The notes under the pieces: generated by a model | Told to the model about the DNA's origin: nothing | Databases searched by the model: none | Seen by the model: the letters and a program-made list of their open reading frames with translations, nothing else | Position numbers and translations under genes: made by a program | From: Myxococcales bacterium SG8_38 | Lineage (GTDB): Bacteria; Myxococcota_A; Polyangia; Polyangiales; Houyiibacteriaceae | NCBI GenBank assembly: GCA_001303415.1 | Contig: LJTN01000003.1 | Location: forward strand, 1 to 64,000 | Direction: 5' to 3' | Length of the DNA stretch: 64,000 bases | Part shown: one piece after another, positions 1 through 64,000 of the stretch | How the letters are laid out: each line of letters starts with the position of its first letter | How positions within the stretch are numbered: the stretch's first letter is position 1

Positions 1-1614
1 GATGTCTACGTCTTGCGGCGGCGCGGTCTGCAAGCACTCGAAGCGAATGCGCGCACCGCTCACCGGAGCCGCCCCCTCGGTGAAGCTCACCCGTTGCCGC
101 TCCTCATTGAACGAGCAGGCCTCCTGTACGCCCGTCTCCTCTAGGTCGTCGTAGTACCAACCGAGGCCGTCGGGCACGCCCGTGGCGCTCGAAAGCTGTG
201 TGACGCGGCACACCTCGCGGCCGTCCTCTTCTCCTACCGGTCCGGGCTCGCGGCCGCGGCCCGCAGATGCGCAGGTCTGGCCGTCAGGTTGGACCTCACG
301 CACTTCACAACCCACCAGGCCATTCGCGTCGCGATTCAGCGGCCGGGGCAAGCAGAGCTGGCGCAAGGCCGCCGCGATGCGGTCGACGATCGCATCGAGG
401 GCCGGGGCATAGTCGGCCGCGCAGATCGACTCGACGACGGTTCCGACGCCCATCCCGCTTTCAGCAAGGCCCTTGGCGACCTCGACGATGCGGCGCCCCG
501 GAGCCGCGGAGCCGGAGCCGTCGGTGGCCGTGCAGGCGGGTCTGAGCTGCTGGCCCTGGATTTGATCTAACGTCGGATTCATCGGAAGCGGCCCTGGCTC
601 CTCTACCATCTCCGGATCATTGAGGATTGCTTCGTAACGGTCCGCATCCGACACGCAGTTCGGACAGTCGATCTCCTCGGGGATGCCCGTGATTGCGGCA
701 AAGACAACCTGACTGGGGTCGGCTTTGAGGGCTGCAATCCCCGTCACGTATCGCTCGATCAGCTGAAGCGCCCCGCTGTGCGCCCAGCAGCGCAGGTTGA
801 ACTGTACCCGCGAATTCGTCGGGGGATCGGCGAATGGCCCTTGATACGGGTTGATGGACGGATCGCGTGGCTCGACGTCGAAGACGCGTGGGTCCGTCGT
901 CGAGCAGTCGTCTTCGTCCGTGATCAAGATCACCGCCAACAAAGCATCCTCGCGGTTGAAGCCCCCGTTGGCGCTGTTTCTCTCGGAAGCCAAGATCGCC
1001 TCGAGCTGCTGCTCAAAGCCGCAACCGTCGGTCTGTCCCGTCACGCACTCGACGTCACTGACCAAGTCGGCGGCAGTGAACGGCGGCTCCGGAAAGTTCA
1101 GATAAAGCGTTCCGTCCGGCGGGGTTCGTGCATCACAAGCCACACGCGGCGTCCCCGCATTGTCATCGTCGTCGATGAGACCGCTCGTCTGCATGAAGCC
1201 CGCTTTGCCGGCGCCGTTGTTCACCTCGCAAGCCGGCGTCGGGTAGAAGTCGTCAGGAGGCGTGTAGTTGGTCGGCGGTTCGGTGGAGTAGCCGAGGTCC
1301 GGCGTGATGATGCCGACGTGAAGGCTCTCGACCGCGGGGAAGTCGTCGACGGTCGGGTCCGCCTCACCACCCGTGAGCAACAAGTTCACGAGCCTCGGTA
1401 CCTGCTCGGCGAGCTTGGCCTGCTCCTGCTCCATGGAGGGCGAATCGTCGATGAGGATCAACAGGTCCAACGCCCGCTGCGGGTTGACCGGCACGTTCTG
1501 GACGACGCCATTGATGGTGCACGGATTGAGCGGGCTCAAGGACCGGTTGTCACAGCTACTGGTCGTCGCGATGAACCCCACCATCACGAGCGCGAAAGCA
1601 AAGCGGATCTTCAT
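1..1614 (-). CDS. VWA-like lipoprotein, C-terminus runs off the left edge
   Basis: Own minus-strand translation: MKIRFAFALVMVGFIATTSSCDNRSLSPLNPCTINGVVQNVPVNPQRALDLLILIDDSPSMEQEQAKL...; lipobox-like signal and DDSPSM MIDAS-like motif; open to the window edge, so absent from the ORF track. Confidence 0.85.
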   Translation of the reverse strand, partial: MKIRFAFALVMVGFIATTSSCDNRSLSPLNPCTINGVVQNVPVNPQRALDLLILIDDSPSMEQEQAKLAEQVPRLVNLLLTGGEADPTVDDFPAVESLHVGIITPDLGYSTEPPTNYTPPDDFYPTPACEVNNGAGKAGFMQTSGLIDDDDNAGTPRVACDARTPPDGTLYLNFPEPPFTAADLVSDVECVTGQTDGCGFEQQLEAILASERNSANGGFNREDALLAVILITDEDDCSTTDPRVFDVEPRDPSINPYQGPFADPPTNSRVQFNLRCWAHSGALQLIERYVTGIAALKADPSQVVFAAITGIPEEIDCPNCVSDADRYEAILNDPEMVEEPGPLPMNPTLDQIQGQQLRPACTATDGSGSAAPGRRIVEVAKGLAESGMGVGTVVESICAADYAPALDAIVDRIAAALRQLCLPRPLNRDANGLVGCEVREVQPDGQTCASAGRGREPGPVGEEDGREVCRVTQLSSATGVPDGLGWYYDDLEETGVQEACSFNEERQRVSFTEGAAPVSGARIRFECLQTAPPQDVDI

Positions 1615-1773
1615 GTCTTTTCCCCCCTACAGACACCGAAAGGATACCCTAACCGAGCCCCCAAAAGCCAATCGAGCGGCAACTTTACACCCATCATCCC
1701 ACAGTCGCCCACCAAATCGTGAAACTTTTTTCAGGGTCGTTGTTCTGCTATGCAGAAAGTATAGGGCTGGGGG

Positions 1774-3132
1774 ATGCGCAGGGTTCTAGTCGTCGACGAT
1801 GAAGAAAACATCCGGGTCGTGCTTCGCACGCTGCTCAAGAAGCACGGCTACCAAGTCGAGGCGGCCGACAGCGCGGAGAGCGGCTTGGAGCTCCTCGAAC
1901 GTTTCGATCCCGACTTCGTGCTCGCCGACGTTCGGATGAACGGAATGACCGGCCTCGAGCTTTGCGCCGAGCTCAAGGCACGCTCCTCCCTTGCCACCGT
2001 GATCTTGATGAGCGCGTACGGCTCGTTGGACCTCGCCATCGAGGCCATGAAGGCCGGCGCATATGATTACATCTCGAAGCCTTTCAAGCAGGACGAGGTC
2101 TTGCTCGCGCTCACCAAGGCCGAAGAGCGCGAATCGCTCCGCCGCGAGAACCGAGCTCTCAAGGAAGCGATGCGCAAGGAGCAGACCTTCCACGGCATCC
2201 TCGGCAAGAGCGAGGCCATCGCGAAGGTCTTTTCGACGATCGCCAAAGTGGCCGACTACAAGACCACGATTCTGATCCAAGGCGAGAGCGGCACGGGCAA
2301 GGAGCTGGTCGCGCGCGCCCTGCATCTCGGAAGCAGCCGAAAAGACAAGCCGTTCGTGCCGGTCAATTGCGGGGCGATCCCCGAAACCCTTCTCGAAAGC
2401 GAGCTATTCGGGCACACCAAAGGCGCGTTCACCGATGCGCATGCCGAGAAGAAGGGGCTTTTTTCGGAAGCCGACAAGGGCACGCTTTTCCTCGACGAAA
2501 TCGGCGAGCTCCCCTTGAGCTTGCAAGTCAAGTTGCTTCGTGTGTTGCAGGAGGGCCGCATTCGCCCACTTGGCGCGACGCGTGACCAAGCCGTCGATGT
2601 GCGCGTGATCGCAGCGACGGTCCGCGACCTCGGACGAGAGGTCGAAGCAAACCGGTTTCGGGAAGACCTGTACTACCGGTTGAATGTCCTGCAGATCGTC
2701 GTCCCGCCGCTCCGGGATCGTCGCGACGACATCATGTTGCTCGTGGAGCATTTCATCGAGCGCAACAATCGACGTCTCGGCACCAAGATCCGCGACGTCG
2801 ATCAGCGCGCACGCAGGCTCATGCTCGACTACGGCTGGCCGGGAAACGTGCGCGAGCTCGAAAACACCATCGAGCGCGCCGTGGTTTTGGCCGAGGGCGA
2901 CGTGATCACGACGGCCGATTTGCCCGAGCGCATGCGCGAGCCGGCCGATCCAGTGGCTGCCAGCCTTGCCAACGGGGAGCTTTCCATCAAGAAGACGGCG
3001 CGCTTCATGGAGGAGAACCTGATTCGGCGCGCCCTCGAAAAAACACGGGGCAATCGCACGGCGGCGGCCAAGCTCCTCGAGATCAGCCACCGCGCTCTCC
3101 TTTACAAAATCAAAGATTATGGGATTCAGTAG
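1774..3132 (+). CDS. Sigma-54-dependent response regulator (NtrC family: receiver, AAA+, Fis HTH)
   Basis: VLVVDDEENIR receiver, GESGTGKE Walker A, GAFTDA (GAFTGA-like), C-terminal NRTAAAKLLEISHRALLYKIKDYGI HTH. Confidence 0.97.
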   Translation: MRRVLVVDDEENIRVVLRTLLKKHGYQVEAADSAESGLELLERFDPDFVLADVRMNGMTGLELCAELKARSSLATVILMSAYGSLDLAIEAMKAGAYDYISKPFKQDEVLLALTKAEERESLRRENRALKEAMRKEQTFHGILGKSEAIAKVFSTIAKVADYKTTILIQGESGTGKELVARALHLGSSRKDKPFVPVNCGAIPETLLESELFGHTKGAFTDAHAEKKGLFSEADKGTLFLDEIGELPLSLQVKLLRVLQEGRIRPLGATRDQAVDVRVIAATVRDLGREVEANRFREDLYYRLNVLQIVVPPLRDRRDDIMLLVEHFIERNNRRLGTKIRDVDQRARRLMLDYGWPGNVRELENTIERAVVLAEGDVITTADLPERMREPADPVAASLANGELSIKKTARFMEENLIRRALEKTRGNRTAAAKLLEISHRALLYKIKDYGIQ

Positions 3133-3184
3133 CCGCCGATGCAGAATCAGGAATGTCGGGGGAGCAAGGAGCGTTGGGTTCGTG

Positions 3185-3676
3185 ATGTGCTGTATGCTTA
3201 GGCCGCTGGCCGTCGCTGCTTGGTGCGCGTTGCTGATTGCGGCCGCGGGCTGCACGAAAAACATCCCGAACACGACCGTGAAGGACACCCCCGAAAATCG
3301 GGAGGTGATCGCCTTCATGGAGAACTACCGCAATGCCGTGGAGGCCCGGGACGTCGGCGCATTGCTCGCCATGGCCCACCCGCAGTATCTGGACGACAAC
3401 GGCACCCCTTCGGGCGAGGACGACCTCGACTACCGCGCCCTCCAAAAGAAGCTCAGCCGCTGGCGCGAGCGGGTGACCGACGTTCGCTACGAGATCAAAT
3501 ATCGCACAATCACAAGGGAAATGGACCAAGTGCTGGTTGCATACCGCTACAGCGCCAGCTTCCGGATCGCCTACGATGAAGAGGACCAGCGCTGGTCCCG
3601 TCGCATCGGGGAGAACCGCCTCGTGCTCCTCTACGATGACCTCGAGCGTCGCTACTACGTGCTTTCCGGCATGTGA
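3185..3676 (+). CDS. Lipoprotein, possible NTF2-like fold
   Basis: MCCMLRPLAVAAWCALLIAAAGC lipobox; ENYRNAVEARDVGALLAMAHPQY pattern; start chosen downstream of the ORF-track start. Confidence 0.75.
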   Translation: MCCMLRPLAVAAWCALLIAAAGCTKNIPNTTVKDTPENREVIAFMENYRNAVEARDVGALLAMAHPQYLDDNGTPSGEDDLDYRALQKKLSRWRERVTDVRYEIKYRTITREMDQVLVAYRYSASFRIAYDEEDQRWSRRIGENRLVLLYDDLERRYYVLSGM

Positions 3677-3774
3677 ACTTTTTCGTTCTCGTTGTATAAG
3701 TCCACCAATTCGCGCTACGATTTCTACGATGCCAAGCTGGAAACGGCGCAAGTGAGTGTGTTCTCCCACAGGCG

Positions 3775-5577
3775 ATGAACCCGATGAGATTCGAGTGCGA
3801 TAGCTGCCACGCCCAGTACAAGATCTCCGATGAGAAGGTACGGGGTCGCGTCGTGCGCTTCCCCTGCCGGAAATGCGATCACAAGATCCTGATCGACGGT
3901 CGGCAGGTGAATACGGACGTCACCGTGCCCGGTGGCGCGGCGTACGGGTTCGATGAAATCACGCGGCGGTCCGAGCCCGTCTCCACCTTTCAACACGAGG
4001 CGCCGACTGCGCGCGCGCGCCGCCCATCGGCTCCGGTTCGCCGTCGGCCTCCTTCGGTCATGCCGAGGCGTCCGGCTGCTGTCTCGCGCAAGCTGTCCTC
4101 CGCGCCGCCCATCCCGAGCGCGCCGAGGGAAGGGCAGCACCCCGGGCTGGCGCCTCCGGTTCCGGCTGCTATCGGCAGGTCGGCCCACGTCGGCACACGC
4201 GAGGTGCCCGAATGGCACGTGTCGATCCACGACGTCCCCGTGGGTCCGATTCGGCTCGAGGAGATGGCGCACAAGATCGACGCAGGCGCCGTGAGCGAAT
4301 ACTCGCTCGTTTGGCGCGACGGATTCGAAGAGTGGCGTCCGTTGGCGACGGTTCCCGAGCTGATGGCATTGCTGCACGCGCGCCGAGTATCCGGCTTGCC
4401 GTCGCGCACCTCCTTCTCGTCGGTCCCACCATTCGTCGAGACCAGAAACTCGAAAGATTCTTTGAGCGACCTCACGCCGCTCGCCGACTCGTTGCAGCCG
4501 GAGCCGAGCTTCGAGGCGCTGAACGGAATGTCGCAGCCGCCTGCGCCCATCGGGCCCGACGACATCTTTCAGTCGTCGCCGTCACTGGGCGCGTTCTCGG
4601 GCTTGCCGTCCTTCGAGGACGAGTCGGTTTCGGTTCCCCCGATCCCGCCCGAGCCGGCTCAGGCGACCCTCGAGCCGCGGCGTGGGCCGTCGCTCGGCTT
4701 GGTGGCGCTGATCGTTTCGATCGCCGTGTTTTCCGGCGTGGTGGCGTTCCTCGCATTCGAGCGGTTTGGCGATTCGTTGTGGACCCAATGGGCAGAGAGG
4801 GGGCGGTCCGCGCAACCCGCGGCGTCCGTTGCCCCGGTGAATCGCCCCGCCAAAGCCCGGCCGGCTCCCCTGGCGAACCCGGCGAAACCGGCGCAACCGG
4901 CGGAACCGGCGACCCCGGCGCAACCGGAACCGGAAGCGGCCGCAGACTACGAAGCCGTGGCCGCGGCACCAGCAAACGAAGATGCAGCGCCTGCCGAGGC
5001 ATCGGCGCCAGACGAAGCGAAGGTGCCCGCCGAGGACGATGCCGCGAAAGCGGCCGAGTCCTTTGCGATCCCTCCGCCCAACCCGGCCGGTGACGGTCCC
5101 ACGATTGCACCTGCCCGCAGGCGCCGAGCCCAAGCCCGACCGAGCTCGAGCCCCGAGCCTACGGCCAATGCGGCCAAAGACGATTCGCTGAGCGACGAGG
5201 ACGAGAAGACCCTGCGAGAGTTCCGCTCGAGCTCGGCTGCCGGGCCGGCCGCGATCGACGTTGAGCCGTCGCGCAGCGCACAAAGCGACAACCCGCCGCT
5301 CGATGGCGAAGGCGTGCGCGCGACCGTAACTGCCAACAAGCCAAGGCTCCAGCGCTGCTACGAACGCGCGATTCGCGGCCAGCAATCCGCACCGGCGGTG
5401 CGGCTCGACGTGACGGTGATGGTCGCGCCTTCGGGTCGCGTCAAGAGCGTGACCGCGGAGGGTACAGGCCCGGGCGGGCTCACCGAATGCGTCGAAGCAT
5501 CCGTTCGGCGTTGGCGTTTTCCCGCGTCTTCCGAGGGTGGTCCCGCGCAGTTCCCGATCGTATTCTCGGCAAACTAG
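3775..5577 (+). CDS. Zinc-ribbon (MJ0042-type)/GYF_2/TM/AgmX-PglI-like C-terminal domain protein
   Basis: [15 protein letters not shown]...[33 protein letters not shown]-like; single TM; Pro/Ala linker; C-terminal [13 protein letters not shown]...VSGRVKSV-type TonB/AgmX-like domain. Confidence 0.88.
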
Positions 5578-5587
5578 CGAGGTTCGG

Positions 5588-6112
5588 ATGCCGCTCAAGC
5601 CTCTCATCGATGCCGGTACCATCGCGCGCCGGGTGGCGGAGCTCGGTCGCGCGATCACCGACGACTACCTCGGAGAGGATCTAGTGTTGATTGCCGTGCT
5701 CAAGGGGAGCTACGTGTTTGCGGCGGATTTGGCCCGTCACATCGACTTGGATCTGTCGATCGACTTCCTCGGCGTTCGTAGCTACGCGGACGACCAGCAG
5801 AGCAGCGGCATCGTTCAGATTACCGCCGACTTGACCCAGTCGATCGAGGGCAAGCACGTCATCGTCGTGGAAGACATCGTCGATACGGGGCTTACCGTCT
5901 CGTACTTGTATGAGAACCTGGAGACGCGCCGCCCGGCTTCGATCAAGCTCGCATCCTTGTTGCACAAGCCCGCCCGCACGCAGGTCCCGGTCCGGATCGA
6001 CTACCTGGGTTTCACGATCGACGATGTTTTCGTCGTAGGATACGGCCTCGACTACCGCCAGAGGTTCAGGAATCTGCCATACCTGGCGGCGATCGCCGAC
6101 GGCACCGCGTGA
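5588..6112 (+). CDS. hpt: Hypoxanthine phosphoribosyltransferase
   Basis: [31 protein letters not shown] loop, [27 protein letters not shown]. Confidence 0.96.
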
Positions 6113-6130
6113 GCGTTCTATACTCCCTGC

Positions 6131-8320
6131 GTGACCGACGAAGCGCCACCTCGGGACCTCGGCGAGCGAATCCGACGCATCGCGTCCTCGATTGCCGGCG
6201 AGGACATGTCTTCCGGTGAAGACTCCTCTTCGATCTTCGACAGCGCGGCTCGATCTCTCGGCGCCACCATCGAGAGATGGGGCCGCAACCCGAGCCTCAG
6301 GCGCTTTCTCGGCGGCGTGCAGCGCGACGATCTGACCAGCCCAGACGAGTACGTCGAGCTGTCGGCCAATCTCGGGGTGTCTGCCAAGCTCGGCACCTGC
6401 GTTCGGTTCTACGTCGACGACGCGGTTGCAGACGAAGTACCGATCGGCAACGGCAGCGAGGTGCGAACGGTGATTCGCGCGCCGGAGCCAGGGCTGTATC
6501 GAGTGGGCGTCAAGATCTGCAACGACCGCGGTGAGACCGTATCCGACCTCTTCGGGCACCGTCTTCTACAAGTCGCGAGCGGTCGCCCGGTCGCGTTGGT
6601 CGATGCCACGCTGGTCATTCCCTCTACGCTCACACAGCCCGGGGCGCCGCTGGTGGACCTGCTTCGGGAGCTCGTCGATCAGGGCTTCGAGCTCGCCTAC
6701 TTCGACATCCACGAGAAGAACCGCGATGCGTTGCTTCACCAGGAGGTCTTGAAGCAGCGGCTGCCTCCCGCCGCCATTCTCACGTACTCCGCGGAGGAAG
6801 AAGAGCTTCGTAGCTTGGGCGTCGACTTCGTGAAGATGTTCGCGAAGACCGCGATTCGGCGGCTGCGCGCCAAGGGCGTGCCCGTGACGACGATCCTCAC
6901 CGAGCGTGACGACGATTCGGAGCAAACCCGCGCGGAACGAGTGAGGGTCGTGTCGCCTGCCACGATGGCCAGCCGCCTCGCTGGCGGAGAGATCGCTGAA
7001 GAGGAGCGGCAAGCTCGGCAGCTTCTGGAGGATCGAGAGCACAGCACCTCGCTCGACTGGCGGCTCGATCAAACCACCGAGTCGCGGCTCGTTCCGGGTA
7101 ATGCCTTTCATGCAGAGCTCGACAATCACGAGGCGCGGCGGCGGCTGTTCGCCGCGATCGACGAGGCGCGCTCCTCCATCCACATCCAGCTCTACATCGT
7201 CCGTCCGAGCCATTTCGCCGAGCAGCTCGTCGTCAAGCTGGTTCAGCGCGCCCGGGATGGCGTGAAGGTGAGGTTCATGGTGGACGCGCTCTACTCCGAT
7301 CAAGAAATCTTCGGACGCGTCAACCCGCTCATCCTCTCTTTGCAGCAGGAGGCCAACGTCGAGGTGCTGGCGGTGGGCCCGATCGAATCCCGCAAAGAGG
7401 TCGGCATCTCCAGCCTCAAGAAGCGGGACCATCGCAAGCTCCTAATCATCGACGGAAGGCACGCGTTCGTGTCGGGCCGGAACGCGAGTGACGAGTACTA
7501 CGTGGGATTTGACGAGGTCGTCGTGCACGACAACACCAGGCACGAGCGCATTCCATGGCTCGATGCGCACATCGAAATTTCCGGGCCGCTCGTACGGGAG
7601 GTCCAGCAGACTTTCCTGCAGACGTGGGAAGAGCACGGCGGAGCTGCGATTCCGCCTGGGGAGACCGTGCTGCCCCCACTCGAGCCCCAAGGCTCCGCCG
7701 CCGGCCGCTTGGTGGTGCACCACGGCCTTGCGGATACCAACGGGCTTTCGATGTATGAGGCGATGTTCGACGTGGCGGAAGACCACGTCTACATCGTCAA
7801 CGACTTCCCAATCGTGCCTGCCCTAGAGCGCGCGATCTACCGAATGTTGATTCGGGGCGTCACCGTCAAGCTCCTGACCGGAAGCGCGACCGCTCGGCGC
7901 TCCGACGGCAGCTTCTTCCCAGCCCCACTTCACCGCACGCTCTTCGAGTACATGGTCAAGGCCAAGCTGGAGCCCCTCTTGGAAGCCGGTGTGGAGGTGT
8001 ACGAGTTCTCTCCTCCGCCTTCGCCCATGGTCGTCGCGCGCGGCGGTCGCATCCGCCCCTACGTCCACGCCAAGATCGTGTCGGTCGACGGTGTCGCAAT
8101 CAGCATCGGCTCGGCCAATCTCGACGCGACCGCGAGCTTTTGGGAAAGCGAGTCGAACGTCGTCGTCCAAAATGCCGAGTTCGCAAGCGGGGTCGAACAG
8201 CGATTGCAGAAGCTCATCGACGATAGCGTTGCGATCGACCCCGAGTCCGACTACTGGAAGCGGGAGCGGGCGCAGCGTGCCGTCGTCACGACCCTCTGGC
8301 CCGGCTCTCTCTATTCCTGA
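6131..8320 (+). CDS. Phospholipase D-like / cardiolipin synthase-like protein with N-terminal extension
   Basis: Two HKD motifs: DHRKLLIIDGRHAFVSGRN and YVHAKIVSVDGVAISIGSANLD; GTG start. Confidence 0.92.
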   Translation: MTDEAPPRDLGERIRRIASSIAGEDMSSGEDSSSIFDSAARSLGATIERWGRNPSLRRFLGGVQRDDLTSPDEYVELSANLGVSAKLGTCVRFYVDDAVADEVPIGNGSEVRTVIRAPEPGLYRVGVKICNDRGETVSDLFGHRLLQVASGRPVALVDATLVIPSTLTQPGAPLVDLLRELVDQGFELAYFDIHEKNRDALLHQEVLKQRLPPAAILTYSAEEEELRSLGVDFVKMFAKTAIRRLRAKGVPVTTILTERDDDSEQTRAERVRVVSPATMASRLAGGEIAEEERQARQLLEDREHSTSLDWRLDQTTESRLVPGNAFHAELDNHEARRRLFAAIDEARSSIHIQLYIVRPSHFAEQLVVKLVQRARDGVKVRFMVDALYSDQEIFGRVNPLILSLQQEANVEVLAVGPIESRKEVGISSLKKRDHRKLLIIDGRHAFVSGRNASDEYYVGFDEVVVHDNTRHERIPWLDAHIEISGPLVREVQQTFLQTWEEHGGAAIPPGETVLPPLEPQGSAAGRLVVHHGLADTNGLSMYEAMFDVAEDHVYIVNDFPIVPALERAIYRMLIRGVTVKLLTGSATARRSDGSFFPAPLHRTLFEYMVKAKLEPLLEAGVEVYEFSPPPSPMVVARGGRIRPYVHAKIVSVDGVAISIGSANLDATASFWESESNVVVQNAEFASGVEQRLQKLIDDSVAIDPESDYWKRERAQRAVVTTLWPGSLYS

Positions 8321-8332
8321 GCCCTCCGCGAC

Positions 8333-9289
8333 CTATTCGGCCTCTTCGGTGACCGCTTCTTCGGGCAGCTCGTACGTCACGGTCATCCGAACCTGAAACG
8401 CGCGGTCGATCTCGAGCCTTTCCGAGCCCTCGACCGTCTTGACGTTCAGCAAGGCCGAGGATTCCCCGCCTGCCGCGGCATTCGCTTCGAGCGCGTTCAG
8501 GTTGGCGATGACCTGGCCGGAGGCTTCCATCTCGAGCGAGCGCAGATCGATTTCGACGCCCTCTTCCTCGAAGGTCACAGTCTGCGTGGGCGCGGTCTGG
8601 CGAATCGACACGCTGAGCTTGAGCTCGTTGCCGACCTTTTCGTTCAGCGTGTACGTGTCGACCTGATTGACCTCGAAGCCGTAAAGCACCAGGTCCTTGC
8701 GTGCTTCCCAGCTGGCGCCCACCCCGACGGCCTGCGCAGGAAGAATCACCCGAGCGAGGGACGTCCGCGCGTTGATGAGCATGACGAGCAAGCGAACGGG
8801 GACGTCGGAGCGCTTGGCGGCCTCGTTGAGCTCGGCTCGTTTCACGGTGCCTCGATCGTCGATCTCGACCCAACCGCCCACGTTGTTCAGAACCGAAGCG
8901 CTCTTGTTCAGATCTTGTGCGATCACGGGATCGATGCCCTCTGGGACAATCGCCTCGGCCTTGATGATGCGGACGTCGAAGCGTGTGGTCCCACGCTTGC
9001 CTTCGAGCGTCGGTCCCGAGACGATGTGGAGTCTGACTCCAGGGGTGACAGCAAGCGCGGCGCCCTTTCGCGTCGTGGCGAGCGATGCGAGACCGTACTC
9101 CATGGTCGAGCTCATGGTGGTTCCACGTGTGATGTCGTAACGAAGCACCTCGCGTGGCTCTTGACCGGCATCGAGGACCAGAACCGGGTCGCCTTCCTTG
9201 GCGTCCTTGGCGGTTTCGGACTTGCACCCGTCCAACACGAGCAGCGCGGTTAGCACGATCGACGCGCGCACTAGCAGTTGCTTGATCAT
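8333..9289 (-). CDS. Hypothetical lipoprotein
   Basis: MIKQLLVRASIVLTALLVLDGCKSE lipobox; continuous ORF. Confidence 0.85.
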   Translation of the reverse strand: MIKQLLVRASIVLTALLVLDGCKSETAKDAKEGDPVLVLDAGQEPREVLRYDITRGTTMSSTMEYGLASLATTRKGAALAVTPGVRLHIVSGPTLEGKRGTTRFDVRIIKAEAIVPEGIDPVIAQDLNKSASVLNNVGGWVEIDDRGTVKRAELNEAAKRSDVPVRLLVMLINARTSLARVILPAQAVGVGASWEARKDLVLYGFEVNQVDTYTLNEKVGNELKLSVSIRQTAPTQTVTFEEEGVEIDLRSLEMEASGQVIANLNALEANAAAGGESSALLNVKTVEGSERLEIDRAFQVRMTVTYELPEEAVTEEAE

Positions 9290-9356
9290 CAGCTCTCCTT
9301 TCGGCGTTCCCCTACATCGCCGTCCAGGGCGTATATCGCCCGGGGTTTCCTCATCG

Positions 9357-10049
9357 TCAAGGTCGTGGAACGGCAGGGCCTTGAACGCGCAGATAACCCT
9401 CGGGAAGCTCGAACACCTTCGCCGGCACCGGAGCTCGTTTGACCTCTTTGACCAGGAACACCACCGGTACGCCGCCCGCTTGCTCGACCCGCATCTTCAT
9501 CGAAAAGCCCGGCTTCACGCCGTATTTCATCATCGCTTTGGTGCGCTCATCGTCCGACATCTCGAGCCCCAGATGCCGGCCCCGGAATGCGCGGGTCCAG
9601 AGGTCGGGAGGATATTTCCGTGTCAGCCAGAGATCGATGACGGCATCGTTGTCCTTGTCCAAGATGCGCACGTGCTGGGTCTCCACCCCGCTTACCATTT
9701 CCTTGCCGAGCTTCTCGACCTCGAGATCGGCGTCTTCGCCCGATCCGGTCACCTGATGGCTGGTGGCTGCCAGCGCGGAGTAGGGCATCTCCACGATGAC
9801 CTTCTGCTGATGAGCGATCGTGTAATAGCTGCTTCCCTCGGACGGCATGATGGTCGTCTGCAACACCGGCTTTCCTTCGGCATCGCTCGATTGCAAGTCC
9901 ATTCGGACGTCGCCGTTTCCGCCGTACCGTGCCCTGACCTCGGCCGCGATGCCTTGAGGGCTCGACAAGGTCGCCCGCAGCTCGCCCTCGAAAGCCGCCG
10001 CAGTCGACGACCAGACGAGCACCGTCAGAAAAACCAAAAACACCCGCAT
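9357..10049 (-). CDS. Secreted protein, DUF4412-like
   Basis: Signal peptide MRVFLVFLTVLVWSSTAAAF; EGKPVLQTTIMPSEGSSYYTIAHQQKVIVEMPYS resembles DUF4412 proteins. Confidence 0.75.
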   Translation of the reverse strand: MRVFLVFLTVLVWSSTAAAFEGELRATLSSPQGIAAEVRARYGGNGDVRMDLQSSDAEGKPVLQTTIMPSEGSSYYTIAHQQKVIVEMPYSALAATSHQVTGSGEDADLEVEKLGKEMVSGVETQHVRILDKDNDAVIDLWLTRKYPPDLWTRAFRGRHLGLEMSDDERTKAMMKYGVKPGFSMKMRVEQAGGVPVVFLVKEVKRAPVPAKVFELPEGYLRVQGPAVPRP

Positions 10050-10061
10050 CGTGGAGCGAGC

Positions 10062-12002
10062 TTAGGCCGTCATCACGACCAAGCCAAACCCATCGTCCTC
10101 GTAGAGGCGGTCGAAAGTCTCCTTGAACTTGGTCTCGATGTTCTTGCGCTTGATCTTCAGCGTCGGTGTGAGCTCGTCCTGCTCGACGCTGAATTCGCGG
10201 TCCAAGATGTGGATCTTCTTGATGGTCTCGACCCGCGAGAGCGCTTCGTTCCCACGGCGGACCGCGGCCACGACGCGCTTTTGCACGTCGGGGTCCTGCG
10301 TGACGCGTTCCATCAGCGATTGCAGGTCGGCTGAACGCGCCAGGGGGTTCTCGGTCAGCGTTTTGATGTGCTTTTCCGCCGTGGCTGGGTCGACCATTCC
10401 GCGCTGCCGGGCCCAGTCGACGGCCTCCGCCGCCCCGATGGTGATCAGCGCAACGAGGTAGGCCCGCTTGTCGCCATGCGCGTGGGCCTGGCTGATCAAG
10501 GGGTCCGATGCCTTGATCTCGTTTTCGATGTTTGCCGGGGTGAGGTTCTTGCCGCCCGCGGTGATGATGATGTGCTTCTTGCGGTCGAGGATGTACACGA
10601 AGCCGTCTTCGTCCTTCTTTCCAACGTCTCCCGTGTGCAGCCACCCGTCGACGATGGTGGTGGCGGTCGCTTCCGGGTTCTTGTAGTAGCCCTGAAAGAC
10701 CACCTTGCTCCGGATCAGGATCTCTCCGTCCTCTGCAATGCGGTCCTCGACGATGCCCATCGGACGGCCGACCGATCCCAGCTTGACGTGGCCGGGCACG
10801 TTGGCGTGCGTGATGACCGTCGACTCGGTCATTCCGTACATCTCGTAGATCGGAAAGCCCGCCGCCCAGAAGAACCCCAAGATCTCGGGTGCGATCGGTG
10901 CGGCGCCCGTGATGAAGTAGCGCACCCGGCCGCCAAACACGGCCCGCAGCTTCGAGAACACCAGCCGGTCGGCGATCTTGTGTCGAAGCTTCAAGCTCAA
11001 GGGGACGGGCTTGCCGGCTTGCCAAAGACGCACCGCCTCCCGTCCCACCCGCTCGGCCCATCGGAAGATGCGCTGCTTTGCAGGCGGCGCTTGCTCCACC
11101 GTGCTCATGATCTTCGCGTATGCCTTCTCGAATATTCGAGGCACGCTGCCAAAGATGGTGGGGCGCACCTCGATGACCTCGTCCAAGACCTTGGCGATGC
11201 TGGAGGCGAAGTACGTCGCCATGCCCGTGTTGATCCGTCCGTAGAAGGCCAATACGCGCTCGGCCACGTGCGCCATGGGAAGGAAGCTCAACCCGACGTC
11301 CCCCTCGTCGATGGAGAAGGCTTCGTCTTGGTTGCGCATGACGGCCATGATGTTCGCGTGCGAAATCATGGCGCCTTTCGGGGGCCCGGTGGTGCCGCTG
11401 GTGTAGACGATGATGGCGGTGCTCTCAGGGTCGACCGCAGAGACGCGCGCCTCGATGCCCGCTCGATCGATGGGGGTTCGAAGCACCTCCTCGAAGGGCA
11501 CCAGCCAGTCGTGGGCCCTCATGAGGCCCTCGGCCCCGGCGGTGTTCCAGACGACTACTTGGTCGAGCTTGGTCAGCTCGTCCCGGCGCGCCAGGATCTT
11601 TTGGATCTCTTCGAGACCCTCGACGAAGGCGACCTTCGTGTCGGCGTGATCGAGGATGTATGCGAGCTGCTTCGGAGTGAGCGTCGGATACGCTCCGAGC
11701 GTGACGGCCCCCGCCAACTGGCCGCCCACGTCGCAGTAGCACCAGGCCGGGCCGGTGCCGCCCACCATGCACACCTTGTCCCCGAGCCGCAGGCCGAGCC
11801 CCAGCAGATGGGACGCGATGGCCGAGGCCCGCTCGTGGAAGTCCGTCCAGGTGACCACCTGCCACTCGCCGTTGGCCTTGAAGTAGAAGGCCGGCCTCTC
11901 GGTATCGCGTTCGACGCGCTTGAGGAACATCTCCCCGATCGTGTTGCTGCGACGGGCGATGTACTCGGCCGGATGGCCTGTGGTGGCGTTGGTATCGAAC
12001 AT
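10062..12002 (-). CDS. Long-chain acyl-CoA synthetase (AMP-binding)
   Basis: IIVYTSGTTGPPKGAMISHANI, EMYGMTESTVITH, GWLHTGDVGKKDEDGFVYILDRKKHIIITAGGKNLTPANIEN; start MFDTNATTGHPAEY. Confidence 0.95.
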   Translation of the reverse strand: MFDTNATTGHPAEYIARRSNTIGEMFLKRVERDTERPAFYFKANGEWQVVTWTDFHERASAIASHLLGLGLRLGDKVCMVGGTGPAWCYCDVGGQLAGAVTLGAYPTLTPKQLAYILDHADTKVAFVEGLEEIQKILARRDELTKLDQVVVWNTAGAEGLMRAHDWLVPFEEVLRTPIDRAGIEARVSAVDPESTAIIVYTSGTTGPPKGAMISHANIMAVMRNQDEAFSIDEGDVGLSFLPMAHVAERVLAFYGRINTGMATYFASSIAKVLDEVIEVRPTIFGSVPRIFEKAYAKIMSTVEQAPPAKQRIFRWAERVGREAVRLWQAGKPVPLSLKLRHKIADRLVFSKLRAVFGGRVRYFITGAAPIAPEILGFFWAAGFPIYEMYGMTESTVITHANVPGHVKLGSVGRPMGIVEDRIAEDGEILIRSKVVFQGYYKNPEATATTIVDGWLHTGDVGKKDEDGFVYILDRKKHIIITAGGKNLTPANIENEIKASDPLISQAHAHGDKRAYLVALITIGAAEAVDWARQRGMVDPATAEKHIKTLTENPLARSADLQSLMERVTQDPDVQKRVVAAVRRGNEALSRVETIKKIHILDREFSVEQDELTPTLKIKRKNIETKFKETFDRLYEDDGFGLVVMTA

Positions 12003-12121
12003 GCTCGCGGGTTTACACCGGATCGAGGGGCCGAATCTAGGGCCTCCCGCTGCCATTTGACCGGGGCTCGGGCCCCGCTACACTGCTGCCCCTTCGGAGC
12101 CCGAAAAGGCAAGGCAATTCC

Positions 12122-12283
12122 ATGCGCGACCTCATCAAGCTGAGCTGTGAAACCTGCGGCAAAGACAACTACGTGACGGACAAGAACCGGCGCACCATGC
12201 CGGAGAAGCTCCACATCAAGAAGTTTTGCCCGAAGTGCCGCAGTCATCAGCCGCACAAAGAAGGCAAAATCAGCAAGGGCTGA
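12122..12283 (+). CDS. rpmG: 50S ribosomal protein L33 (zinc-binding form)
   Basis: Own translation [53 protein letters not shown]; two CxxC knuckles; 53 aa, below the ORF-track cutoff. Confidence 0.93.
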
Positions 12284-12302
12284 CGGGGGAGCGGAGTCCC
12301 AC

Positions 12303-12701
12303 ATGGCCCGAGGAGACACCCACAACCTAGGTCTCGGCTACCTGTTGTGGATCTTCGGCTTCATGGGCTCGCACCGCTTCTATTACGGGCGGCCCGTGAC
12401 GGGCACGATCTGGTTTCTCACCCTGGGGCTGCTCGGAATCGGGTGGCTGATCGACCTGTTCTTGATGCCCTCGCTCGACCGCTCGGCGGAGCTTCGATAC
12501 GAGCCCGGGCCCGTCGATCACAGCCTCGCCTGGATTCTGCTGACTTTCACGGGCGTGTTCGGCATCCATCGGATCTACATGGGGAAATACCTGACCGGGC
12601 TCTTGTACTTCCTCACCGGCGGCCTGCTCATGATCGGCGTCCTCTATGACTACTGGACGCTCAACGAGCAGGTCAGCGAAGTGAATCTCAGCCGGGCCTG
12701 A
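12303..12701 (+). CDS. TM2 domain-containing protein
   Basis: YLLWIFGFMGSHRFYYGRPVTGTIWFLTLGLLGIGWLIDLF and a second copy GVFGIHRIYMGKYLTGLLYFLTGGLLMIGVLYD. Confidence 0.93.
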   Translation: MARGDTHNLGLGYLLWIFGFMGSHRFYYGRPVTGTIWFLTLGLLGIGWLIDLFLMPSLDRSAELRYEPGPVDHSLAWILLTFTGVFGIHRIYMGKYLTGLLYFLTGGLLMIGVLYDYWTLNEQVSEVNLSRA

Positions 12702-13251
12702 GCCGAGCCACCAACGCGCCGACGCCGCCTAGGTGCCTTGGCGCAGTGCGGAAGGCCAGGACGAAGCGGGCGGGTGCGCCCTTGCTGAGTGCGTCGATCA
12801 CGTGGCTCTGTAGCGTTCCCTTGCCGCCGGGGCTGTGCAGGCCTTTGCCGACGATGATCAGCACCCAGTGCTTTCCCGCCTGCTCGCATCGCTGAACGAA
12901 GCGGTGCACGTCGCGCTCTGCCTCTGCGGCTGTCTGCCCGTGAAGGTCGCATTCGGCTTCGACCTCGAGCCTCGGGTCTTCGAGGGCATGGAGAATGCTC
13001 GGGTGCACGCCAGGCCGGCTTCCCGTCACGATTCCGTTGGCTTCGCGCTCGACGACCAGGCGCTCGTCGCCGGCTGGCTGTCTTGTCGGCAGGGATGCGG
13101 CCGGCGCCACGTCCGCCTCCCGCCGTACGCGCTTCGGGGACTTCGCGCTCAGCGGCCGCACGCCCGCAAAAGCCTCGCGAAGCGCTTCCCGGTCCGCCTT
13201 CGAGCGTCCGGGCTCTGCCGGGTCACGGCCCTTGCCCTGTTTGCCAGTCAC
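12688..13251 (-). CDS. Smr domain protein (MutS2/SmrA-like)
   Basis: LEVEAECDLHGQTAAEAERDVHRFVQRCEQAGKHWVLIIVGKGLHSPGGKGTLQSHV. Confidence 0.92.
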   Translation of the reverse strand: MTGKQGKGRDPAEPGRSKADREALREAFAGVRPLSAKSPKRVRREADVAPAASLPTRQPAGDERLVVEREANGIVTGSRPGVHPSILHALEDPRLEVEAECDLHGQTAAEAERDVHRFVQRCEQAGKHWVLIIVGKGLHSPGGKGTLQSHVIDALSKGAPARFVLAFRTAPRHLGGVGALVARLRPG

Positions 13252-13313
13252 GACCCCGTCATGATGACCTGCTCCCCGATCGATGTCAGGTCAGCAGGCG
13301 CCGCACCACGCGC

Positions 13314-15131
13314 CTAGCCTTTCTTGACCGGCGCCTCTCGCTTGGGCCGGCGGTTGCATTGCAGGATGGCCTTGCGCACCCGAACCGCGTCTGGGGTGAC
13401 CTCTACTAGCTCATCCTGATCGATCCAGTCGAGCGCGCCTTCGATGGTGAGCTCGCGATGTGGGCTGAGAATGACGTTCTCGTCACGACCGGCGGCGCGG
13501 ATGTTGGTGAGCTTCTTCTCGCGTGTGCAGTTGACGTCGAGGTCGCTCGGTCGGTTGTGCTCGCCGATGATCATGCCCTCGTACACCCGGGTCCCCGGGC
13601 CGACGAAGAGCCTGCCGCGCGGCTGCAAGTTGAAGAGGGCGTAGGGCGTGGTCGTGCCGGCTCGATCCGCCACGATGGCGCCATTCTTGCGCCGGAGAAG
13701 AGGGCCCGCGTAGGGGTCCCAGCCTTCGAACATGGTGTTGAGCAGGCCCTCGCCCCGGGTTTCGGTCATGAAAAGCGAGCGAAAGCCGATGAGGCCGCGC
13801 GAGGGCACGCGGTACTCCACCCGCACGCGATCGGTGCCGACCTGCGTCATCTTCCCCATCACGCCACGACGGTCTCCGAGGAGTTGGGTCACGGTGCCGA
13901 CCTGATGTTGCGGAACGTCGACCACGACCGTTTCAACGGGCTCGCGCTTCTTTCCCTCGATCTCGCGGACGACGACCTCGGGCATCCCCAAGGCGAACTC
14001 ATAGCCTTCACGCCGCATCGTCTCCGCCAAGATGGCAAGCATGAGCTCGCCCCGGCCGTAAACGATGAAAGCATCGGGCTCGTCGCTCTCTTCGACGCGC
14101 ATCGCGATGTTTCGCTGCGCTTCTTTCAAAAGGCGCTCGCGCACCTGCCTCGAGGTCACGTAGTCCCCGACGCGGCCGGCAAATGGCGACGAGTTGACCA
14201 TGAAGCGGATCTTGATGGTTGGCTCCTCGACGGAAATGCGCTCGAGCGCCACCGGATGGCTCGTAGAGGCAATGGTGTCCCCGATGTGCACCTCTTCGAT
14301 GCCCGAGATCGCGACGATGTCACCGGCGGCGGCCTGGTCGATGCGGACCCGCTCGAGGTTTTCGAACCCCCAGAGCCCGCCGACCTTTCGCTCGATCACC
14401 GCGTCTTTGCCCACGATGGCCACGGTCTCTTGCGGTCGAATGGTGCCGTTTCGGATCCGGCCGATCGCGATGCGGCCGACGTAGTCGTCGTGGATCGTGT
14501 TGTGAACCAGCAACTGAAGGGGGAGCGAGGGGTCTCCCTTCGGGGGTGGAAGACGCTCGATGAGCGTTTCGAACAACGGCGTGAGGTCCTCTGATTCGTC
14601 CGAGAGCTCGCGCTTGGCGATCCCTTCTTTGCCGATCGCGTAGACGTGTGCGAAATCGGCCTGCTCGTCGGTCGCGCCGAGGTCGCAAAACAAGTCGAAC
14701 ACCTCGCTCAGCGCCTCGTCGGGCCGTGCATCGCTTCGATCGATCTTGTTGACGACCGTGACGACCGGGAGATCGAGCTCGATGCACTTCGACAGCACGA
14801 AGCGGGTCTGGGGGAGGGCGCCTTCGGCCGCGTCGACCAAGAGCAACGCACCATCCGCCATTCGGAGCGTTCGCTCCACCTCACCACCGAAGTCTGCATG
14901 GCCCGGCGTATCGATGAGGTTGATCTTGTAGTCTTTCCATCGGATGGACGCGTGCTTGGCCAGGATCGTGATGCCGCGTTCGCGCTCCAGATCGTTGGAA
15001 TCGAGGACCCGGTCGCGAACGGCCTCGTGGGCCCGGAACACCCCCGTTTGACGCAACATCGCGTCGACCAGAGTCGTCTTTCCGTGGTCGACGTGCGCGA
15101 TGATCGCCACGTTTCGAATCTTCTCCTGCAC
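13314..15131 (-). CDS. typA: Ribosome-associated translational GTPase TypA/BipA
   Basis: VQEKIRNVAIIAHVDHGKTTLVDAMLRQTG, IDTPGHADFGGEVERTL, VNKIDR; probable GTG start at 15131, alternative upstream start possible. Confidence 0.95.
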   Translation of the reverse strand: MQEKIRNVAIIAHVDHGKTTLVDAMLRQTGVFRAHEAVRDRVLDSNDLERERGITILAKHASIRWKDYKINLIDTPGHADFGGEVERTLRMADGALLLVDAAEGALPQTRFVLSKCIELDLPVVTVVNKIDRSDARPDEALSEVFDLFCDLGATDEQADFAHVYAIGKEGIAKRELSDESEDLTPLFETLIERLPPPKGDPSLPLQLLVHNTIHDDYVGRIAIGRIRNGTIRPQETVAIVGKDAVIERKVGGLWGFENLERVRIDQAAAGDIVAISGIEEVHIGDTIASTSHPVALERISVEEPTIKIRFMVNSSPFAGRVGDYVTSRQVRERLLKEAQRNIAMRVEESDEPDAFIVYGRGELMLAILAETMRREGYEFALGMPEVVVREIEGKKREPVETVVVDVPQHQVGTVTQLLGDRRGVMGKMTQVGTDRVRVEYRVPSRGLIGFRSLFMTETRGEGLLNTMFEGWDPYAGPLLRRKNGAIVADRAGTTTPYALFNLQPRGRLFVGPGTRVYEGMIIGEHNRPSDLDVNCTREKKLTNIRAAGRDENVILSPHRELTIEGALDWIDQDELVEVTPDAVRVRKAILQCNRRPKREAPVKKG

Positions 15132-15252
15132 CCTCAACCCCCGCGCTTTTTGCGCAAGCGCGCCTTCTTGGCAGATCCCAGCGGCTGCTGCCACCCGGAC
15201 CGCTTTGGCGGCGTGTTCCCCGAGCCGCTATATTGAGCGCGGGGGAAACGAC

Positions 15253-16383
15253 ATGTCTTGGCTGCGATGGCTCGGGCCGGGTTTGAGCCTGGCGCTGATT
15301 GTCTCGGGGTGCGGTGATTTCGCCGGGACGGACCTGGGGACCGATCCGGGTGCGGACCCGGGTACCGATCCGGGTGCGGACCCGCGGACCAATCCGAGCG
15401 AGGGACCTCCGACCGGCAACGGCGACGGCACCTGCACCGTGCCTGACGAGGCGCGGGAAGAAGACGTTTCCAATCCAGACACGGTCGTCGGCGACGGAAC
15501 CGCGCAGAGTTGCACGGCCGACGCGTTCATCGACGCCGTGGCGCGCGGTGGCGTGATCACGTTCGACTGCGGACCGGAGCCCGTCGTGATTACGCTCGAT
15601 CGGACCGCCAAGGTGTTCAACGATCAGAACCCGGACGTCGTCATCGACGGCGGCGGCAAGGTCACGCTCAGCGGGGGCGGCCGCGTCCGGATTCTCTACC
15701 AGAACACCTGCGATCCAGATCAGGTCTGGACGACCGGGCATTGTGACGACCAGGATCATCCCCGACTGACGCTGCAAAACGTGACCTTCGTCGATGGCAA
15801 CGCGAAGTCCGAGGACGAGGGCGGCGGAGCGGTCTTCGTGCGAGGCGGGCGCCTGAAGGTCATCAACTCTCGGTTTTTCAACAACGTCTGCCGTGAATCC
15901 GGGCCCGACGTCGGGGGCGGGGCGATTCGCGTGCTCGACCAGCACCAAGACCGGCCGGTGTACGTCGTGAACAGCACCTTCGGCGGAGAAGGCATGGGCA
16001 ACGTATGCTCCAATGGGGGCGCGCTGAGCTCGATTGGGGTGTCGTACACCGTGATCAACAGCGCGCTCACGCATAACGAAGCGATCGGCTACGGGGCCAA
16101 TCCGCAGCGGTCTGGGACGCCCGGAGGGGGCAGCGGTGGCGCCATCTACAACGACGGCAACACCTTTTCGTTGTCGATCTGCGGGACGCGAATCGCGCAC
16201 AACAGTGCCAACGAGGGCGGCGGCGCGATCTTTTTCGTCAGCAACGATCGCACCGGAAGCCTGATCATCGAGGATTCCGTCTTGGAAGACAACCCGAGCG
16301 GCGGCTTCGAAACCGCTGGTTATCCGGGCATTTTCGTCTTAGCCGACGGGGATCCCCAGGTGACCAATTCCGTGATCGAGTGA
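15253..16383 (+). CDS. Lipoprotein with right-handed parallel beta-helix / polymorphic-outer-membrane-like repeats
   Basis: MSWLRWLGPGLSLALIVSGCGDF lipobox; LTLQNVTFVDGNAK..GGGAVFVRGG..LKVINSRFFNN repeats. Confidence 0.88.
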   Translation: MSWLRWLGPGLSLALIVSGCGDFAGTDLGTDPGADPGTDPGADPRTNPSEGPPTGNGDGTCTVPDEAREEDVSNPDTVVGDGTAQSCTADAFIDAVARGGVITFDCGPEPVVITLDRTAKVFNDQNPDVVIDGGGKVTLSGGGRVRILYQNTCDPDQVWTTGHCDDQDHPRLTLQNVTFVDGNAKSEDEGGGAVFVRGGRLKVINSRFFNNVCRESGPDVGGGAIRVLDQHQDRPVYVVNSTFGGEGMGNVCSNGGALSSIGVSYTVINSALTHNEAIGYGANPQRSGTPGGGSGGAIYNDGNTFSLSICGTRIAHNSANEGGGAIFFVSNDRTGSLIIEDSVLEDNPSGGFETAGYPGIFVLADGDPQVTNSVIE

Positions 16384-16452
16384 GACCGGGCTCGGCTTTT
16401 TCGCGACCGTTTCGGCTTTCGCTCCGTCTCGAATCAAGGGACAGTTCGGCCC

Positions 16453-16842
16453 ATGAGCAACCCCACCATCGATGCTTGGCACCGGCTCATCGAGGAGCGA
16501 GACGTAGCCGCCCTCGATGGGATCCTGGCGGACGACGCCGTCTTTCATTCCCCCGTGGTGCACACTCCGCAGAAGGGAAAACAGCTCGCCAAGCTCTACC
16601 TGAGCGCTGCGATGGTGGTGCTCGGCAACAGCAACTTCAGCTACGTCCGCGAGGTGGTGGGCCTCTCCGATGCGGTCCTCGAATTCACTGCGGAGCTCGA
16701 TGGCATTCACATCAACGGCGTGGACATGATTCACTGGAATGCCGACGGGAAGATCGACGACTTCAAGGTGATGGTTCGGCCGCTCAAGGCGGTGAATCTG
16801 CTGCACGCCATGATGCGGCAGATGCTCGAGCAGATGGGCTGA
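16453..16842 (+). CDS. Nuclear transport factor 2 / SnoaL-like protein
   Basis: IDAWHRLIEERDVAALDGILADDAVFHSPVV...DGKIDDFKVMVRPLKAV. Confidence 0.9.
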   Translation: MSNPTIDAWHRLIEERDVAALDGILADDAVFHSPVVHTPQKGKQLAKLYLSAAMVVLGNSNFSYVREVVGLSDAVLEFTAELDGIHINGVDMIHWNADGKIDDFKVMVRPLKAVNLLHAMMRQMLEQMG

Positions 16843-16872
16843 TCTCGCCCGCGACGCCTGCGGATCGGCGGA

Positions 16873-17379
16873 TCAGCGAAGGGTGGACAGCTTTTCGCGA
16901 TGCTTGGCCTGGATCGCGTTGTAGTCGTCCTGAGTGAGACTGAGCGACTTCGCGATGCGCCGGAGCTGCACCTGCTCCTCGTGCTTGAGCACCTCGTCTG
17001 CCACCGCCATCTCCACGAGCACCTCCAGCACCTCGAGCCTGAGCTCCCGGTCGGCAAGCTCCCGCAGATCACGCGTCCAATCGTGATCGCCAAGCAGCGC
17101 GACGTTGCTGATCTGATCGGCCAGGAGCCCGCAAATGGCATCCACGCCCGCTTGGCTTAGACCATGCACCCGGCTGAGCTCCCTTTGGATGTTGGCTTCT
17201 TCCTCCACGGAGTAGTGACCATCCGCGTAAGCGACCTTTGCGAGCAAGCCGGCCACGGCAGTCACGATCCGCCGGGTCGCGTCGTCGGCGTCGGTCAGGT
17301 AGCGCGCGACGATCTCCGCCAGGTGCTCCCGGGCCTGCGGGGTCAGCTCTCTTGGTGGTTCTTTTCGTCGGAAGATCAA
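16873..17379 (-). CDS. TerB-family (tellurite resistance TerB-like) protein
   Basis: VTAVAGLLAKVAYADGHYSVEEEANIQRELSRVHGL...EVLVEMAVADEVLKHEEQVQLRRIAKSLSLTQDDY. Confidence 0.85.
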   Translation of the reverse strand: MIFRRKEPPRELTPQAREHLAEIVARYLTDADDATRRIVTAVAGLLAKVAYADGHYSVEEEANIQRELSRVHGLSQAGVDAICGLLADQISNVALLGDHDWTRDLRELADRELRLEVLEVLVEMAVADEVLKHEEQVQLRRIAKSLSLTQDDYNAIQAKHREKLSTLR

Positions 17380-17392
17380 GTGGATGCTCGGA

Positions 17393-18427
17393 TTACCCGG
17401 GCTTGTATGCCACGGCTGCGGACGAGGGACCCGCCAGTGGAATGATCTCGAAGCTCGAAAAGCCCGCTTCGCCGCACCACGCCTTGAAATCGGCTCCCGT
17501 ATAGTCGAATGCGTCCCCGAATTCGATCAACATGTTGAGGGACATCAACAGGCCGAAGGCGTTCTCGCGCCGCGCATCGTCGATGAGCGCTTCGACCACG
17601 ATGAACGCGCCTCCGGGGGGCAGGGCGTCGTATGCGAGCTTGATGAGGTGCTTCTTCTTCTCGAGATTCCAATCGTGAAGGATCATGCCCATCGTGATGA
17701 CGTCGGCCTTGGGGAGCGGCTGCGAAAAGAAATCGATGACTGCCGTCTGCACGCGATCCGAGAGCCCGACGCTTTCGATGCATCGCTTTGCGATCGGCTC
17801 GACATGCGGAAGGTCCGCCGAGATGCAGCGCATGTGGGGGTGAGCCGCCGCGACCATGCATGCAAGCTGTCCGGTCGCGCCCCCGGCATCGCAAAGCGTT
17901 TGGTAGCGGGAGAAGTCGAACTTCTCGGCCAACGCTCTGAAGTTGCCTGCCGAAACGCCCGCCATCGCATTCATGAACTGCTCGAGACGGTCTGGGACCG
18001 AATAGAGCTTGGCGAACATCGGCTCGCCGGATTGCTTGATCTCGTTCTGCGGTTCTCCGGTTCGAAGCGCTTCGGTCAGGCTTCCCCAGAAGCCGTAGAG
18101 CCGATCGCCTGCCATTTCCAATATCCCGCCGAGATAGTGCGGGCTGTTGCGGTCGAGAAAAACCGCTGTCTCAGGGGTATTCGAATAGAGCGCTTTGGGG
18201 CCTTCGCCATCACGTTCCAGCACGCGCAGTGCGACGAGCGCATCAGCAAAGTCGGGTACCGCCCTCGGATGCAAGTCCAAGTGCTTTCGGATGTCTTCGG
18301 CCGTGTGCTTGTTTGCCCCGAGGTAGGTGAAGAGCTCGAGCTCGACTGCGCTCAGTAGCGCGCGCGAGCCGAAAAAACCCATGCCGATTTGCATGATGTG
18401 TGACGGATCTAGCTCGGGCCTGTTCAT
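17393..18427 (-). CDS. SAM-dependent O-methyltransferase (AOMT-like)
   Basis: Winged-helix N-terminus; YQTLCDAGGATGQLACMVAAAHP; VITMGMILHDWNLEKKKHLIKLAYDALPPGGAFIVVEAL. Confidence 0.92.
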   Translation of the reverse strand: MNRPELDPSHIMQIGMGFFGSRALLSAVELELFTYLGANKHTAEDIRKHLDLHPRAVPDFADALVALRVLERDGEGPKALYSNTPETAVFLDRNSPHYLGGILEMAGDRLYGFWGSLTEALRTGEPQNEIKQSGEPMFAKLYSVPDRLEQFMNAMAGVSAGNFRALAEKFDFSRYQTLCDAGGATGQLACMVAAAHPHMRCISADLPHVEPIAKRCIESVGLSDRVQTAVIDFFSQPLPKADVITMGMILHDWNLEKKKHLIKLAYDALPPGGAFIVVEALIDDARRENAFGLLMSLNMLIEFGDAFDYTGADFKAWCGEAGFSSFEIIPLAGPSSAAVAYKPG

Positions 18428-18523
18428 TGGGGCTCCCGGTGTAGCCCGAATTCGTACAATCGAAACGGGCGCGCACGCAAGATCGAAAGAGGGTGCGCCA
18501 GTGCCCGCGTTTGGGAGCCGCCG

Positions 18524-19081
18524 CTACGCGCGGTTAGCGAAGCGGTATCGCATCGCGCCTTCGCGCGCACGGAAGGCCATCATGCCCGCGAAAAAGGCGA
18601 CGGGGAATGCCAGCCAGCCGCTGATGATCAGCGAGCCCATGAAGACGTTGAGCCCGGTCTCGATGGGCGTCACGCTCATCGCAGCCACTTCCATCGCAAA
18701 GAGGATGTACGCGCAGAGCGCTACGAACACGCCTCGTCTGCCCGCGAGACACTCGTCGGGGACCTGATGGGGATTCCCAATCCCGGCGCCAAAGAGGCTG
18801 CCCGAGAAGAATGCGGCCACCACCGGAAGCAACATGAACATGAGCCATGCGTCGTCGATTCCCTTTGCCCACGCCACGATGCCGAACGGCATCGACGCGA
18901 CGAGCGTGATCCGGGCCGACCAGAGCCCGGCACAGGTCCGCGACTTGAGCTCGCCCGCCTCCCAGTCGGAGCTCGGGTCGATGCGCCCGTCCCACCGGCG
19001 GGTTGGCATTTTCGCCCTTTCGGGCGTCGCTGGCGCAGTGGCTGCTGCGGGGTGTATACTGTTCAAGCGTTTGATATCCAT
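18524..19081 (-). CDS. Hypothetical membrane protein
   Basis: Several hydrophobic segments; divergent from the HxlR gene; start MDIKRLNSIHPAAA. Confidence 0.65.
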   Translation of the reverse strand: MDIKRLNSIHPAAATAPATPERAKMPTRRWDGRIDPSSDWEAGELKSRTCAGLWSARITLVASMPFGIVAWAKGIDDAWLMFMLLPVVAAFFSGSLFGAGIGNPHQVPDECLAGRRGVFVALCAYILFAMEVAAMSVTPIETGLNVFMGSLIISGWLAFPVAFFAGMMAFRAREGAMRYRFANRA

Positions 19082-19158
19082 CGTCAATCCCCGATACTCA
19101 ATGCTACTGTTTCCGTAGCGGTGGTGCAAATTTTTTTGCTACGGTATTCGAAGCGCCC

Positions 19159-19473
19159 ATGGCCAAGCGACAGCACGGCTCGAAGGAGCACCCCATCGTC
19201 GAGCTGCTCGACAGCTTGGGGCGTCGCTGGAGCCTCAGAATTATTTGGGAATTACAAGACGGCCCGGTCAAGTTCCGTGCCTTGCGCAAAGCCTGCGACG
19301 GCGTTTCCCCGAGCGTGCTCAACACGCGCGTCCGGGAGCTTCGCCGGCTAGAGCTCATCAGAAAGACCGATCATGGGTACGCGCTGACCTCGGACGGCAA
19401 ATCGCTGGCTGCCCACCTGGTCGAGCTCGATCGATGGGCTCGCCGTTGGAGAAAGCGCCACCCCGACACCTGA
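19159..19473 (+). CDS. HxlR-family transcriptional regulator
   Basis: LLDSLGRRWSLRIIWELQDGPVKFRALRKACDGVSPSVLNTRVRELRRLELIRKTDHGYALT. Confidence 0.94.
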   Translation: MAKRQHGSKEHPIVELLDSLGRRWSLRIIWELQDGPVKFRALRKACDGVSPSVLNTRVRELRRLELIRKTDHGYALTSDGKSLAAHLVELDRWARRWRKRHPDT

Positions 19474-19480
19474 GCCGCTG

Positions 19481-20356
19481 CTAGCGCTCACCCGTGGGCA
19501 GGGCGCCGTCCTTGCTATGAAGGCCCATCCGGGCCTTGTTTCGGGTCAGCAGGGCATCGCCTGCATGCACCACCAAGAGCAGCCCCAGAAGCGGGAGCGC
19601 GAGCAGGATGCCTTCGGCTCCTTCGAGCCTCACTGCGGGCCCCAGCGTGCTCACGAAGACGCCCCAGAGAATCGCCGCGCCGACCATCTCGAGCAACGCA
19701 TACTTGCGGTAGCCGAGATAGAAGTCTCCGAGGCCGGGAAAGATCAGTGAGCGAAGCGCTGCTTTTTTCGGGCTCTTGAACTCTTCCCCACAGGCGGGGC
19801 ACGAGGGAGGCGCCCCGTCGATTGCCGTGAAGCAACGTGGGCAGAGGTTCTGCCAACCCCCATCGCCGGTGTCGACCGACTCGAGGAGGTTCCTGAGATA
19901 TCGCGCCTCCGATCGCCCCACGCCATGAAACATCAGTTGCTCGCGCCCGCTTCGGATGAAGACGTAGCTGTTTCGGCCCGCCGTGGCGCGGATGCGATCG
20001 AGCGGCAACTGACTCGCGAACATGCAAGGACGCTGACACCAGTCGGTATGGATCAGCAGCACGCGCTCGTCGGTGAGCACCAGCGTCGTTCGATTGGCAA
20101 ACGGGTTCATCGAGCCTGCCGTCAGCAACCACCACATCACCTGGCGCACGCCGTTGGTGGCGAACCGGACTACCTCGAGCGGACCCAAAGCCCGCTTGAG
20201 CACGGGCTCTGCGCGGCCGAGGATCTTGGCCCGTTTGCGATCGCGGCGGGAGAGCTTGCCCTTGCGCACGCTCGGGAACATCTCGTCGAATCGCACGGCG
20301 ATCGACGCCGGCAGCAGCGCCCTCAGCTCCTCTTCTGGCGAACCCCTCTTGGGCAT
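19481..20356 (-). CDS. Hypothetical zinc-ribbon plus C-terminal membrane protein
   Basis: CPRCFTAIDGAPPSCPACGEEFKSPKKAALRSLIFPGLGDFYLGYRKYALLEM; start MPKRGSPEEEL (ORF-track N-terminal 163 aa rejected). Confidence 0.78.
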   Translation of the reverse strand: MPKRGSPEEELRALLPASIAVRFDEMFPSVRKGKLSRRDRKRAKILGRAEPVLKRALGPLEVVRFATNGVRQVMWWLLTAGSMNPFANRTTLVLTDERVLLIHTDWCQRPCMFASQLPLDRIRATAGRNSYVFIRSGREQLMFHGVGRSEARYLRNLLESVDTGDGGWQNLCPRCFTAIDGAPPSCPACGEEFKSPKKAALRSLIFPGLGDFYLGYRKYALLEMVGAAILWGVFVSTLGPAVRLEGAEGILLALPLLGLLLVVHAGDALLTRNKARMGLHSKDGALPTGER

Positions 20357-20428
20357 ACGCGCTCGGGAACGTAGCACGATCGGGCCGCCCCGATTCAGCG
20401 CTGCGCAAACCGTCAGGATGATGCTAGG

Positions 20429-21814
20429 ATGGGCGCAAAGCTCGCGCTTTTGGGGGATTGGGAGATGGAAGCTCCACTGTTGGTGGCCGCGACGCTCTTG
20501 CTCGCAGCCAACCTCGTCACGACGCTGATACTGCTCAAGAGAAGGGCGGGCGATTCGGCAGCGCATGCCCAGGCCGAGGCCGCCGCCCGCGCCGAATCCA
20601 TTCAGCTGCTGCGAACGGAGCTTCGCGCCGCGCGCGAGGAGGCGTCTGCGAGCGCGAGCGCGCTCCGGCAGGAGGTATCGCGCACGCACCAGGCTGGCAC
20701 CGAGACCCTGGTCAAGACGATCGCGCAAATCGGCGAATCGCAAACCACGAAGTTTCAAGCGTTTACCGCTCAGCTCAAAGCTCTGACCGACTCGAACCAG
20801 CGGGGGCTGAAGCACCTTCAGGAAACGGTCGACGGGCGTCTCCAAGAGTTGCGCAGCAGCAACGAGCGCAAGCTCGATCAGATGCGGGAGGTGGTCGACG
20901 AAAAGCTGCAGAGCACGCTCGAGAAGCGTCTAGGCGAGTCGTTCAAGCTGGTGGGCGACCGGCTCGAGGCAGTGCAGCAGGGCCTCGGCGAAATGCGAAG
21001 CCTGGCCAACGGCGTGGGCGACCTCAAGAGAGTGCTCACCAACGTGAAGACTCGCGGCACCTGGGGCGAGGTGCAGCTCGGCGCGCTGCTCGATCAGATC
21101 CTCACGCCGGACCAGTACGGCCGGAACGTGAAGCCGTGGCCCGACTCGCGTGAGGTGGTCGAGTTCGCCATCCGGCTGCCTGGGGCCGTGGACGATCCCG
21201 ATCAGTGCGTATGGCTGCCCATCGATTCGAAGTTTCCGCAAGAAGACTATCTGCGCCTGGTCGAGGCAAGCGACAACGGGGATCTCGCTGCGGTGCAGCA
21301 GGCGCAAGGCGCGCTCCTCCGTTCCATCCAGGACTCCGCCAAAGACGTGAGCACCAAGTATCTGAACCCGCCTCTGACCACCGATTTCGCCATCCTGTTC
21401 CTGCCGACCGAAGGTCTCTATGCCGAGGCGCTACGTCATCCGGGCCTGGTCGAGCGATTGCAGCGTGAGCATCGCATCGTGGTGGCGGGTCCGACCACGC
21501 TTGCAGCCGTCCTCAATAGCCTTCGTATCGGCTTTCGTACCCTGGCGATCGAGCAGCGATCGAGCGAGGTGTGGAAGGTGCTCGGCGCCGTGAAGACCGA
21601 GTTCGGCAAGTTCGGCGACGTCTTGACGAAGGTGAAGCGGCAGCTCGATGCGGCGGGCCGCACGATCGATGAAACCGGGGTCCGGACCCGGGCCATGGAG
21701 CGCAGGCTCCGCTCGGTCGAGGAGCTGCCGGCGGAAGCAGCATCGGCAATGCTCGATCTGCCATCCGAGGGGCCTCTAGAGCTCTTGGACGCCCAAGAAG
21801 ACGGGGCCGCTTAG
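20429..21814 (+). CDS. rmuC: DNA recombination protein RmuC
   Basis: TM then coiled coil; GTWGEVQLGALLDQILTPDQYGRNV; LPIDSKFPQEDYLRL; TTDFAILFLPTEGLYAEAL. Confidence 0.95.
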   Translation: MGAKLALLGDWEMEAPLLVAATLLLAANLVTTLILLKRRAGDSAAHAQAEAAARAESIQLLRTELRAAREEASASASALRQEVSRTHQAGTETLVKTIAQIGESQTTKFQAFTAQLKALTDSNQRGLKHLQETVDGRLQELRSSNERKLDQMREVVDEKLQSTLEKRLGESFKLVGDRLEAVQQGLGEMRSLANGVGDLKRVLTNVKTRGTWGEVQLGALLDQILTPDQYGRNVKPWPDSREVVEFAIRLPGAVDDPDQCVWLPIDSKFPQEDYLRLVEASDNGDLAAVQQAQGALLRSIQDSAKDVSTKYLNPPLTTDFAILFLPTEGLYAEALRHPGLVERLQREHRIVVAGPTTLAAVLNSLRIGFRTLAIEQRSSEVWKVLGAVKTEFGKFGDVLTKVKRQLDAAGRTIDETGVRTRAMERRLRSVEELPAEAASAMLDLPSEGPLELLDAQEDGAA

Positions 21815-21878
21815 AAGTCCGACTGTTTCCGTTTTCGGTCACCATGTGGCGTGCTACATGAGACCGTCTGGAGAGCGC

Positions 21879-22994
21879 ATGCCCCGTTGGACCTTTCGAG
21901 CCTTTGCCGTTTGTTGCCTGATTGTCACGGGCGCCGCCTGCTCCAACGACACGGCCTCCGCGCCGGCGGCCTATCGCGATGCCGGCCCCTTCGAGGCGGG
22001 CGTCACCACCATCATGCTCGCCGATCGCATGGTCGAGGTTTGGTACCCGGTGGACCCCGGGGATGACGCGGGCCTCGAGCCTGATGCGTACTTCATCCGC
22101 GACACCCTGCCTGATGCCTTCGACGCGATCTTGCCTGCGGACGTCAACCCACCCTTCGTCACCGACGCCTATCGAGAGGCACCGGCCAGCGATGAAGGCC
22201 CGTTTCCCTTGGTGTTGTTTGCGCACGGTTTCGCGAGCTACCGCAATCAGTCGACCTTTTTGACCACGCACCTCGCGTCGTGGGGATTCGTGGTCGCTTC
22301 GGTCGATTATCTCGAGCGCGGCCTCGCCTCGGTCCTCGGTCAGCCGCCCGACCCGCAGCTCGAGGATACCGCGCTCACCCGCATGGTGGTGGACCGCATG
22401 GCGTTGGAAAACGAGCGTCCCGGCGCGTTGCTCGAAGGGCGCATCTCGACCGAACGCGTCGCCATCACGGGGCATTCGGCCGGCGGCGGCACGTCGATTC
22501 GCTTTGGCGGAGAGCCGGACGTCGTCACGTACATTCCGCTCTCGGCCGGCTTCCCGAGTGATTCCATGGTCGAGCTTGCCGACAAGCCTTCGCTTTGGCT
22601 GACCGGCGACATCGACGGCGTGGTCGAGCCCGGGCGCACCATCAATGCCTTCGAAGAGGCGAGCACGCTCAGCGCGCCCGCTCGTCTCGTCCTCATCGAC
22701 GACATGGGCCACCTGGGGCCGAGCGACATCTGCGCCATTGGAGAATCGGGTGGCGGCATCGTGCAGATCGCGCTCGATGCGGGCCTCCCCATTCCAGAGA
22801 GTCTGGTTCGCCTCGGCACCGACGGCTGCCAGCCCGAGGCGCTTCCGGTCGAGGACGGCTGGCCGACCATTCGCCACTTCGTGACCGCACAGCTCCGCTG
22901 GGCGTTTGGCGTCGACTCGGAGCCGGTGGGGCTTTCCGAGCGAGCCGCCGAAGGGCTCCCCGAAGCCGTGTTCAGCTATCAAGAATCGCCGTGA
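21879..22994 (+). CDS. Alpha/beta-hydrolase lipoprotein (PAF-acetylhydrolase/dienelactone-hydrolase-like)
   Basis: Lipobox VTGAACSND; FPLVLFAHGFASYRNQS; VAITGHSAGGGTSIRF nucleophile elbow. Confidence 0.88.
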   Translation: MPRWTFRAFAVCCLIVTGAACSNDTASAPAAYRDAGPFEAGVTTIMLADRMVEVWYPVDPGDDAGLEPDAYFIRDTLPDAFDAILPADVNPPFVTDAYREAPASDEGPFPLVLFAHGFASYRNQSTFLTTHLASWGFVVASVDYLERGLASVLGQPPDPQLEDTALTRMVVDRMALENERPGALLEGRISTERVAITGHSAGGGTSIRFGGEPDVVTYIPLSAGFPSDSMVELADKPSLWLTGDIDGVVEPGRTINAFEEASTLSAPARLVLIDDMGHLGPSDICAIGESGGGIVQIALDAGLPIPESLVRLGTDGCQPEALPVEDGWPTIRHFVTAQLRWAFGVDSEPVGLSERAAEGLPEAVFSYQESP

Positions 22995-23012
22995 AGCCAA
23001 GCAGCCGGCGCT

Positions 23013-25571
23013 TCAGTCGCGGATCGACAGCAAGGTCAGGACGGGTTGGCCGAGCTCGCGGCTCGCGGGAAGGTCCACACGCAGGCGCAGGTGCCAGGAT
23101 CGATCCCCGTTCGGGTCGAGCAGGATCTGGCGAATGCGCCACTCCGACGCATTTCGTTCGATCTCCAAGTGCGCACTGCTCCTGGCGTCGGGGCCGATCT
23201 CGATGGCGTCGTATTCCGCCCAATAGGGGGCAAGCGTCTCGCCAAGCCGTTCCGCGGTCCACTCGTTGCGTTCGTCCGCCTCGGTCAAGGTCTCGGCCAC
23301 CCGGTCGTACTGTCGGAACGCGAGGAACCGGACGAGCTTCCAGATCGCGTTGCGCACCATCGTGGTGAAGCCGCGCTCGTCTCGGGTGATGTCGACCGCT
23401 TCTTCCTCCGGCTCGCGTTCGACGGGCACCACGGTGTCGTCGGAGAGCGCATGCAGCTCTTCCCATTCCGCCAAGAGACTCGCATCGATCGACCGGACGG
23501 TGAGCCCCAACCAATCGGACACGTCGTAGAGCTCGGTGGTCTTGGCTGTTTCGGGCACCGTTTGCACGAACGCTTTGTAGGCATCGGTGAGATAGCGAAG
23601 CAGGACGCCTTCGGAGCGCTGCAGACCGTACTCTTTTACGTACTCGACGAAGCTCATGCCGAGCTCGTACATGTCCCGCGCGATCGATTTCGGCCGAAGG
23701 ACGTCGCTCCCCACCCACGGGTGCCGCTCCGAGAAGACCTCGTAGGTGCCGTACAAAAACTCGGCGTTGGGCTTGGGGTATTCGATCTTGTCGAGCTCGG
23801 CCATGCGCTCGTCGTACTCCATGCCTTCCGCCTTCATCGCTCCGAGCGCACGCGATTTGAGCGTATCGGTTTGGCGATACAGAACCGCCCAAGGGTCCTC
23901 GAGCGTCGCTTCGACCAGCGTCAGCACGTCCAAGGGGTAGGCCGGGTCCTCGCGATCGAGCACCTCCACCGCCTCGACGACGTAGAGCGACAACGCCTGG
24001 TTGAGCGAGAAGTCCGACTGGAAGTCCTCGTGGACGCGCGGGCCTCCGGGAACGAGCTCGATCACGCCGGCGTCGCGAAGCGACCGAATCATCGCGATGG
24101 CATTGCGGGCATGTTGTCTCTTGGCGGTGGGGCCGTCGTGACAATTGCGGATGAGCTTGCGCAGCGCCAAGCAGCCGTCGTCCTCGTGACGCTCGAAGAG
24201 ATTCAAGATCATCGCGTTGCTCACCTGAAACTGGGACGCGAGCGGCTCGGGCGGCGACTCTTGCAGGCGAACGAACGTGTCCATGTCCCAGTGCGCGTAC
24301 CCCTTCTCGGGCGGCGGACGCATCTTCAGCTTGCGAAGCTTTTTCGGATCATCGCCCGCCTTGGCGCGAAGCTTCTTGTTCTCGATCACGTGCTCGGGCG
24401 CCTGCGCGACGACGCTGCCGAGCGTATCGAAGCCCCGGCGGCCGGCCCGCCCCGCGATCTGCTTGAAGTCCCGGACGCTGAGCACCTTGGTCTTTTCGCC
24501 ATCGTACTTGCAGAGCTTCGTGAAGAGCACGGTCCGGATCGGGACGTTGACGCCCACCCCGAGCGTGTCGGTCCCGCAAATGATCCGAAGCTTGCCCTCC
24601 TGGGCCAGCCTCTCCACCAGCCGCCGGTAGCGCGGAAGCATGCCCGCGTGGTGCACGCCGATTCCATGATGAAGGAACTTCTTGAGCTCTTTGCCAAACG
24701 GCGTGTCGAAGCGCGTTCCCGCGAGGCTTTCCTTGAGCGCCTTCTTTTCGTCTTTCGACAGGACGTCGATGCTCATGAAGCTTTGCGCTTGCTCCGTCGC
24801 CGCCCGCTGGGCAAAGTGAACCACGTAGATTGGCGCCTTTCCGTTCTCGATGAGCTCGACCACCGTGTTGTGGAGCGCCTCTTCGCTGTATGAAAAATCG
24901 AGAGGCACGGGCCGGTCGGCGCTTTGCACGAGGCTCGTCGGCACGCCGGTCAGCTCGGTGAGCGCCTTCTCGAACGGCTGCGTGTCGCCAAGCGTCGCGC
25001 TCATCAGCAAGAAACGGACTTGGGGTAGGGTGAGCAGCGGAATTTGCCAGGCGACGCCGCGATCCCGGTCGGCGTAGTAGTGAAACTCGTCCATCACGAC
25101 GCCGTCGACCTCGGCCCCCTCGCCTTCGCGGAGCGCCACGTTGGCCAGGATCTCGGCCGTGCAGCAGATCACCGGGGCATCCCGATTGACCGTGGCATCG
25201 CCCGTCATCATGCCGACGCGCTGTGGTCCGAGCACCCGGCACAAGTCGAAGAACTTCTCGCTGACCAGCGCCTTGATGGGCGCCGTGTAGAACGAGCGCT
25301 CGCCGAGGGCGACCGAGCGAAAATGGGCGGCAAGCGCGACGAGCGACTTCCCCGATCCCGTCGGCGTGTTGAGGATCACGTTGTGACCGACGAAAAGCTC
25401 CACGATCGCTTCCTCTTGTGCCGGATAGAGCACGAGCCCCTGGTCGCTCACGTACTCGAGGAACCGGCTGAGCAACGCGTCGCCGTCGACGCGCTCGTCG
25501 AGGTCATCGAGGTATCGATCGAGAAGGCTCATGAAGCGGTGCATCAACTTCGCATCGCGATCGCGCGCCAT
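23013..25571 (-). CDS. DEAD/DEAH-box (Ski2-like) helicase, DUF3516-type C-terminus
   Basis: NTPTGSGKSLVALAAHF Walker A, VVMDEFHYYADRDRG (DEFH), LMSATLGD, FKQIAGRAGRRGFD; long C-terminal extension. Confidence 0.93.
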   Translation of the reverse strand: MARDRDAKLMHRFMSLLDRYLDDLDERVDGDALLSRFLEYVSDQGLVLYPAQEEAIVELFVGHNVILNTPTGSGKSLVALAAHFRSVALGERSFYTAPIKALVSEKFFDLCRVLGPQRVGMMTGDATVNRDAPVICCTAEILANVALREGEGAEVDGVVMDEFHYYADRDRGVAWQIPLLTLPQVRFLLMSATLGDTQPFEKALTELTGVPTSLVQSADRPVPLDFSYSEEALHNTVVELIENGKAPIYVVHFAQRAATEQAQSFMSIDVLSKDEKKALKESLAGTRFDTPFGKELKKFLHHGIGVHHAGMLPRYRRLVERLAQEGKLRIICGTDTLGVGVNVPIRTVLFTKLCKYDGEKTKVLSVRDFKQIAGRAGRRGFDTLGSVVAQAPEHVIENKKLRAKAGDDPKKLRKLKMRPPPEKGYAHWDMDTFVRLQESPPEPLASQFQVSNAMILNLFERHEDDGCLALRKLIRNCHDGPTAKRQHARNAIAMIRSLRDAGVIELVPGGPRVHEDFQSDFSLNQALSLYVVEAVEVLDREDPAYPLDVLTLVEATLEDPWAVLYRQTDTLKSRALGAMKAEGMEYDERMAELDKIEYPKPNAEFLYGTYEVFSERHPWVGSDVLRPKSIARDMYELGMSFVEYVKEYGLQRSEGVLLRYLTDAYKAFVQTVPETAKTTELYDVSDWLGLTVRSIDASLLAEWEELHALSDDTVVPVEREPEEEAVDITRDERGFTTMVRNAIWKLVRFLAFRQYDRVAETLTEADERNEWTAERLGETLAPYWAEYDAIEIGPDARSSAHLEIERNASEWRIRQILLDPNGDRSWHLRLRVDLPASRELGQPVLTLLSIRD

Positions 25572-25672
25572 CAAGCGGTCACTGTGACCTGGCTTCACGC
25601 GGGCGTGGCATTTTCGCATCAGCCCGAGGCTTGGTCGGCAACCCATCGCTGACATTCCGCGAAACCGGCGCT

Positions 25673-25688
25673 TGGCATGTCGGTTGCA
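25673..25688 (+). promoter_or_regulatory. Candidate sigma-54 (-24/-12) promoter
   Basis: tggcatgtcggttgca against consensus TGGCACG-N4-TTGCA: GG and GC elements with exact spacing, one deviation (C to T); 39 nt upstream of the ATG at 25727. Confidence 0.55.
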
Positions 25689-25726
25689 GCGTTTCGCTGG
25701 TGAACGGGCAGCGGGAGGTATCTGTC

Positions 25727-26656
25727 ATGCTTCGCTTTGTTCCGTTCTGTTCGTATTTCTTGGGGGTGCTCACGATCTTGCCCGGGTGCTGCGGGTCCGC
25801 TGCCGAGTGCGAGCGCGCACCGATGGAGGCCGAGATTTGGCGGATCGAAGACCGATATGCGCTGGGCTCGCACGTCCGGATCGAGATTCGGGGACCGGAG
25901 CGTTGGACCCTCGCGTCGAGCGATCCCGAGATCGTTCGGATCGGCGCCGTCGAGTGGATCGGTGCAAACATCGGGCGCGCGACGCTGCATTTCATCGGTG
26001 CGGGCCGGGCTTCGATCATCTTCGAAAGCGAGCTCGGTGTCGTGGTGGAGGAAGAAGTCGAGGTGCTGGCGCACCAACGCGTCGTGGTCCGGCTCGGTGA
26101 GACCACGGGCCTGGTGTTGGGCCCGCTTTCGGGTGAGGTGATCCTGGCCGGGGACCAGCACGTGCTCGTCCTCTATCTCGATGCACAGGGAAGGCTCCTT
26201 CACGGCGCCGGTCTGGCCGAGCTCCGAATGTCTTCGGGGCTCGAGCCGTGCGGCACGGCCGCCTCGGCTTCGATCGAGCAACACTGCATCTCCGTCCTGA
26301 CGCCCGGCCCGCACCTTCTGGCGGTTCGCGTCGAAGACGAGCGCCTGGAGCTTCCGTTCGAAGCCGTGCTCGCGAACGACGTCGTGGACGTCGAGCTTCT
26401 TGCGGCCGACGAGTCCGAGCTCATGCCCGGTACCTGGGTCGAGGTCGACGTGGTGGGCGTGACACGGGAGGGAACCCGAGTCCGGGGAGTACACCCGCGA
26501 TTCCAAGCCGGAGAGCGCCTCTACCTCGGATACCTCACCTATCGGCACGACCCGGCAGGAATGCCCCGCACCATCGCGGCTCAGGCCCTCGGCCGGCAGC
26601 GGCGCATCACGGTCCACGGAAGCCTCAGCGAAAAAAACGAAGCCGGTCAACGCTAG
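25727..26656 (+). CDS. Hypothetical lipoprotein
   Basis: MLRFVPFCSYFLGVLTILPGCCGSAAEC; RBS gggagg; start inside the longer ORF. Confidence 0.8.
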   Translation: MLRFVPFCSYFLGVLTILPGCCGSAAECERAPMEAEIWRIEDRYALGSHVRIEIRGPERWTLASSDPEIVRIGAVEWIGANIGRATLHFIGAGRASIIFESELGVVVEEEVEVLAHQRVVVRLGETTGLVLGPLSGEVILAGDQHVLVLYLDAQGRLLHGAGLAELRMSSGLEPCGTAASASIEQHCISVLTPGPHLLAVRVEDERLELPFEAVLANDVVDVELLAADESELMPGTWVEVDVVGVTREGTRVRGVHPRFQAGERLYLGYLTYRHDPAGMPRTIAAQALGRQRRITVHGSLSEKNEAGQR

Positions 26657-26668
26657 CTGACCGGCTTC
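26632..26668 (-). terminator. Rho-independent terminator on the minus strand
   Basis: Minus strand: GAAGCCGGTCA-gctagcgt-TGACCGGCTTC-g-TTTTTTT; 11-bp perfect stem plus T-run; the + strand lacks a T-tract. Confidence 0.75.
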
Positions 26669-26800
26669 TGGTCACGGGCTCCTCAGAGTGGGGGAGGTCA
26701 AGGCGGGCACCATCTTCGGGGAACGTAGTTTTCGCCTGACGCTGGATGGGATGGTGGGCTCATCCGTTGCCCTTCGTTCCTTACCGCTGGTGCCCGCCTA
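26632..26800 (-). ncRNA. Candidate structured small RNA
   Basis: Minus strand: perfect 12-bp helix AGGCGGGCACCA (26799-26788) / TGGTGCCCGCCT (26712-26701); nested GGAACG (26780-26775) / CGTTCC (26725-26720); inner gggc..gccc hairpin; then the terminator above. No ORF explains the region. Confidence 0.5.
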
Positions 26801-26920
26801 GTACCGAATGACGATCAGGAACCTAACCGGGCCCCTGACACCCACGACGACAAAAGAAGGCATCCAACGCGCCACGCCTCCTGCCGCTTGACCCTTTGGG
26901 CTTGTAATTCTGGCTCCGCT

Positions 26921-27982
26921 ATGGATCGATCTGCGCCCGTGGGCGATTTAGCCGAAACCTCCGAGGTCCGGACTCATTCAGGCCTCCGCGTGTCGGGTGC
27001 GTGGACCCGCGGCGTGGTGAATGCCTTTCGCCAGCTCGATCTGGACGTCGAGGCACTGTGTGCGGGGATAGGCGTTCCGCTGGAAGTCTTCATGAACACG
27101 GACGGCCGACCGCCCCGCGATGCCTCCGGTCGGCTGTGGCGTGCCGCGCTAATGGCAAGCGGGGATCGTTTTGTCGGGTTGCACGCCGCGCAGGCATGGC
27201 GCGCGCGCGCCGACCACTTGGTTGTCTTGCTGCTGACCAGCGCGGAATCATTGGGTGAGGGCCTCGTAGCGGCGTTGCAGTATCAGGAGCTACTGTCGCA
27301 TGGGCGGGTGGTTACCCTCGGCGAGCATTCAGGATATCGCGCGCTCCACATCCACAAGATCGAGCACGAGCTCCCCATCACTGTTCACGAGGTCGAGTTC
27401 ATCACTGGGGTCGTGGTGAAGATGATCCATTTCGCCACCGACGGCCGGTTCACCGCGAAGGAAGTCCAGTTTCAGCATCCCTACCGCGGTCAGATCCAAG
27501 AATACACGCGGACCTTCGGGTGCGCGGTTACGTTTGGTCAAGAACGGACGGCCATCCTCGTGGACGACGAGGCGTGGGATCTGCCTCTCGCGCACGGCAA
27601 TCCAGCGCTGCATACGCAGCTTCGCGGCATGGCCGAGGATCAGCACGCCGCCCTCGTGTCGTATCCCTTCATCGATACCGTGCGTGATCGGATCAAGGTC
27701 CTGCTTCCGAAAGGAAAATCGAGCATCGAGGCCGTCGCCGCCTCGCTTCACATGACGCCCCGCACGTTGCAAAGGCGCCTCCAGGAGGACGGCACCAGCT
27801 TCCGCGCGCTCATGGACGCGACCCGCCGGTCGATGCTCCTCGCAGCGGTGGAGCGGAGGCAAACACCGGGCGAGATCATGCGACATGCCGGCTACACCAA
27901 CGTCCGCAGCTTTCGCCGTGCGCTGAAGCGCTGGAACCTGCCGCGCATTGACGACGACGCGGGCGAGGCGACGTCTGGCTAG
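26921..27982 (+). CDS. AraC-family transcriptional regulator
   Basis: SSIEAVAASLHMTPRTLQRRLQEDGTSFRALMDATRRSMLL...GYTNVRSFRRALKRW HTH_18; N-terminal arabinose-binding-domain-like region. Confidence 0.93.
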   Translation: MDRSAPVGDLAETSEVRTHSGLRVSGAWTRGVVNAFRQLDLDVEALCAGIGVPLEVFMNTDGRPPRDASGRLWRAALMASGDRFVGLHAAQAWRARADHLVVLLLTSAESLGEGLVAALQYQELLSHGRVVTLGEHSGYRALHIHKIEHELPITVHEVEFITGVVVKMIHFATDGRFTAKEVQFQHPYRGQIQEYTRTFGCAVTFGQERTAILVDDEAWDLPLAHGNPALHTQLRGMAEDQHAALVSYPFIDTVRDRIKVLLPKGKSSIEAVAASLHMTPRTLQRRLQEDGTSFRALMDATRRSMLLAAVERRQTPGEIMRHAGYTNVRSFRRALKRWNLPRIDDDAGEATSG

Positions 27983-27995
27983 ACCTGTACTCGGT

Positions 27996-28628
27996 CTAGG
28001 GCGTACGCACTTCCGCCGCCGTCCAACCGTCGTTGCGATGAATCGTGCGAAGCTCGCGGAAGGCTTCATCGGCTTGATCCCAATGCTGCTTGGCGCGCTC
28101 GGCACGCGGCTCGATTTTCGAGCGCTTCCACGAGATCCATTCGTTGCACTTTCGAAAGTCCGAGGCGGTCGGGATTGCATCGCGCACCGTCGGCGGAAAC
28201 GCTTCGAGAGGCTGGTCGTCTCGGCGCACGACCGTGATGCGCACCGGGCTCTTCACGTTGACGCGAGTCTCGAGGCGCACGACGTAGGTGCGGCCCGCCC
28301 TCACCTTGGCTTCCATGAGCTGCACGGTGGGAGGCGCCTCCCCCGTGACCACCATCAGCATGTGGGTCCCCGGCCACAGGGGCGCGGCGGTTTGCCAACC
28401 ATTTTCGAGCTCGGCGAGGCACCGTCCCGCCGGGTTCACGACTCGAATCGTGACCTCGCTCGCCTGACGGCGCCGCGGGCGAGTGAAAATCAAGAGCGCT
28501 TGGTCGGCGGGCGCCACGTACGGGTCCGCCGCCTTGGGAATTTGCGCAGTGAGTGGGAGCGGCGGCGCCGCGGTCAGCACGGCCGCAGACAGGACGGCCA
28601 TGCGAAGAGCTCGGGCAATGCCTTTCAT
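27996..28628 (-). CDS. Hypothetical secreted protein, paralogous to 44922-45557
   Basis: MKGIARALRMAVLSAAVLTAAPPLPLTA signal; PADQALLIFTRPRRRQASEVTIRVVNPAGRCLAEL...RTYVVRLETRV. Confidence 0.82.
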   Translation of the reverse strand: MKGIARALRMAVLSAAVLTAAPPLPLTAQIPKAADPYVAPADQALLIFTRPRRRQASEVTIRVVNPAGRCLAELENGWQTAAPLWPGTHMLMVVTGEAPPTVQLMEAKVRAGRTYVVRLETRVNVKSPVRITVVRRDDQPLEAFPPTVRDAIPTASDFRKCNEWISWKRSKIEPRAERAKQHWDQADEAFRELRTIHRNDGWTAAEVRTP

Positions 28629-28764
28629 CACTTGTGATCTATCTCGCATGGCATGCCGTCAGCCGCCACCGGAAGTCTTTTTGTTTTCGAGGAGTTCGGC
28701 CTGATTCGCGAGCGTTGCAAGACTCTTACCGGCGGTCGCGCCGTTTCTTGGCAATACTGTACCA

Positions 28765-30615
28765 GTGCGAACGCTAAAGAGGGGAAGCGAGCCGGCGGCG
28801 GTGCCGGGATCGCCGGGAACCACGACGCCCCAGATCGGCGACGTATTGGATTCCAGATACCGGATCACCGGCGTCCTCGGCGCCGGCGGAATGGGATGCG
28901 TCTACTTGGCCGAGCACGTGGCGATTCGGCGTCCGCTGGCGCTCAAGTTGTTGCACCCCGAGGTGGGTGGCATCGACGAGGTGACGAAGCGGTTCGAGCG
29001 CGAGGCGTTTGCGATCGGACAAATGGATCATCCCAACTGTGTCGACGTCTCGGACTTCGGGCGACTTCAAGACGGCACGCTTTACATGGTGCTCGAGCTG
29101 CTGGATGGCGTATTGCTTTCGGACTTGCTCGAACAGGAGGGGCGTGTTGACTGGAAGCGCGCGTTTCACATCGCGCGCCACGTGCTGAGCGCGCTCGCCT
29201 ACGCCCACGACGCCGGCATCATTCACCGCGACGTGAAGCCCGAAAACGTGATCTTGGTCGAAAAAGACGGTGACCCGGACTTCGCGAAGATTCTCGATTT
29301 CGGCATCGCCAAGCTCTACGGAGATGGAAAGTCCGAAGAGGTCGTGCTCCTGTCGAGCAATGACCCGAAGCTGACTCAGCTCGGTGTCACCATTGGCACG
29401 CCGACCTACATTGCGCCCGAGCAGGCCTTCGGGCTGCCCATCGACGGACGAGCCGATCTCTACTCGCTGTCCGTGATGTTGTACGAGATGATCACCGGAG
29501 TGCCGCCGTTCGATGCCGACGAGGTTTCGGCGCTGCTTCGGATGCACGCCTCGACCGAGGTGCCGGCATTCTTCGAGGTGGCGCCTGACCTGCGCGTTCC
29601 GGAGGCGGTGGAGCGGCTCATTCGGGACGGCCTCGAAAAGAAGCCTGAGGACCGTACACCGAGTGCGACGTTGTACATCGGGCGGATCGACGACGTCATC
29701 GCGCGGGAGACGTCTTGTCCTTCGGTTCCACCCGAGCCGGGGTCGGGGCTGCGCGAGATCTCGGCCATCGTGGCCGAGGGGGTCCGGGCGACGCTCGGCC
29801 CTGCGGTCGGACGAGTCGCCGCCAAGCGAAAGAAGCCGAAACAGATCTTGGTGGCGTTGCTCACCGTCCTCGGTTTGACGATGCTTTCCGCCTTCGCGAT
29901 GGGACGAAGGGTTCCTGAGTACCTTCCCGGAAGCTCCGACCTTCCCTTGTTGCCGCCCAAGCACGGTCCCGAGGCGGAGGCTGCGGCCGATCTCCTCTCA
30001 CAGGGCCGTCCCCAGGAAGCTGCGGCGTATCTCATGGAGCACCGCAAGAAGGTGGACGACGAGCCGTATGCGCAGATGGTGCTCGGTCACGCACACGCCA
30101 GCGCGCAACGCAACATCCAAGCGTTGAGCGCGTACGAAAAGGCGATTTCGATCGAGCCCGACCTCGCGCAGGATCGGCTCATGCGGACCAACGTCGAGCT
30201 CCTGCTTCACAAGAAGGCGCCTGGAGTCGTCGATGCAGCGCTCGAGTTTTTGGGGATGTTGGTGTCCAAGACCGGTGACCGGCGCGCCGAGGATCAGCTG
30301 GTCGACCTGGCTTCTTTCTCCAAGGTTTCACGGACGAGGCACAAGGCTGTCGCCGTCGCGGAGAAAGTGGGTCTCGGCGATCGAATCGACCGGCTGAGCT
30401 CCTATCTGCTGGATCTGGAGCACGGGGCCACCTGTGCCGACCGAAAAGACGCGGTCGCAAAGCTTCGTGCCCTCGGAAACAAGAAAGCCATCCCCGACTT
30501 GCGCAAGGCTCGAAAGCGGATTCGCGCCGAAGGCATGCTCAAGAGGAAAGTCAACACCAACGCCTGCCTCCGGGTCGACGCAACCGAGGCGACTCGATAC
30601 TTGCAAAGTCTCTGA
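28765..30615 (+). CDS. Eukaryotic-like Ser/Thr protein kinase with TM and TPR-like C-terminus
   Basis: VLGAGGMGCVYLAEH, IIHRDVKPENVIL, ILDFGIAKLYG, GTPTYIAPEQ; TM ALLTVLGLTMLSAFAMG. Confidence 0.96.
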   Translation: MRTLKRGSEPAAVPGSPGTTTPQIGDVLDSRYRITGVLGAGGMGCVYLAEHVAIRRPLALKLLHPEVGGIDEVTKRFEREAFAIGQMDHPNCVDVSDFGRLQDGTLYMVLELLDGVLLSDLLEQEGRVDWKRAFHIARHVLSALAYAHDAGIIHRDVKPENVILVEKDGDPDFAKILDFGIAKLYGDGKSEEVVLLSSNDPKLTQLGVTIGTPTYIAPEQAFGLPIDGRADLYSLSVMLYEMITGVPPFDADEVSALLRMHASTEVPAFFEVAPDLRVPEAVERLIRDGLEKKPEDRTPSATLYIGRIDDVIARETSCPSVPPEPGSGLREISAIVAEGVRATLGPAVGRVAAKRKKPKQILVALLTVLGLTMLSAFAMGRRVPEYLPGSSDLPLLPPKHGPEAEAAADLLSQGRPQEAAAYLMEHRKKVDDEPYAQMVLGHAHASAQRNIQALSAYEKAISIEPDLAQDRLMRTNVELLLHKKAPGVVDAALEFLGMLVSKTGDRRAEDQLVDLASFSKVSRTRHKAVAVAEKVGLGDRIDRLSSYLLDLEHGATCADRKDAVAKLRALGNKKAIPDLRKARKRIRAEGMLKRKVNTNACLRVDATEATRYLQSL

Positions 30616-30636
30616 GGCCGCGGGATAGGAGACTAG

Positions 30637-31368
30637 ATGGCGCATCGCTCCTCAGGCGAGCTTCGCATCGGAACGTCCGGCTACCAATACGACGACTGGC
30701 GCGGCCGCTTCTATCCGGAGGATCTGCCCAAGTCCCACTGGTTCGAGCACTACGCGAAGCACTTCGATGCGGTCGAGCTCAACGGTACGTTCTACGGCTT
30801 GCCGGAAGCCGAGACCTTCGAGCGATGGGCGGACGAGGCGCCTCGGGGGTTTTGCTATGCGCTCAAGTTCAGCCGGTACGGAAGCCATCTCAAGCGGCTC
30901 AAGGATGCCGAGGACACGATTGGGCTTTTCATCGAGCGAGCGCGCTTACTCGGTCCCAAGCTCGGGCCGATCTTGGTGCAGCTTCCACCGCATTGGCACG
31001 TCGACGTCGAGCGGCTGGCTGCTTTTCTCGATGCCGCGCCCAAACGCTATCGTTGGGTGTTGGAGTTTCGAGATCGAAGCTGGCTTTGTGAAAACGTCTA
31101 CGATCTGCTTCGGGAGCATGGCGCCGCGCTGTGCATTCACGACCTGATAGAACGCCACCCGCGTGTTACCACCACGGACTGGGTGTATCTCCGGTTTCAC
31201 GGCGACCACTATTCGGGCAGTTACTCTCGCCAAGCGCTCAGCGGAGCCGCGCGCCGCATTCGCGCGCATCTCGACGACGGCCGCGATGTCTACGCGTTCT
31301 TCAACAACGACATCGGCGGGCACGCTGTAGAGGACGCCCTCGACCTGCGGCGCTACCTCGAAGACTAG
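30637..31368 (+). CDS. DUF72 (YecE-like) protein
   Basis: RIGTSGYQYDDWRGRFYPEDLPKSHWFEHYAKHFDAVELNGTFYGLP...VYAFFNNDIGGHAVEDAL. Confidence 0.96.
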   Translation: MAHRSSGELRIGTSGYQYDDWRGRFYPEDLPKSHWFEHYAKHFDAVELNGTFYGLPEAETFERWADEAPRGFCYALKFSRYGSHLKRLKDAEDTIGLFIERARLLGPKLGPILVQLPPHWHVDVERLAAFLDAAPKRYRWVLEFRDRSWLCENVYDLLREHGAALCIHDLIERHPRVTTTDWVYLRFHGDHYSGSYSRQALSGAARRIRAHLDDGRDVYAFFNNDIGGHAVEDALDLRRYLED

Positions 31369-31447
31369 ATGGATTTCAACGACATGCCTCGAGGCATAGT
31401 CACTCTGCGAAAAGCAGCGTATCCTCCGGCTCTCAGCTGGAGGGGTC

Positions 31448-33130
<1,683 letters not shown>

Positions 33131-33218
33131 CGCGGACCGCCTCGCACCACGGGCTGCAGGGTTGCGCGGCAAATGCGCATGCCGCGATCGGCCGAACCAT
33201 GTGTATGATGGGGGCGAA

Positions 33219-34364
33219 GTGTCTGGCAACCCACCGATCTACGAGCATCTTCTCGGGAAGCTGACGGAGATCTACGGCGCCCCTGCGCTGCCGACCACGA
33301 GCGAGTTTCGCATCCCGGTTTCGGTCTACACCGACGAGGCGCAGTTCCAAGCCGAGCGGCAGCTCTTGCGGCGTCTCCCCATTCCGGTCGCGCACGTTTC
33401 GCAGCTCGCGACACCGGGGTCTTGCCTGGTTCACGACGCTATCGGTGCCCCCATTTTGGTCACGCGCACCCGAGACGGTGAGCTCCGCGCCATGCTCAAC
33501 GTGTGCCGGCACCGGGGCACGCGCCTGATGCAAGACCAAGGCTTTTGCAGAGTGCGAAAAGGGTTTCGATGCCGCTATCACGGCTGGACCTACGAGAGCG
33601 ACGGCACCCTGACGCACATCCCGAACCAGGCGCTCTTCCCGTCACTCAAAAAAGAAGAGCACAACCTGATCCGGGTTCCGGTGCAGGAGCGCTTCGGCCT
33701 GGTTTGGCTCGTGGGGACGCCCGGCGAACAATACGACTTCGACGCGATGCTCGATCCGCTCGAGGAGGATTTGGGCCCCCTCGGTCTCGAGAGTCACGTG
33801 GTCTACCGACGGGCCATCAGCCGACGGAAGACCAATTGGAAGATCGTCATGGAGGCGTTTCTCGACGGCTACCACGTTCGGCACCTCCACAAGAACACGG
33901 TTGCGCCGTTTTTCCAAGACCACCGGAGCTACACCGAGCACGCCGGGCCGCACGTGCGGTCGATCGTGGGGCGGACCGGCTTTGGGGAGGCGATCCGCAC
34001 CGGTCGCATCGAAGACATCCGCGACATCGCCACCCCGACCTACGTGATCTTCCCCAACACCATCTTCGTCGTGCAGCCGGGTTTCGTCAGCCGCGCGACC
34101 GCCTATCCGACCGCGATCGACGAGATCTACTGGGAGCACGATCTCATCATTCCCGAGGAGCCCAAGACCGACAAGGCTCGCGCCCACTGGGAGCTCAACT
34201 ACGAGCTGATCCAAAACGGCGTCTTCGACGGCGAGGACCTCTGGGTCTGCGAGCAGATTCAACAAGGGCTGTGGAGCGGCGCCAACGAATACTTGACCTA
34301 CGGCACCGAAGAGACGCCGATTGCATGGTGGCACGAGGAGCTCGAGCGGCGGCTGGGGGCGTGA
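33219..34364 (+). CDS. Rieske-type ring-hydroxylating oxygenase, alpha-subunit-like
   Basis: CRHRGTRLMQDQGFCRVRKGFRCRYHGWTY; catalytic-domain NWKIVMEAFLDGYHVRHLH; GTG start after ggggcga. Confidence 0.94.
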   Translation: MSGNPPIYEHLLGKLTEIYGAPALPTTSEFRIPVSVYTDEAQFQAERQLLRRLPIPVAHVSQLATPGSCLVHDAIGAPILVTRTRDGELRAMLNVCRHRGTRLMQDQGFCRVRKGFRCRYHGWTYESDGTLTHIPNQALFPSLKKEEHNLIRVPVQERFGLVWLVGTPGEQYDFDAMLDPLEEDLGPLGLESHVVYRRAISRRKTNWKIVMEAFLDGYHVRHLHKNTVAPFFQDHRSYTEHAGPHVRSIVGRTGFGEAIRTGRIEDIRDIATPTYVIFPNTIFVVQPGFVSRATAYPTAIDEIYWEHDLIIPEEPKTDKARAHWELNYELIQNGVFDGEDLWVCEQIQQGLWSGANEYLTYGTEETPIAWWHEELERRLGA

Positions 34365-34482
34365 GGAACTCTCCGTCATGGCATGCTGGGCTTGGGCCCG
34401 CGCGAGCAACGAGCCCGAAAACGCGTCCAGACTAGCCATGCGCCCCGGGGTAGAGCATCATCGTCCGTAGGAGGCTGGTCGC

Positions 34483-37480
<2,998 letters not shown>

Positions 37481-37481
37481 A

Positions 37482-38174
37482 GTGCCTGAGGAAGGAATCT
37501 TCGTTCACCAGTTCGAGCTCGGCCCTTGGGAGAACTTCATCTATCTCATCGGGGACCGGGCGACTCGCACCTGCGCGGTCGTCGACCCGGCCTGGGATGC
37601 GGATGTGATCCTCGCCGAGGCCGAGCGGCTCGAGGTGGACATCCGCCACGTGCTCTGCACCCACAGCCATTTCGATCACGTCAACCGAGTCGACGCGCTG
37701 CTCGAAAAGAAGGACATCCTCGTGCACATGCTGGGCGAAGAGATCGATTTCTCCGGTTTTCGTTGCGAAAACCTGGAGCGCCATCGCCCCGGCGACGTGC
37801 TCCGGATCGGCGAGCACCTCGACATCACCATGATGCACACGCCCGGCCACACGCCGGGCTCGACCACCTATCGCATCCGCGATGCCATCGTCACGGGCGA
37901 CACGCTTTTCGTGCAGGGTTGCGGCCGTTGCGACTTCATCGGCGGCGACCCGGAGGTCATGTACCAAACCCTCAAACGCCTCACCGAGTCCGTCCCGCGC
38001 GGCACCCGCATGTATCCGGGCCACAACTACGGGCCGGTCACCGTCTCGACGCTCGACGAAGAGCTGCGGGGAAATCCGTATCTGCAGCATCAGACCGTGC
38101 GCGACTTCGTGGCGCACCGAATGGAAGGGAAAACCCCCGGAACGAAGCTGCCGCCGCCGCCCAAGTGGCCTTAG
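37482..38174 (+). CDS. MBL-fold hydrolase (glyoxalase II/persulfide-dioxygenase-like)
   Basis: LCTHSHFDHVNRV, MHTPGHTPGSTTY, VTGDTLFVQGCGRCDF; GTG start just after the frmA stop. Confidence 0.9.
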   Translation: MPEEGIFVHQFELGPWENFIYLIGDRATRTCAVVDPAWDADVILAEAERLEVDIRHVLCTHSHFDHVNRVDALLEKKDILVHMLGEEIDFSGFRCENLERHRPGDVLRIGEHLDITMMHTPGHTPGSTTYRIRDAIVTGDTLFVQGCGRCDFIGGDPEVMYQTLKRLTESVPRGTRMYPGHNYGPVTVSTLDEELRGNPYLQHQTVRDFVAHRMEGKTPGTKLPPPPKWP

Positions 38175-38179
38175 TCGAG

Positions 38180-39475
38180 ATGCGCCCGGCCAAGACCTCC
38201 AGTCTTTTTTGCGGTTGCTTGGCGGTGCTGGTCTTGGGGCTCGCCGGTTGCAAAGACCGAAGCGGCCAGCCCGATGCCGGTCGCCGGGTGGAGGCCGTTG
38301 AAAAGACCGTTCGGACTGCGCGCGAGCTTCGAAAGTCCTTCCGCGGCCAGGAGGTCTGGTTCATCGGGGGGTTCATGTCGCAGCTCTATGATGCGCTGAG
38401 CGCGCAGCTCGAAAACGAGATCAACGATGCGCTCGAGCGGGCGGCGCGGTCGCTCAACGTGCATTTGGATCTCCCAGGGGACCGGAGCCTCGATATCCCG
38501 ATCGGCGATGCGATTGCCGATGCGCTTCCGCGACTCGATCTGCCGATCGGAGAGGGCCGCTTCATGTCGTTCTACACGCAGATGCGCGATTTCGACGACA
38601 AGAGCATTCCCTATCGGAACGTCTCGCTGGTCTCCACCGCGTTCAACACCTCCCAGAGCGTGGAGCACAACGCAGCGGCCATCGGGGACTTGCTGCGCAA
38701 TGCCGACAAGAAGATCATCCTCGTGACGCACAGCAAGGGCGGCCTCGATACCTTACACGCCCTGCTCGGCGCGCCCGAGCTTTGGGGAGATACGGTGATC
38801 GGCTGGGTCGCGCTGCAAGCGCCGTTCTACGGCTCGCCTTTGGCCGACTCGACGCCTTCCCTGGTCCACGGCCTGCTGCTCAGGGCGCTCGGAGGCAACG
38901 GCCAGGCCGTCGAGGATCTAGAGGTCGAAACACGCGCGCTCTACATGCAGGCGCACAAGGATGAGATCCGAAGGCTCACCGGGCGCATTCCGGTGATTAC
39001 GGCCTATACGACCTACGAATCGAGCACGACGGTAGCTGGTTTCGCGAGCACCTTTGCAAGCGGCATCTTCAGCGCCGAGCTAATCACCGAGATCACCGAA
39101 GTCGTCTCCGCCAACTACGCGAAGACCCCGCGCGATTTGCCTCGCGTGCTCGGAGCCTCGACTGCCGAGTCCGTGGAGTTGATCCGTCAGCGCGTGGCCG
39201 AAGCCTCGTCCGCGGCCTTCGGCACCATCGAGCTGATGACGCTCACCAACGTATATCTGAGGGACATCGAGGGCGCTCCAAACGACGGCCTCGTCCCCAA
39301 GCAAAGCACGGTGCTGCCCGGCGCGACGCACCGCGAGCTCACCACCGGCGACCACGCCAGCCCCGTCATGGACATCGACCCATTCAAGAACTTTTGGACC
39401 GTCGAGCAGCGCAACGAGGTCACCTTGGCCTTGATCGACGAGGTGCGAAGACAGGCCAGAGAGGCCCGCAAGTAG
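38180..39475 (+). CDS. Lipase-like alpha/beta-hydrolase lipoprotein, paralogous to 47747-49141
   Basis: Lipobox VLGLAGCKD; GGFMSQLYDALSAQLENEINDAL; IILVTHSKGGLDTLHALLGAPELWGDTVIGWVALQAPFYGSPLAD. Confidence 0.85.
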   Translation: MRPAKTSSLFCGCLAVLVLGLAGCKDRSGQPDAGRRVEAVEKTVRTARELRKSFRGQEVWFIGGFMSQLYDALSAQLENEINDALERAARSLNVHLDLPGDRSLDIPIGDAIADALPRLDLPIGEGRFMSFYTQMRDFDDKSIPYRNVSLVSTAFNTSQSVEHNAAAIGDLLRNADKKIILVTHSKGGLDTLHALLGAPELWGDTVIGWVALQAPFYGSPLADSTPSLVHGLLLRALGGNGQAVEDLEVETRALYMQAHKDEIRRLTGRIPVITAYTTYESSTTVAGFASTFASGIFSAELITEITEVVSANYAKTPRDLPRVLGASTAESVELIRQRVAEASSAAFGTIELMTLTNVYLRDIEGAPNDGLVPKQSTVLPGATHRELTTGDHASPVMDIDPFKNFWTVEQRNEVTLALIDEVRRQAREARK

Positions 39476-39549
39476 GGCTAATTCGTGCCCGCCCGCGCGG
39501 GGCTCTCGGCGGGGCGCGCCGGGGGTGGGACGTGCTACATCTCGCTGCG

Positions 39550-41406
39550 ATGGCGACGTATCTCTACCCCATCAGCCTCGCGGCGATCTCGGCGTTCGTG
39601 TTTGCCCTCGAGCGCTTCTTTCCGTGGCGCCCGCAGCAAAAGCAGCTCCGGCCCAAGCTCTGGTCCGACCTCATCCACCTCGTCTTCAACGGCCACTTTC
39701 TCGGTCTCTTGCTGGCGGGGCTGGCGAGCACCTGGATCCTGCCGCCCATCGACCGTTTTCTTGCCGCCAACGGCCTCACCGACGCGGTCTATCGCAACGC
39801 AGCCGCCGACTGGCCGCTTTGGGCGCAGATCCTCGTCGCCCTGGTGGCCATCGACTTCATCCAGTGGTGCGTCCACAACATGCTCCACCGCGTCCCTGCG
39901 CTCTGGGAGCTCCACAAGGCGCACCACAGCGTCAAAGATGGCGAGATGGATTGGATCGTCTCGTTCCGTTTCTCCTGGCTCGAGGTGGTCGTCTACAAGT
40001 CGGTTCTCTATCTGCCGCTGGTCTTCTTTGGGTTCAGCTGGATCGCGCTGATGGTGCACGCGGTTTTCGGCACGCTCATCGGTCACCTCAATCATTCGAA
40101 CCTCGACCTCGGGCACGGGCCGTGGCGTTACGTCCTCAACAGCCCGCGCATGCACATCTGGCATCACGACTACGAAGGCGACGCCAAGACCACGGTCAAC
40201 TTCGGCATCATCTTCAGCGCTTGGGATTGGATCTTCGGCACCGCCAAGATGCCCGCTGATCCACCGGAGCGGCTTGGTTTCAAAGGCGTCGAGACGTTTC
40301 CCGACAACTTCTTCGGTCAGGAGGTCTGGCCGCTGCAGAAGTACTTCCCGCGTCTGCACAGCACGGTCGCATGGTCGGTCATCGGCGCGTTGGTTCTCGG
40401 CATTGCGTGGTATCTGCACGAGCCGCGGAGCCTCCGGCCGCATACGCCGATGCTCGGTGAAATCGCTGCTGCGTCACAGCCAAGCGGGGTCTTTCCGCCG
40501 TTTGATTCGTATTCGAAAGATCCGGCCGAGGCCGAGGTTGCGTTGGCCGGGTTTGGCTTGGACGCTCGCGTGGCCGGATATGCCGATCCGGACGCCATGG
40601 TGAGTGTGCCGGAGCTGGCGAAGGCGCTCGGCGCGCCGTCCTTGGTGTTGCTCGACGTCCGCCCCGAGGAGCGCTTTGCCCTCGGGCACATCCCGGGCGC
40701 GCGCAGGCTCTACCGCGACGACTATTCAACCGGCGACGATGTTCCCGGCATGTCGCGAACGGCGGCCGAGCTCGAGCGACTCTTGCGCCACCGCGGGGTG
40801 CGCAAGAACAGCACGGTGGTGCTCTATGGCGACGGCGGCCCCGAGCCCTACCGGCTTTGGTGGACGCTTCGGTCGATCGCAGGCTTCGACACGCGCGTGC
40901 TCGATGGCGGGCTGCAGCGTTGGAAGGCATTGGGCCACTACGTCGCTGGTGGCGATGGGCTCGAGGTGGCCCAAGGGGACGCTACGGTGCAGCCGTCCGC
41001 CCCGCCGGCGATGGAGCGCTGGGTCGACGTCTCGGCCTTCATCGCGCAGCATCTCGACACGCGCTTGATCGATACCCGAAGCGAGCTCGAGTTCAGCGGC
41101 CGTGAGCGGCATCCCAAGGCAGCAAAGGCCGGTCGCATCCCCGGCGCGACGCACCTCGACTGGGTGCTGGTGTTGCGTGACGAGGGCGATGACCATCGCT
41201 TGAAGCCGCCTTCGGAGCTCCGTGCACTTCTTGCCGAGCGCGGTGTGACCGAGGAAACGCCGGCGGTGACGTACTGCCAGTCGGGCACGCGATCGGCGGC
41301 AGTCTACTTTGCGATGCATCAGCTCGGCTTCAGCCCGGAGCGCGTCGCCAACTACGATGGCTCGTGGGCGGAGTACAGCCGTCTCGATTTGCCGGTGGAG
41401 CCGTGA
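39550..41406 (+). CDS. Sterol desaturase/fatty-acid hydroxylase fused to tandem rhodanese domains
   Basis: His-box set HNMLHR, HKAHHS, HLNHSN, HIWHHDYEG; then LLDVRPEERFALGHIPGARRL (no active-site Cys) and LIDTRSELEFSG...VTYCQSGTRSAAVYFAM. Confidence 0.93.
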   Translation: MATYLYPISLAAISAFVFALERFFPWRPQQKQLRPKLWSDLIHLVFNGHFLGLLLAGLASTWILPPIDRFLAANGLTDAVYRNAAADWPLWAQILVALVAIDFIQWCVHNMLHRVPALWELHKAHHSVKDGEMDWIVSFRFSWLEVVVYKSVLYLPLVFFGFSWIALMVHAVFGTLIGHLNHSNLDLGHGPWRYVLNSPRMHIWHHDYEGDAKTTVNFGIIFSAWDWIFGTAKMPADPPERLGFKGVETFPDNFFGQEVWPLQKYFPRLHSTVAWSVIGALVLGIAWYLHEPRSLRPHTPMLGEIAAASQPSGVFPPFDSYSKDPAEAEVALAGFGLDARVAGYADPDAMVSVPELAKALGAPSLVLLDVRPEERFALGHIPGARRLYRDDYSTGDDVPGMSRTAAELERLLRHRGVRKNSTVVLYGDGGPEPYRLWWTLRSIAGFDTRVLDGGLQRWKALGHYVAGGDGLEVAQGDATVQPSAPPAMERWVDVSAFIAQHLDTRLIDTRSELEFSGRERHPKAAKAGRIPGATHLDWVLVLRDEGDDHRLKPPSELRALLAERGVTEETPAVTYCQSGTRSAAVYFAMHQLGFSPERVANYDGSWAEYSRLDLPVEP

Positions 41407-42509
41407 TGCGGCTCGCCGCGCTCGCGTTGCTGCTGTTGGCGGCGGTCCTGGGCGGCGCGTTTGCTGCGCCGCTCGCATCGCCGGTCGGCAATCCGAAGGC
41501 GCTGGCGGTCGAGACGGACGGCACGGGCCGAGGAGACCCTGAATTCGTGCGCGGCGTGGCGCTTGGTCTGTTTGCGACCGATCGGCGATGGGACTACGGC
41601 CCGCTGGTCGATGAGATTCGCGCGCGTGGCGCCACCGACGTACTGGTCGTCGTCAATGCCTATCAATCGAACCGCTTCTCCTCCGACATCGCGCTTGAGG
41701 CCGGCCGCTCGCCAAGCAACGCCACGGTGGCTCGCACGCTCCGCCAAGTGAAGAAGGCCGGGATGCGTGCGGCGCTCATGCCCGTGGTGCGGCTTTCGGA
41801 GCGCGCTCCGCATGAATGGCGCGGGCTGATCGCGCCCGCAGATGGTCTCGACGCGTGGTTCGAGGCGTATCGGCGCTTCGTCTTGCCGCTTGCGCATCTC
41901 GCCGGGGAAGCCGGGGTCGAGCGCTTTATCGCCGGCTCCGAGCTCAGCTCGCTCGAGCGCTACGAAGACCATTGGCGCGAGCTCTTTGCCGAGCTTCGCG
42001 ACGCGTTTTCCGGGACCCTTACCTATTCGGCCAACTGGGATCACGCCGACGCGGTGCCGTTTTGGGATGCGCTCGACGAGGTGGGCCTCACCGCGTACTT
42101 CCCTCTCATCACCGAGGAAGGGGAGCCGAAGCCCGCGAGCGCTGACACGCTTGCAGGTGCCTGGCAAACGCCGCGCGCCACGATCGAAGCCCTCGCAAAG
42201 CGCGTGGGCAAGCCCGTCTTGATCACCGAGATCGGCTACGCGAGCCGGTCGCTTGCGGCCGGCCGGCCGTGGGACGACGCCACGGAGGCCGCGGTGGATC
42301 TCGGCCTACAGCAAGCGCTTTATCGAGGGTTTTGTGATGCCTTTGCGCAAACGCCGAGCATTGGAGGCTTCTACGTTTGGAACTGGTTCGGCGTGGGAGG
42401 CCCGAGGGACAGGGGCTTTACGCCGCGAGGCAAGCCGGCCGCGAGCGAGCTTGCCAAGTGTTTCGCGCGTCCGTGGCCGGCGCCGGCAGATGCAGGAAAT
42501 CGATCATGA
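41406..42509 (+). CDS. Secreted TIM-barrel glycoside-hydrolase-like protein (GH113-like)
   Basis: Signal peptide; FIAGSELSSLERYEDHWRELFAELRDAFSGTLTYSANWD; PVLITEIGYASRSLAA; TGATG overlap with the previous gene. Confidence 0.8.
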   Translation: MRLAALALLLLAAVLGGAFAAPLASPVGNPKALAVETDGTGRGDPEFVRGVALGLFATDRRWDYGPLVDEIRARGATDVLVVVNAYQSNRFSSDIALEAGRSPSNATVARTLRQVKKAGMRAALMPVVRLSERAPHEWRGLIAPADGLDAWFEAYRRFVLPLAHLAGEAGVERFIAGSELSSLERYEDHWRELFAELRDAFSGTLTYSANWDHADAVPFWDALDEVGLTAYFPLITEEGEPKPASADTLAGAWQTPRATIEALAKRVGKPVLITEIGYASRSLAAGRPWDDATEAAVDLGLQQALYRGFCDAFAQTPSIGGFYVWNWFGVGGPRDRGFTPRGKPAASELAKCFARPWPAPADAGNRS

Positions 42510-44131
42510 CTAGCGAGCACCACGAACGACTTTCACAGGAACGCCGCCGGTTCGTCCTGCGCACCTTGAGCATCGGGGGTGGCGCGCTCCTCGGCGCCGT
42601 CGCGGGTTGTCGCGAGTCGGCGCCGCCCTCATCTGAAAAGCCCTCATTCGAGAAGCCCTCGGCCGGCCAGCCCTCGGCCGAGCCTCAGGCCGTGCCACCC
42701 GAGCCCGTCGCGCCTGCGCTTCCCGACGGCAAAGACCCCGCCAACTTCATCAAGCACGGCGACAACCCCCTCACCCTCGAAACCCGCCGCGAAAAACTCG
42801 GCACCAGCGTGCTCACGGCCACGAGCGTGTTGTTCGTTCGTCAAAACCTCCCGCTTCCGCCTCCCGAATTCGTCGACGACCGTGACGGCTGGACCACCCG
42901 GGTGGAAGGCGTCAATCGGCCGGGCGAAATCCGCGTCGACCAGCTCAAGCGTCTCGGGCTGATGACCATTGCCACCGTGCTTCAGTGCTCGGGCAACGGC
43001 CGCAAGTACTACAAGCACGACCCGAGCGGCTCGCCTTGGGCGGTCGGCGCGGCAGGGTGCGTCATGTGGAGCGGTGTGCCTTTGCGTGATGTCGTGGCGC
43101 ACTTTGGGGGGGTGGCCAAAGGGATGCGCTATTTGACGGCCACGGGCGGAGAGCCCTTGCCCGAGGGGATCGATCGCAACCAGGTGGTCGTCGAGCGCTC
43201 AATCCCGATCGAAAAAGCCCTCGATGATTGTCTCTTGGCCTGGGAGATGAACGGCGAGCCAATTCCACGGTCGCACGGAGGGCCGTTGCGGCTCATCGTG
43301 CCCGGCTATTTCGGCTGCAATCAGATCAAGTTCCTGAAGAATCTCGCCTTCACCCGCGAGCAGGGCCCCGCGAAGATCCAGCAAACGGGCTACCGCATGC
43401 GGCCGATTGGAGAGCCGGGCTCCCCCGACCAGCCTGGGATGTGGGAGATGCAGGTGAAGTCGTTCATCACACTTCCCACCGAGCAGACGCCAGTCGTGGC
43501 AGGGAAGATTCGCGTCACGGGCGTCGCCTTCGGGGGTATGAAGGCCGTGGCCAAGGCCGAGGTCTCGACCGATGGCAGGAGTTGGCAGAAGGCTCGCTGG
43601 GTCGGGCCCGATCTTGGGCGGTATGCATGGCGCGTGTTCGAGCTGGAGCTCGCGCGCGAGCCCGGCCCGGTGAAGCTCTACTCCCGTGCCGTCACGGTCG
43701 ATGGCGAGGTGCAGCCCGAGCTACGAAACGAAAACGAGCGTGGTTACGGTAACAACAGTTGGCGGGACATGGGCGTCACCGTGCAGGTTTGCCATCCCGA
43801 TGACGCCATCTGCCTCACGCCCCCAAAGCCTAAAGACGACGCGCCCGCCGGGCCGCGCAAGCCGGTGGTGCTTTCCGAGTCGGGCAAACGCGGGCGTAAG
43901 ATCTTCCGCGAAACGGCGCAGCCCCCTTGCGCGACCTGTCACACACTGTCGGATGCCGAGGCGATGGGTGCGGTCGGCCCGAACCTCGATGAGCTCGGTC
44001 GCAGCGCGCAACAGATCGAAGCCGCCGTGACCAACGGCGTCGGCGCCATGCCGCCGTTCGGCGAGACGCTCGCCGACGAACAGATCAGCGACGTGGCGCG
44101 CTACGTTTACGAAGCGACGCGCCGCGATTGA
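42506..44131 (+). CDS. Tat-exported lipoprotein: sulfite-oxidase-like molybdopterin oxidoreductase fused to cytochrome c
   Basis: RRRFVLRTLSIGGGALLGAVAGC; ATVLQCSGNGRKYY (SUOX-family Mo-Cys); C-terminal CATCHTLSDAEAMGAVGPNLDEL...MPPFGETLADEQISDVARYVYEA. Confidence 0.92.
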   Translation: MTSEHHERLSQERRRFVLRTLSIGGGALLGAVAGCRESAPPSSEKPSFEKPSAGQPSAEPQAVPPEPVAPALPDGKDPANFIKHGDNPLTLETRREKLGTSVLTATSVLFVRQNLPLPPPEFVDDRDGWTTRVEGVNRPGEIRVDQLKRLGLMTIATVLQCSGNGRKYYKHDPSGSPWAVGAAGCVMWSGVPLRDVVAHFGGVAKGMRYLTATGGEPLPEGIDRNQVVVERSIPIEKALDDCLLAWEMNGEPIPRSHGGPLRLIVPGYFGCNQIKFLKNLAFTREQGPAKIQQTGYRMRPIGEPGSPDQPGMWEMQVKSFITLPTEQTPVVAGKIRVTGVAFGGMKAVAKAEVSTDGRSWQKARWVGPDLGRYAWRVFELELAREPGPVKLYSRAVTVDGEVQPELRNENERGYGNNSWRDMGVTVQVCHPDDAICLTPPKPKDDAPAGPRKPVVLSESGKRGRKIFRETAQPPCATCHTLSDAEAMGAVGPNLDELGRSAQQIEAAVTNGVGAMPPFGETLADEQISDVARYVYEATRRD

Positions 44132-44165
44132 TTCGCGCGCTGGCGCGAGCCACAGGAGCCTAGCC

Positions 44166-44882
44166 ATTCAAACGATTCCACCTTTCCATCTCGCGCTGGC
44201 GGGCATCCCCGCGTCGCTCGTCGTGCTCATCTTGTGGCGCTGGTCCGCGGGCGGCGGCCACAGCCTCTGGGCGTTGGTTCGCATGCTCGCGCAGTTGCTC
44301 ATCATAGGCTACCTGCTGGTGTACATCTTCGAGGCCGACGTCCCGTGGATCGTTCTCGCAGTGCTTGCAGTCATGGTCATCGCGGCTAGCTGGATCGCCC
44401 TTCGCACGATTCCCAACTTTCGAGGGGCGCTCTACGGGTATGCGTTCTCGTCCATCGCCATCGGCGGCGGCCTCACCGTCGTGTTGATCACGCAGGTCGT
44501 GCTGACCCTCGAACCTTGGTACCAGCCGAGCTTCGTGATCCCGCTCGCGGGCATGATCTTCGCTGCTTCCATGAACTCGGTCAGCTTGGCTGCCGAGCGA
44601 ATGCTCGCCGAGCGCAAGCGCGGCGCCTCCTACATCGATGCCCGCCGCATCGCCATGCAGGCCGGCATGATCCCCATCGTGAACAGCCTTTTCGCAGTCG
44701 GCCTGGTGTCGCTCCCCGGCCTGATGACCGGCCAAATCCTCTCAGGCGTCTCTCCGCTCATCGCCGTGCGATACCAAGTCATGGTCATGCTCATGATCTT
44801 CAGCGCCTCCGGGATGTCCGCCGCAATTTTTCTTCTGTTCTTGAAGCGTCGCGCTGCGGACGACGAGTCTTCCATCAACTAG
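44166..44882 (+). CDS. fetB: FetB/UPF0014-family ABC transporter permease
   Basis: LVRMLAQLLIIGYLLVYIFE, SWIALRTIPNFRG, MNSVSLAAERMLAERKRGA, LPGLMTGQILSGVSPLIAVRYQVMVMLMIFSA; start put at ATT 44166 (AGGAG at 44154-44158); track start 44223 would delete most of TM1. Confidence 0.82.
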   Translation: MQTIPPFHLALAGIPASLVVLILWRWSAGGGHSLWALVRMLAQLLIIGYLLVYIFEADVPWIVLAVLAVMVIAASWIALRTIPNFRGALYGYAFSSIAIGGGLTVVLITQVVLTLEPWYQPSFVIPLAGMIFAASMNSVSLAAERMLAERKRGASYIDARRIAMQAGMIPIVNSLFAVGLVSLPGLMTGQILSGVSPLIAVRYQVMVMLMIFSASGMSAAIFLLFLKRRAADDESSIN

Positions 44883-44921
44883 TTCCTTGAGGTTCGTGCC
44901 AGGTGATGGCACCACTATGAA

Positions 44922-45557
44922 GTGAAGACTTCGCGTTTAGGTCTGCCGGTCTTACTCGTTTGCGCCGCGCTCGGAGGTTGGTCGAGCGCAGCGCCTGCCG
45001 CTGTCGATGACAAACCAGATTTCGTCCCGCCTGAAGATGAGGCATTGGTGGTGTTCATTCAGAACCTTCGCGAGGACGAAACGATGACGTTTGTCGTGTT
45101 CACGGATGACAGACGCTGCGTGGCCGAGGTCCGCGGCCGCCAAGCCGAGGTCGTTCCGATGAAGCCAGGCACCTATACGTTTTACGTGACCGGCTACGGC
45201 ACCCAGCGAATCGAGCTCCATCTGCAAGGTGGACGCACGTACTTCGTCCGCCTCCATACGGTCGAGCGGGCCTTCATGCGCAAGTCCGAGGTCACGCCGG
45301 TACGCCGGGGCACCGAATCCTATATGCAGCTCCGAACCTGGCTTGCCGGGGCGCACATCACGCATGCGAGTGATGATTCCTGCCAGGGAAAGCCGCTCAA
45401 GGAACGCAAGAAGCGAACCGCGCGCCGCGTCGTCGAAGGCGATGCCGATTGGAACGAGGGTGGCGAGGTCTACCACGCCGAGCACACCCTTCAGGTGCAA
45501 GACGGCTTCACCAAACACGAGCTCGAGACCATGAGCCTCGAGTCGCCAGAGAGGTGA
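44922..45557 (+). CDS. Hypothetical secreted protein, paralogous to 27996-28628
   Basis: PPEDEALVVFIQNLREDETMTFVVFTDDRRCVAEV...GGRTYFVRLHTVER; signal peptide. Confidence 0.8.
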   Translation: MKTSRLGLPVLLVCAALGGWSSAAPAAVDDKPDFVPPEDEALVVFIQNLREDETMTFVVFTDDRRCVAEVRGRQAEVVPMKPGTYTFYVTGYGTQRIELHLQGGRTYFVRLHTVERAFMRKSEVTPVRRGTESYMQLRTWLAGAHITHASDDSCQGKPLKERKKRTARRVVEGDADWNEGGEVYHAEHTLQVQDGFTKHELETMSLESPER

Positions 45558-45558
45558 T

Positions 45559-46353
45559 ATGCACGACGCCGGCCAGTTGATTGCAAGCGCGGCGGAGGTC
45601 TACGAGGAGTTTTTCGTTCCCGCGCTTTTCGGTCCGTGGGCTCCCCGATTGGTTGCCCGAGCCGGGCTCCACCCCGGAGAGAAGGTCATCGATGTGGCAT
45701 GCGGGACGGGCGTCCTCGCCGTGGAGGCCGAACGAGCAGTGTCGCCCAATGGCAGCGTCGTGGCTGTCGATCTCAATCCCGGCATGCTGGCCGTCGCCCG
45801 TCGCAAAGCGAGCGACGTCGATTGGCAGCAAGCACCCGCCGAAGACTTGCCATTCGAAGACGCGAGCTTCGATGCAACCTTGAGCCAGTTCGGGCTCATG
45901 TTCTTCGCCGACCAGCAAGCGGCGCTCCGCGAGATGTGGCGAATCCTTCGCCCAGGCGGCGGCTTCGTGGTCGCCGTGTGGGACGCGCTCGAAAATGCCC
46001 CCGGCTACGCAGCCGTCACCGCGTTGCTGTCTCGTCTCTTCGGCAACCACATCGCTGATCTGCTGAAGTCCCCTTATTCACTAGGTGATCCCGCTGCACT
46101 CCTCTCCCTCCTCACCAGCGCTCAAATCCCCGACCCAAAGATCGACCGTGTCCCTGGCGAGGCACGCTTCCCCTCCATTCGCTCATGGATGCACACCGAC
46201 GTCCGCGGCTGGACCCTCGCCGAGAAGCTAGACGACACGCAGTTCGAGCGTCTGGCCGCCGAGGCCGAAACAGCGCTCCAACCGTTCGTGACCGCGCAAG
46301 GCGACGTCCGATTCCCCCACCCCGCGCTCGTGGTAACCGCTACCAAAGCGTAG
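45559..46353 (+). CDS. Class I SAM-dependent methyltransferase (UbiE-like)
   Basis: GEKVIDVACGTGVLAVEAERAV; APAEDLPFEDASFDATLSQFGLMFF; REMWRILRPGGGFVVAVWD. Confidence 0.94.
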   Translation: MHDAGQLIASAAEVYEEFFVPALFGPWAPRLVARAGLHPGEKVIDVACGTGVLAVEAERAVSPNGSVVAVDLNPGMLAVARRKASDVDWQQAPAEDLPFEDASFDATLSQFGLMFFADQQAALREMWRILRPGGGFVVAVWDALENAPGYAAVTALLSRLFGNHIADLLKSPYSLGDPAALLSLLTSAQIPDPKIDRVPGEARFPSIRSWMHTDVRGWTLAEKLDDTQFERLAAEAETALQPFVTAQGDVRFPHPALVVTATKA

Positions 46354-46448
46354 CGCGGGCCGTCATACCTCCCGAACGCATGCGGATGTCGACCCTGGCC
46401 AGCATCCGGCCGAGGGCCGACACGTTGCTTAGCCGCCAGAACTAGGCC

Positions 46449-46934
46449 TCAGCTCAAGGCTTGGAACCGCGTCGCCGCTCCTCCATGAACCGGCCTCCAT
46501 ACCAAAATGCAGGGAAAACGACAGGCCGTACGGCCTGCTCGGATGCGTTTGGCCGCGATGGCCTCCGACATCCGAAACCGCTTCGTACAAAACGCAAACA
46601 TGGAAGGATAGGCCTGCTCGAGATACAACCTTCGCCGGTCGATCTCCCCGATGTACGCCAGCATCCGCGCCGTGTTTGACTGGTCGCCCGCCACCAGTGC
46701 GGAGAAGTCGAGCACCAGCTTACGCTTCCCAAGCCGCCGCAGCGCAAGCAGCTCAGCGTCGCGAGCCGGCCGACCTGACGAGGCATTCTTGGACAATCCG
46801 GCTTTCACATCATGTATTCGGCCATTGACCACAATCGTTGCCCGCCGCGCCCGGCCCAATAGCTGTATCTTTCCAAGAGACCATGTACCCTGAGCTCCGG
46901 AGTGCTCTCTCCCAGCACCCCGGGGAGGTGCCAT
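46449..46934 (-). pseudogene. Truncated remnant of an HNH-endonuclease-type family (N-terminal region only)
   Basis: SNTARMLAYIGEIDRRRLYLEQAYPSMFAFCTKRFRMSEAIAAKRIRAGRTACRFPCIL resembles the N-terminal region of these proteins; stops before any HNH domain. Confidence 0.55.
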
Positions 46935-47655
46935 GCAAACCGAGACCTACGAGATTGCGCCCGATATCTTTCGCCTGAGCACGTTCGTGCCCGAGGTCGG
47001 ACCGACCGGATTCACCTTTAATCAGTTCCTGATCCGCGCCGACGAGCCGCTGCTGTTTCATACCGGTCCTCGCGGGATGTTCCCGTTGATACGCGAAGCA
47101 TTGGCGTCACTCATCCCCGTCGAGTCGCTCCGATGGATCGCGTTCGGCCACGTCGAGTCGGACGAGTGCGGCTCGATGAATCACTGGCTCGAGGCCGCGC
47201 CGCAGGCCACGGTGGCTCACGGCCAGATCGGCTGCATGGTTTCACTCAACGATTTAGCAGACCGCCCCCCGCGTGCCCTCGAGCAAAACGAGGTGCTCGA
47301 CCTTGGCGGCAAGCGTGTTCGCCACCTCGACACGCCTCACGTACCCCACTGTTGGGAAGCTCGCGTTCTCTTCGAAGAGACGACACGCACGCTTCTGTGC
47401 GGAGATCTCTTCACGCACCTCGGCAAGGGTCCGGCGCTCACATCGAACGAGATCATCGGTCCCGCAAAGCAAGCCGAAGCCCTTTTCAAGGCAAGCTGCC
47501 TGACGCCGACGACGGGCAGCACCATCCGCTCGCTCGCGGAGCTTCAGCCTGCGGTCCTGGCCGTGATGCACGGCTCTTCATTCGACGGCGACTGTGCCAC
47601 GGCCCTACAAGACTTGGCCGCGGTGTACGATGAGATGCACGCAGCGGCGGAGTAA
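46933..47655 (+). CDS. MBL-fold protein, flavodiiron/ODP-like without flavodoxin domain
   Basis: IAFGHVESDECGSMNHWLEAAP (HxExD), VRHLDTPHVPHCWEARVLFEETTRTLLCGDLFTHLG. Confidence 0.88.
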   Translation: MQTETYEIAPDIFRLSTFVPEVGPTGFTFNQFLIRADEPLLFHTGPRGMFPLIREALASLIPVESLRWIAFGHVESDECGSMNHWLEAAPQATVAHGQIGCMVSLNDLADRPPRALEQNEVLDLGGKRVRHLDTPHVPHCWEARVLFEETTRTLLCGDLFTHLGKGPALTSNEIIGPAKQAEALFKASCLTPTTGSTIRSLAELQPAVLAVMHGSSFDGDCATALQDLAAVYDEMHAAAE

Positions 47656-47746
47656 GCGCCGCGATGCGGTGAAGCGACGGCTCGCGTTGCGAGGCAGATC
47701 ACAACGGACGCACGCCCGTTGACCTCGGCCGCGCAAACGTGAGACC

Positions 47747-49141
47747 GTGATCCTTCGCCCGGATAACGCAGTGGTCAACGCGACTCGATTGCGCTGCGTC
47801 GTGTACGCAGCGTTGATATTTGCGGCGCTCGGATCGCCCGCCTGCAGTGGCTCGTCCGACGACTCCGATGGTACCGACGGAACAGGCGGAACCGCCGCGA
47901 GCGCGGGCAACGGCGGAAACGGCGGCCAGGTCGGAACCGGCGGAACCGGTGGCGCCGGCGGAAGCGCCGGCATCGGCGGCGAGGGCGGAATCGGTGGCAC
48001 CGAAGCGCAACCCAAAGAGCAAGAGGTCCTTCTCGTCGGCGGCTTCATGTCCGAGCTCTACGAAGCCCTCAGCCTTCATCTGGAAGACGAGATCAACGCC
48101 GCCCTGCGGAACGCAGCGCGCTCGCTCAACGTCCACATCGACCTGCCGCTCAATCAAAGCATCGACATCGCAATCGGCGACGCAATCGCAAGCGCGCTCC
48201 CGTGGTTCGATCTCCCCATCCAACCCGGCGGCTTCGTCACCTTCCACGCGCAGGAGCTCTATTTCGACGCCGAAGGCATCGCCTATCAGAATCTATCAAA
48301 GGTATCCCCGTCCTTCGACACCTCCGAAAGCGTCGAGCACAACGCCGATGCCATCCTCGAGTTCCTTCGCAATACGGACAAGCAAATCGTCATCGTCTCG
48401 CACAGCAAAGGCGGGCTCGACACGTTAGAAGCGCTTCTCGATGCCCCCGAGCTATGGGGTGAAACCGTAGCCGGTTGGGTCGCGTTGCAAGCGCCCTTTT
48501 ACGGATCGCCGGTTGCCGATCCATCGCCTTCGGCCATCAACGCCGTGCTCCTGAGCGCCGTCGGAGGGAACGGCGAGTCCCTCGACGACCTCAAGACGAC
48601 CACGCGCACCCCGTACATGGACGCACGCGAAGCGCAGATCGCAGCGCTCAGCGCCAGCGTCCCCATCATCTCGGCCTACAGCACATACGAGGCGACCGGC
48701 ACCGTGACCGGCTTTGCCACCACCTTCGCCAACAGCATTCTCAACGCCGCCCTCATCTCGCAGATCACCCAAATCGTCATCGACAACTATTGGGAGACGC
48801 CCCTCGACATCCCCGGCATCATCGCGCGCTCCACCGCCGAGGCCGTGAACCTCCTCCGCACGCGCGTCGCAGATGCGCTATCAGATGCCGTCGCCACACT
48901 CGGGCTCATGGACCTGACCAACCTTTACATGAGCACCGTCGTCGGTGTTCCCAACGACGGCTTGGTCCCGAGAGACAGCACCCTTCTGACGGGCGCCATC
49001 CACCGTCAGCTCACTCTTGGCGACCACGCAAGCCCCGTGATGGATGTCGACCCCATGAAGAACTTCTGGACGGTGGACCATCGGAACGCCGTGACCATCG
49101 GGTTGATCCACGAGATTCGCACCGTGACGCAGGGGAACTGA
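47747..49141 (+). CDS. Lipase-like lipoprotein with Gly-rich spacer, paralogous to 38180-39475
   Basis: Lipobox ALGSPACSG; GTGGTAASAGNGGNGGQVGTGGTGG spacer; IVIVSHSKGGLDTLEALLDAPELWGETVAGWVALQAPFYGSPVAD. Confidence 0.85.
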   Translation: MILRPDNAVVNATRLRCVVYAALIFAALGSPACSGSSDDSDGTDGTGGTAASAGNGGNGGQVGTGGTGGAGGSAGIGGEGGIGGTEAQPKEQEVLLVGGFMSELYEALSLHLEDEINAALRNAARSLNVHIDLPLNQSIDIAIGDAIASALPWFDLPIQPGGFVTFHAQELYFDAEGIAYQNLSKVSPSFDTSESVEHNADAILEFLRNTDKQIVIVSHSKGGLDTLEALLDAPELWGETVAGWVALQAPFYGSPVADPSPSAINAVLLSAVGGNGESLDDLKTTTRTPYMDAREAQIAALSASVPIISAYSTYEATGTVTGFATTFANSILNAALISQITQIVIDNYWETPLDIPGIIARSTAEAVNLLRTRVADALSDAVATLGLMDLTNLYMSTVVGVPNDGLVPRDSTLLTGAIHRQLTLGDHASPVMDVDPMKNFWTVDHRNAVTIGLIHEIRTVTQGN

Positions 49142-49203
49142 ATGTTTCTTGACGTCTCGATATGGGCTAGAAGAAGTGCGTCGTGGGTACGTGCGGCCCT
49201 CCA

Positions 49204-50706
49204 ATGTTGAGCCCCCACCTCTCCAAGTCCCGCTTCCTCGCCGGCCTTCAATGCCATCGCCAACTCTACTGGCGCGTACACGAGCCCGGTGCGGCCGAGC
49301 AGATGCCGAACGCGAAGCTGCAGGCCATCCTAGACATGGGCAAGCGCGTCGGTGCGCGCGCACGAGCAGAGCTACCCGGCGGGGTCTTGATTCCGCGAGA
49401 TCCCCGAAACATCGCTGTTGCCATCGAGGCGACCAAGCAAGCCCTCGCGGTCGGCGCCCCCATCATCTTCGAGGCGAGCTTCCTCGAAGACGGTGTGTTC
49501 GTCGCCGTGGACATCCTTAGCAAGCTCGGCGACGGCTACGTGCTCATCGAGGTCAAAGCCACCGCGGGTCCCAAGGCGCATCACATCCCGGACGCAGCCA
49601 TTCAAGCACACGTGGTCGAGCGCTCAGGGCTTCCCGTGATGCGCATCGAAGTAATGCATCTCAACACCAACCATCGGCACCCCGACGATGACCCGCTTTT
49701 CGCCCGTGCCGACATCACCGACGCGGTCGCCGCGCTTCGCCCTCGCATTGCTGCCGAAATCGACGCCCAACGAAAGATGCTGCAAGGTCCGCTTCCCGAC
49801 GTCGAGCCGGGCGGCCACTGCTCGAGCCCGCACCCGTGCCCCTTCCTCGACCGCTGCCACGTCCCCTTGCCCGACCATAGCATCGAAGACCTCAACGGCC
49901 TTCGGCAGAGGTTGCGAAACGCACTTCGTGATGCCGGCATCGAGACAGTCGACCAGATTCCGAGCGACTTTCCGCTCAAGCCCTTGCACGCGCGCCATCG
50001 AAGAGCGGTGCAAAGCAACGAACTCGTCGTCGAAGAAGGTCTGCGCGAGGCGCTGACGCGCTACGCGTTCCCCATCGCCATGCTCGACTTCGAAACCGTC
50101 GCACCGGCGCTCCCCGTCTGGAACGGCTGCAGCCCGTTCGGCCCCGTGCCCGCGCAGTTCAGCGTTCACATCCTGCGCGAAGACGGTACCATGACCCACC
50201 GCGGCTACCTCGCCGAAGAAGGCACCGACCCGCGTCCCCAAATCGCCGCCGCGCTCGCCGATGCACTTCGCGAGGCAGCCACGATCCTCGCGTGGAATGC
50301 GCCGGTCGAAAAGCGCTGTTTGGAGACGCTTGCCCAGGCTTGTCCCGAGCACGCGCCCGCGCTCCGAGAGGCGCGCGACAAAGTGCACGACCTGCTACCC
50401 GTCGTCCGCAATCACCTCTACCATCCCGACTTTCGCGGCCGCTTCAGCATCAAGGCCGTCGCCGCCGCGCTGTTTCCCCACATGAGCTATGACGCCCTCG
50501 AAGTCGCCGATGGCCAGACCGCATCATCGCAGCTCGAGCGGCTGCTCTGCCGTCCCAAAGAGCTCAGCGCAGACCAGCGGGGAGGCTTGCGGCGAGAGCT
50601 CGAAGCGTACTGCAAGCGCGACACCGAGGTGATGGTGGGGCTCTTTCGACTGTTGGTCAACGCTGGTGGACGCTCGTGCCAAGAAGACCCAAGCTACACC
50701 AAATGA
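49204..50706 (+). CDS. DUF2779 / RecB-like PD-(D/E)XK nuclease with Fe-S-type cysteines
   Basis: [106 protein letters not shown]. Confidence 0.9.
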   Translation: MLSPHLSKSRFLAGLQCHRQLYWRVHEPGAAEQMPNAKLQAILDMGKRVGARARAELPGGVLIPRDPRNIAVAIEATKQALAVGAPIIFEASFLEDGVFVAVDILSKLGDGYVLIEVKATAGPKAHHIPDAAIQAHVVERSGLPVMRIEVMHLNTNHRHPDDDPLFARADITDAVAALRPRIAAEIDAQRKMLQGPLPDVEPGGHCSSPHPCPFLDRCHVPLPDHSIEDLNGLRQRLRNALRDAGIETVDQIPSDFPLKPLHARHRRAVQSNELVVEEGLREALTRYAFPIAMLDFETVAPALPVWNGCSPFGPVPAQFSVHILREDGTMTHRGYLAEEGTDPRPQIAAALADALREAATILAWNAPVEKRCLETLAQACPEHAPALREARDKVHDLLPVVRNHLYHPDFRGRFSIKAVAAALFPHMSYDALEVADGQTASSQLERLLCRPKELSADQRGGLRRELEAYCKRDTEVMVGLFRLLVNAGGRSCQEDPSYTK

Positions 50707-51758
50707 TTGAACGCTGGGCGGCGCCGCTCGCGGTGAAGCAATTCTTCCACCGCGCGGCCAATGTCATGGATCTCGATGCCGACCGCTCGTTCCTGCGGGC
50801 GCTCCAACTCTTGGTGTTGCCCGAAGGCGCACCGGAGGTGGAGGGCGAGATCTTTCCGCCGTTCACACCGTTCGAGGTGCCCGCATTGGCGGGAAAGAAG
50901 CTCGGCATCGTCGCGACCGGCGGCGGGGGCGCTATGGCCTGCGTTGTCGGTGTAGCGCGAGCTCTCGAAGAAGCCGGGCTCGAGGTCGCGGGGGTTTCCA
51001 CCTGCTCGGGCTCCGCGATGATGCTTGCACCCTTTGCAGCCGGGCTCGAGGCCGAAGAGACCGCGCGCTTCCTGCTCAGCCTCGATCAGCGCGACTACAT
51101 TCATCCCGACTGGAAGCAGCTCCTCAAGTTGCCGTTTGCGCTCGGCAAGGGCTTCACCGGCTTGCTCGACAGCGAGCCCATCGAACGGCTGTACGCACAG
51201 CATCTCGGCAACGTCCCAGTCGGAGAGCTTCCCATCGCCTTCTACGCGAACATCTGGGACATCGACCACAACCGCTTGTTCTACCTCGGCAGCCGCACCT
51301 GGCCGCAGATGCCGTTGCCTCACGTCGTTCGAGCCGCAGTGACGCTCCCGCTCTACATGCGTCCCTTGGACATCGACGGCGCCCAGTGCGGCGACGGCGG
51401 CGTGGTCAACATCTTCCCGGTCGATCCTCTGGTCGACCATCACCCGGAAATCGACTTCTACATCGGCATCAACGCCTTTTATCCCGAAAACTTTCGCGGC
51501 GAGGATCACAGCGGCTGGAATGCGCAAACCTTCAGCCTCTTTCGCGTCAGCCCTCAAACCAAGCAATGCCAACATCTCGAAGCCGCCCGCATGCAACTGC
51601 GCCGCATCGAAGACCGTTGTTTGATGATTCACCCACTGCCCTACGAGGAGATCCGCGGCATTCGGCTCTACGAGCAGTTTCTCGACCGCCGCCCATGGCC
51701 CGATTTCATCCGAAGAGGGCATGCCGCTGCACGCCACGCTCTTCAAACCATGACCTGA
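50703..51758 (+). CDS. Patatin-like phospholipase
   Basis: LGIVATGGGGAMACVVGVARALEEAGLEVAGVSTCSGSAMM; MRPLDIDGAQCGDGGVVNIFPV; ATGA overlap with the upstream gene. Confidence 0.9.
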   Translation: MIERWAAPLAVKQFFHRAANVMDLDADRSFLRALQLLVLPEGAPEVEGEIFPPFTPFEVPALAGKKLGIVATGGGGAMACVVGVARALEEAGLEVAGVSTCSGSAMMLAPFAAGLEAEETARFLLSLDQRDYIHPDWKQLLKLPFALGKGFTGLLDSEPIERLYAQHLGNVPVGELPIAFYANIWDIDHNRLFYLGSRTWPQMPLPHVVRAAVTLPLYMRPLDIDGAQCGDGGVVNIFPVDPLVDHHPEIDFYIGINAFYPENFRGEDHSGWNAQTFSLFRVSPQTKQCQHLEAARMQLRRIEDRCLMIHPLPYEEIRGIRLYEQFLDRRPWPDFIRRGHAAARHALQTMT

Positions 51759-51777
51759 GCGCTGGACCAGCGAAGCA

Positions 51778-52503
51778 TCACTTCATCTTGCGCTGAATTC
51801 CGGCCAGCTCCGAGTTGTCAGCGCTTCGCGCCAAGCCCTCGGCCGATCTGACCTCTGCTTCGTGCGCCGCAATCTCCTCGAGCCGGGCCCGAAGCGCCAT
51901 GTTCAACGCGCGCGCTTCTTCGAGCTCACGGTCGGCCTCCTGTCTATCCCAGGCCCGAATCATCGCCCCGAGCCGGGCAATCTCGTAGTCCGAAAGCTCG
52001 AGCAGATAGGCGTCGCGCTTCGGGTCTTCTTCGTCGCGCAAATATGACGAGCAGGGAAACGGCCCACAGTCGGAGTCCTCCAAAGGCAGGTCGATCTCCG
52101 CGCGCGCGGCGGCGGCGTCTCGTTCGGCCCTCGCCACCGGGTTCTCGTTTGGCTTCAACCGGAGCACCGTCGCCACGACGGCAGGCCCGCGCTCCAGCAA
52201 TGAAAAGCCATCGTTGCACACCGTCCACTGGCCGTCGGGCACCATCGACGTCTTGCAGCCTCCGTGAAGCACCGCGCCAAGCAACCCCATGACGCTCGGC
52301 CGCAACGGAATCGACGCCACGCCTGCCGGCGCAGCATCTCCGGCGCCCGTCGCACCACCGCGAGCCGGCTGAAAGATCGCCGTCGACTCGCATTCAATCA
52401 GCCGCCCGCCGCTGAACGCGGTCTCGACGCACGAATCATCGCCCACGCCCATCGCAACGCCAATGACCGCAATCGCGGCAACCACGCCCGCCGCCCACTT
52501 CAT
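51778..52503 (-). CDS. Hypothetical membrane-anchored/secreted protein
   Basis: MKWAAGVVAAIAVIGVAMGVGDDSC; C-terminal coiled-coil-like region. Confidence 0.78.
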   Translation of the reverse strand: MKWAAGVVAAIAVIGVAMGVGDDSCVETAFSGGRLIECESTAIFQPARGGATGAGDAAPAGVASIPLRPSVMGLLGAVLHGGCKTSMVPDGQWTVCNDGFSLLERGPAVVATVLRLKPNENPVARAERDAAAARAEIDLPLEDSDCGPFPCSSYLRDEEDPKRDAYLLELSDYEIARLGAMIRAWDRQEADRELEEARALNMALRARLEEIAAHEAEVRSAEGLARSADNSELAGIQRKMK

Positions 52504-52630
52504 TGAATCTCCCACGAGTTAAGTAAAGCGGCAGGGCAGGACGGGATCGAGCGGGACTGCCCGTTTGGTGAGAAGGCCCACGATCCCTTCGAGGGCCTGG
52601 CAATAAGCTCGCAACGCGACTCTGGCCGCG

Positions 52631-53491
52631 CTACTCAGGCGCCGACACCGAGAACAGCTTCACCGAGCGAATCTCGATGTAGGAACCGTCGTCGTCGAGC
52701 AGCGACCCGTCGTTTCGAGCCTCGAGCCGCACGTAACGCGTGACCTGTGGGCCGGTCGAAATCACGGTCGGGTCTTCCACGACGTAGTCGTCGATGCTCG
52801 TCCCCGCGCCAATCATCTCGAAGTCGGTGATGGTCATCCATCCCGCATCGTCCCAGGAGGGCGGCGTATCGCCCCGCTCGTCGTGGACCGAGATGCGGAG
52901 GTGAGTGGTCTTCCCATCGCTGTACATTTGAAAGACGCGCGCTTCGTTGAAGTCGACGGCTTCGCACGAGTCGTCGCTGCAAGCGTCGATGACCAGGAAG
53001 CCCGTAATCGGGGCCGTGTCGCCCGGGTCCGGCTCCGCGTACCAAGTCGCGCCGCTGTCGTAGTCGGTCTTGGTGCTGGTCGTGGGGCTGTCGGTGGTGT
53101 CCGGCTCGTCGCACAGCGTGCCCTGCGGGTCCCAGGTCGTGTCGCAACCGGTCGTGAGATCGTCGTCATAGATGTAGTCGACGTTCTCTTCTCCACTTCC
53201 CACGGTCGCCGTGATGGCCACCACGCTGGCAGCGCCTCCGCTATTGGTCCCGTTGAGCTTGTTGTTGGTGGAGCCATTGGGCGTGGGATCCTCGTCATCC
53301 GGAATGCCGTCGCGGTCGGTGTCCGTCACCATGCCGCCCGCGCCGCCTTCACCGCCCGTTCCCGCGCTGCCCCCAGAGCCGCCGGTGCCTGCGCTTCCGC
53401 CGCTGCCGCCGCCGTTGGTGTCGTCGTCGCTACAACCCTGCCCGGCCACCGCCAAGGACAAGACCAAAAACAACCAATGCCACTTCGTCAT
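52631..53491 (-). CDS. Hypothetical lipoprotein, Gly-rich spacer plus Ca-binding TSP3-like motif
   Basis: LSLAVAGQGCSDDDTNGGGSGGSAGTGGSGGSAGTGG; TDTDRDGIPDDEDPTPNG. Confidence 0.85.
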   Translation of the reverse strand: MTKWHWLFLVLSLAVAGQGCSDDDTNGGGSGGSAGTGGSGGSAGTGGEGGAGGMVTDTDRDGIPDDEDPTPNGSTNNKLNGTNSGGAASVVAITATVGSGEENVDYIYDDDLTTGCDTTWDPQGTLCDEPDTTDSPTTSTKTDYDSGATWYAEPDPGDTAPITGFLVIDACSDDSCEAVDFNEARVFQMYSDGKTTHLRISVHDERGDTPPSWDDAGWMTITDFEMIGAGTSIDDYVVEDPTVISTGPQVTRYVRLEARNDGSLLDDDGSYIEIRSVKLFSVSAPE

Positions 53492-53828
53492 GAAACCCCC
53501 ACCTGCGTTCTTTGCCGTAACGTCGCGTCAGCATAACGGACCGAGCAGCAAGTCTGCAAAATTGACTGACCAGCGAGCGCGAGGCTCGAGCACGGGTCAA
53601 AGGTCACAGTTGTCCGACACTCGAAGCCGGCCCACGACGGCTTGCCCTTGGCCTGTCTTTCGGATGCAGAACACACCGCCGATGCTTGCGTAGAGTGAGA
53701 CCTCGCGCACCTCATGGACGAAGCTCTCGCTGGGCTCGATAGGAATGACCCAATCGATTTCCCCATCCCCTTCAGCGTCCACCTCGCCTCTATGAGCCAC
53801 CCAACTTGGCCAAAAATAAGAGAAAAAC

Positions 53829-53848
53829 AACAGGCCGTACGGCCTGTT
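53829..53848 (-). terminator. Intrinsic terminator downstream of mazF
   Basis: Minus strand AACAGGCC-GTAC-GGCCTGTT followed by gTTTTTctc; directly follows the mazF stop. Confidence 0.7.
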
Positions 53849-53850
53849 CC

Positions 53851-54192
53851 TCATCGTCCCAGCACCACGTCTATACCTGCCAAGATCGCCTCCACACGTC
53901 GCCGCGAAAGCTTGGCCGCGTTCTCCACGAGCACGCCTCGGTCAAGTGTGATGACTTGAGACACGTTTGCCACCGAGTCCTTCGGCAAGCCCGTCGACCG
54001 TGCGGGAAGAAGAACATTGCCCGGCGCTTCGGCCCAACGGAGGTTGCTCGTGAGCGGCACGCAGACGACCGTTGCGATCCGACTTCGGTTGAACGAGTCG
54101 CCTTGCACGACAACCACCGGCCGACGAAACCCGGGAGCGGAGCCCGCCGGCGCATCGAGGTCCGCCCACCAGATGTCTCCTTGACGGATCAC
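53851..54192 (-). CDS. mazF: Type II toxin, MazF/PemK family mRNA interferase
   Basis: MIRQGDIWWADLDAPAGSAPGFRRPVVVVQGDSFNRSRIATVVCVPLTSNLRWAEAPGNVLL. Confidence 0.96.
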   Translation of the reverse strand: MIRQGDIWWADLDAPAGSAPGFRRPVVVVQGDSFNRSRIATVVCVPLTSNLRWAEAPGNVLLPARSTGLPKDSVANVSQVITLDRGVLVENAAKLSRRRVEAILAGIDVVLGR

Positions 54193-54425
54193 CAGTCCGT
54201 CGTCCTCAGCACGCGCCGCCCTGCTTCGCGAACGAGCTCGTCCGCGCCCGTGTCTAACTCTTCGCAGAGCCCATCGAGCGCCTGCGTCACCTCATCGGGC
54301 GAATGCCGGGCCAGATACTCTCGAAGCGCGCGGCTGTAGAGCTCACTACGCGACAGCTTGAGCCGCTTCGCCAATCGCTCCGCTCGCTCGAACACCTCGT
54401 CGGGCACCGACACCGCCGTTTTCAT
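54189..54425 (-). CDS. Ribbon-helix-helix antitoxin (MazE-like)
   Basis: MKTAVSVPDEVFERAERLAKRLKLSRSELYSRALREYLARHSPDEVTQAL; 4-bp overlap with the toxin. Confidence 0.94.
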   Translation of the reverse strand: MKTAVSVPDEVFERAERLAKRLKLSRSELYSRALREYLARHSPDEVTQALDGLCEELDTGADELVREAGRRVLRTTDW

Positions 54426-54524
54426 ACCCGAAGTATAACCGCTTTCAGATGGCATGAGAACCCAAAGACCAAGACCGCATACGCCGTCATCGGCCGTGAA
54501 CAGTCGAAGTTTCGCGCAAAGCGC

Positions 54525-56330
54525 TCAGCGGTCGCCGCCCCTGTACACCGCCACCCAAGCCTCGAGCAGCCGGCCGGGCTCGAACGACGCTGCCCCAACG
54601 GTCGCCGCCTCCCGCAAGAGCCAATAGAGCGCCACTCCAAACAACCCGAGCATCATCACAGACGACAAGGCCGACACCGGTAGCATGACGCTCGGCTCGA
54701 AGTAGTCGCCCACCGGCACGGTGCCCAAGAGCGTGTACTGAAACACCCAGACCACCAGGAATACCGCCGCCGCCGCGCGTCCTCGTCCACGCGCGAGGTC
54801 CGGCATGCGCCACGCCAACAACGTCACCATCCACGTCGCGGTCAACGGCACGTAGTCCACGAACGCACCGGTGCTTGCCATCGACCCGAGCCCCAAGAGC
54901 GAAAGCCACGCCACCGCGCGCTGCTCGCGCTCGAGCGAATTGGTCAAGCCATGCCGGCCGACCCACCACGCCATGCCAACCAGCCCAAACACAAAGACGC
55001 GGTTCACCCGCGCCGCCACGCTCGCGTCGGCCCAGGGCACGCCCATCTCGCCAAGCTTGATGACGAGCCCGAAGACGCCGTGGTTCGCCGCAATGACCAT
55101 GTCGCGCACCTCGGGCCACGCCTCGCCAAAGGCAAAGGCGCTGCCTGACTGGAGCCGCGGTAGTTGATATCCGACAAACGCCAGAAACGGCGCGGGGCCG
55201 AATACCGCAAGCGTCACAGCCGTCAGCGCGGCGACGAAGCCCACCGTCCATCTAAGCGCTCGCCACTGCCGCTGCGCAAGCAACACCACCAGCAAGATTC
55301 CGGGAAAGAGCTTTGACAGCGTTGCAATCGAAAGCATCGCGCCGCCGACCCGGTTACGCCCCGTCTCGAACGCAAGCATCGCCGCGACCGAAAGCGCAAT
55401 GGCCGCCAAATGAAACTGGCCATATTGCATCGCATGAAGCGCAGGAAAGGCGCTCACCGCCAGCGGCCAAAGAAAGAGCGCGCCGCGCCCCGCGCGCCCG
55501 CCGACCCAAATCCCGAGCCACGCCACCACCGCGAAGAACAGCGTCGTCTGCAAGGCAAACCACATCACGCGAATGCTCGGATAGTCCTGCGTCAACGCGA
55601 GCGCCGCTGCCGGCCACAACAAGAACTGCGGCGCGTATTGAAACGGATCCTCGACCGTCAGCTGCGCGACCTCGGTCTCAGACCGGGCCTCCGGATAGAG
55701 TCCGGGATAGTGCGTGGCGTCGTAGACGTTGTCTTCCCCGCGAAGCGCAAGCTCGCCGCCGTACACATACGCCGACAGACACTCGTGCTTGGCGAAGAAC
55801 GGGTCCTCGGTCGTCAAGAACCAATCGGTGCTCGGGTCTGTCATCCATGTCGACAAGCGCGCGAGCTGCGCCACCGCCACCAGCGCTGCAAGCGTCCAAA
55901 GCCCGGCGCGCAAACGTCGCGTTCGCGCCACGTCGTCGACGGAAGCAGGCAGCCGCCTCGCAATCGCATGCGACGAGAACGCAGCTGCAAGCGCGACCGG
56001 CCACAACGCAAGCGCCGGCACCGCGGACCCAGGAACAAACAACGCAAGCACCACCCAGCCGACGCCCGCCCCGAGGGTCGCAGCCAAGTAGTGCGGCCGC
56101 ACGCGCGAGCAGGAGGCGGCCACGACCGTCACCGCAAGCGCACAAAGCGTCAGCGGCAGCGCCCAAGTCGCCGGGTCCGAACCCGTCGAGGCGAATTGCC
56201 TGAGCGGCACGGCCAGTGCATGCGCCCAAACCACGGCCAAACAGGCCGCGACGCTCCACCCGATGAACGCGCGCGCGACGCCGACCGGACCCAGCGCCGA
56301 GCTCGAGATCTTGCTGTCAGACTGAAACAT
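54525..56330 (-). CDS. Multi-pass membrane glycosyltransferase, GT87/DUF2029-like
   Basis: Many TM segments; YVYGGELALRGEDNVYDATHYPGLYPEA; MLSIATLSKLFPGILLVVLLAQRQWRALRWTVGFV; start MFQSDSKISSSA. Confidence 0.85.
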   Translation of the reverse strand: MFQSDSKISSSALGPVGVARAFIGWSVAACLAVVWAHALAVPLRQFASTGSDPATWALPLTLCALAVTVVAASCSRVRPHYLAATLGAGVGWVVLALFVPGSAVPALALWPVALAAAFSSHAIARRLPASVDDVARTRRLRAGLWTLAALVAVAQLARLSTWMTDPSTDWFLTTEDPFFAKHECLSAYVYGGELALRGEDNVYDATHYPGLYPEARSETEVAQLTVEDPFQYAPQFLLWPAAALALTQDYPSIRVMWFALQTTLFFAVVAWLGIWVGGRAGRGALFLWPLAVSAFPALHAMQYGQFHLAAIALSVAAMLAFETGRNRVGGAMLSIATLSKLFPGILLVVLLAQRQWRALRWTVGFVAALTAVTLAVFGPAPFLAFVGYQLPRLQSGSAFAFGEAWPEVRDMVIAANHGVFGLVIKLGEMGVPWADASVAARVNRVFVFGLVGMAWWVGRHGLTNSLEREQRAVAWLSLLGLGSMASTGAFVDYVPLTATWMVTLLAWRMPDLARGRGRAAAAVFLVVWVFQYTLLGTVPVGDYFEPSVMLPVSALSSVMMLGLFGVALYWLLREAATVGAASFEPGRLLEAWVAVYRGGDR

Positions 56331-56842
56331 AGGCTCTCCTCCGCCTCGAAAGGCGGCCTTTGTCGTTAAAGGCGTGACTCCGCGTGGAACATTGTTCACT
56401 CGAGAGTTACGCCGAGAATTCGAGGGTCGCGGCGGCGCGCGCACCCCCGGATTCACCAGAAGCGGCGAGAGGAAAGCAGAGGCCACGATGCACTACGAAC
56501 GACTCGAAGCGGTAGAGGCTACGGCCTGGGAAGACCTGCCCCGCGCCTAGCGTGCAGGTGGCATCAGGATCGAGCTCGTCCTCCGGCACACCGAGCGTGA
56601 GCTCGCCCGCCGTCGCCGGGGTCTGGCCGAGCATCCCAAGGCCCCGCAGCACGAAGATGTAGTGAAGAGTCGCGAGAACCCGGAGTTGTCGTAGGTCGCG
56701 TTGCGCGCTGCACGTCGCGGCGTACCCCATCGCGCCCGACCCGACACCGCAGACGAGTTTGGATCGCCGGGCAACTACGTCGTAGGCGCGAACATCGCCG
56801 GCTTCTTGCGGGTGGCCAGGGCCATGGACGCCTTTGGCATCA

Positions 56843-57955
56843 TCAGACCCCGACCACGGACTTCAGGTACCAGACGATATAAAGGAACTGGAGGTTGCAG
56901 CCGGAGCAGAAGTACTCGAGGTCGTCGGGGTGGGCGATGTGGCCGTCGATCCAGTGATGAAGGAGGCGCCCCTGCGCGTCGTCGTAGAGGTTCAGGCGAA
57001 GGAACGTGAGGATTTCCTCGAAGCGCTCGAGATAGATCTGCTTTCCCGTGTTCTGGTAGAGCAAGAGAAGGGCCAGGTTGAAGTAGTTCTGACTCGATAG
57101 CGTGCTGTACTCGTCGGTCTGCGCGCCCATGTATTCGGCGCTGTAGGGCGAGCGATAGAAGCCGAGCTCGTGCCGCAAGGGCGCCACGCCCTCGAAGGCC
57201 GTCTCGGCGCGCTCGAGATAGTCACGGTCGCCGGTCAGCTCGTACAAGCGATTGAGCACGAGGATCATGATTGAGTTGGGATAGAGAAAGAGCTTGTCTT
57301 CCCCGGGTCGGAACAGGTAGCGCTCGCCGTCGAACGCCTGCTCGTCGATGGCCTGGACGATTTCCACCGCCGCGTCGATACGGTCCTGGGTGCGGGGCGT
57401 GTCCAGGTACTTGGCATACTGCAGGTTCAGCAGGGCCAAGCCCCCGGTGATGGAGGTGGGACCGTAGGTGTCGGCCGCATACTCCCCGAGCGACACGTCG
57501 AGGTAGTTATCGTAGATCCCGACCAAGAAATTGCTCAGGTCGATGAACGTGTCGAGCGTGGCGATGGCGTCGGTTTCTCCGGTCGCGGAGGCGTGCTCGA
57601 TCAGGCCGAGCGCCGCATACAGGACCTCTTCGAGGTGTTCGGCGGACCACTCGGGGTCGCTATTGGCCTGCTGCAGGACCGAAAGGTCGTAGTCGTGGAT
57701 CTCGTCGGCGCGTTGCAGGTAGGCGGCGTCCTCCAGCTCGACGCCGACGCGGGCGTAGAAGGCGAGGGCGTAGAAGTTGGCGTCACTGTAGTCGTCGAAA
57801 TACTCCCCCTCGACGTAGTCGAAGGCCGCGGCCTGCTCGCGTAGCGTGTCGTAGAAGGCCTGCAGCTCGTCGGTCGAGCCTTCCGTGGTGTCGTCACCGC
57901 AGCCGGTCAGACCGAGCAGCACGGCGCAGGCAAGCACCGCAATCGGTTTGAGCAT
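56843..57955 (-). CDS. Lipoprotein, helical-toroid/glycosidase-like
   Basis: MLKPIAVLACAVLLGLTGCGDD lipobox; YAALGLIEHASATGETDAIATLDTFIDLSNFL, Trp/Tyr-rich helical repeats; alternative start near 58000. Confidence 0.85.
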   Translation of the reverse strand: MLKPIAVLACAVLLGLTGCGDDTTEGSTDELQAFYDTLREQAAAFDYVEGEYFDDYSDANFYALAFYARVGVELEDAAYLQRADEIHDYDLSVLQQANSDPEWSAEHLEEVLYAALGLIEHASATGETDAIATLDTFIDLSNFLVGIYDNYLDVSLGEYAADTYGPTSITGGLALLNLQYAKYLDTPRTQDRIDAAVEIVQAIDEQAFDGERYLFRPGEDKLFLYPNSIMILVLNRLYELTGDRDYLERAETAFEGVAPLRHELGFYRSPYSAEYMGAQTDEYSTLSSQNYFNLALLLLYQNTGKQIYLERFEEILTFLRLNLYDDAQGRLLHHWIDGHIAHPDDLEYFCSGCNLQFLYIVWYLKSVVGV

Positions 57956-58056
57956 GCCTACGACTGTGCGCCGGTGATGTGTCTCGATTCGCGTGCTCAT
58001 GCGCGTCCTCATTAATGACGGACGATACCACCGGCGACCGGGCACAGCGAATCGAA

Positions 58057-59571
58057 TCACGCGGCCAGCGAGCGTCCCACGTGCAGTCCCATGGCGTAGA
58101 TGGAAAGCTGCGGCGGCACGCCAATTGACGACGGGAAGAGCGACCCATCGGCGACCCAGAGATTGTGCACATGGTGGTGCTTCCCGTCGCTGCCCACCGG
58201 CGCACGCTGCGGGTCGTCCCCCATCGGAACCGAAGACATCGGGTGCACGGCCACGACGTCGAGCTCGCCCTTCTCGATGGGCATGGTCTTCAGCCACTCG
58301 AGGTCGTCGCCCGGCTCGAGCATCCTCGGCGTCCGCAACGGAATCAGCACGCGTTTCGCCCCCGCCGCGAACAACGCCTTGGCGCACGCCCACATCCCGA
58401 GCGAGAGCTCCGCACGGTCGGCCTGGTCGGGCCAGTATTCGATGGACAAGCCGAGCTTCCCCTTCGGCCGCACCTTGCCCGGCGTCAAGTCGTGGATCAT
58501 CGCCGTCAACACCCCGAGGTGGGCGTAGCGTTCCATCAGCGCCCTGTGCATCGCGCCGTGGCCCGGCACCATCGTCGCCGTCCCCATCGGGTGCGCGAAG
58601 ACCGGCAGAACCCACGTGCGGTGGCCGTCGGGCTTGTCGAACTCGAGGAGCTCCGTGCACTCGTAGCTCTGCGGAATCCCCTCCCACGCCTTCACCGGCT
58701 CTTCGAAGTCGCCGGCCGCAATCACCGCGGGGTGGATGCGCAGCGTGTTCCCCGTCTCGCCGGACGGATCCGGCACACCCGAGCGCAGAAGCAGCGCCGC
58801 GGTCCCGGTTGCCGACGCCGAAAAACACACTCGCTTGGCAGTGATTTCCACTTCGCCGAGGACCTGGCGTGTCACCGGATCGATGGCCACGGCCTCGACG
58901 CCCCGCGCCGCGCCGCCCCCGTGCACCACCCGCACCGCCAGGCAGTTTGTCAGCACCTCGCCGCCTGCCGCGAGCAGCCGCGGCAGCAGCACCTTGAAGG
59001 CGTTGTTCTTCGCGTTGTAGCGACACCCGATCTCGCAGAAGCCCGCGTTCACGCAGCCGGAGCGGTTGTGCAAGAGCCCTCCGCCCTTCCACCCGAGCTC
59101 GCTGCAAGCCTTCTCGAGCAACAGGTTGTTCCGGTTCCATTGCTCACGCGGGACGGCACTGACGCCCAGAAGCTCCTCGAGCTCCTCGTAGAGCGCGGTC
59201 CATCGGGAGGCCGGCAGGTGCTCGAGGCCCCGCGTGTGCGTCCACTCGGCGCGAATCGCCTCCGGGATGCGCTTGATGAGGTTGAGGTTGTGCAGTGTGG
59301 ATCCCCCGACCCCGCGCCCTTGGTGGATCTTCACGGCGCGATCCGTCGAGCTCTGGTTGCCGCCGTCCTGCAGCAGCTTCGGGAACATCTGCTCCTCGCG
59401 CTGCGACATGTCCTTTGAGGTCAAGTACTCGCCGCCCTCGACCACCAACGTGCGCACGCCGGCCTCGGCCGCCGCCATCGCCGCCGCCATGCCTCCGGCA
59501 CCGGAGCCCACCACCACCAGGTCGGTGGACAGCTTGAGCGGGAGCGCGCACGTGGAGGCGTCGAAAATCAC
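58057..59571 (-). CDS. GMC-family oxidoreductase (FAD)
   Basis: DLVVVGSGAGGMAAAMAAAEAGVRTLVVEGGEY; GRGVGGSTLHNLNL; FAHPMGTATM; HPMSSVPMGDDP...LWVADGSLFPSSIGVPPQLSIYAMGLHVGRSLA; GTG start overlapping the upstream stop. Confidence 0.93.
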   Translation of the reverse strand: MIFDASTCALPLKLSTDLVVVGSGAGGMAAAMAAAEAGVRTLVVEGGEYLTSKDMSQREEQMFPKLLQDGGNQSSTDRAVKIHQGRGVGGSTLHNLNLIKRIPEAIRAEWTHTRGLEHLPASRWTALYEELEELLGVSAVPREQWNRNNLLLEKACSELGWKGGGLLHNRSGCVNAGFCEIGCRYNAKNNAFKVLLPRLLAAGGEVLTNCLAVRVVHGGGAARGVEAVAIDPVTRQVLGEVEITAKRVCFSASATGTAALLLRSGVPDPSGETGNTLRIHPAVIAAGDFEEPVKAWEGIPQSYECTELLEFDKPDGHRTWVLPVFAHPMGTATMVPGHGAMHRALMERYAHLGVLTAMIHDLTPGKVRPKGKLGLSIEYWPDQADRAELSLGMWACAKALFAAGAKRVLIPLRTPRMLEPGDDLEWLKTMPIEKGELDVVAVHPMSSVPMGDDPQRAPVGSDGKHHHVHNLWVADGSLFPSSIGVPPQLSIYAMGLHVGRSLAA

Positions 59572-61208
59572 GTCGGCCCTCCCGCGCTCTTCGGAGCTGT
59601 CCGCGACGGCGCCGCGCTCTTCGGAGCCGTGCCCGACGGAGCCCGGAAGCCCTCGTACTTCGCGTGGTCGTTCTCCGGCCCCAGCACTTCCTTGGGCCAC
59701 GGCCCGCCGTAGCCGATTCCCCGCCATGCGGCGGCGTCTTGGTACACGCCCATGAGAACCAGATCCCTGAGCCCGCGAAAGGCCTGGGCCATCAGCCCGC
59801 CCCGTGCGTTCAAGGAAAGCAAGAAGGCCTCCCTGGCGTCCGGCGGTAGGTTGGTGAAGCGCGAGAGCCGCAGGCCGAGCGGCGTCGTCCCATGCTCCAC
59901 GAGCCCAAGCAGCTGGTGAATCTCCTGCTGCATGGCTTGCGGCATGGGCACCAAGAACCGGTCGACATTGGCTGCGACCACCAATCCATCGACGCTCGAC
60001 ACGCCCGCCAAGACCGGCGTCGCCGCGGCCAGCACGTGCGCCTCCCAGCGCGCCAACACCGTGCCCGTCCAGTCGGGCAGCGCCGGATAGCCCGTGACCC
60101 GCGCCACCGCCACCGCGCCGAGCGCCGCCAACCCGCCACCGAGGATCACGCGTCGCCCCACGCGCACCGGAGACGCCGCGCGGTCGATGCGCGCGTTCAG
60201 TCGCGCCGGCAGCTTCTCGCGCCAGTCGGGTAGGTGGGGCAACGGGCTTCGGCGTACGGTGTTCCAGAACAGCACCCGCTGCGGCGCCCGCCCCGCTGCC
60301 GCATCGGCCAATAGCGCTGCGAATGCCTTCCCCGTGTACACCGTCTCGATGGGCACGCCCTCCTGCCGAAGCACCTCGACCGCCGCTAGCGACTGCGCGG
60401 TCGGAACGCCGTAGCCCGCGCCGAGCTGGTTGCGGACGACGTGCACCGGCACGGCCTGCTCCGCCTTCGCAGACACACCATGCTCGCTCAGCCACCGGGC
60501 CGCAGCGGTGATTTGCGAGCGCACCGTCCGCGCGGAGGTGATCCAGCGTTCCACCGTCGCCACGGCCCGCACCTCCGTCTTCACGCCGGCGAGCCCCAGC
60601 CCCAAAGCGAGACCCGCCACCGTTCCGCCGGTGCCGAGTGCGCAGTACACGACGTCCGGCACCTCCAGCACGCCCTCCCGAATCTGTTCCGCGAGCTCGA
60701 AGCCCGCGCGCGCCACGCCCGCCACGCTCGGAGGCAGCGTGCCGCCGGGGGGGATCACCGGCATGCCATCGATGCGCGTCGAAGTGAGCAGCGCGCGGCG
60801 CCTCAGCCACAGCTCGAGGCGGGAGCCGTAGTAGTGCAGCCTCGTCGGGCCGGAGGCCACGAACGCGAGGTTCTCGAGCACGCCGTTCGAGAGCGGCTCG
60901 AAAAAGAGGTGTGCGTCCACTCTGCGCCCGAGCGCGTGCGCCGCCGCCGTACAGGCCGCCAGGTGCCCCGAGCCGATGGCGCCAAGCGATGCCCAAGCCG
61001 GCGCGTCCTTGAAGGGTGGCGTCGCCAGCAGCACGTCGAGCTTGCGCGCCTTGTTCCCGCCGTGGAGCGCGTCGAGCTGATCGTCCCGCTTCACGTTCAG
61101 TGCCCCGAGGCGCAGATGCTTTGCCAGATCCGGAAGCGAGGTCACCGGCGACGGCCTCTTCACCCAGCCGAGCGAAGGCAGTGCTGCGAGCTTGTCCGAC
61201 GGGCCCAT
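59568..61208 (-). CDS. ACC deaminase/D-cysteine desulfhydrase-like PLP enzyme fused to GMC small-subunit (gluconate 2-dehydrogenase subunit 3)-like domain
   Basis: LNVKRDDQLDALHGGNKARKLDVLLA (PLP Lys motif), ALGTGGTVAGLALGLGLAGV; then RVGRRVILGGGLAALGAVAVARV and VDRFLVPMPQAMQQEIHQLLGLVEHGTTPLGLRLSRFTNLPPDAREAFLLSL...AWRGIGYGGP; one uninterrupted ORF. Confidence 0.9.
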   Translation of the reverse strand: MGPSDKLAALPSLGWVKRPSPVTSLPDLAKHLRLGALNVKRDDQLDALHGGNKARKLDVLLATPPFKDAPAWASLGAIGSGHLAACTAAAHALGRRVDAHLFFEPLSNGVLENLAFVASGPTRLHYYGSRLELWLRRRALLTSTRIDGMPVIPPGGTLPPSVAGVARAGFELAEQIREGVLEVPDVVYCALGTGGTVAGLALGLGLAGVKTEVRAVATVERWITSARTVRSQITAAARWLSEHGVSAKAEQAVPVHVVRNQLGAGYGVPTAQSLAAVEVLRQEGVPIETVYTGKAFAALLADAAAGRAPQRVLFWNTVRRSPLPHLPDWREKLPARLNARIDRAASPVRVGRRVILGGGLAALGAVAVARVTGYPALPDWTGTVLARWEAHVLAAATPVLAGVSSVDGLVVAANVDRFLVPMPQAMQQEIHQLLGLVEHGTTPLGLRLSRFTNLPPDAREAFLLSLNARGGLMAQAFRGLRDLVLMGVYQDAAAWRGIGYGGPWPKEVLGPENDHAKYEGFRAPSGTAPKSAAPSRTAPKSAGGPT

Positions 61209-61411
61209 AGCCAGATGGAGGGCGACGCTACCACCAACGACGGGGCCTAGCGAACCGAACACGCAACGAAGTACCCCCGGCCGCCGCTTCGTCCGCAACG
61301 CCCTCTGCCGCGCAACTTCCGCGTGAACCTGCCGATGACGAGGAGCATGTCGGCGCCCGCTTGCAGCCATCGTTTCGCTTGTGTAGCTTATGGGCTACAT
61401 GCCTCATTTCT

Positions 61412-61756
61412 ATGACACACGTCGAGACCGAAGTCCGCGTCTACCAGAGACCCGACGGCCGCTGCCCGTTCGACGATTGGCTATTGGCCCTGAGGGACAT
61501 TCGCGCTCGCGCACGAATTCGCGCCCGCATCGCTCGCCTTCGCGAGGGCAACTTCGGCGACGCCAGACCAGTTGGCGATGGCGTGCACGAGCTCAGGGTT
61601 CACTATGGCCCTGGCTACCGCATCTACTTCGCGCAGGAGGGAAGGGCGGTCGTCGTCCTTCTCTGTGGTGGCAACAAAGCAACGCAGCCCCGCGACATCG
61701 CTCGCGCCAAGCGCTACTGGAGGGCACATAGAAATGCCGACAATCCCCTATCGTGA
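61412..61756 (+). CDS. RelE/HigB-like (Gp49-type) toxin
   Basis: VETEVRVYQRPDGRCPFDDWLLALRDIRARARIRARIARLREGNFGDARPVGDGVHELRVHYGPGYRIYFAQEG...LLCGGNKATQPRDIARAKRYW. Confidence 0.94.
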   Translation: MTHVETEVRVYQRPDGRCPFDDWLLALRDIRARARIRARIARLREGNFGDARPVGDGVHELRVHYGPGYRIYFAQEGRAVVVLLCGGNKATQPRDIARAKRYWRAHRNADNPLS

Positions 61757-62042
61757 TTTGCTCCTGAAGCGTCTTCAGGATCCCACCGAGGCCGCCCACT
61801 ACCTCACCGCCTGCCTCGAAGAAGGCGACGGAGTCTTCCTCATCGGCCTTCGTGACGTCGTCGACGCGCAAGGCGGCATGGCACATCTCGCTGAGGCCAC
61901 CGGCCTCAATCGAGAAACCCTCTACCGAACCCTCTCCGAAAACGGAAACCCTCGCCTCTCGAGCCTCAGCCTCATCATCGAAGCGCTCGGCCTACGCCTG
62001 CGCATCGAATCCCCCGAAGACGACCCCCGCGCCGCCGAGTAG
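61734..62042 (+). CDS. HigA-like addiction-module antidote (HTH)
   Basis: YRDLLLKRLQDPTEAAHYLTACLEEGDGVFLIGLRDVVDAQGGMAHLAEATGLNRETLYRTLSENGNPRLSSLSLIIEALGLRLRI. Confidence 0.95.
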   Translation: MPTIPYRDLLLKRLQDPTEAAHYLTACLEEGDGVFLIGLRDVVDAQGGMAHLAEATGLNRETLYRTLSENGNPRLSSLSLIIEALGLRLRIESPEDDPRAAE

Positions 62043-62211
62043 GCACGCAACATCATCCGCGGCGCCCCGCGCTCGCCCTGAACGAGCGAAGCCTCACCCG
62101 TCGGAATCACCGAATGCGGCCGACTCGAGCGCCTCCCGCTCTGCTCGGCTCAAACGCAACCAGCCAACACGTGGCTTCCGTCCCGAAGCCTCCTCCTCGA
62201 GCTCTCGCTCG

Positions 62212-62655
62212 TCACGTCCCTCGCGCAATCTGGCTCACCCGCTGCTGGGACAGCGCAAGCAGCTCCGCAATGTCCCGCGTCCCCATGCCGCTTTCCTGAA
62301 GCAGCCTGACGGTCCGTCGCCGCTTTTCCGTGAGCTTCCGCGAGAGCTCGGAATGAAGCCGCGCCAGCTCCTCGGTCGCCGCCACCTCTTCCCCGAGCTT
62401 CGACTCGAGGTTCACCCGCTCGACAATCGTAGCCGTCTCCGCGTCGTCGTACCAAAGCGACAGCGCATCCCGGATGTTCTCCCGCGCCCGCCGCAACGAC
62501 CGCGCAAACGTATGAATCTCATGCCGATGCCCGCGGATGGAGTTTCTCCACAGCCAGGGCCTCGAGCGCCGAAGAGATTCGCGTACCCCTTCATCGACCA
62601 CCGCCGCCTGAGGTTGCTCAGAAAGTGGAGAAAAACAAAAGGACGCGCGGCCCAT
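62212..62655 (-). pseudogene. HicB-like antitoxin with C-terminal HTH; N-terminus apparently degraded
   Basis: HTFARSLRRARENIRDALSLWYDDAE (HicB-like) then RTVRLLQESGMGTRDIAELLALSQQRVSQIA HTH; upstream 40-50 residues do not look like HicB and overlap a repeat copy. Confidence 0.5.
62591..62652. repeat. Dispersed ~50-60 bp repeat, copy C
   Basis: tcatcgaccaccgccgcctgaggttgctcagaaagtggagaaaaacaaaaggacgcgcggcc. Confidence 0.6.
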
Positions 62656-62728
62656 AGCCAGGTATCCTTGTCATCGAATCCTCTACGTCTAGGCGCTCGG
62701 CGCGCCCGGGCCGGGAGGCATCAGCAAC

Positions 62729-63145
62729 ATGAACCACAAGCTCTTCGCCAGGATGTTCTTCGTAGCGGCCCTCTGGAATTTCGCCGCGGGTGGTCCGGGG
62801 CTGGGCTCCTACGAGTGGCAGTTCAAGATGCTCTTCGGGGAAGAGGCGTACACTGGGGACTTCCATCAGGCGTTGCTCTTCCGCTCGTTTGCCCTTTCCG
62901 TGCTGCTCTTCGGCTTTGGCTACTACGCGGTCTCGAAAGACATCAGTCAAAACCGCGCCATCGTCTGGTTGGGAGCTGCGGGGAAGATTCTGGTCTTCGC
63001 CTTCTTCACCGGCGCCTTTCTACGAGGCTACGCGACGATGGTCGCCTGGGTCGTCTCCTTTGGAGACCTCCTCTGGGCCGCCGCGTTCTTCTGGTTCCTT
63101 TATCGGACCAGGGACGAGGTGCGGATCAACAACTTCGTCGGATAA
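62729..63145 (+). CDS. Hypothetical membrane protein
   Basis: FVAALWNFAAGGPGLGSYEWQFKMLFG; four hydrophobic segments. Confidence 0.8.
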   Translation: MNHKLFARMFFVAALWNFAAGGPGLGSYEWQFKMLFGEEAYTGDFHQALLFRSFALSVLLFGFGYYAVSKDISQNRAIVWLGAAGKILVFAFFTGAFLRGYATMVAWVVSFGDLLWAAAFFWFLYRTRDEVRINNFVG

Positions 63146-63215
63146 CGAACGGCCCGCGCCCCACCGTCCCGAGCTACCTCTACAGGGCTGAGGTCCGCGA
63201 CGTCGTCGACGCCGG

Positions 63216-63422
63216 TTACGCCGCGCTCTCGTCCTCGGTTCGCCACCCCGGAAACAACAACACCGCCCGATGAACCCGGAGCGCCCGCGCCAGCGTCTTC
63301 GCACGTTCGGCACCCAACTTCCCACGGTCCGTCTCAATCGCCGAAATGGTCGACTGCGCAATCCCCGTCAGCCCAGCAAGCTCATTCTGACTCTGCTCAT
63401 TGAGCTCACGTGCAATCCGCAC
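63216..63422 (-). CDS. XRE-type HTH protein (orphan antitoxin-like)
   Basis: ARELNEQSQNELAGLTGIAQSTISAIETDRGKLGAERAKTLARALRVHRAVLL. Confidence 0.82.
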   Translation of the reverse strand: MRIARELNEQSQNELAGLTGIAQSTISAIETDRGKLGAERAKTLARALRVHRAVLLFPGWRTEDESAA

Positions 63423-63568
63423 CGACTGCCCCCCGAGAGTTGCTGCCTCGCTTTCGCCGGCAAGAACCGCCCTCTGAGCGCAGCCCTAGTCTTTCTTCCG
63501 GTAGTCAAGATCGACTGTGACATACGCCGGCTCGAGCCCCCCACCGCAAACCCTCCGCGCATGCGGTG

Positions 63569-63622
63569 TCATCGGCCACCCCCATCCGAGGTTGCTCTAG
63601 AATGGAGAAAGACAAATCCGAG
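63569..63622. repeat. Dispersed ~50-60 bp repeat, copy D
   Basis: tcatcggccacccccatccgaggttgctctagaatggagaaagacaaatccgag. Confidence 0.55.
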
Positions 63623-63711
63623 GAGAGCCTCTTCGCTACCGCGTCCCGCGCGCAATCTGACTCACTCGCTCCGCAATGGAGCTGCGTCGCTCCATGCGGC
63701 TCGTGGAAGAG

Positions 63712-63777
63712 CATCGGCCACCGCCGCCGGGAGTTGCCCAAAACCAGACAAAAACAACGGGTCGCGCCACCTGTTCG
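63712..63777. repeat. Dispersed ~50-60 bp repeat, copy E
   Basis: catcggccaccgccgccgggagttgcccaaaaccagacaaaaacaacgggtcgcgccacctgttcg. Confidence 0.6.
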
Positions 63778-64000
63778 CTCGGTACCTGAGGCACTCCAAC
63801 GCCTCACCGCCCTGCGCGTCCGTGAGCAAACCGTCTTCCCGGTTTTTCCCGCCAAGACCCGGAAGTTTCGGCTCGTTCGCGCGCCCCTCAGTCCCCACCG
63901 CAAACCCCGCCCGAAGCTCTGCCACCAAAGGCACCTAAAGAAAAGGCTTCAGCGTCGAATTACTCGGCACGGATCGCTTCGTGATCGATGCGGTTGCTAC

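Follow-up and report, generated by a model that had tools for sequence, protein, structure and literature searches.

The window, the whole stretch of 64,000 nucleotides that was analysed, contains a fusion gene at positions 59568-61208 of the minus strand, which encodes a protein of 546 amino acids. Three modules follow one another in this protein: a fold-type-II PLP domain, an internal twin-arginine and hydrophobic segment, and a Gluconate_2-dh3-like small-subunit domain. The first-pass annotation had described this region as one ORF, and the translation confirmed an intact reading frame from the ATG at 61208 to its TGA with 0 internal stops. The overlap that it had reported between this stop and the start of the next gene is seen as GTGA at 59568-59571 (-). 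The GTG at 59571 begins a GMC flavin-dependent oxidoreductase of 504 amino acids (58057-59571, minus strand; PF00732, E 2.7e-31; PF05199, E 4.4e-18). An AlphaFold model of the fusion had a mean pLDDT of 78, with values mostly near 90 in the PLP domain and low values in the linker at residues 346-372.

Two flanking regions were also characterized. At 61361-62042 (+), divergent from the fusion gene, a gene for a Gp49/HigB-like toxin (PF05973, E 3e-6) overlaps a gene for an HI1420-type antidote (PF21716, E 5e-15); by these matches the two are probably a type II toxin-antitoxin pair. Directly downstream of the GMC gene lies a lipoprotein-like ORF (56843-57955, minus strand) with a weak, sub-threshold signal for six-hairpin glycosidases (GH76, GlcNAc 2-epimerase). 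This ORF was not conserved as a neighbour in relatives.

The fusion of a PLP enzyme to a Tat-escort subunit is a real and conserved arrangement. In-frame fusions were identified in 39 genomes, the window's included, from ten families of Myxococcota. One of these is shortened by a contig end, and the fusion is additionally split by contig ends in two more genomes (G015 and G017). The search of the order gave more full-length fusions with 45-88% identity, and the search of the phylum (379 genomes) gave about thirty; the whole-genome searches covered the phylum Myxococcota. A short-peptide scan of genome contigs found only two close Myxococcota relatives, and no match was found in a plasmid collection or a phage-defence library. 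For two of the fusions the genome assembly is a single contig (11.4 and 16 Mb). The frameshift or assembly error and the lack of conservation against which the first-pass annotation had warned are contradicted by the same in-frame fusion in 38 other genomes, single-contig assemblies among them. A GMC gene lies directly downstream of every fusion, and an RTGA overlap is present at the fusion stop in 33 of 39, a few of which are probably accidental, with the GMC protein seemingly starting later. The proposal that the dehydrogenase receives its accessory subunit as the tail of a PLP enzyme stands, and the pair of genes is translationally coupled and conserved. Both the fusion and the GMC gene are under purifying selection (dN/dS between the window and G006: PLP domain 0.20, tail 0.15, GMC 0.19). 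No conserved neighbours of the unit were found across the order, so the neighbourhood offers no clue to a pathway. Nothing relevant on a published PLP/GMC or Gluconate_2-dh3 fusion was found in the open-access literature. The arrangement is thus apparently undescribed so far, which agrees with the earlier statement that no system with such a layout had been described.

The PLP domain (residues 1-335; 60204-61208, minus strand) belongs to the ACC deaminase/D-cysteine desulfhydrase superfamily. Residues 18-316 match the Pfam PALP family (PF00291, E 8.9e-22), and the GGNKARKLD motif on which the first assignment was based is present. The family profile matches the Salmonella D-cysteine desulfhydrase 4d8t with an E value of 5.5e-44, and the best solved matches in Foldseek were the D-cysteine desulfhydrases 4d9e and 4d8t (E 1e-19 to 3e-20, TM-score about 0.82 on the target). 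In our alignments the predicted Schiff-base lysine, K53 of the GGNK motif (61050-61052, minus strand), is invariant. This lysine, the active-site serine, the glycine-rich phosphate-binding loop and both tyrosines are invariant in the fusion clade wherever the sequence covers them, and the solo PLP members of the clade also retain them. In the Salmonella enzyme (StDCyD), Tyr287 abstracts the C-alpha proton, and Gln77 and Ser78 determine specificity (PMC3344862). Y291 and Y266 of the fusion are the counterparts of the Tyr287/Tyr261 pair and are kept in all fusions that cover them. The substrate loop is different. The residues Gln77-Ser78-Asn79-His/Gln80 (QSNH) are replaced mostly by GSG[H/Q] in the fusion clade, with glycine at the Gln77 position and glycine, or alanine in G006 and G017, at the Asn79 position. 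The superfamily equivalog models of NCBIfam gave 58-107 bits against cut-offs of 289-610. CuyA (D-cysteate sulfo-lyase), XcbE, ACC deaminase and D-cysteine desulfhydrase were accordingly rejected as equivalogs. ACC and D-cysteine, which had been put forward as substrates to assay, are not supported because of the replaced loop (QSNH to GSGH) and the low equivalog scores. Since the cofactor residues are kept and the specificity loop is changed, the domain would be expected to retain lyase-type activity but to act on something other than D-cysteine or ACC.

The segment between the two domains was confirmed as a membrane/Tat-like element at residues 349-371 (RVGRRVILGGGLAALGAVAVARV). It contains R352-R353 and a hydrophobic stretch (60093-60161, minus strand) and is a putative internal Tat-type signal-anchor. 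The twin arginine and hydrophobic stretch are retained in 39 of 39 fusions (five of the 39 scored directly from the sequence by reading), with a near-canonical SRRxFL motif in several. Both elements persist even in the divergent fusions of the order, whose identity to the window falls to about 43-50%. The alignment shows that the twin arginine is invariant in standalone small subunits as well as in fused ones, and that the fusion boundary coincides with the start of the standalone proteins. The Tat-type segment is thus internal in the fusion and N-terminal in the standalone proteins. A separate internal start, which the first-pass annotation had raised as an objection and as a check, found no support at the junction: there was no conserved internal start codon or Shine-Dalgarno sequence across the fusions examined, and a few GTG or TTG codons occur nearby in the window. 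A lone TGA in five matches was considered as a stop between the domains in relatives and was found to be the natural end of the fusion. The window's genome encodes TatC. An internal Tat signal behind earlier sequence has a precedent in a Streptomyces Rieske protein (PMC13186574, PMC5449189).

The tail (59571-60092, minus strand) had been called gluconate-2-dehydrogenase-subunit-3-like. On its own, the window's tail falls short of the PF13618 cut-off (13.2 of the required 23.4 bits, E 0.11), but 15 of 21 aligned sequences match this family (best E 5.5e-11). A PDB profile search and Foldseek with the C-terminal model gave no solved structural match for the tail, so it was assigned by sequence homology through relatives, including standalone GMC small subunits. 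The standalone homologues are about 190 residues long and have an N-terminal Tat signal (for example, LSRRTFVKAFGAALLAA in L034). In all 30 of the loci with a standalone copy, a GMC gene follows directly; the small subunit also adjoins the GMC gene in the window and in all fusions. The unfused pair of a PF13618-type small subunit and a GMC protein is a common arrangement in the genomes examined. The window's own genome holds an unfused paralogous pair on contig C11 (L044, 4768-6875), where a small subunit, lipoprotein-like and with a Tat signal, precedes a distantly related GMC gene (28% identity). In another locus (L036, 3067-5175) a small subunit is joined to the GMC N-terminus in one ORF that lacks a PLP domain.

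The GMC protein itself lacks a signal peptide. It carries a C-x5-C-x3-C motif (59023-59055, minus strand), the spacing of which predicts ligands of a 3Fe-4S cluster. By sequence, this motif is kept in 62 of 62 GMC relatives. In the Burkholderia FAD-GDH, Cys212, Cys218 and Cys222 have the same spacing and hold a 3Fe-4S cluster, and the gamma subunit is a Tat hitchhiker (PMC6719666). A multihaem cytochrome was not conserved near the unit, and frames with at least two CxxCH motifs occurred in two of 48 neighbourhoods.

In the tree of PLP domains all fusions fall in one branch (support 100/100). In ten loci of a separate clade (98/98), the PLP enzyme, small subunit and GMC protein are encoded by individual genes that follow one another. 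Forcing the operon and fusion clades together was rejected (AU p = 0.004), and descent of the fusion from the unfused operon is disfavoured by this result. The GMC tree likewise separates the partners of the fusions from those of the operons, and a few loci without an observed PLP gene are nested within each group. By these trees, an ACC-deaminase-like gene appears to have been joined to such a dehydrogenase twice, or replaced once, and both alternatives point to a functional linkage. Because the second PLP clade is an unfused three-gene operon, the parts are linked in two lineages, and this recurrence makes it very likely that the linkage of the PLP, small-subunit and GMC genes is functional. 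The halves are not strictly interdependent, since each also occurs without the other. Five Sorangium-like genomes (L081-L085; so called from genome size and tree position) have the PLP domain alone, at about 355 amino acids, with no tail or GMC gene; these and G122, also with the PLP half alone, are nested inside the fusion clade, which suggests that their tail and GMC gene were lost later. Conversely, f29 genomes have the GMC protein and small subunit with no PLP gene.

The unfused operons (L171-L180) have an aldehyde dehydrogenase gene nearby in eight of ten loci, which was confirmed by Pfam in L174. They also lie near USP/LpxD-type genes, and the neighbourhood is largely conserved. MATE transporter candidates were read by eye downstream in L126 and L127. 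One candidate frame had no Pfam match at E 1e-5, so the MATE label is unconfirmed.

From these data we infer Tat export, membrane topology, complex formation and catalytic activity of the two proteins. The reading that we favour, by a modest degree, is a two-protein membrane complex made from one translationally coupled unit, in which a Tat signal anchors a cytoplasmic PLP domain to a dehydrogenase complex in the periplasm. The N-terminal domain, which would bind PLP and is probably active as a lyase-type enzyme, would stay in the cytoplasm, and the internal twin-arginine segment would act as an uncleaved Tat signal-anchor. The small-subunit domain would bind the signal-less GMC protein, which may then be carried, folded and loaded with FAD and its Fe-S cluster, to the periplasmic side by hitchhiker export. 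The outcome would be a periplasmic dehydrogenase tethered one-to-one to a cytoplasmic PLP enzyme. This reading is favoured for several reasons. First, each of the 39 fusions is accompanied by a GMC gene. Secondly, the twin arginine is kept in all of them, and its retention about 350 residues into the protein predicts that Tat moves the tail and the GMC protein and leaves the PLP domain behind. Third, the standalone small subunits carry Tat signals and, in 30 of 30 cases, adjoin a GMC gene, and the unfused operons of a separate PLP clade hold the same parts. Lastly, TatC is encoded in the genome, the internal signal has its Streptomyces precedent, and the low dN/dS values and retained PLP-site residues also speak for this reading. 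Against it, the two halves could be parted by a protease or by occasional initiation inside the ORF. Further points against it are the lack of strict interdependence between the halves, the absence of a solved structural match for the C-terminal model and of a conserved multihaem cytochrome partner near the unit. The first-pass annotation had suggested that the product of the PLP enzyme is passed on for oxidation by the GMC enzyme. A direct hand-over is not supported, as the Tat-type segment predicts that the membrane lies between the two enzymes, and either half can occur alone.

A Tat signal behind a large soluble domain is an unusual layout, which also speaks against the favoured reading. 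This observation fits a different reading, near to the idea of the first-pass annotation, in which both enzymes are on the cytoplasmic face, the arginines and hydrophobic stretch are a mere membrane anchor, and the PLP and GMC enzymes act sequentially on one, perhaps membrane-bound, substrate. The production of both enzymes from one unit with overlapping genes is consistent with such a sequence, and the aldehyde dehydrogenase gene near most of the unfused operons would fit a route from alcohol to aldehyde to acid. However, a plain anchor would have no need of twin arginines in every fusion, several of them SRRxFL-like, and in the studied case the GMC family with this cysteine motif and a hitchhiker is periplasmic (PMC6719666). 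This reading was considered unlikely. Still less probable is a PLP domain without catalysis that serves the dehydrogenase as a scaffold, for instance as a dimerisation module. The remodelled substrate loop and the variation within the fusion clade at the position that corresponds to Asn50 of the PLP site would be compatible with lost catalysis, but fusions and solo members alike retain the lysine, serine, phosphate loop and both tyrosines, and the PLP domain has a dN/dS of only 0.20. We give little credence to the idea that the PLP domain is a cysteine-lyase-like maturation helper from which the GMC protein receives sulfide for its 3Fe-4S cluster before Tat export. The closest solved relatives do liberate H2S from D-cysteine, and the GMC partner has the ligand spacing for such a cluster; however, standalone pairs of GMC protein and small subunit have the same cysteine motif without a PLP protein, and the D-cysteine specificity residue Gln77 and the adjacent Asn79 are replaced. 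Lastly, an internal start that yields two proteins from the one ORF is highly improbable, as the few GTG and TTG codons near the window's junction are the only point in its favour and no start codon or Shine-Dalgarno sequence occupies a conserved junction position, and a sequencing or assembly artefact is refuted by the 39 independent genomes, two of them single-contig assemblies.

Small Tat-escort subunits accompany many GMC dehydrogenases, most of which, to our knowledge, are without a known substrate. For one GMC group, the conserved fusion and the operon of like composition in a second lineage point to a specific metabolic partner and offer a way into its pathway. Extending the tethered-complex reading, we tentatively suggest, at lower confidence, a phylum-wide, membrane-spanning bifunctional enzyme in which an internal Tat signal links a cytoplasmic PLP lyase covalently to the subunit that escorts a periplasmic FAD/Fe-S alcohol dehydrogenase. 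The two reactions, one on either side of the membrane, might then serve one undescribed pathway, of which the unfused operon, close to genes for an aldehyde dehydrogenase and possibly a MATE transporter, may be a second evolved form. If the internal signal functions as predicted, Tat would export a domain and its passenger subunit with a folded enzyme still attached at the N-terminus, and export with so large an attachment would extend the known rules of the Tat pathway.

Several known systems share parts of this arrangement. Like the Burkholderia cepacia FAD-GDH, which has an alpha GMC subunit and a gamma hitchhiker (PMC6719666), the unit has a signal-less GMC subunit with C-x5-C-x3-C spacing and a small helical Tat-signal subunit encoded beside the GMC gene. 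Unlike it, the small subunit here is the C-terminal part of a PLP enzyme with an internal RR signal, no multihaem cytochrome c subunit is encoded near the fusion unit, and the tail has no sequence or fold match to a solved small subunit. The gluconate 2-dehydrogenase subunit 3 family (PF13618) likewise places a homologous small subunit just upstream of a GMC gene; however, its members are normally separate Tat-signal proteins, and the window's domain alone scores under the family cut-off. With the D-cysteine desulfhydrase/ACC deaminase superfamily (StDCyD, 4d8t) the PLP domain shares the fold, the Schiff-base lysine and the equivalents of Ser78, Tyr261 and Tyr287, but it differs in its substrate loop (Q-S-N-H to mostly G-S-G-H/Q), in its attached membrane/export module and in scores far under the equivalog cut-offs. 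Lastly, the Streptomyces Rieske protein Sco2149 also has an internal twin-arginine segment, and only its C-terminal domain is exported (PMC5449189). Sco2149 has two transmembrane helices ahead of the signal, whereas the fusion has a soluble enzyme domain in that position.
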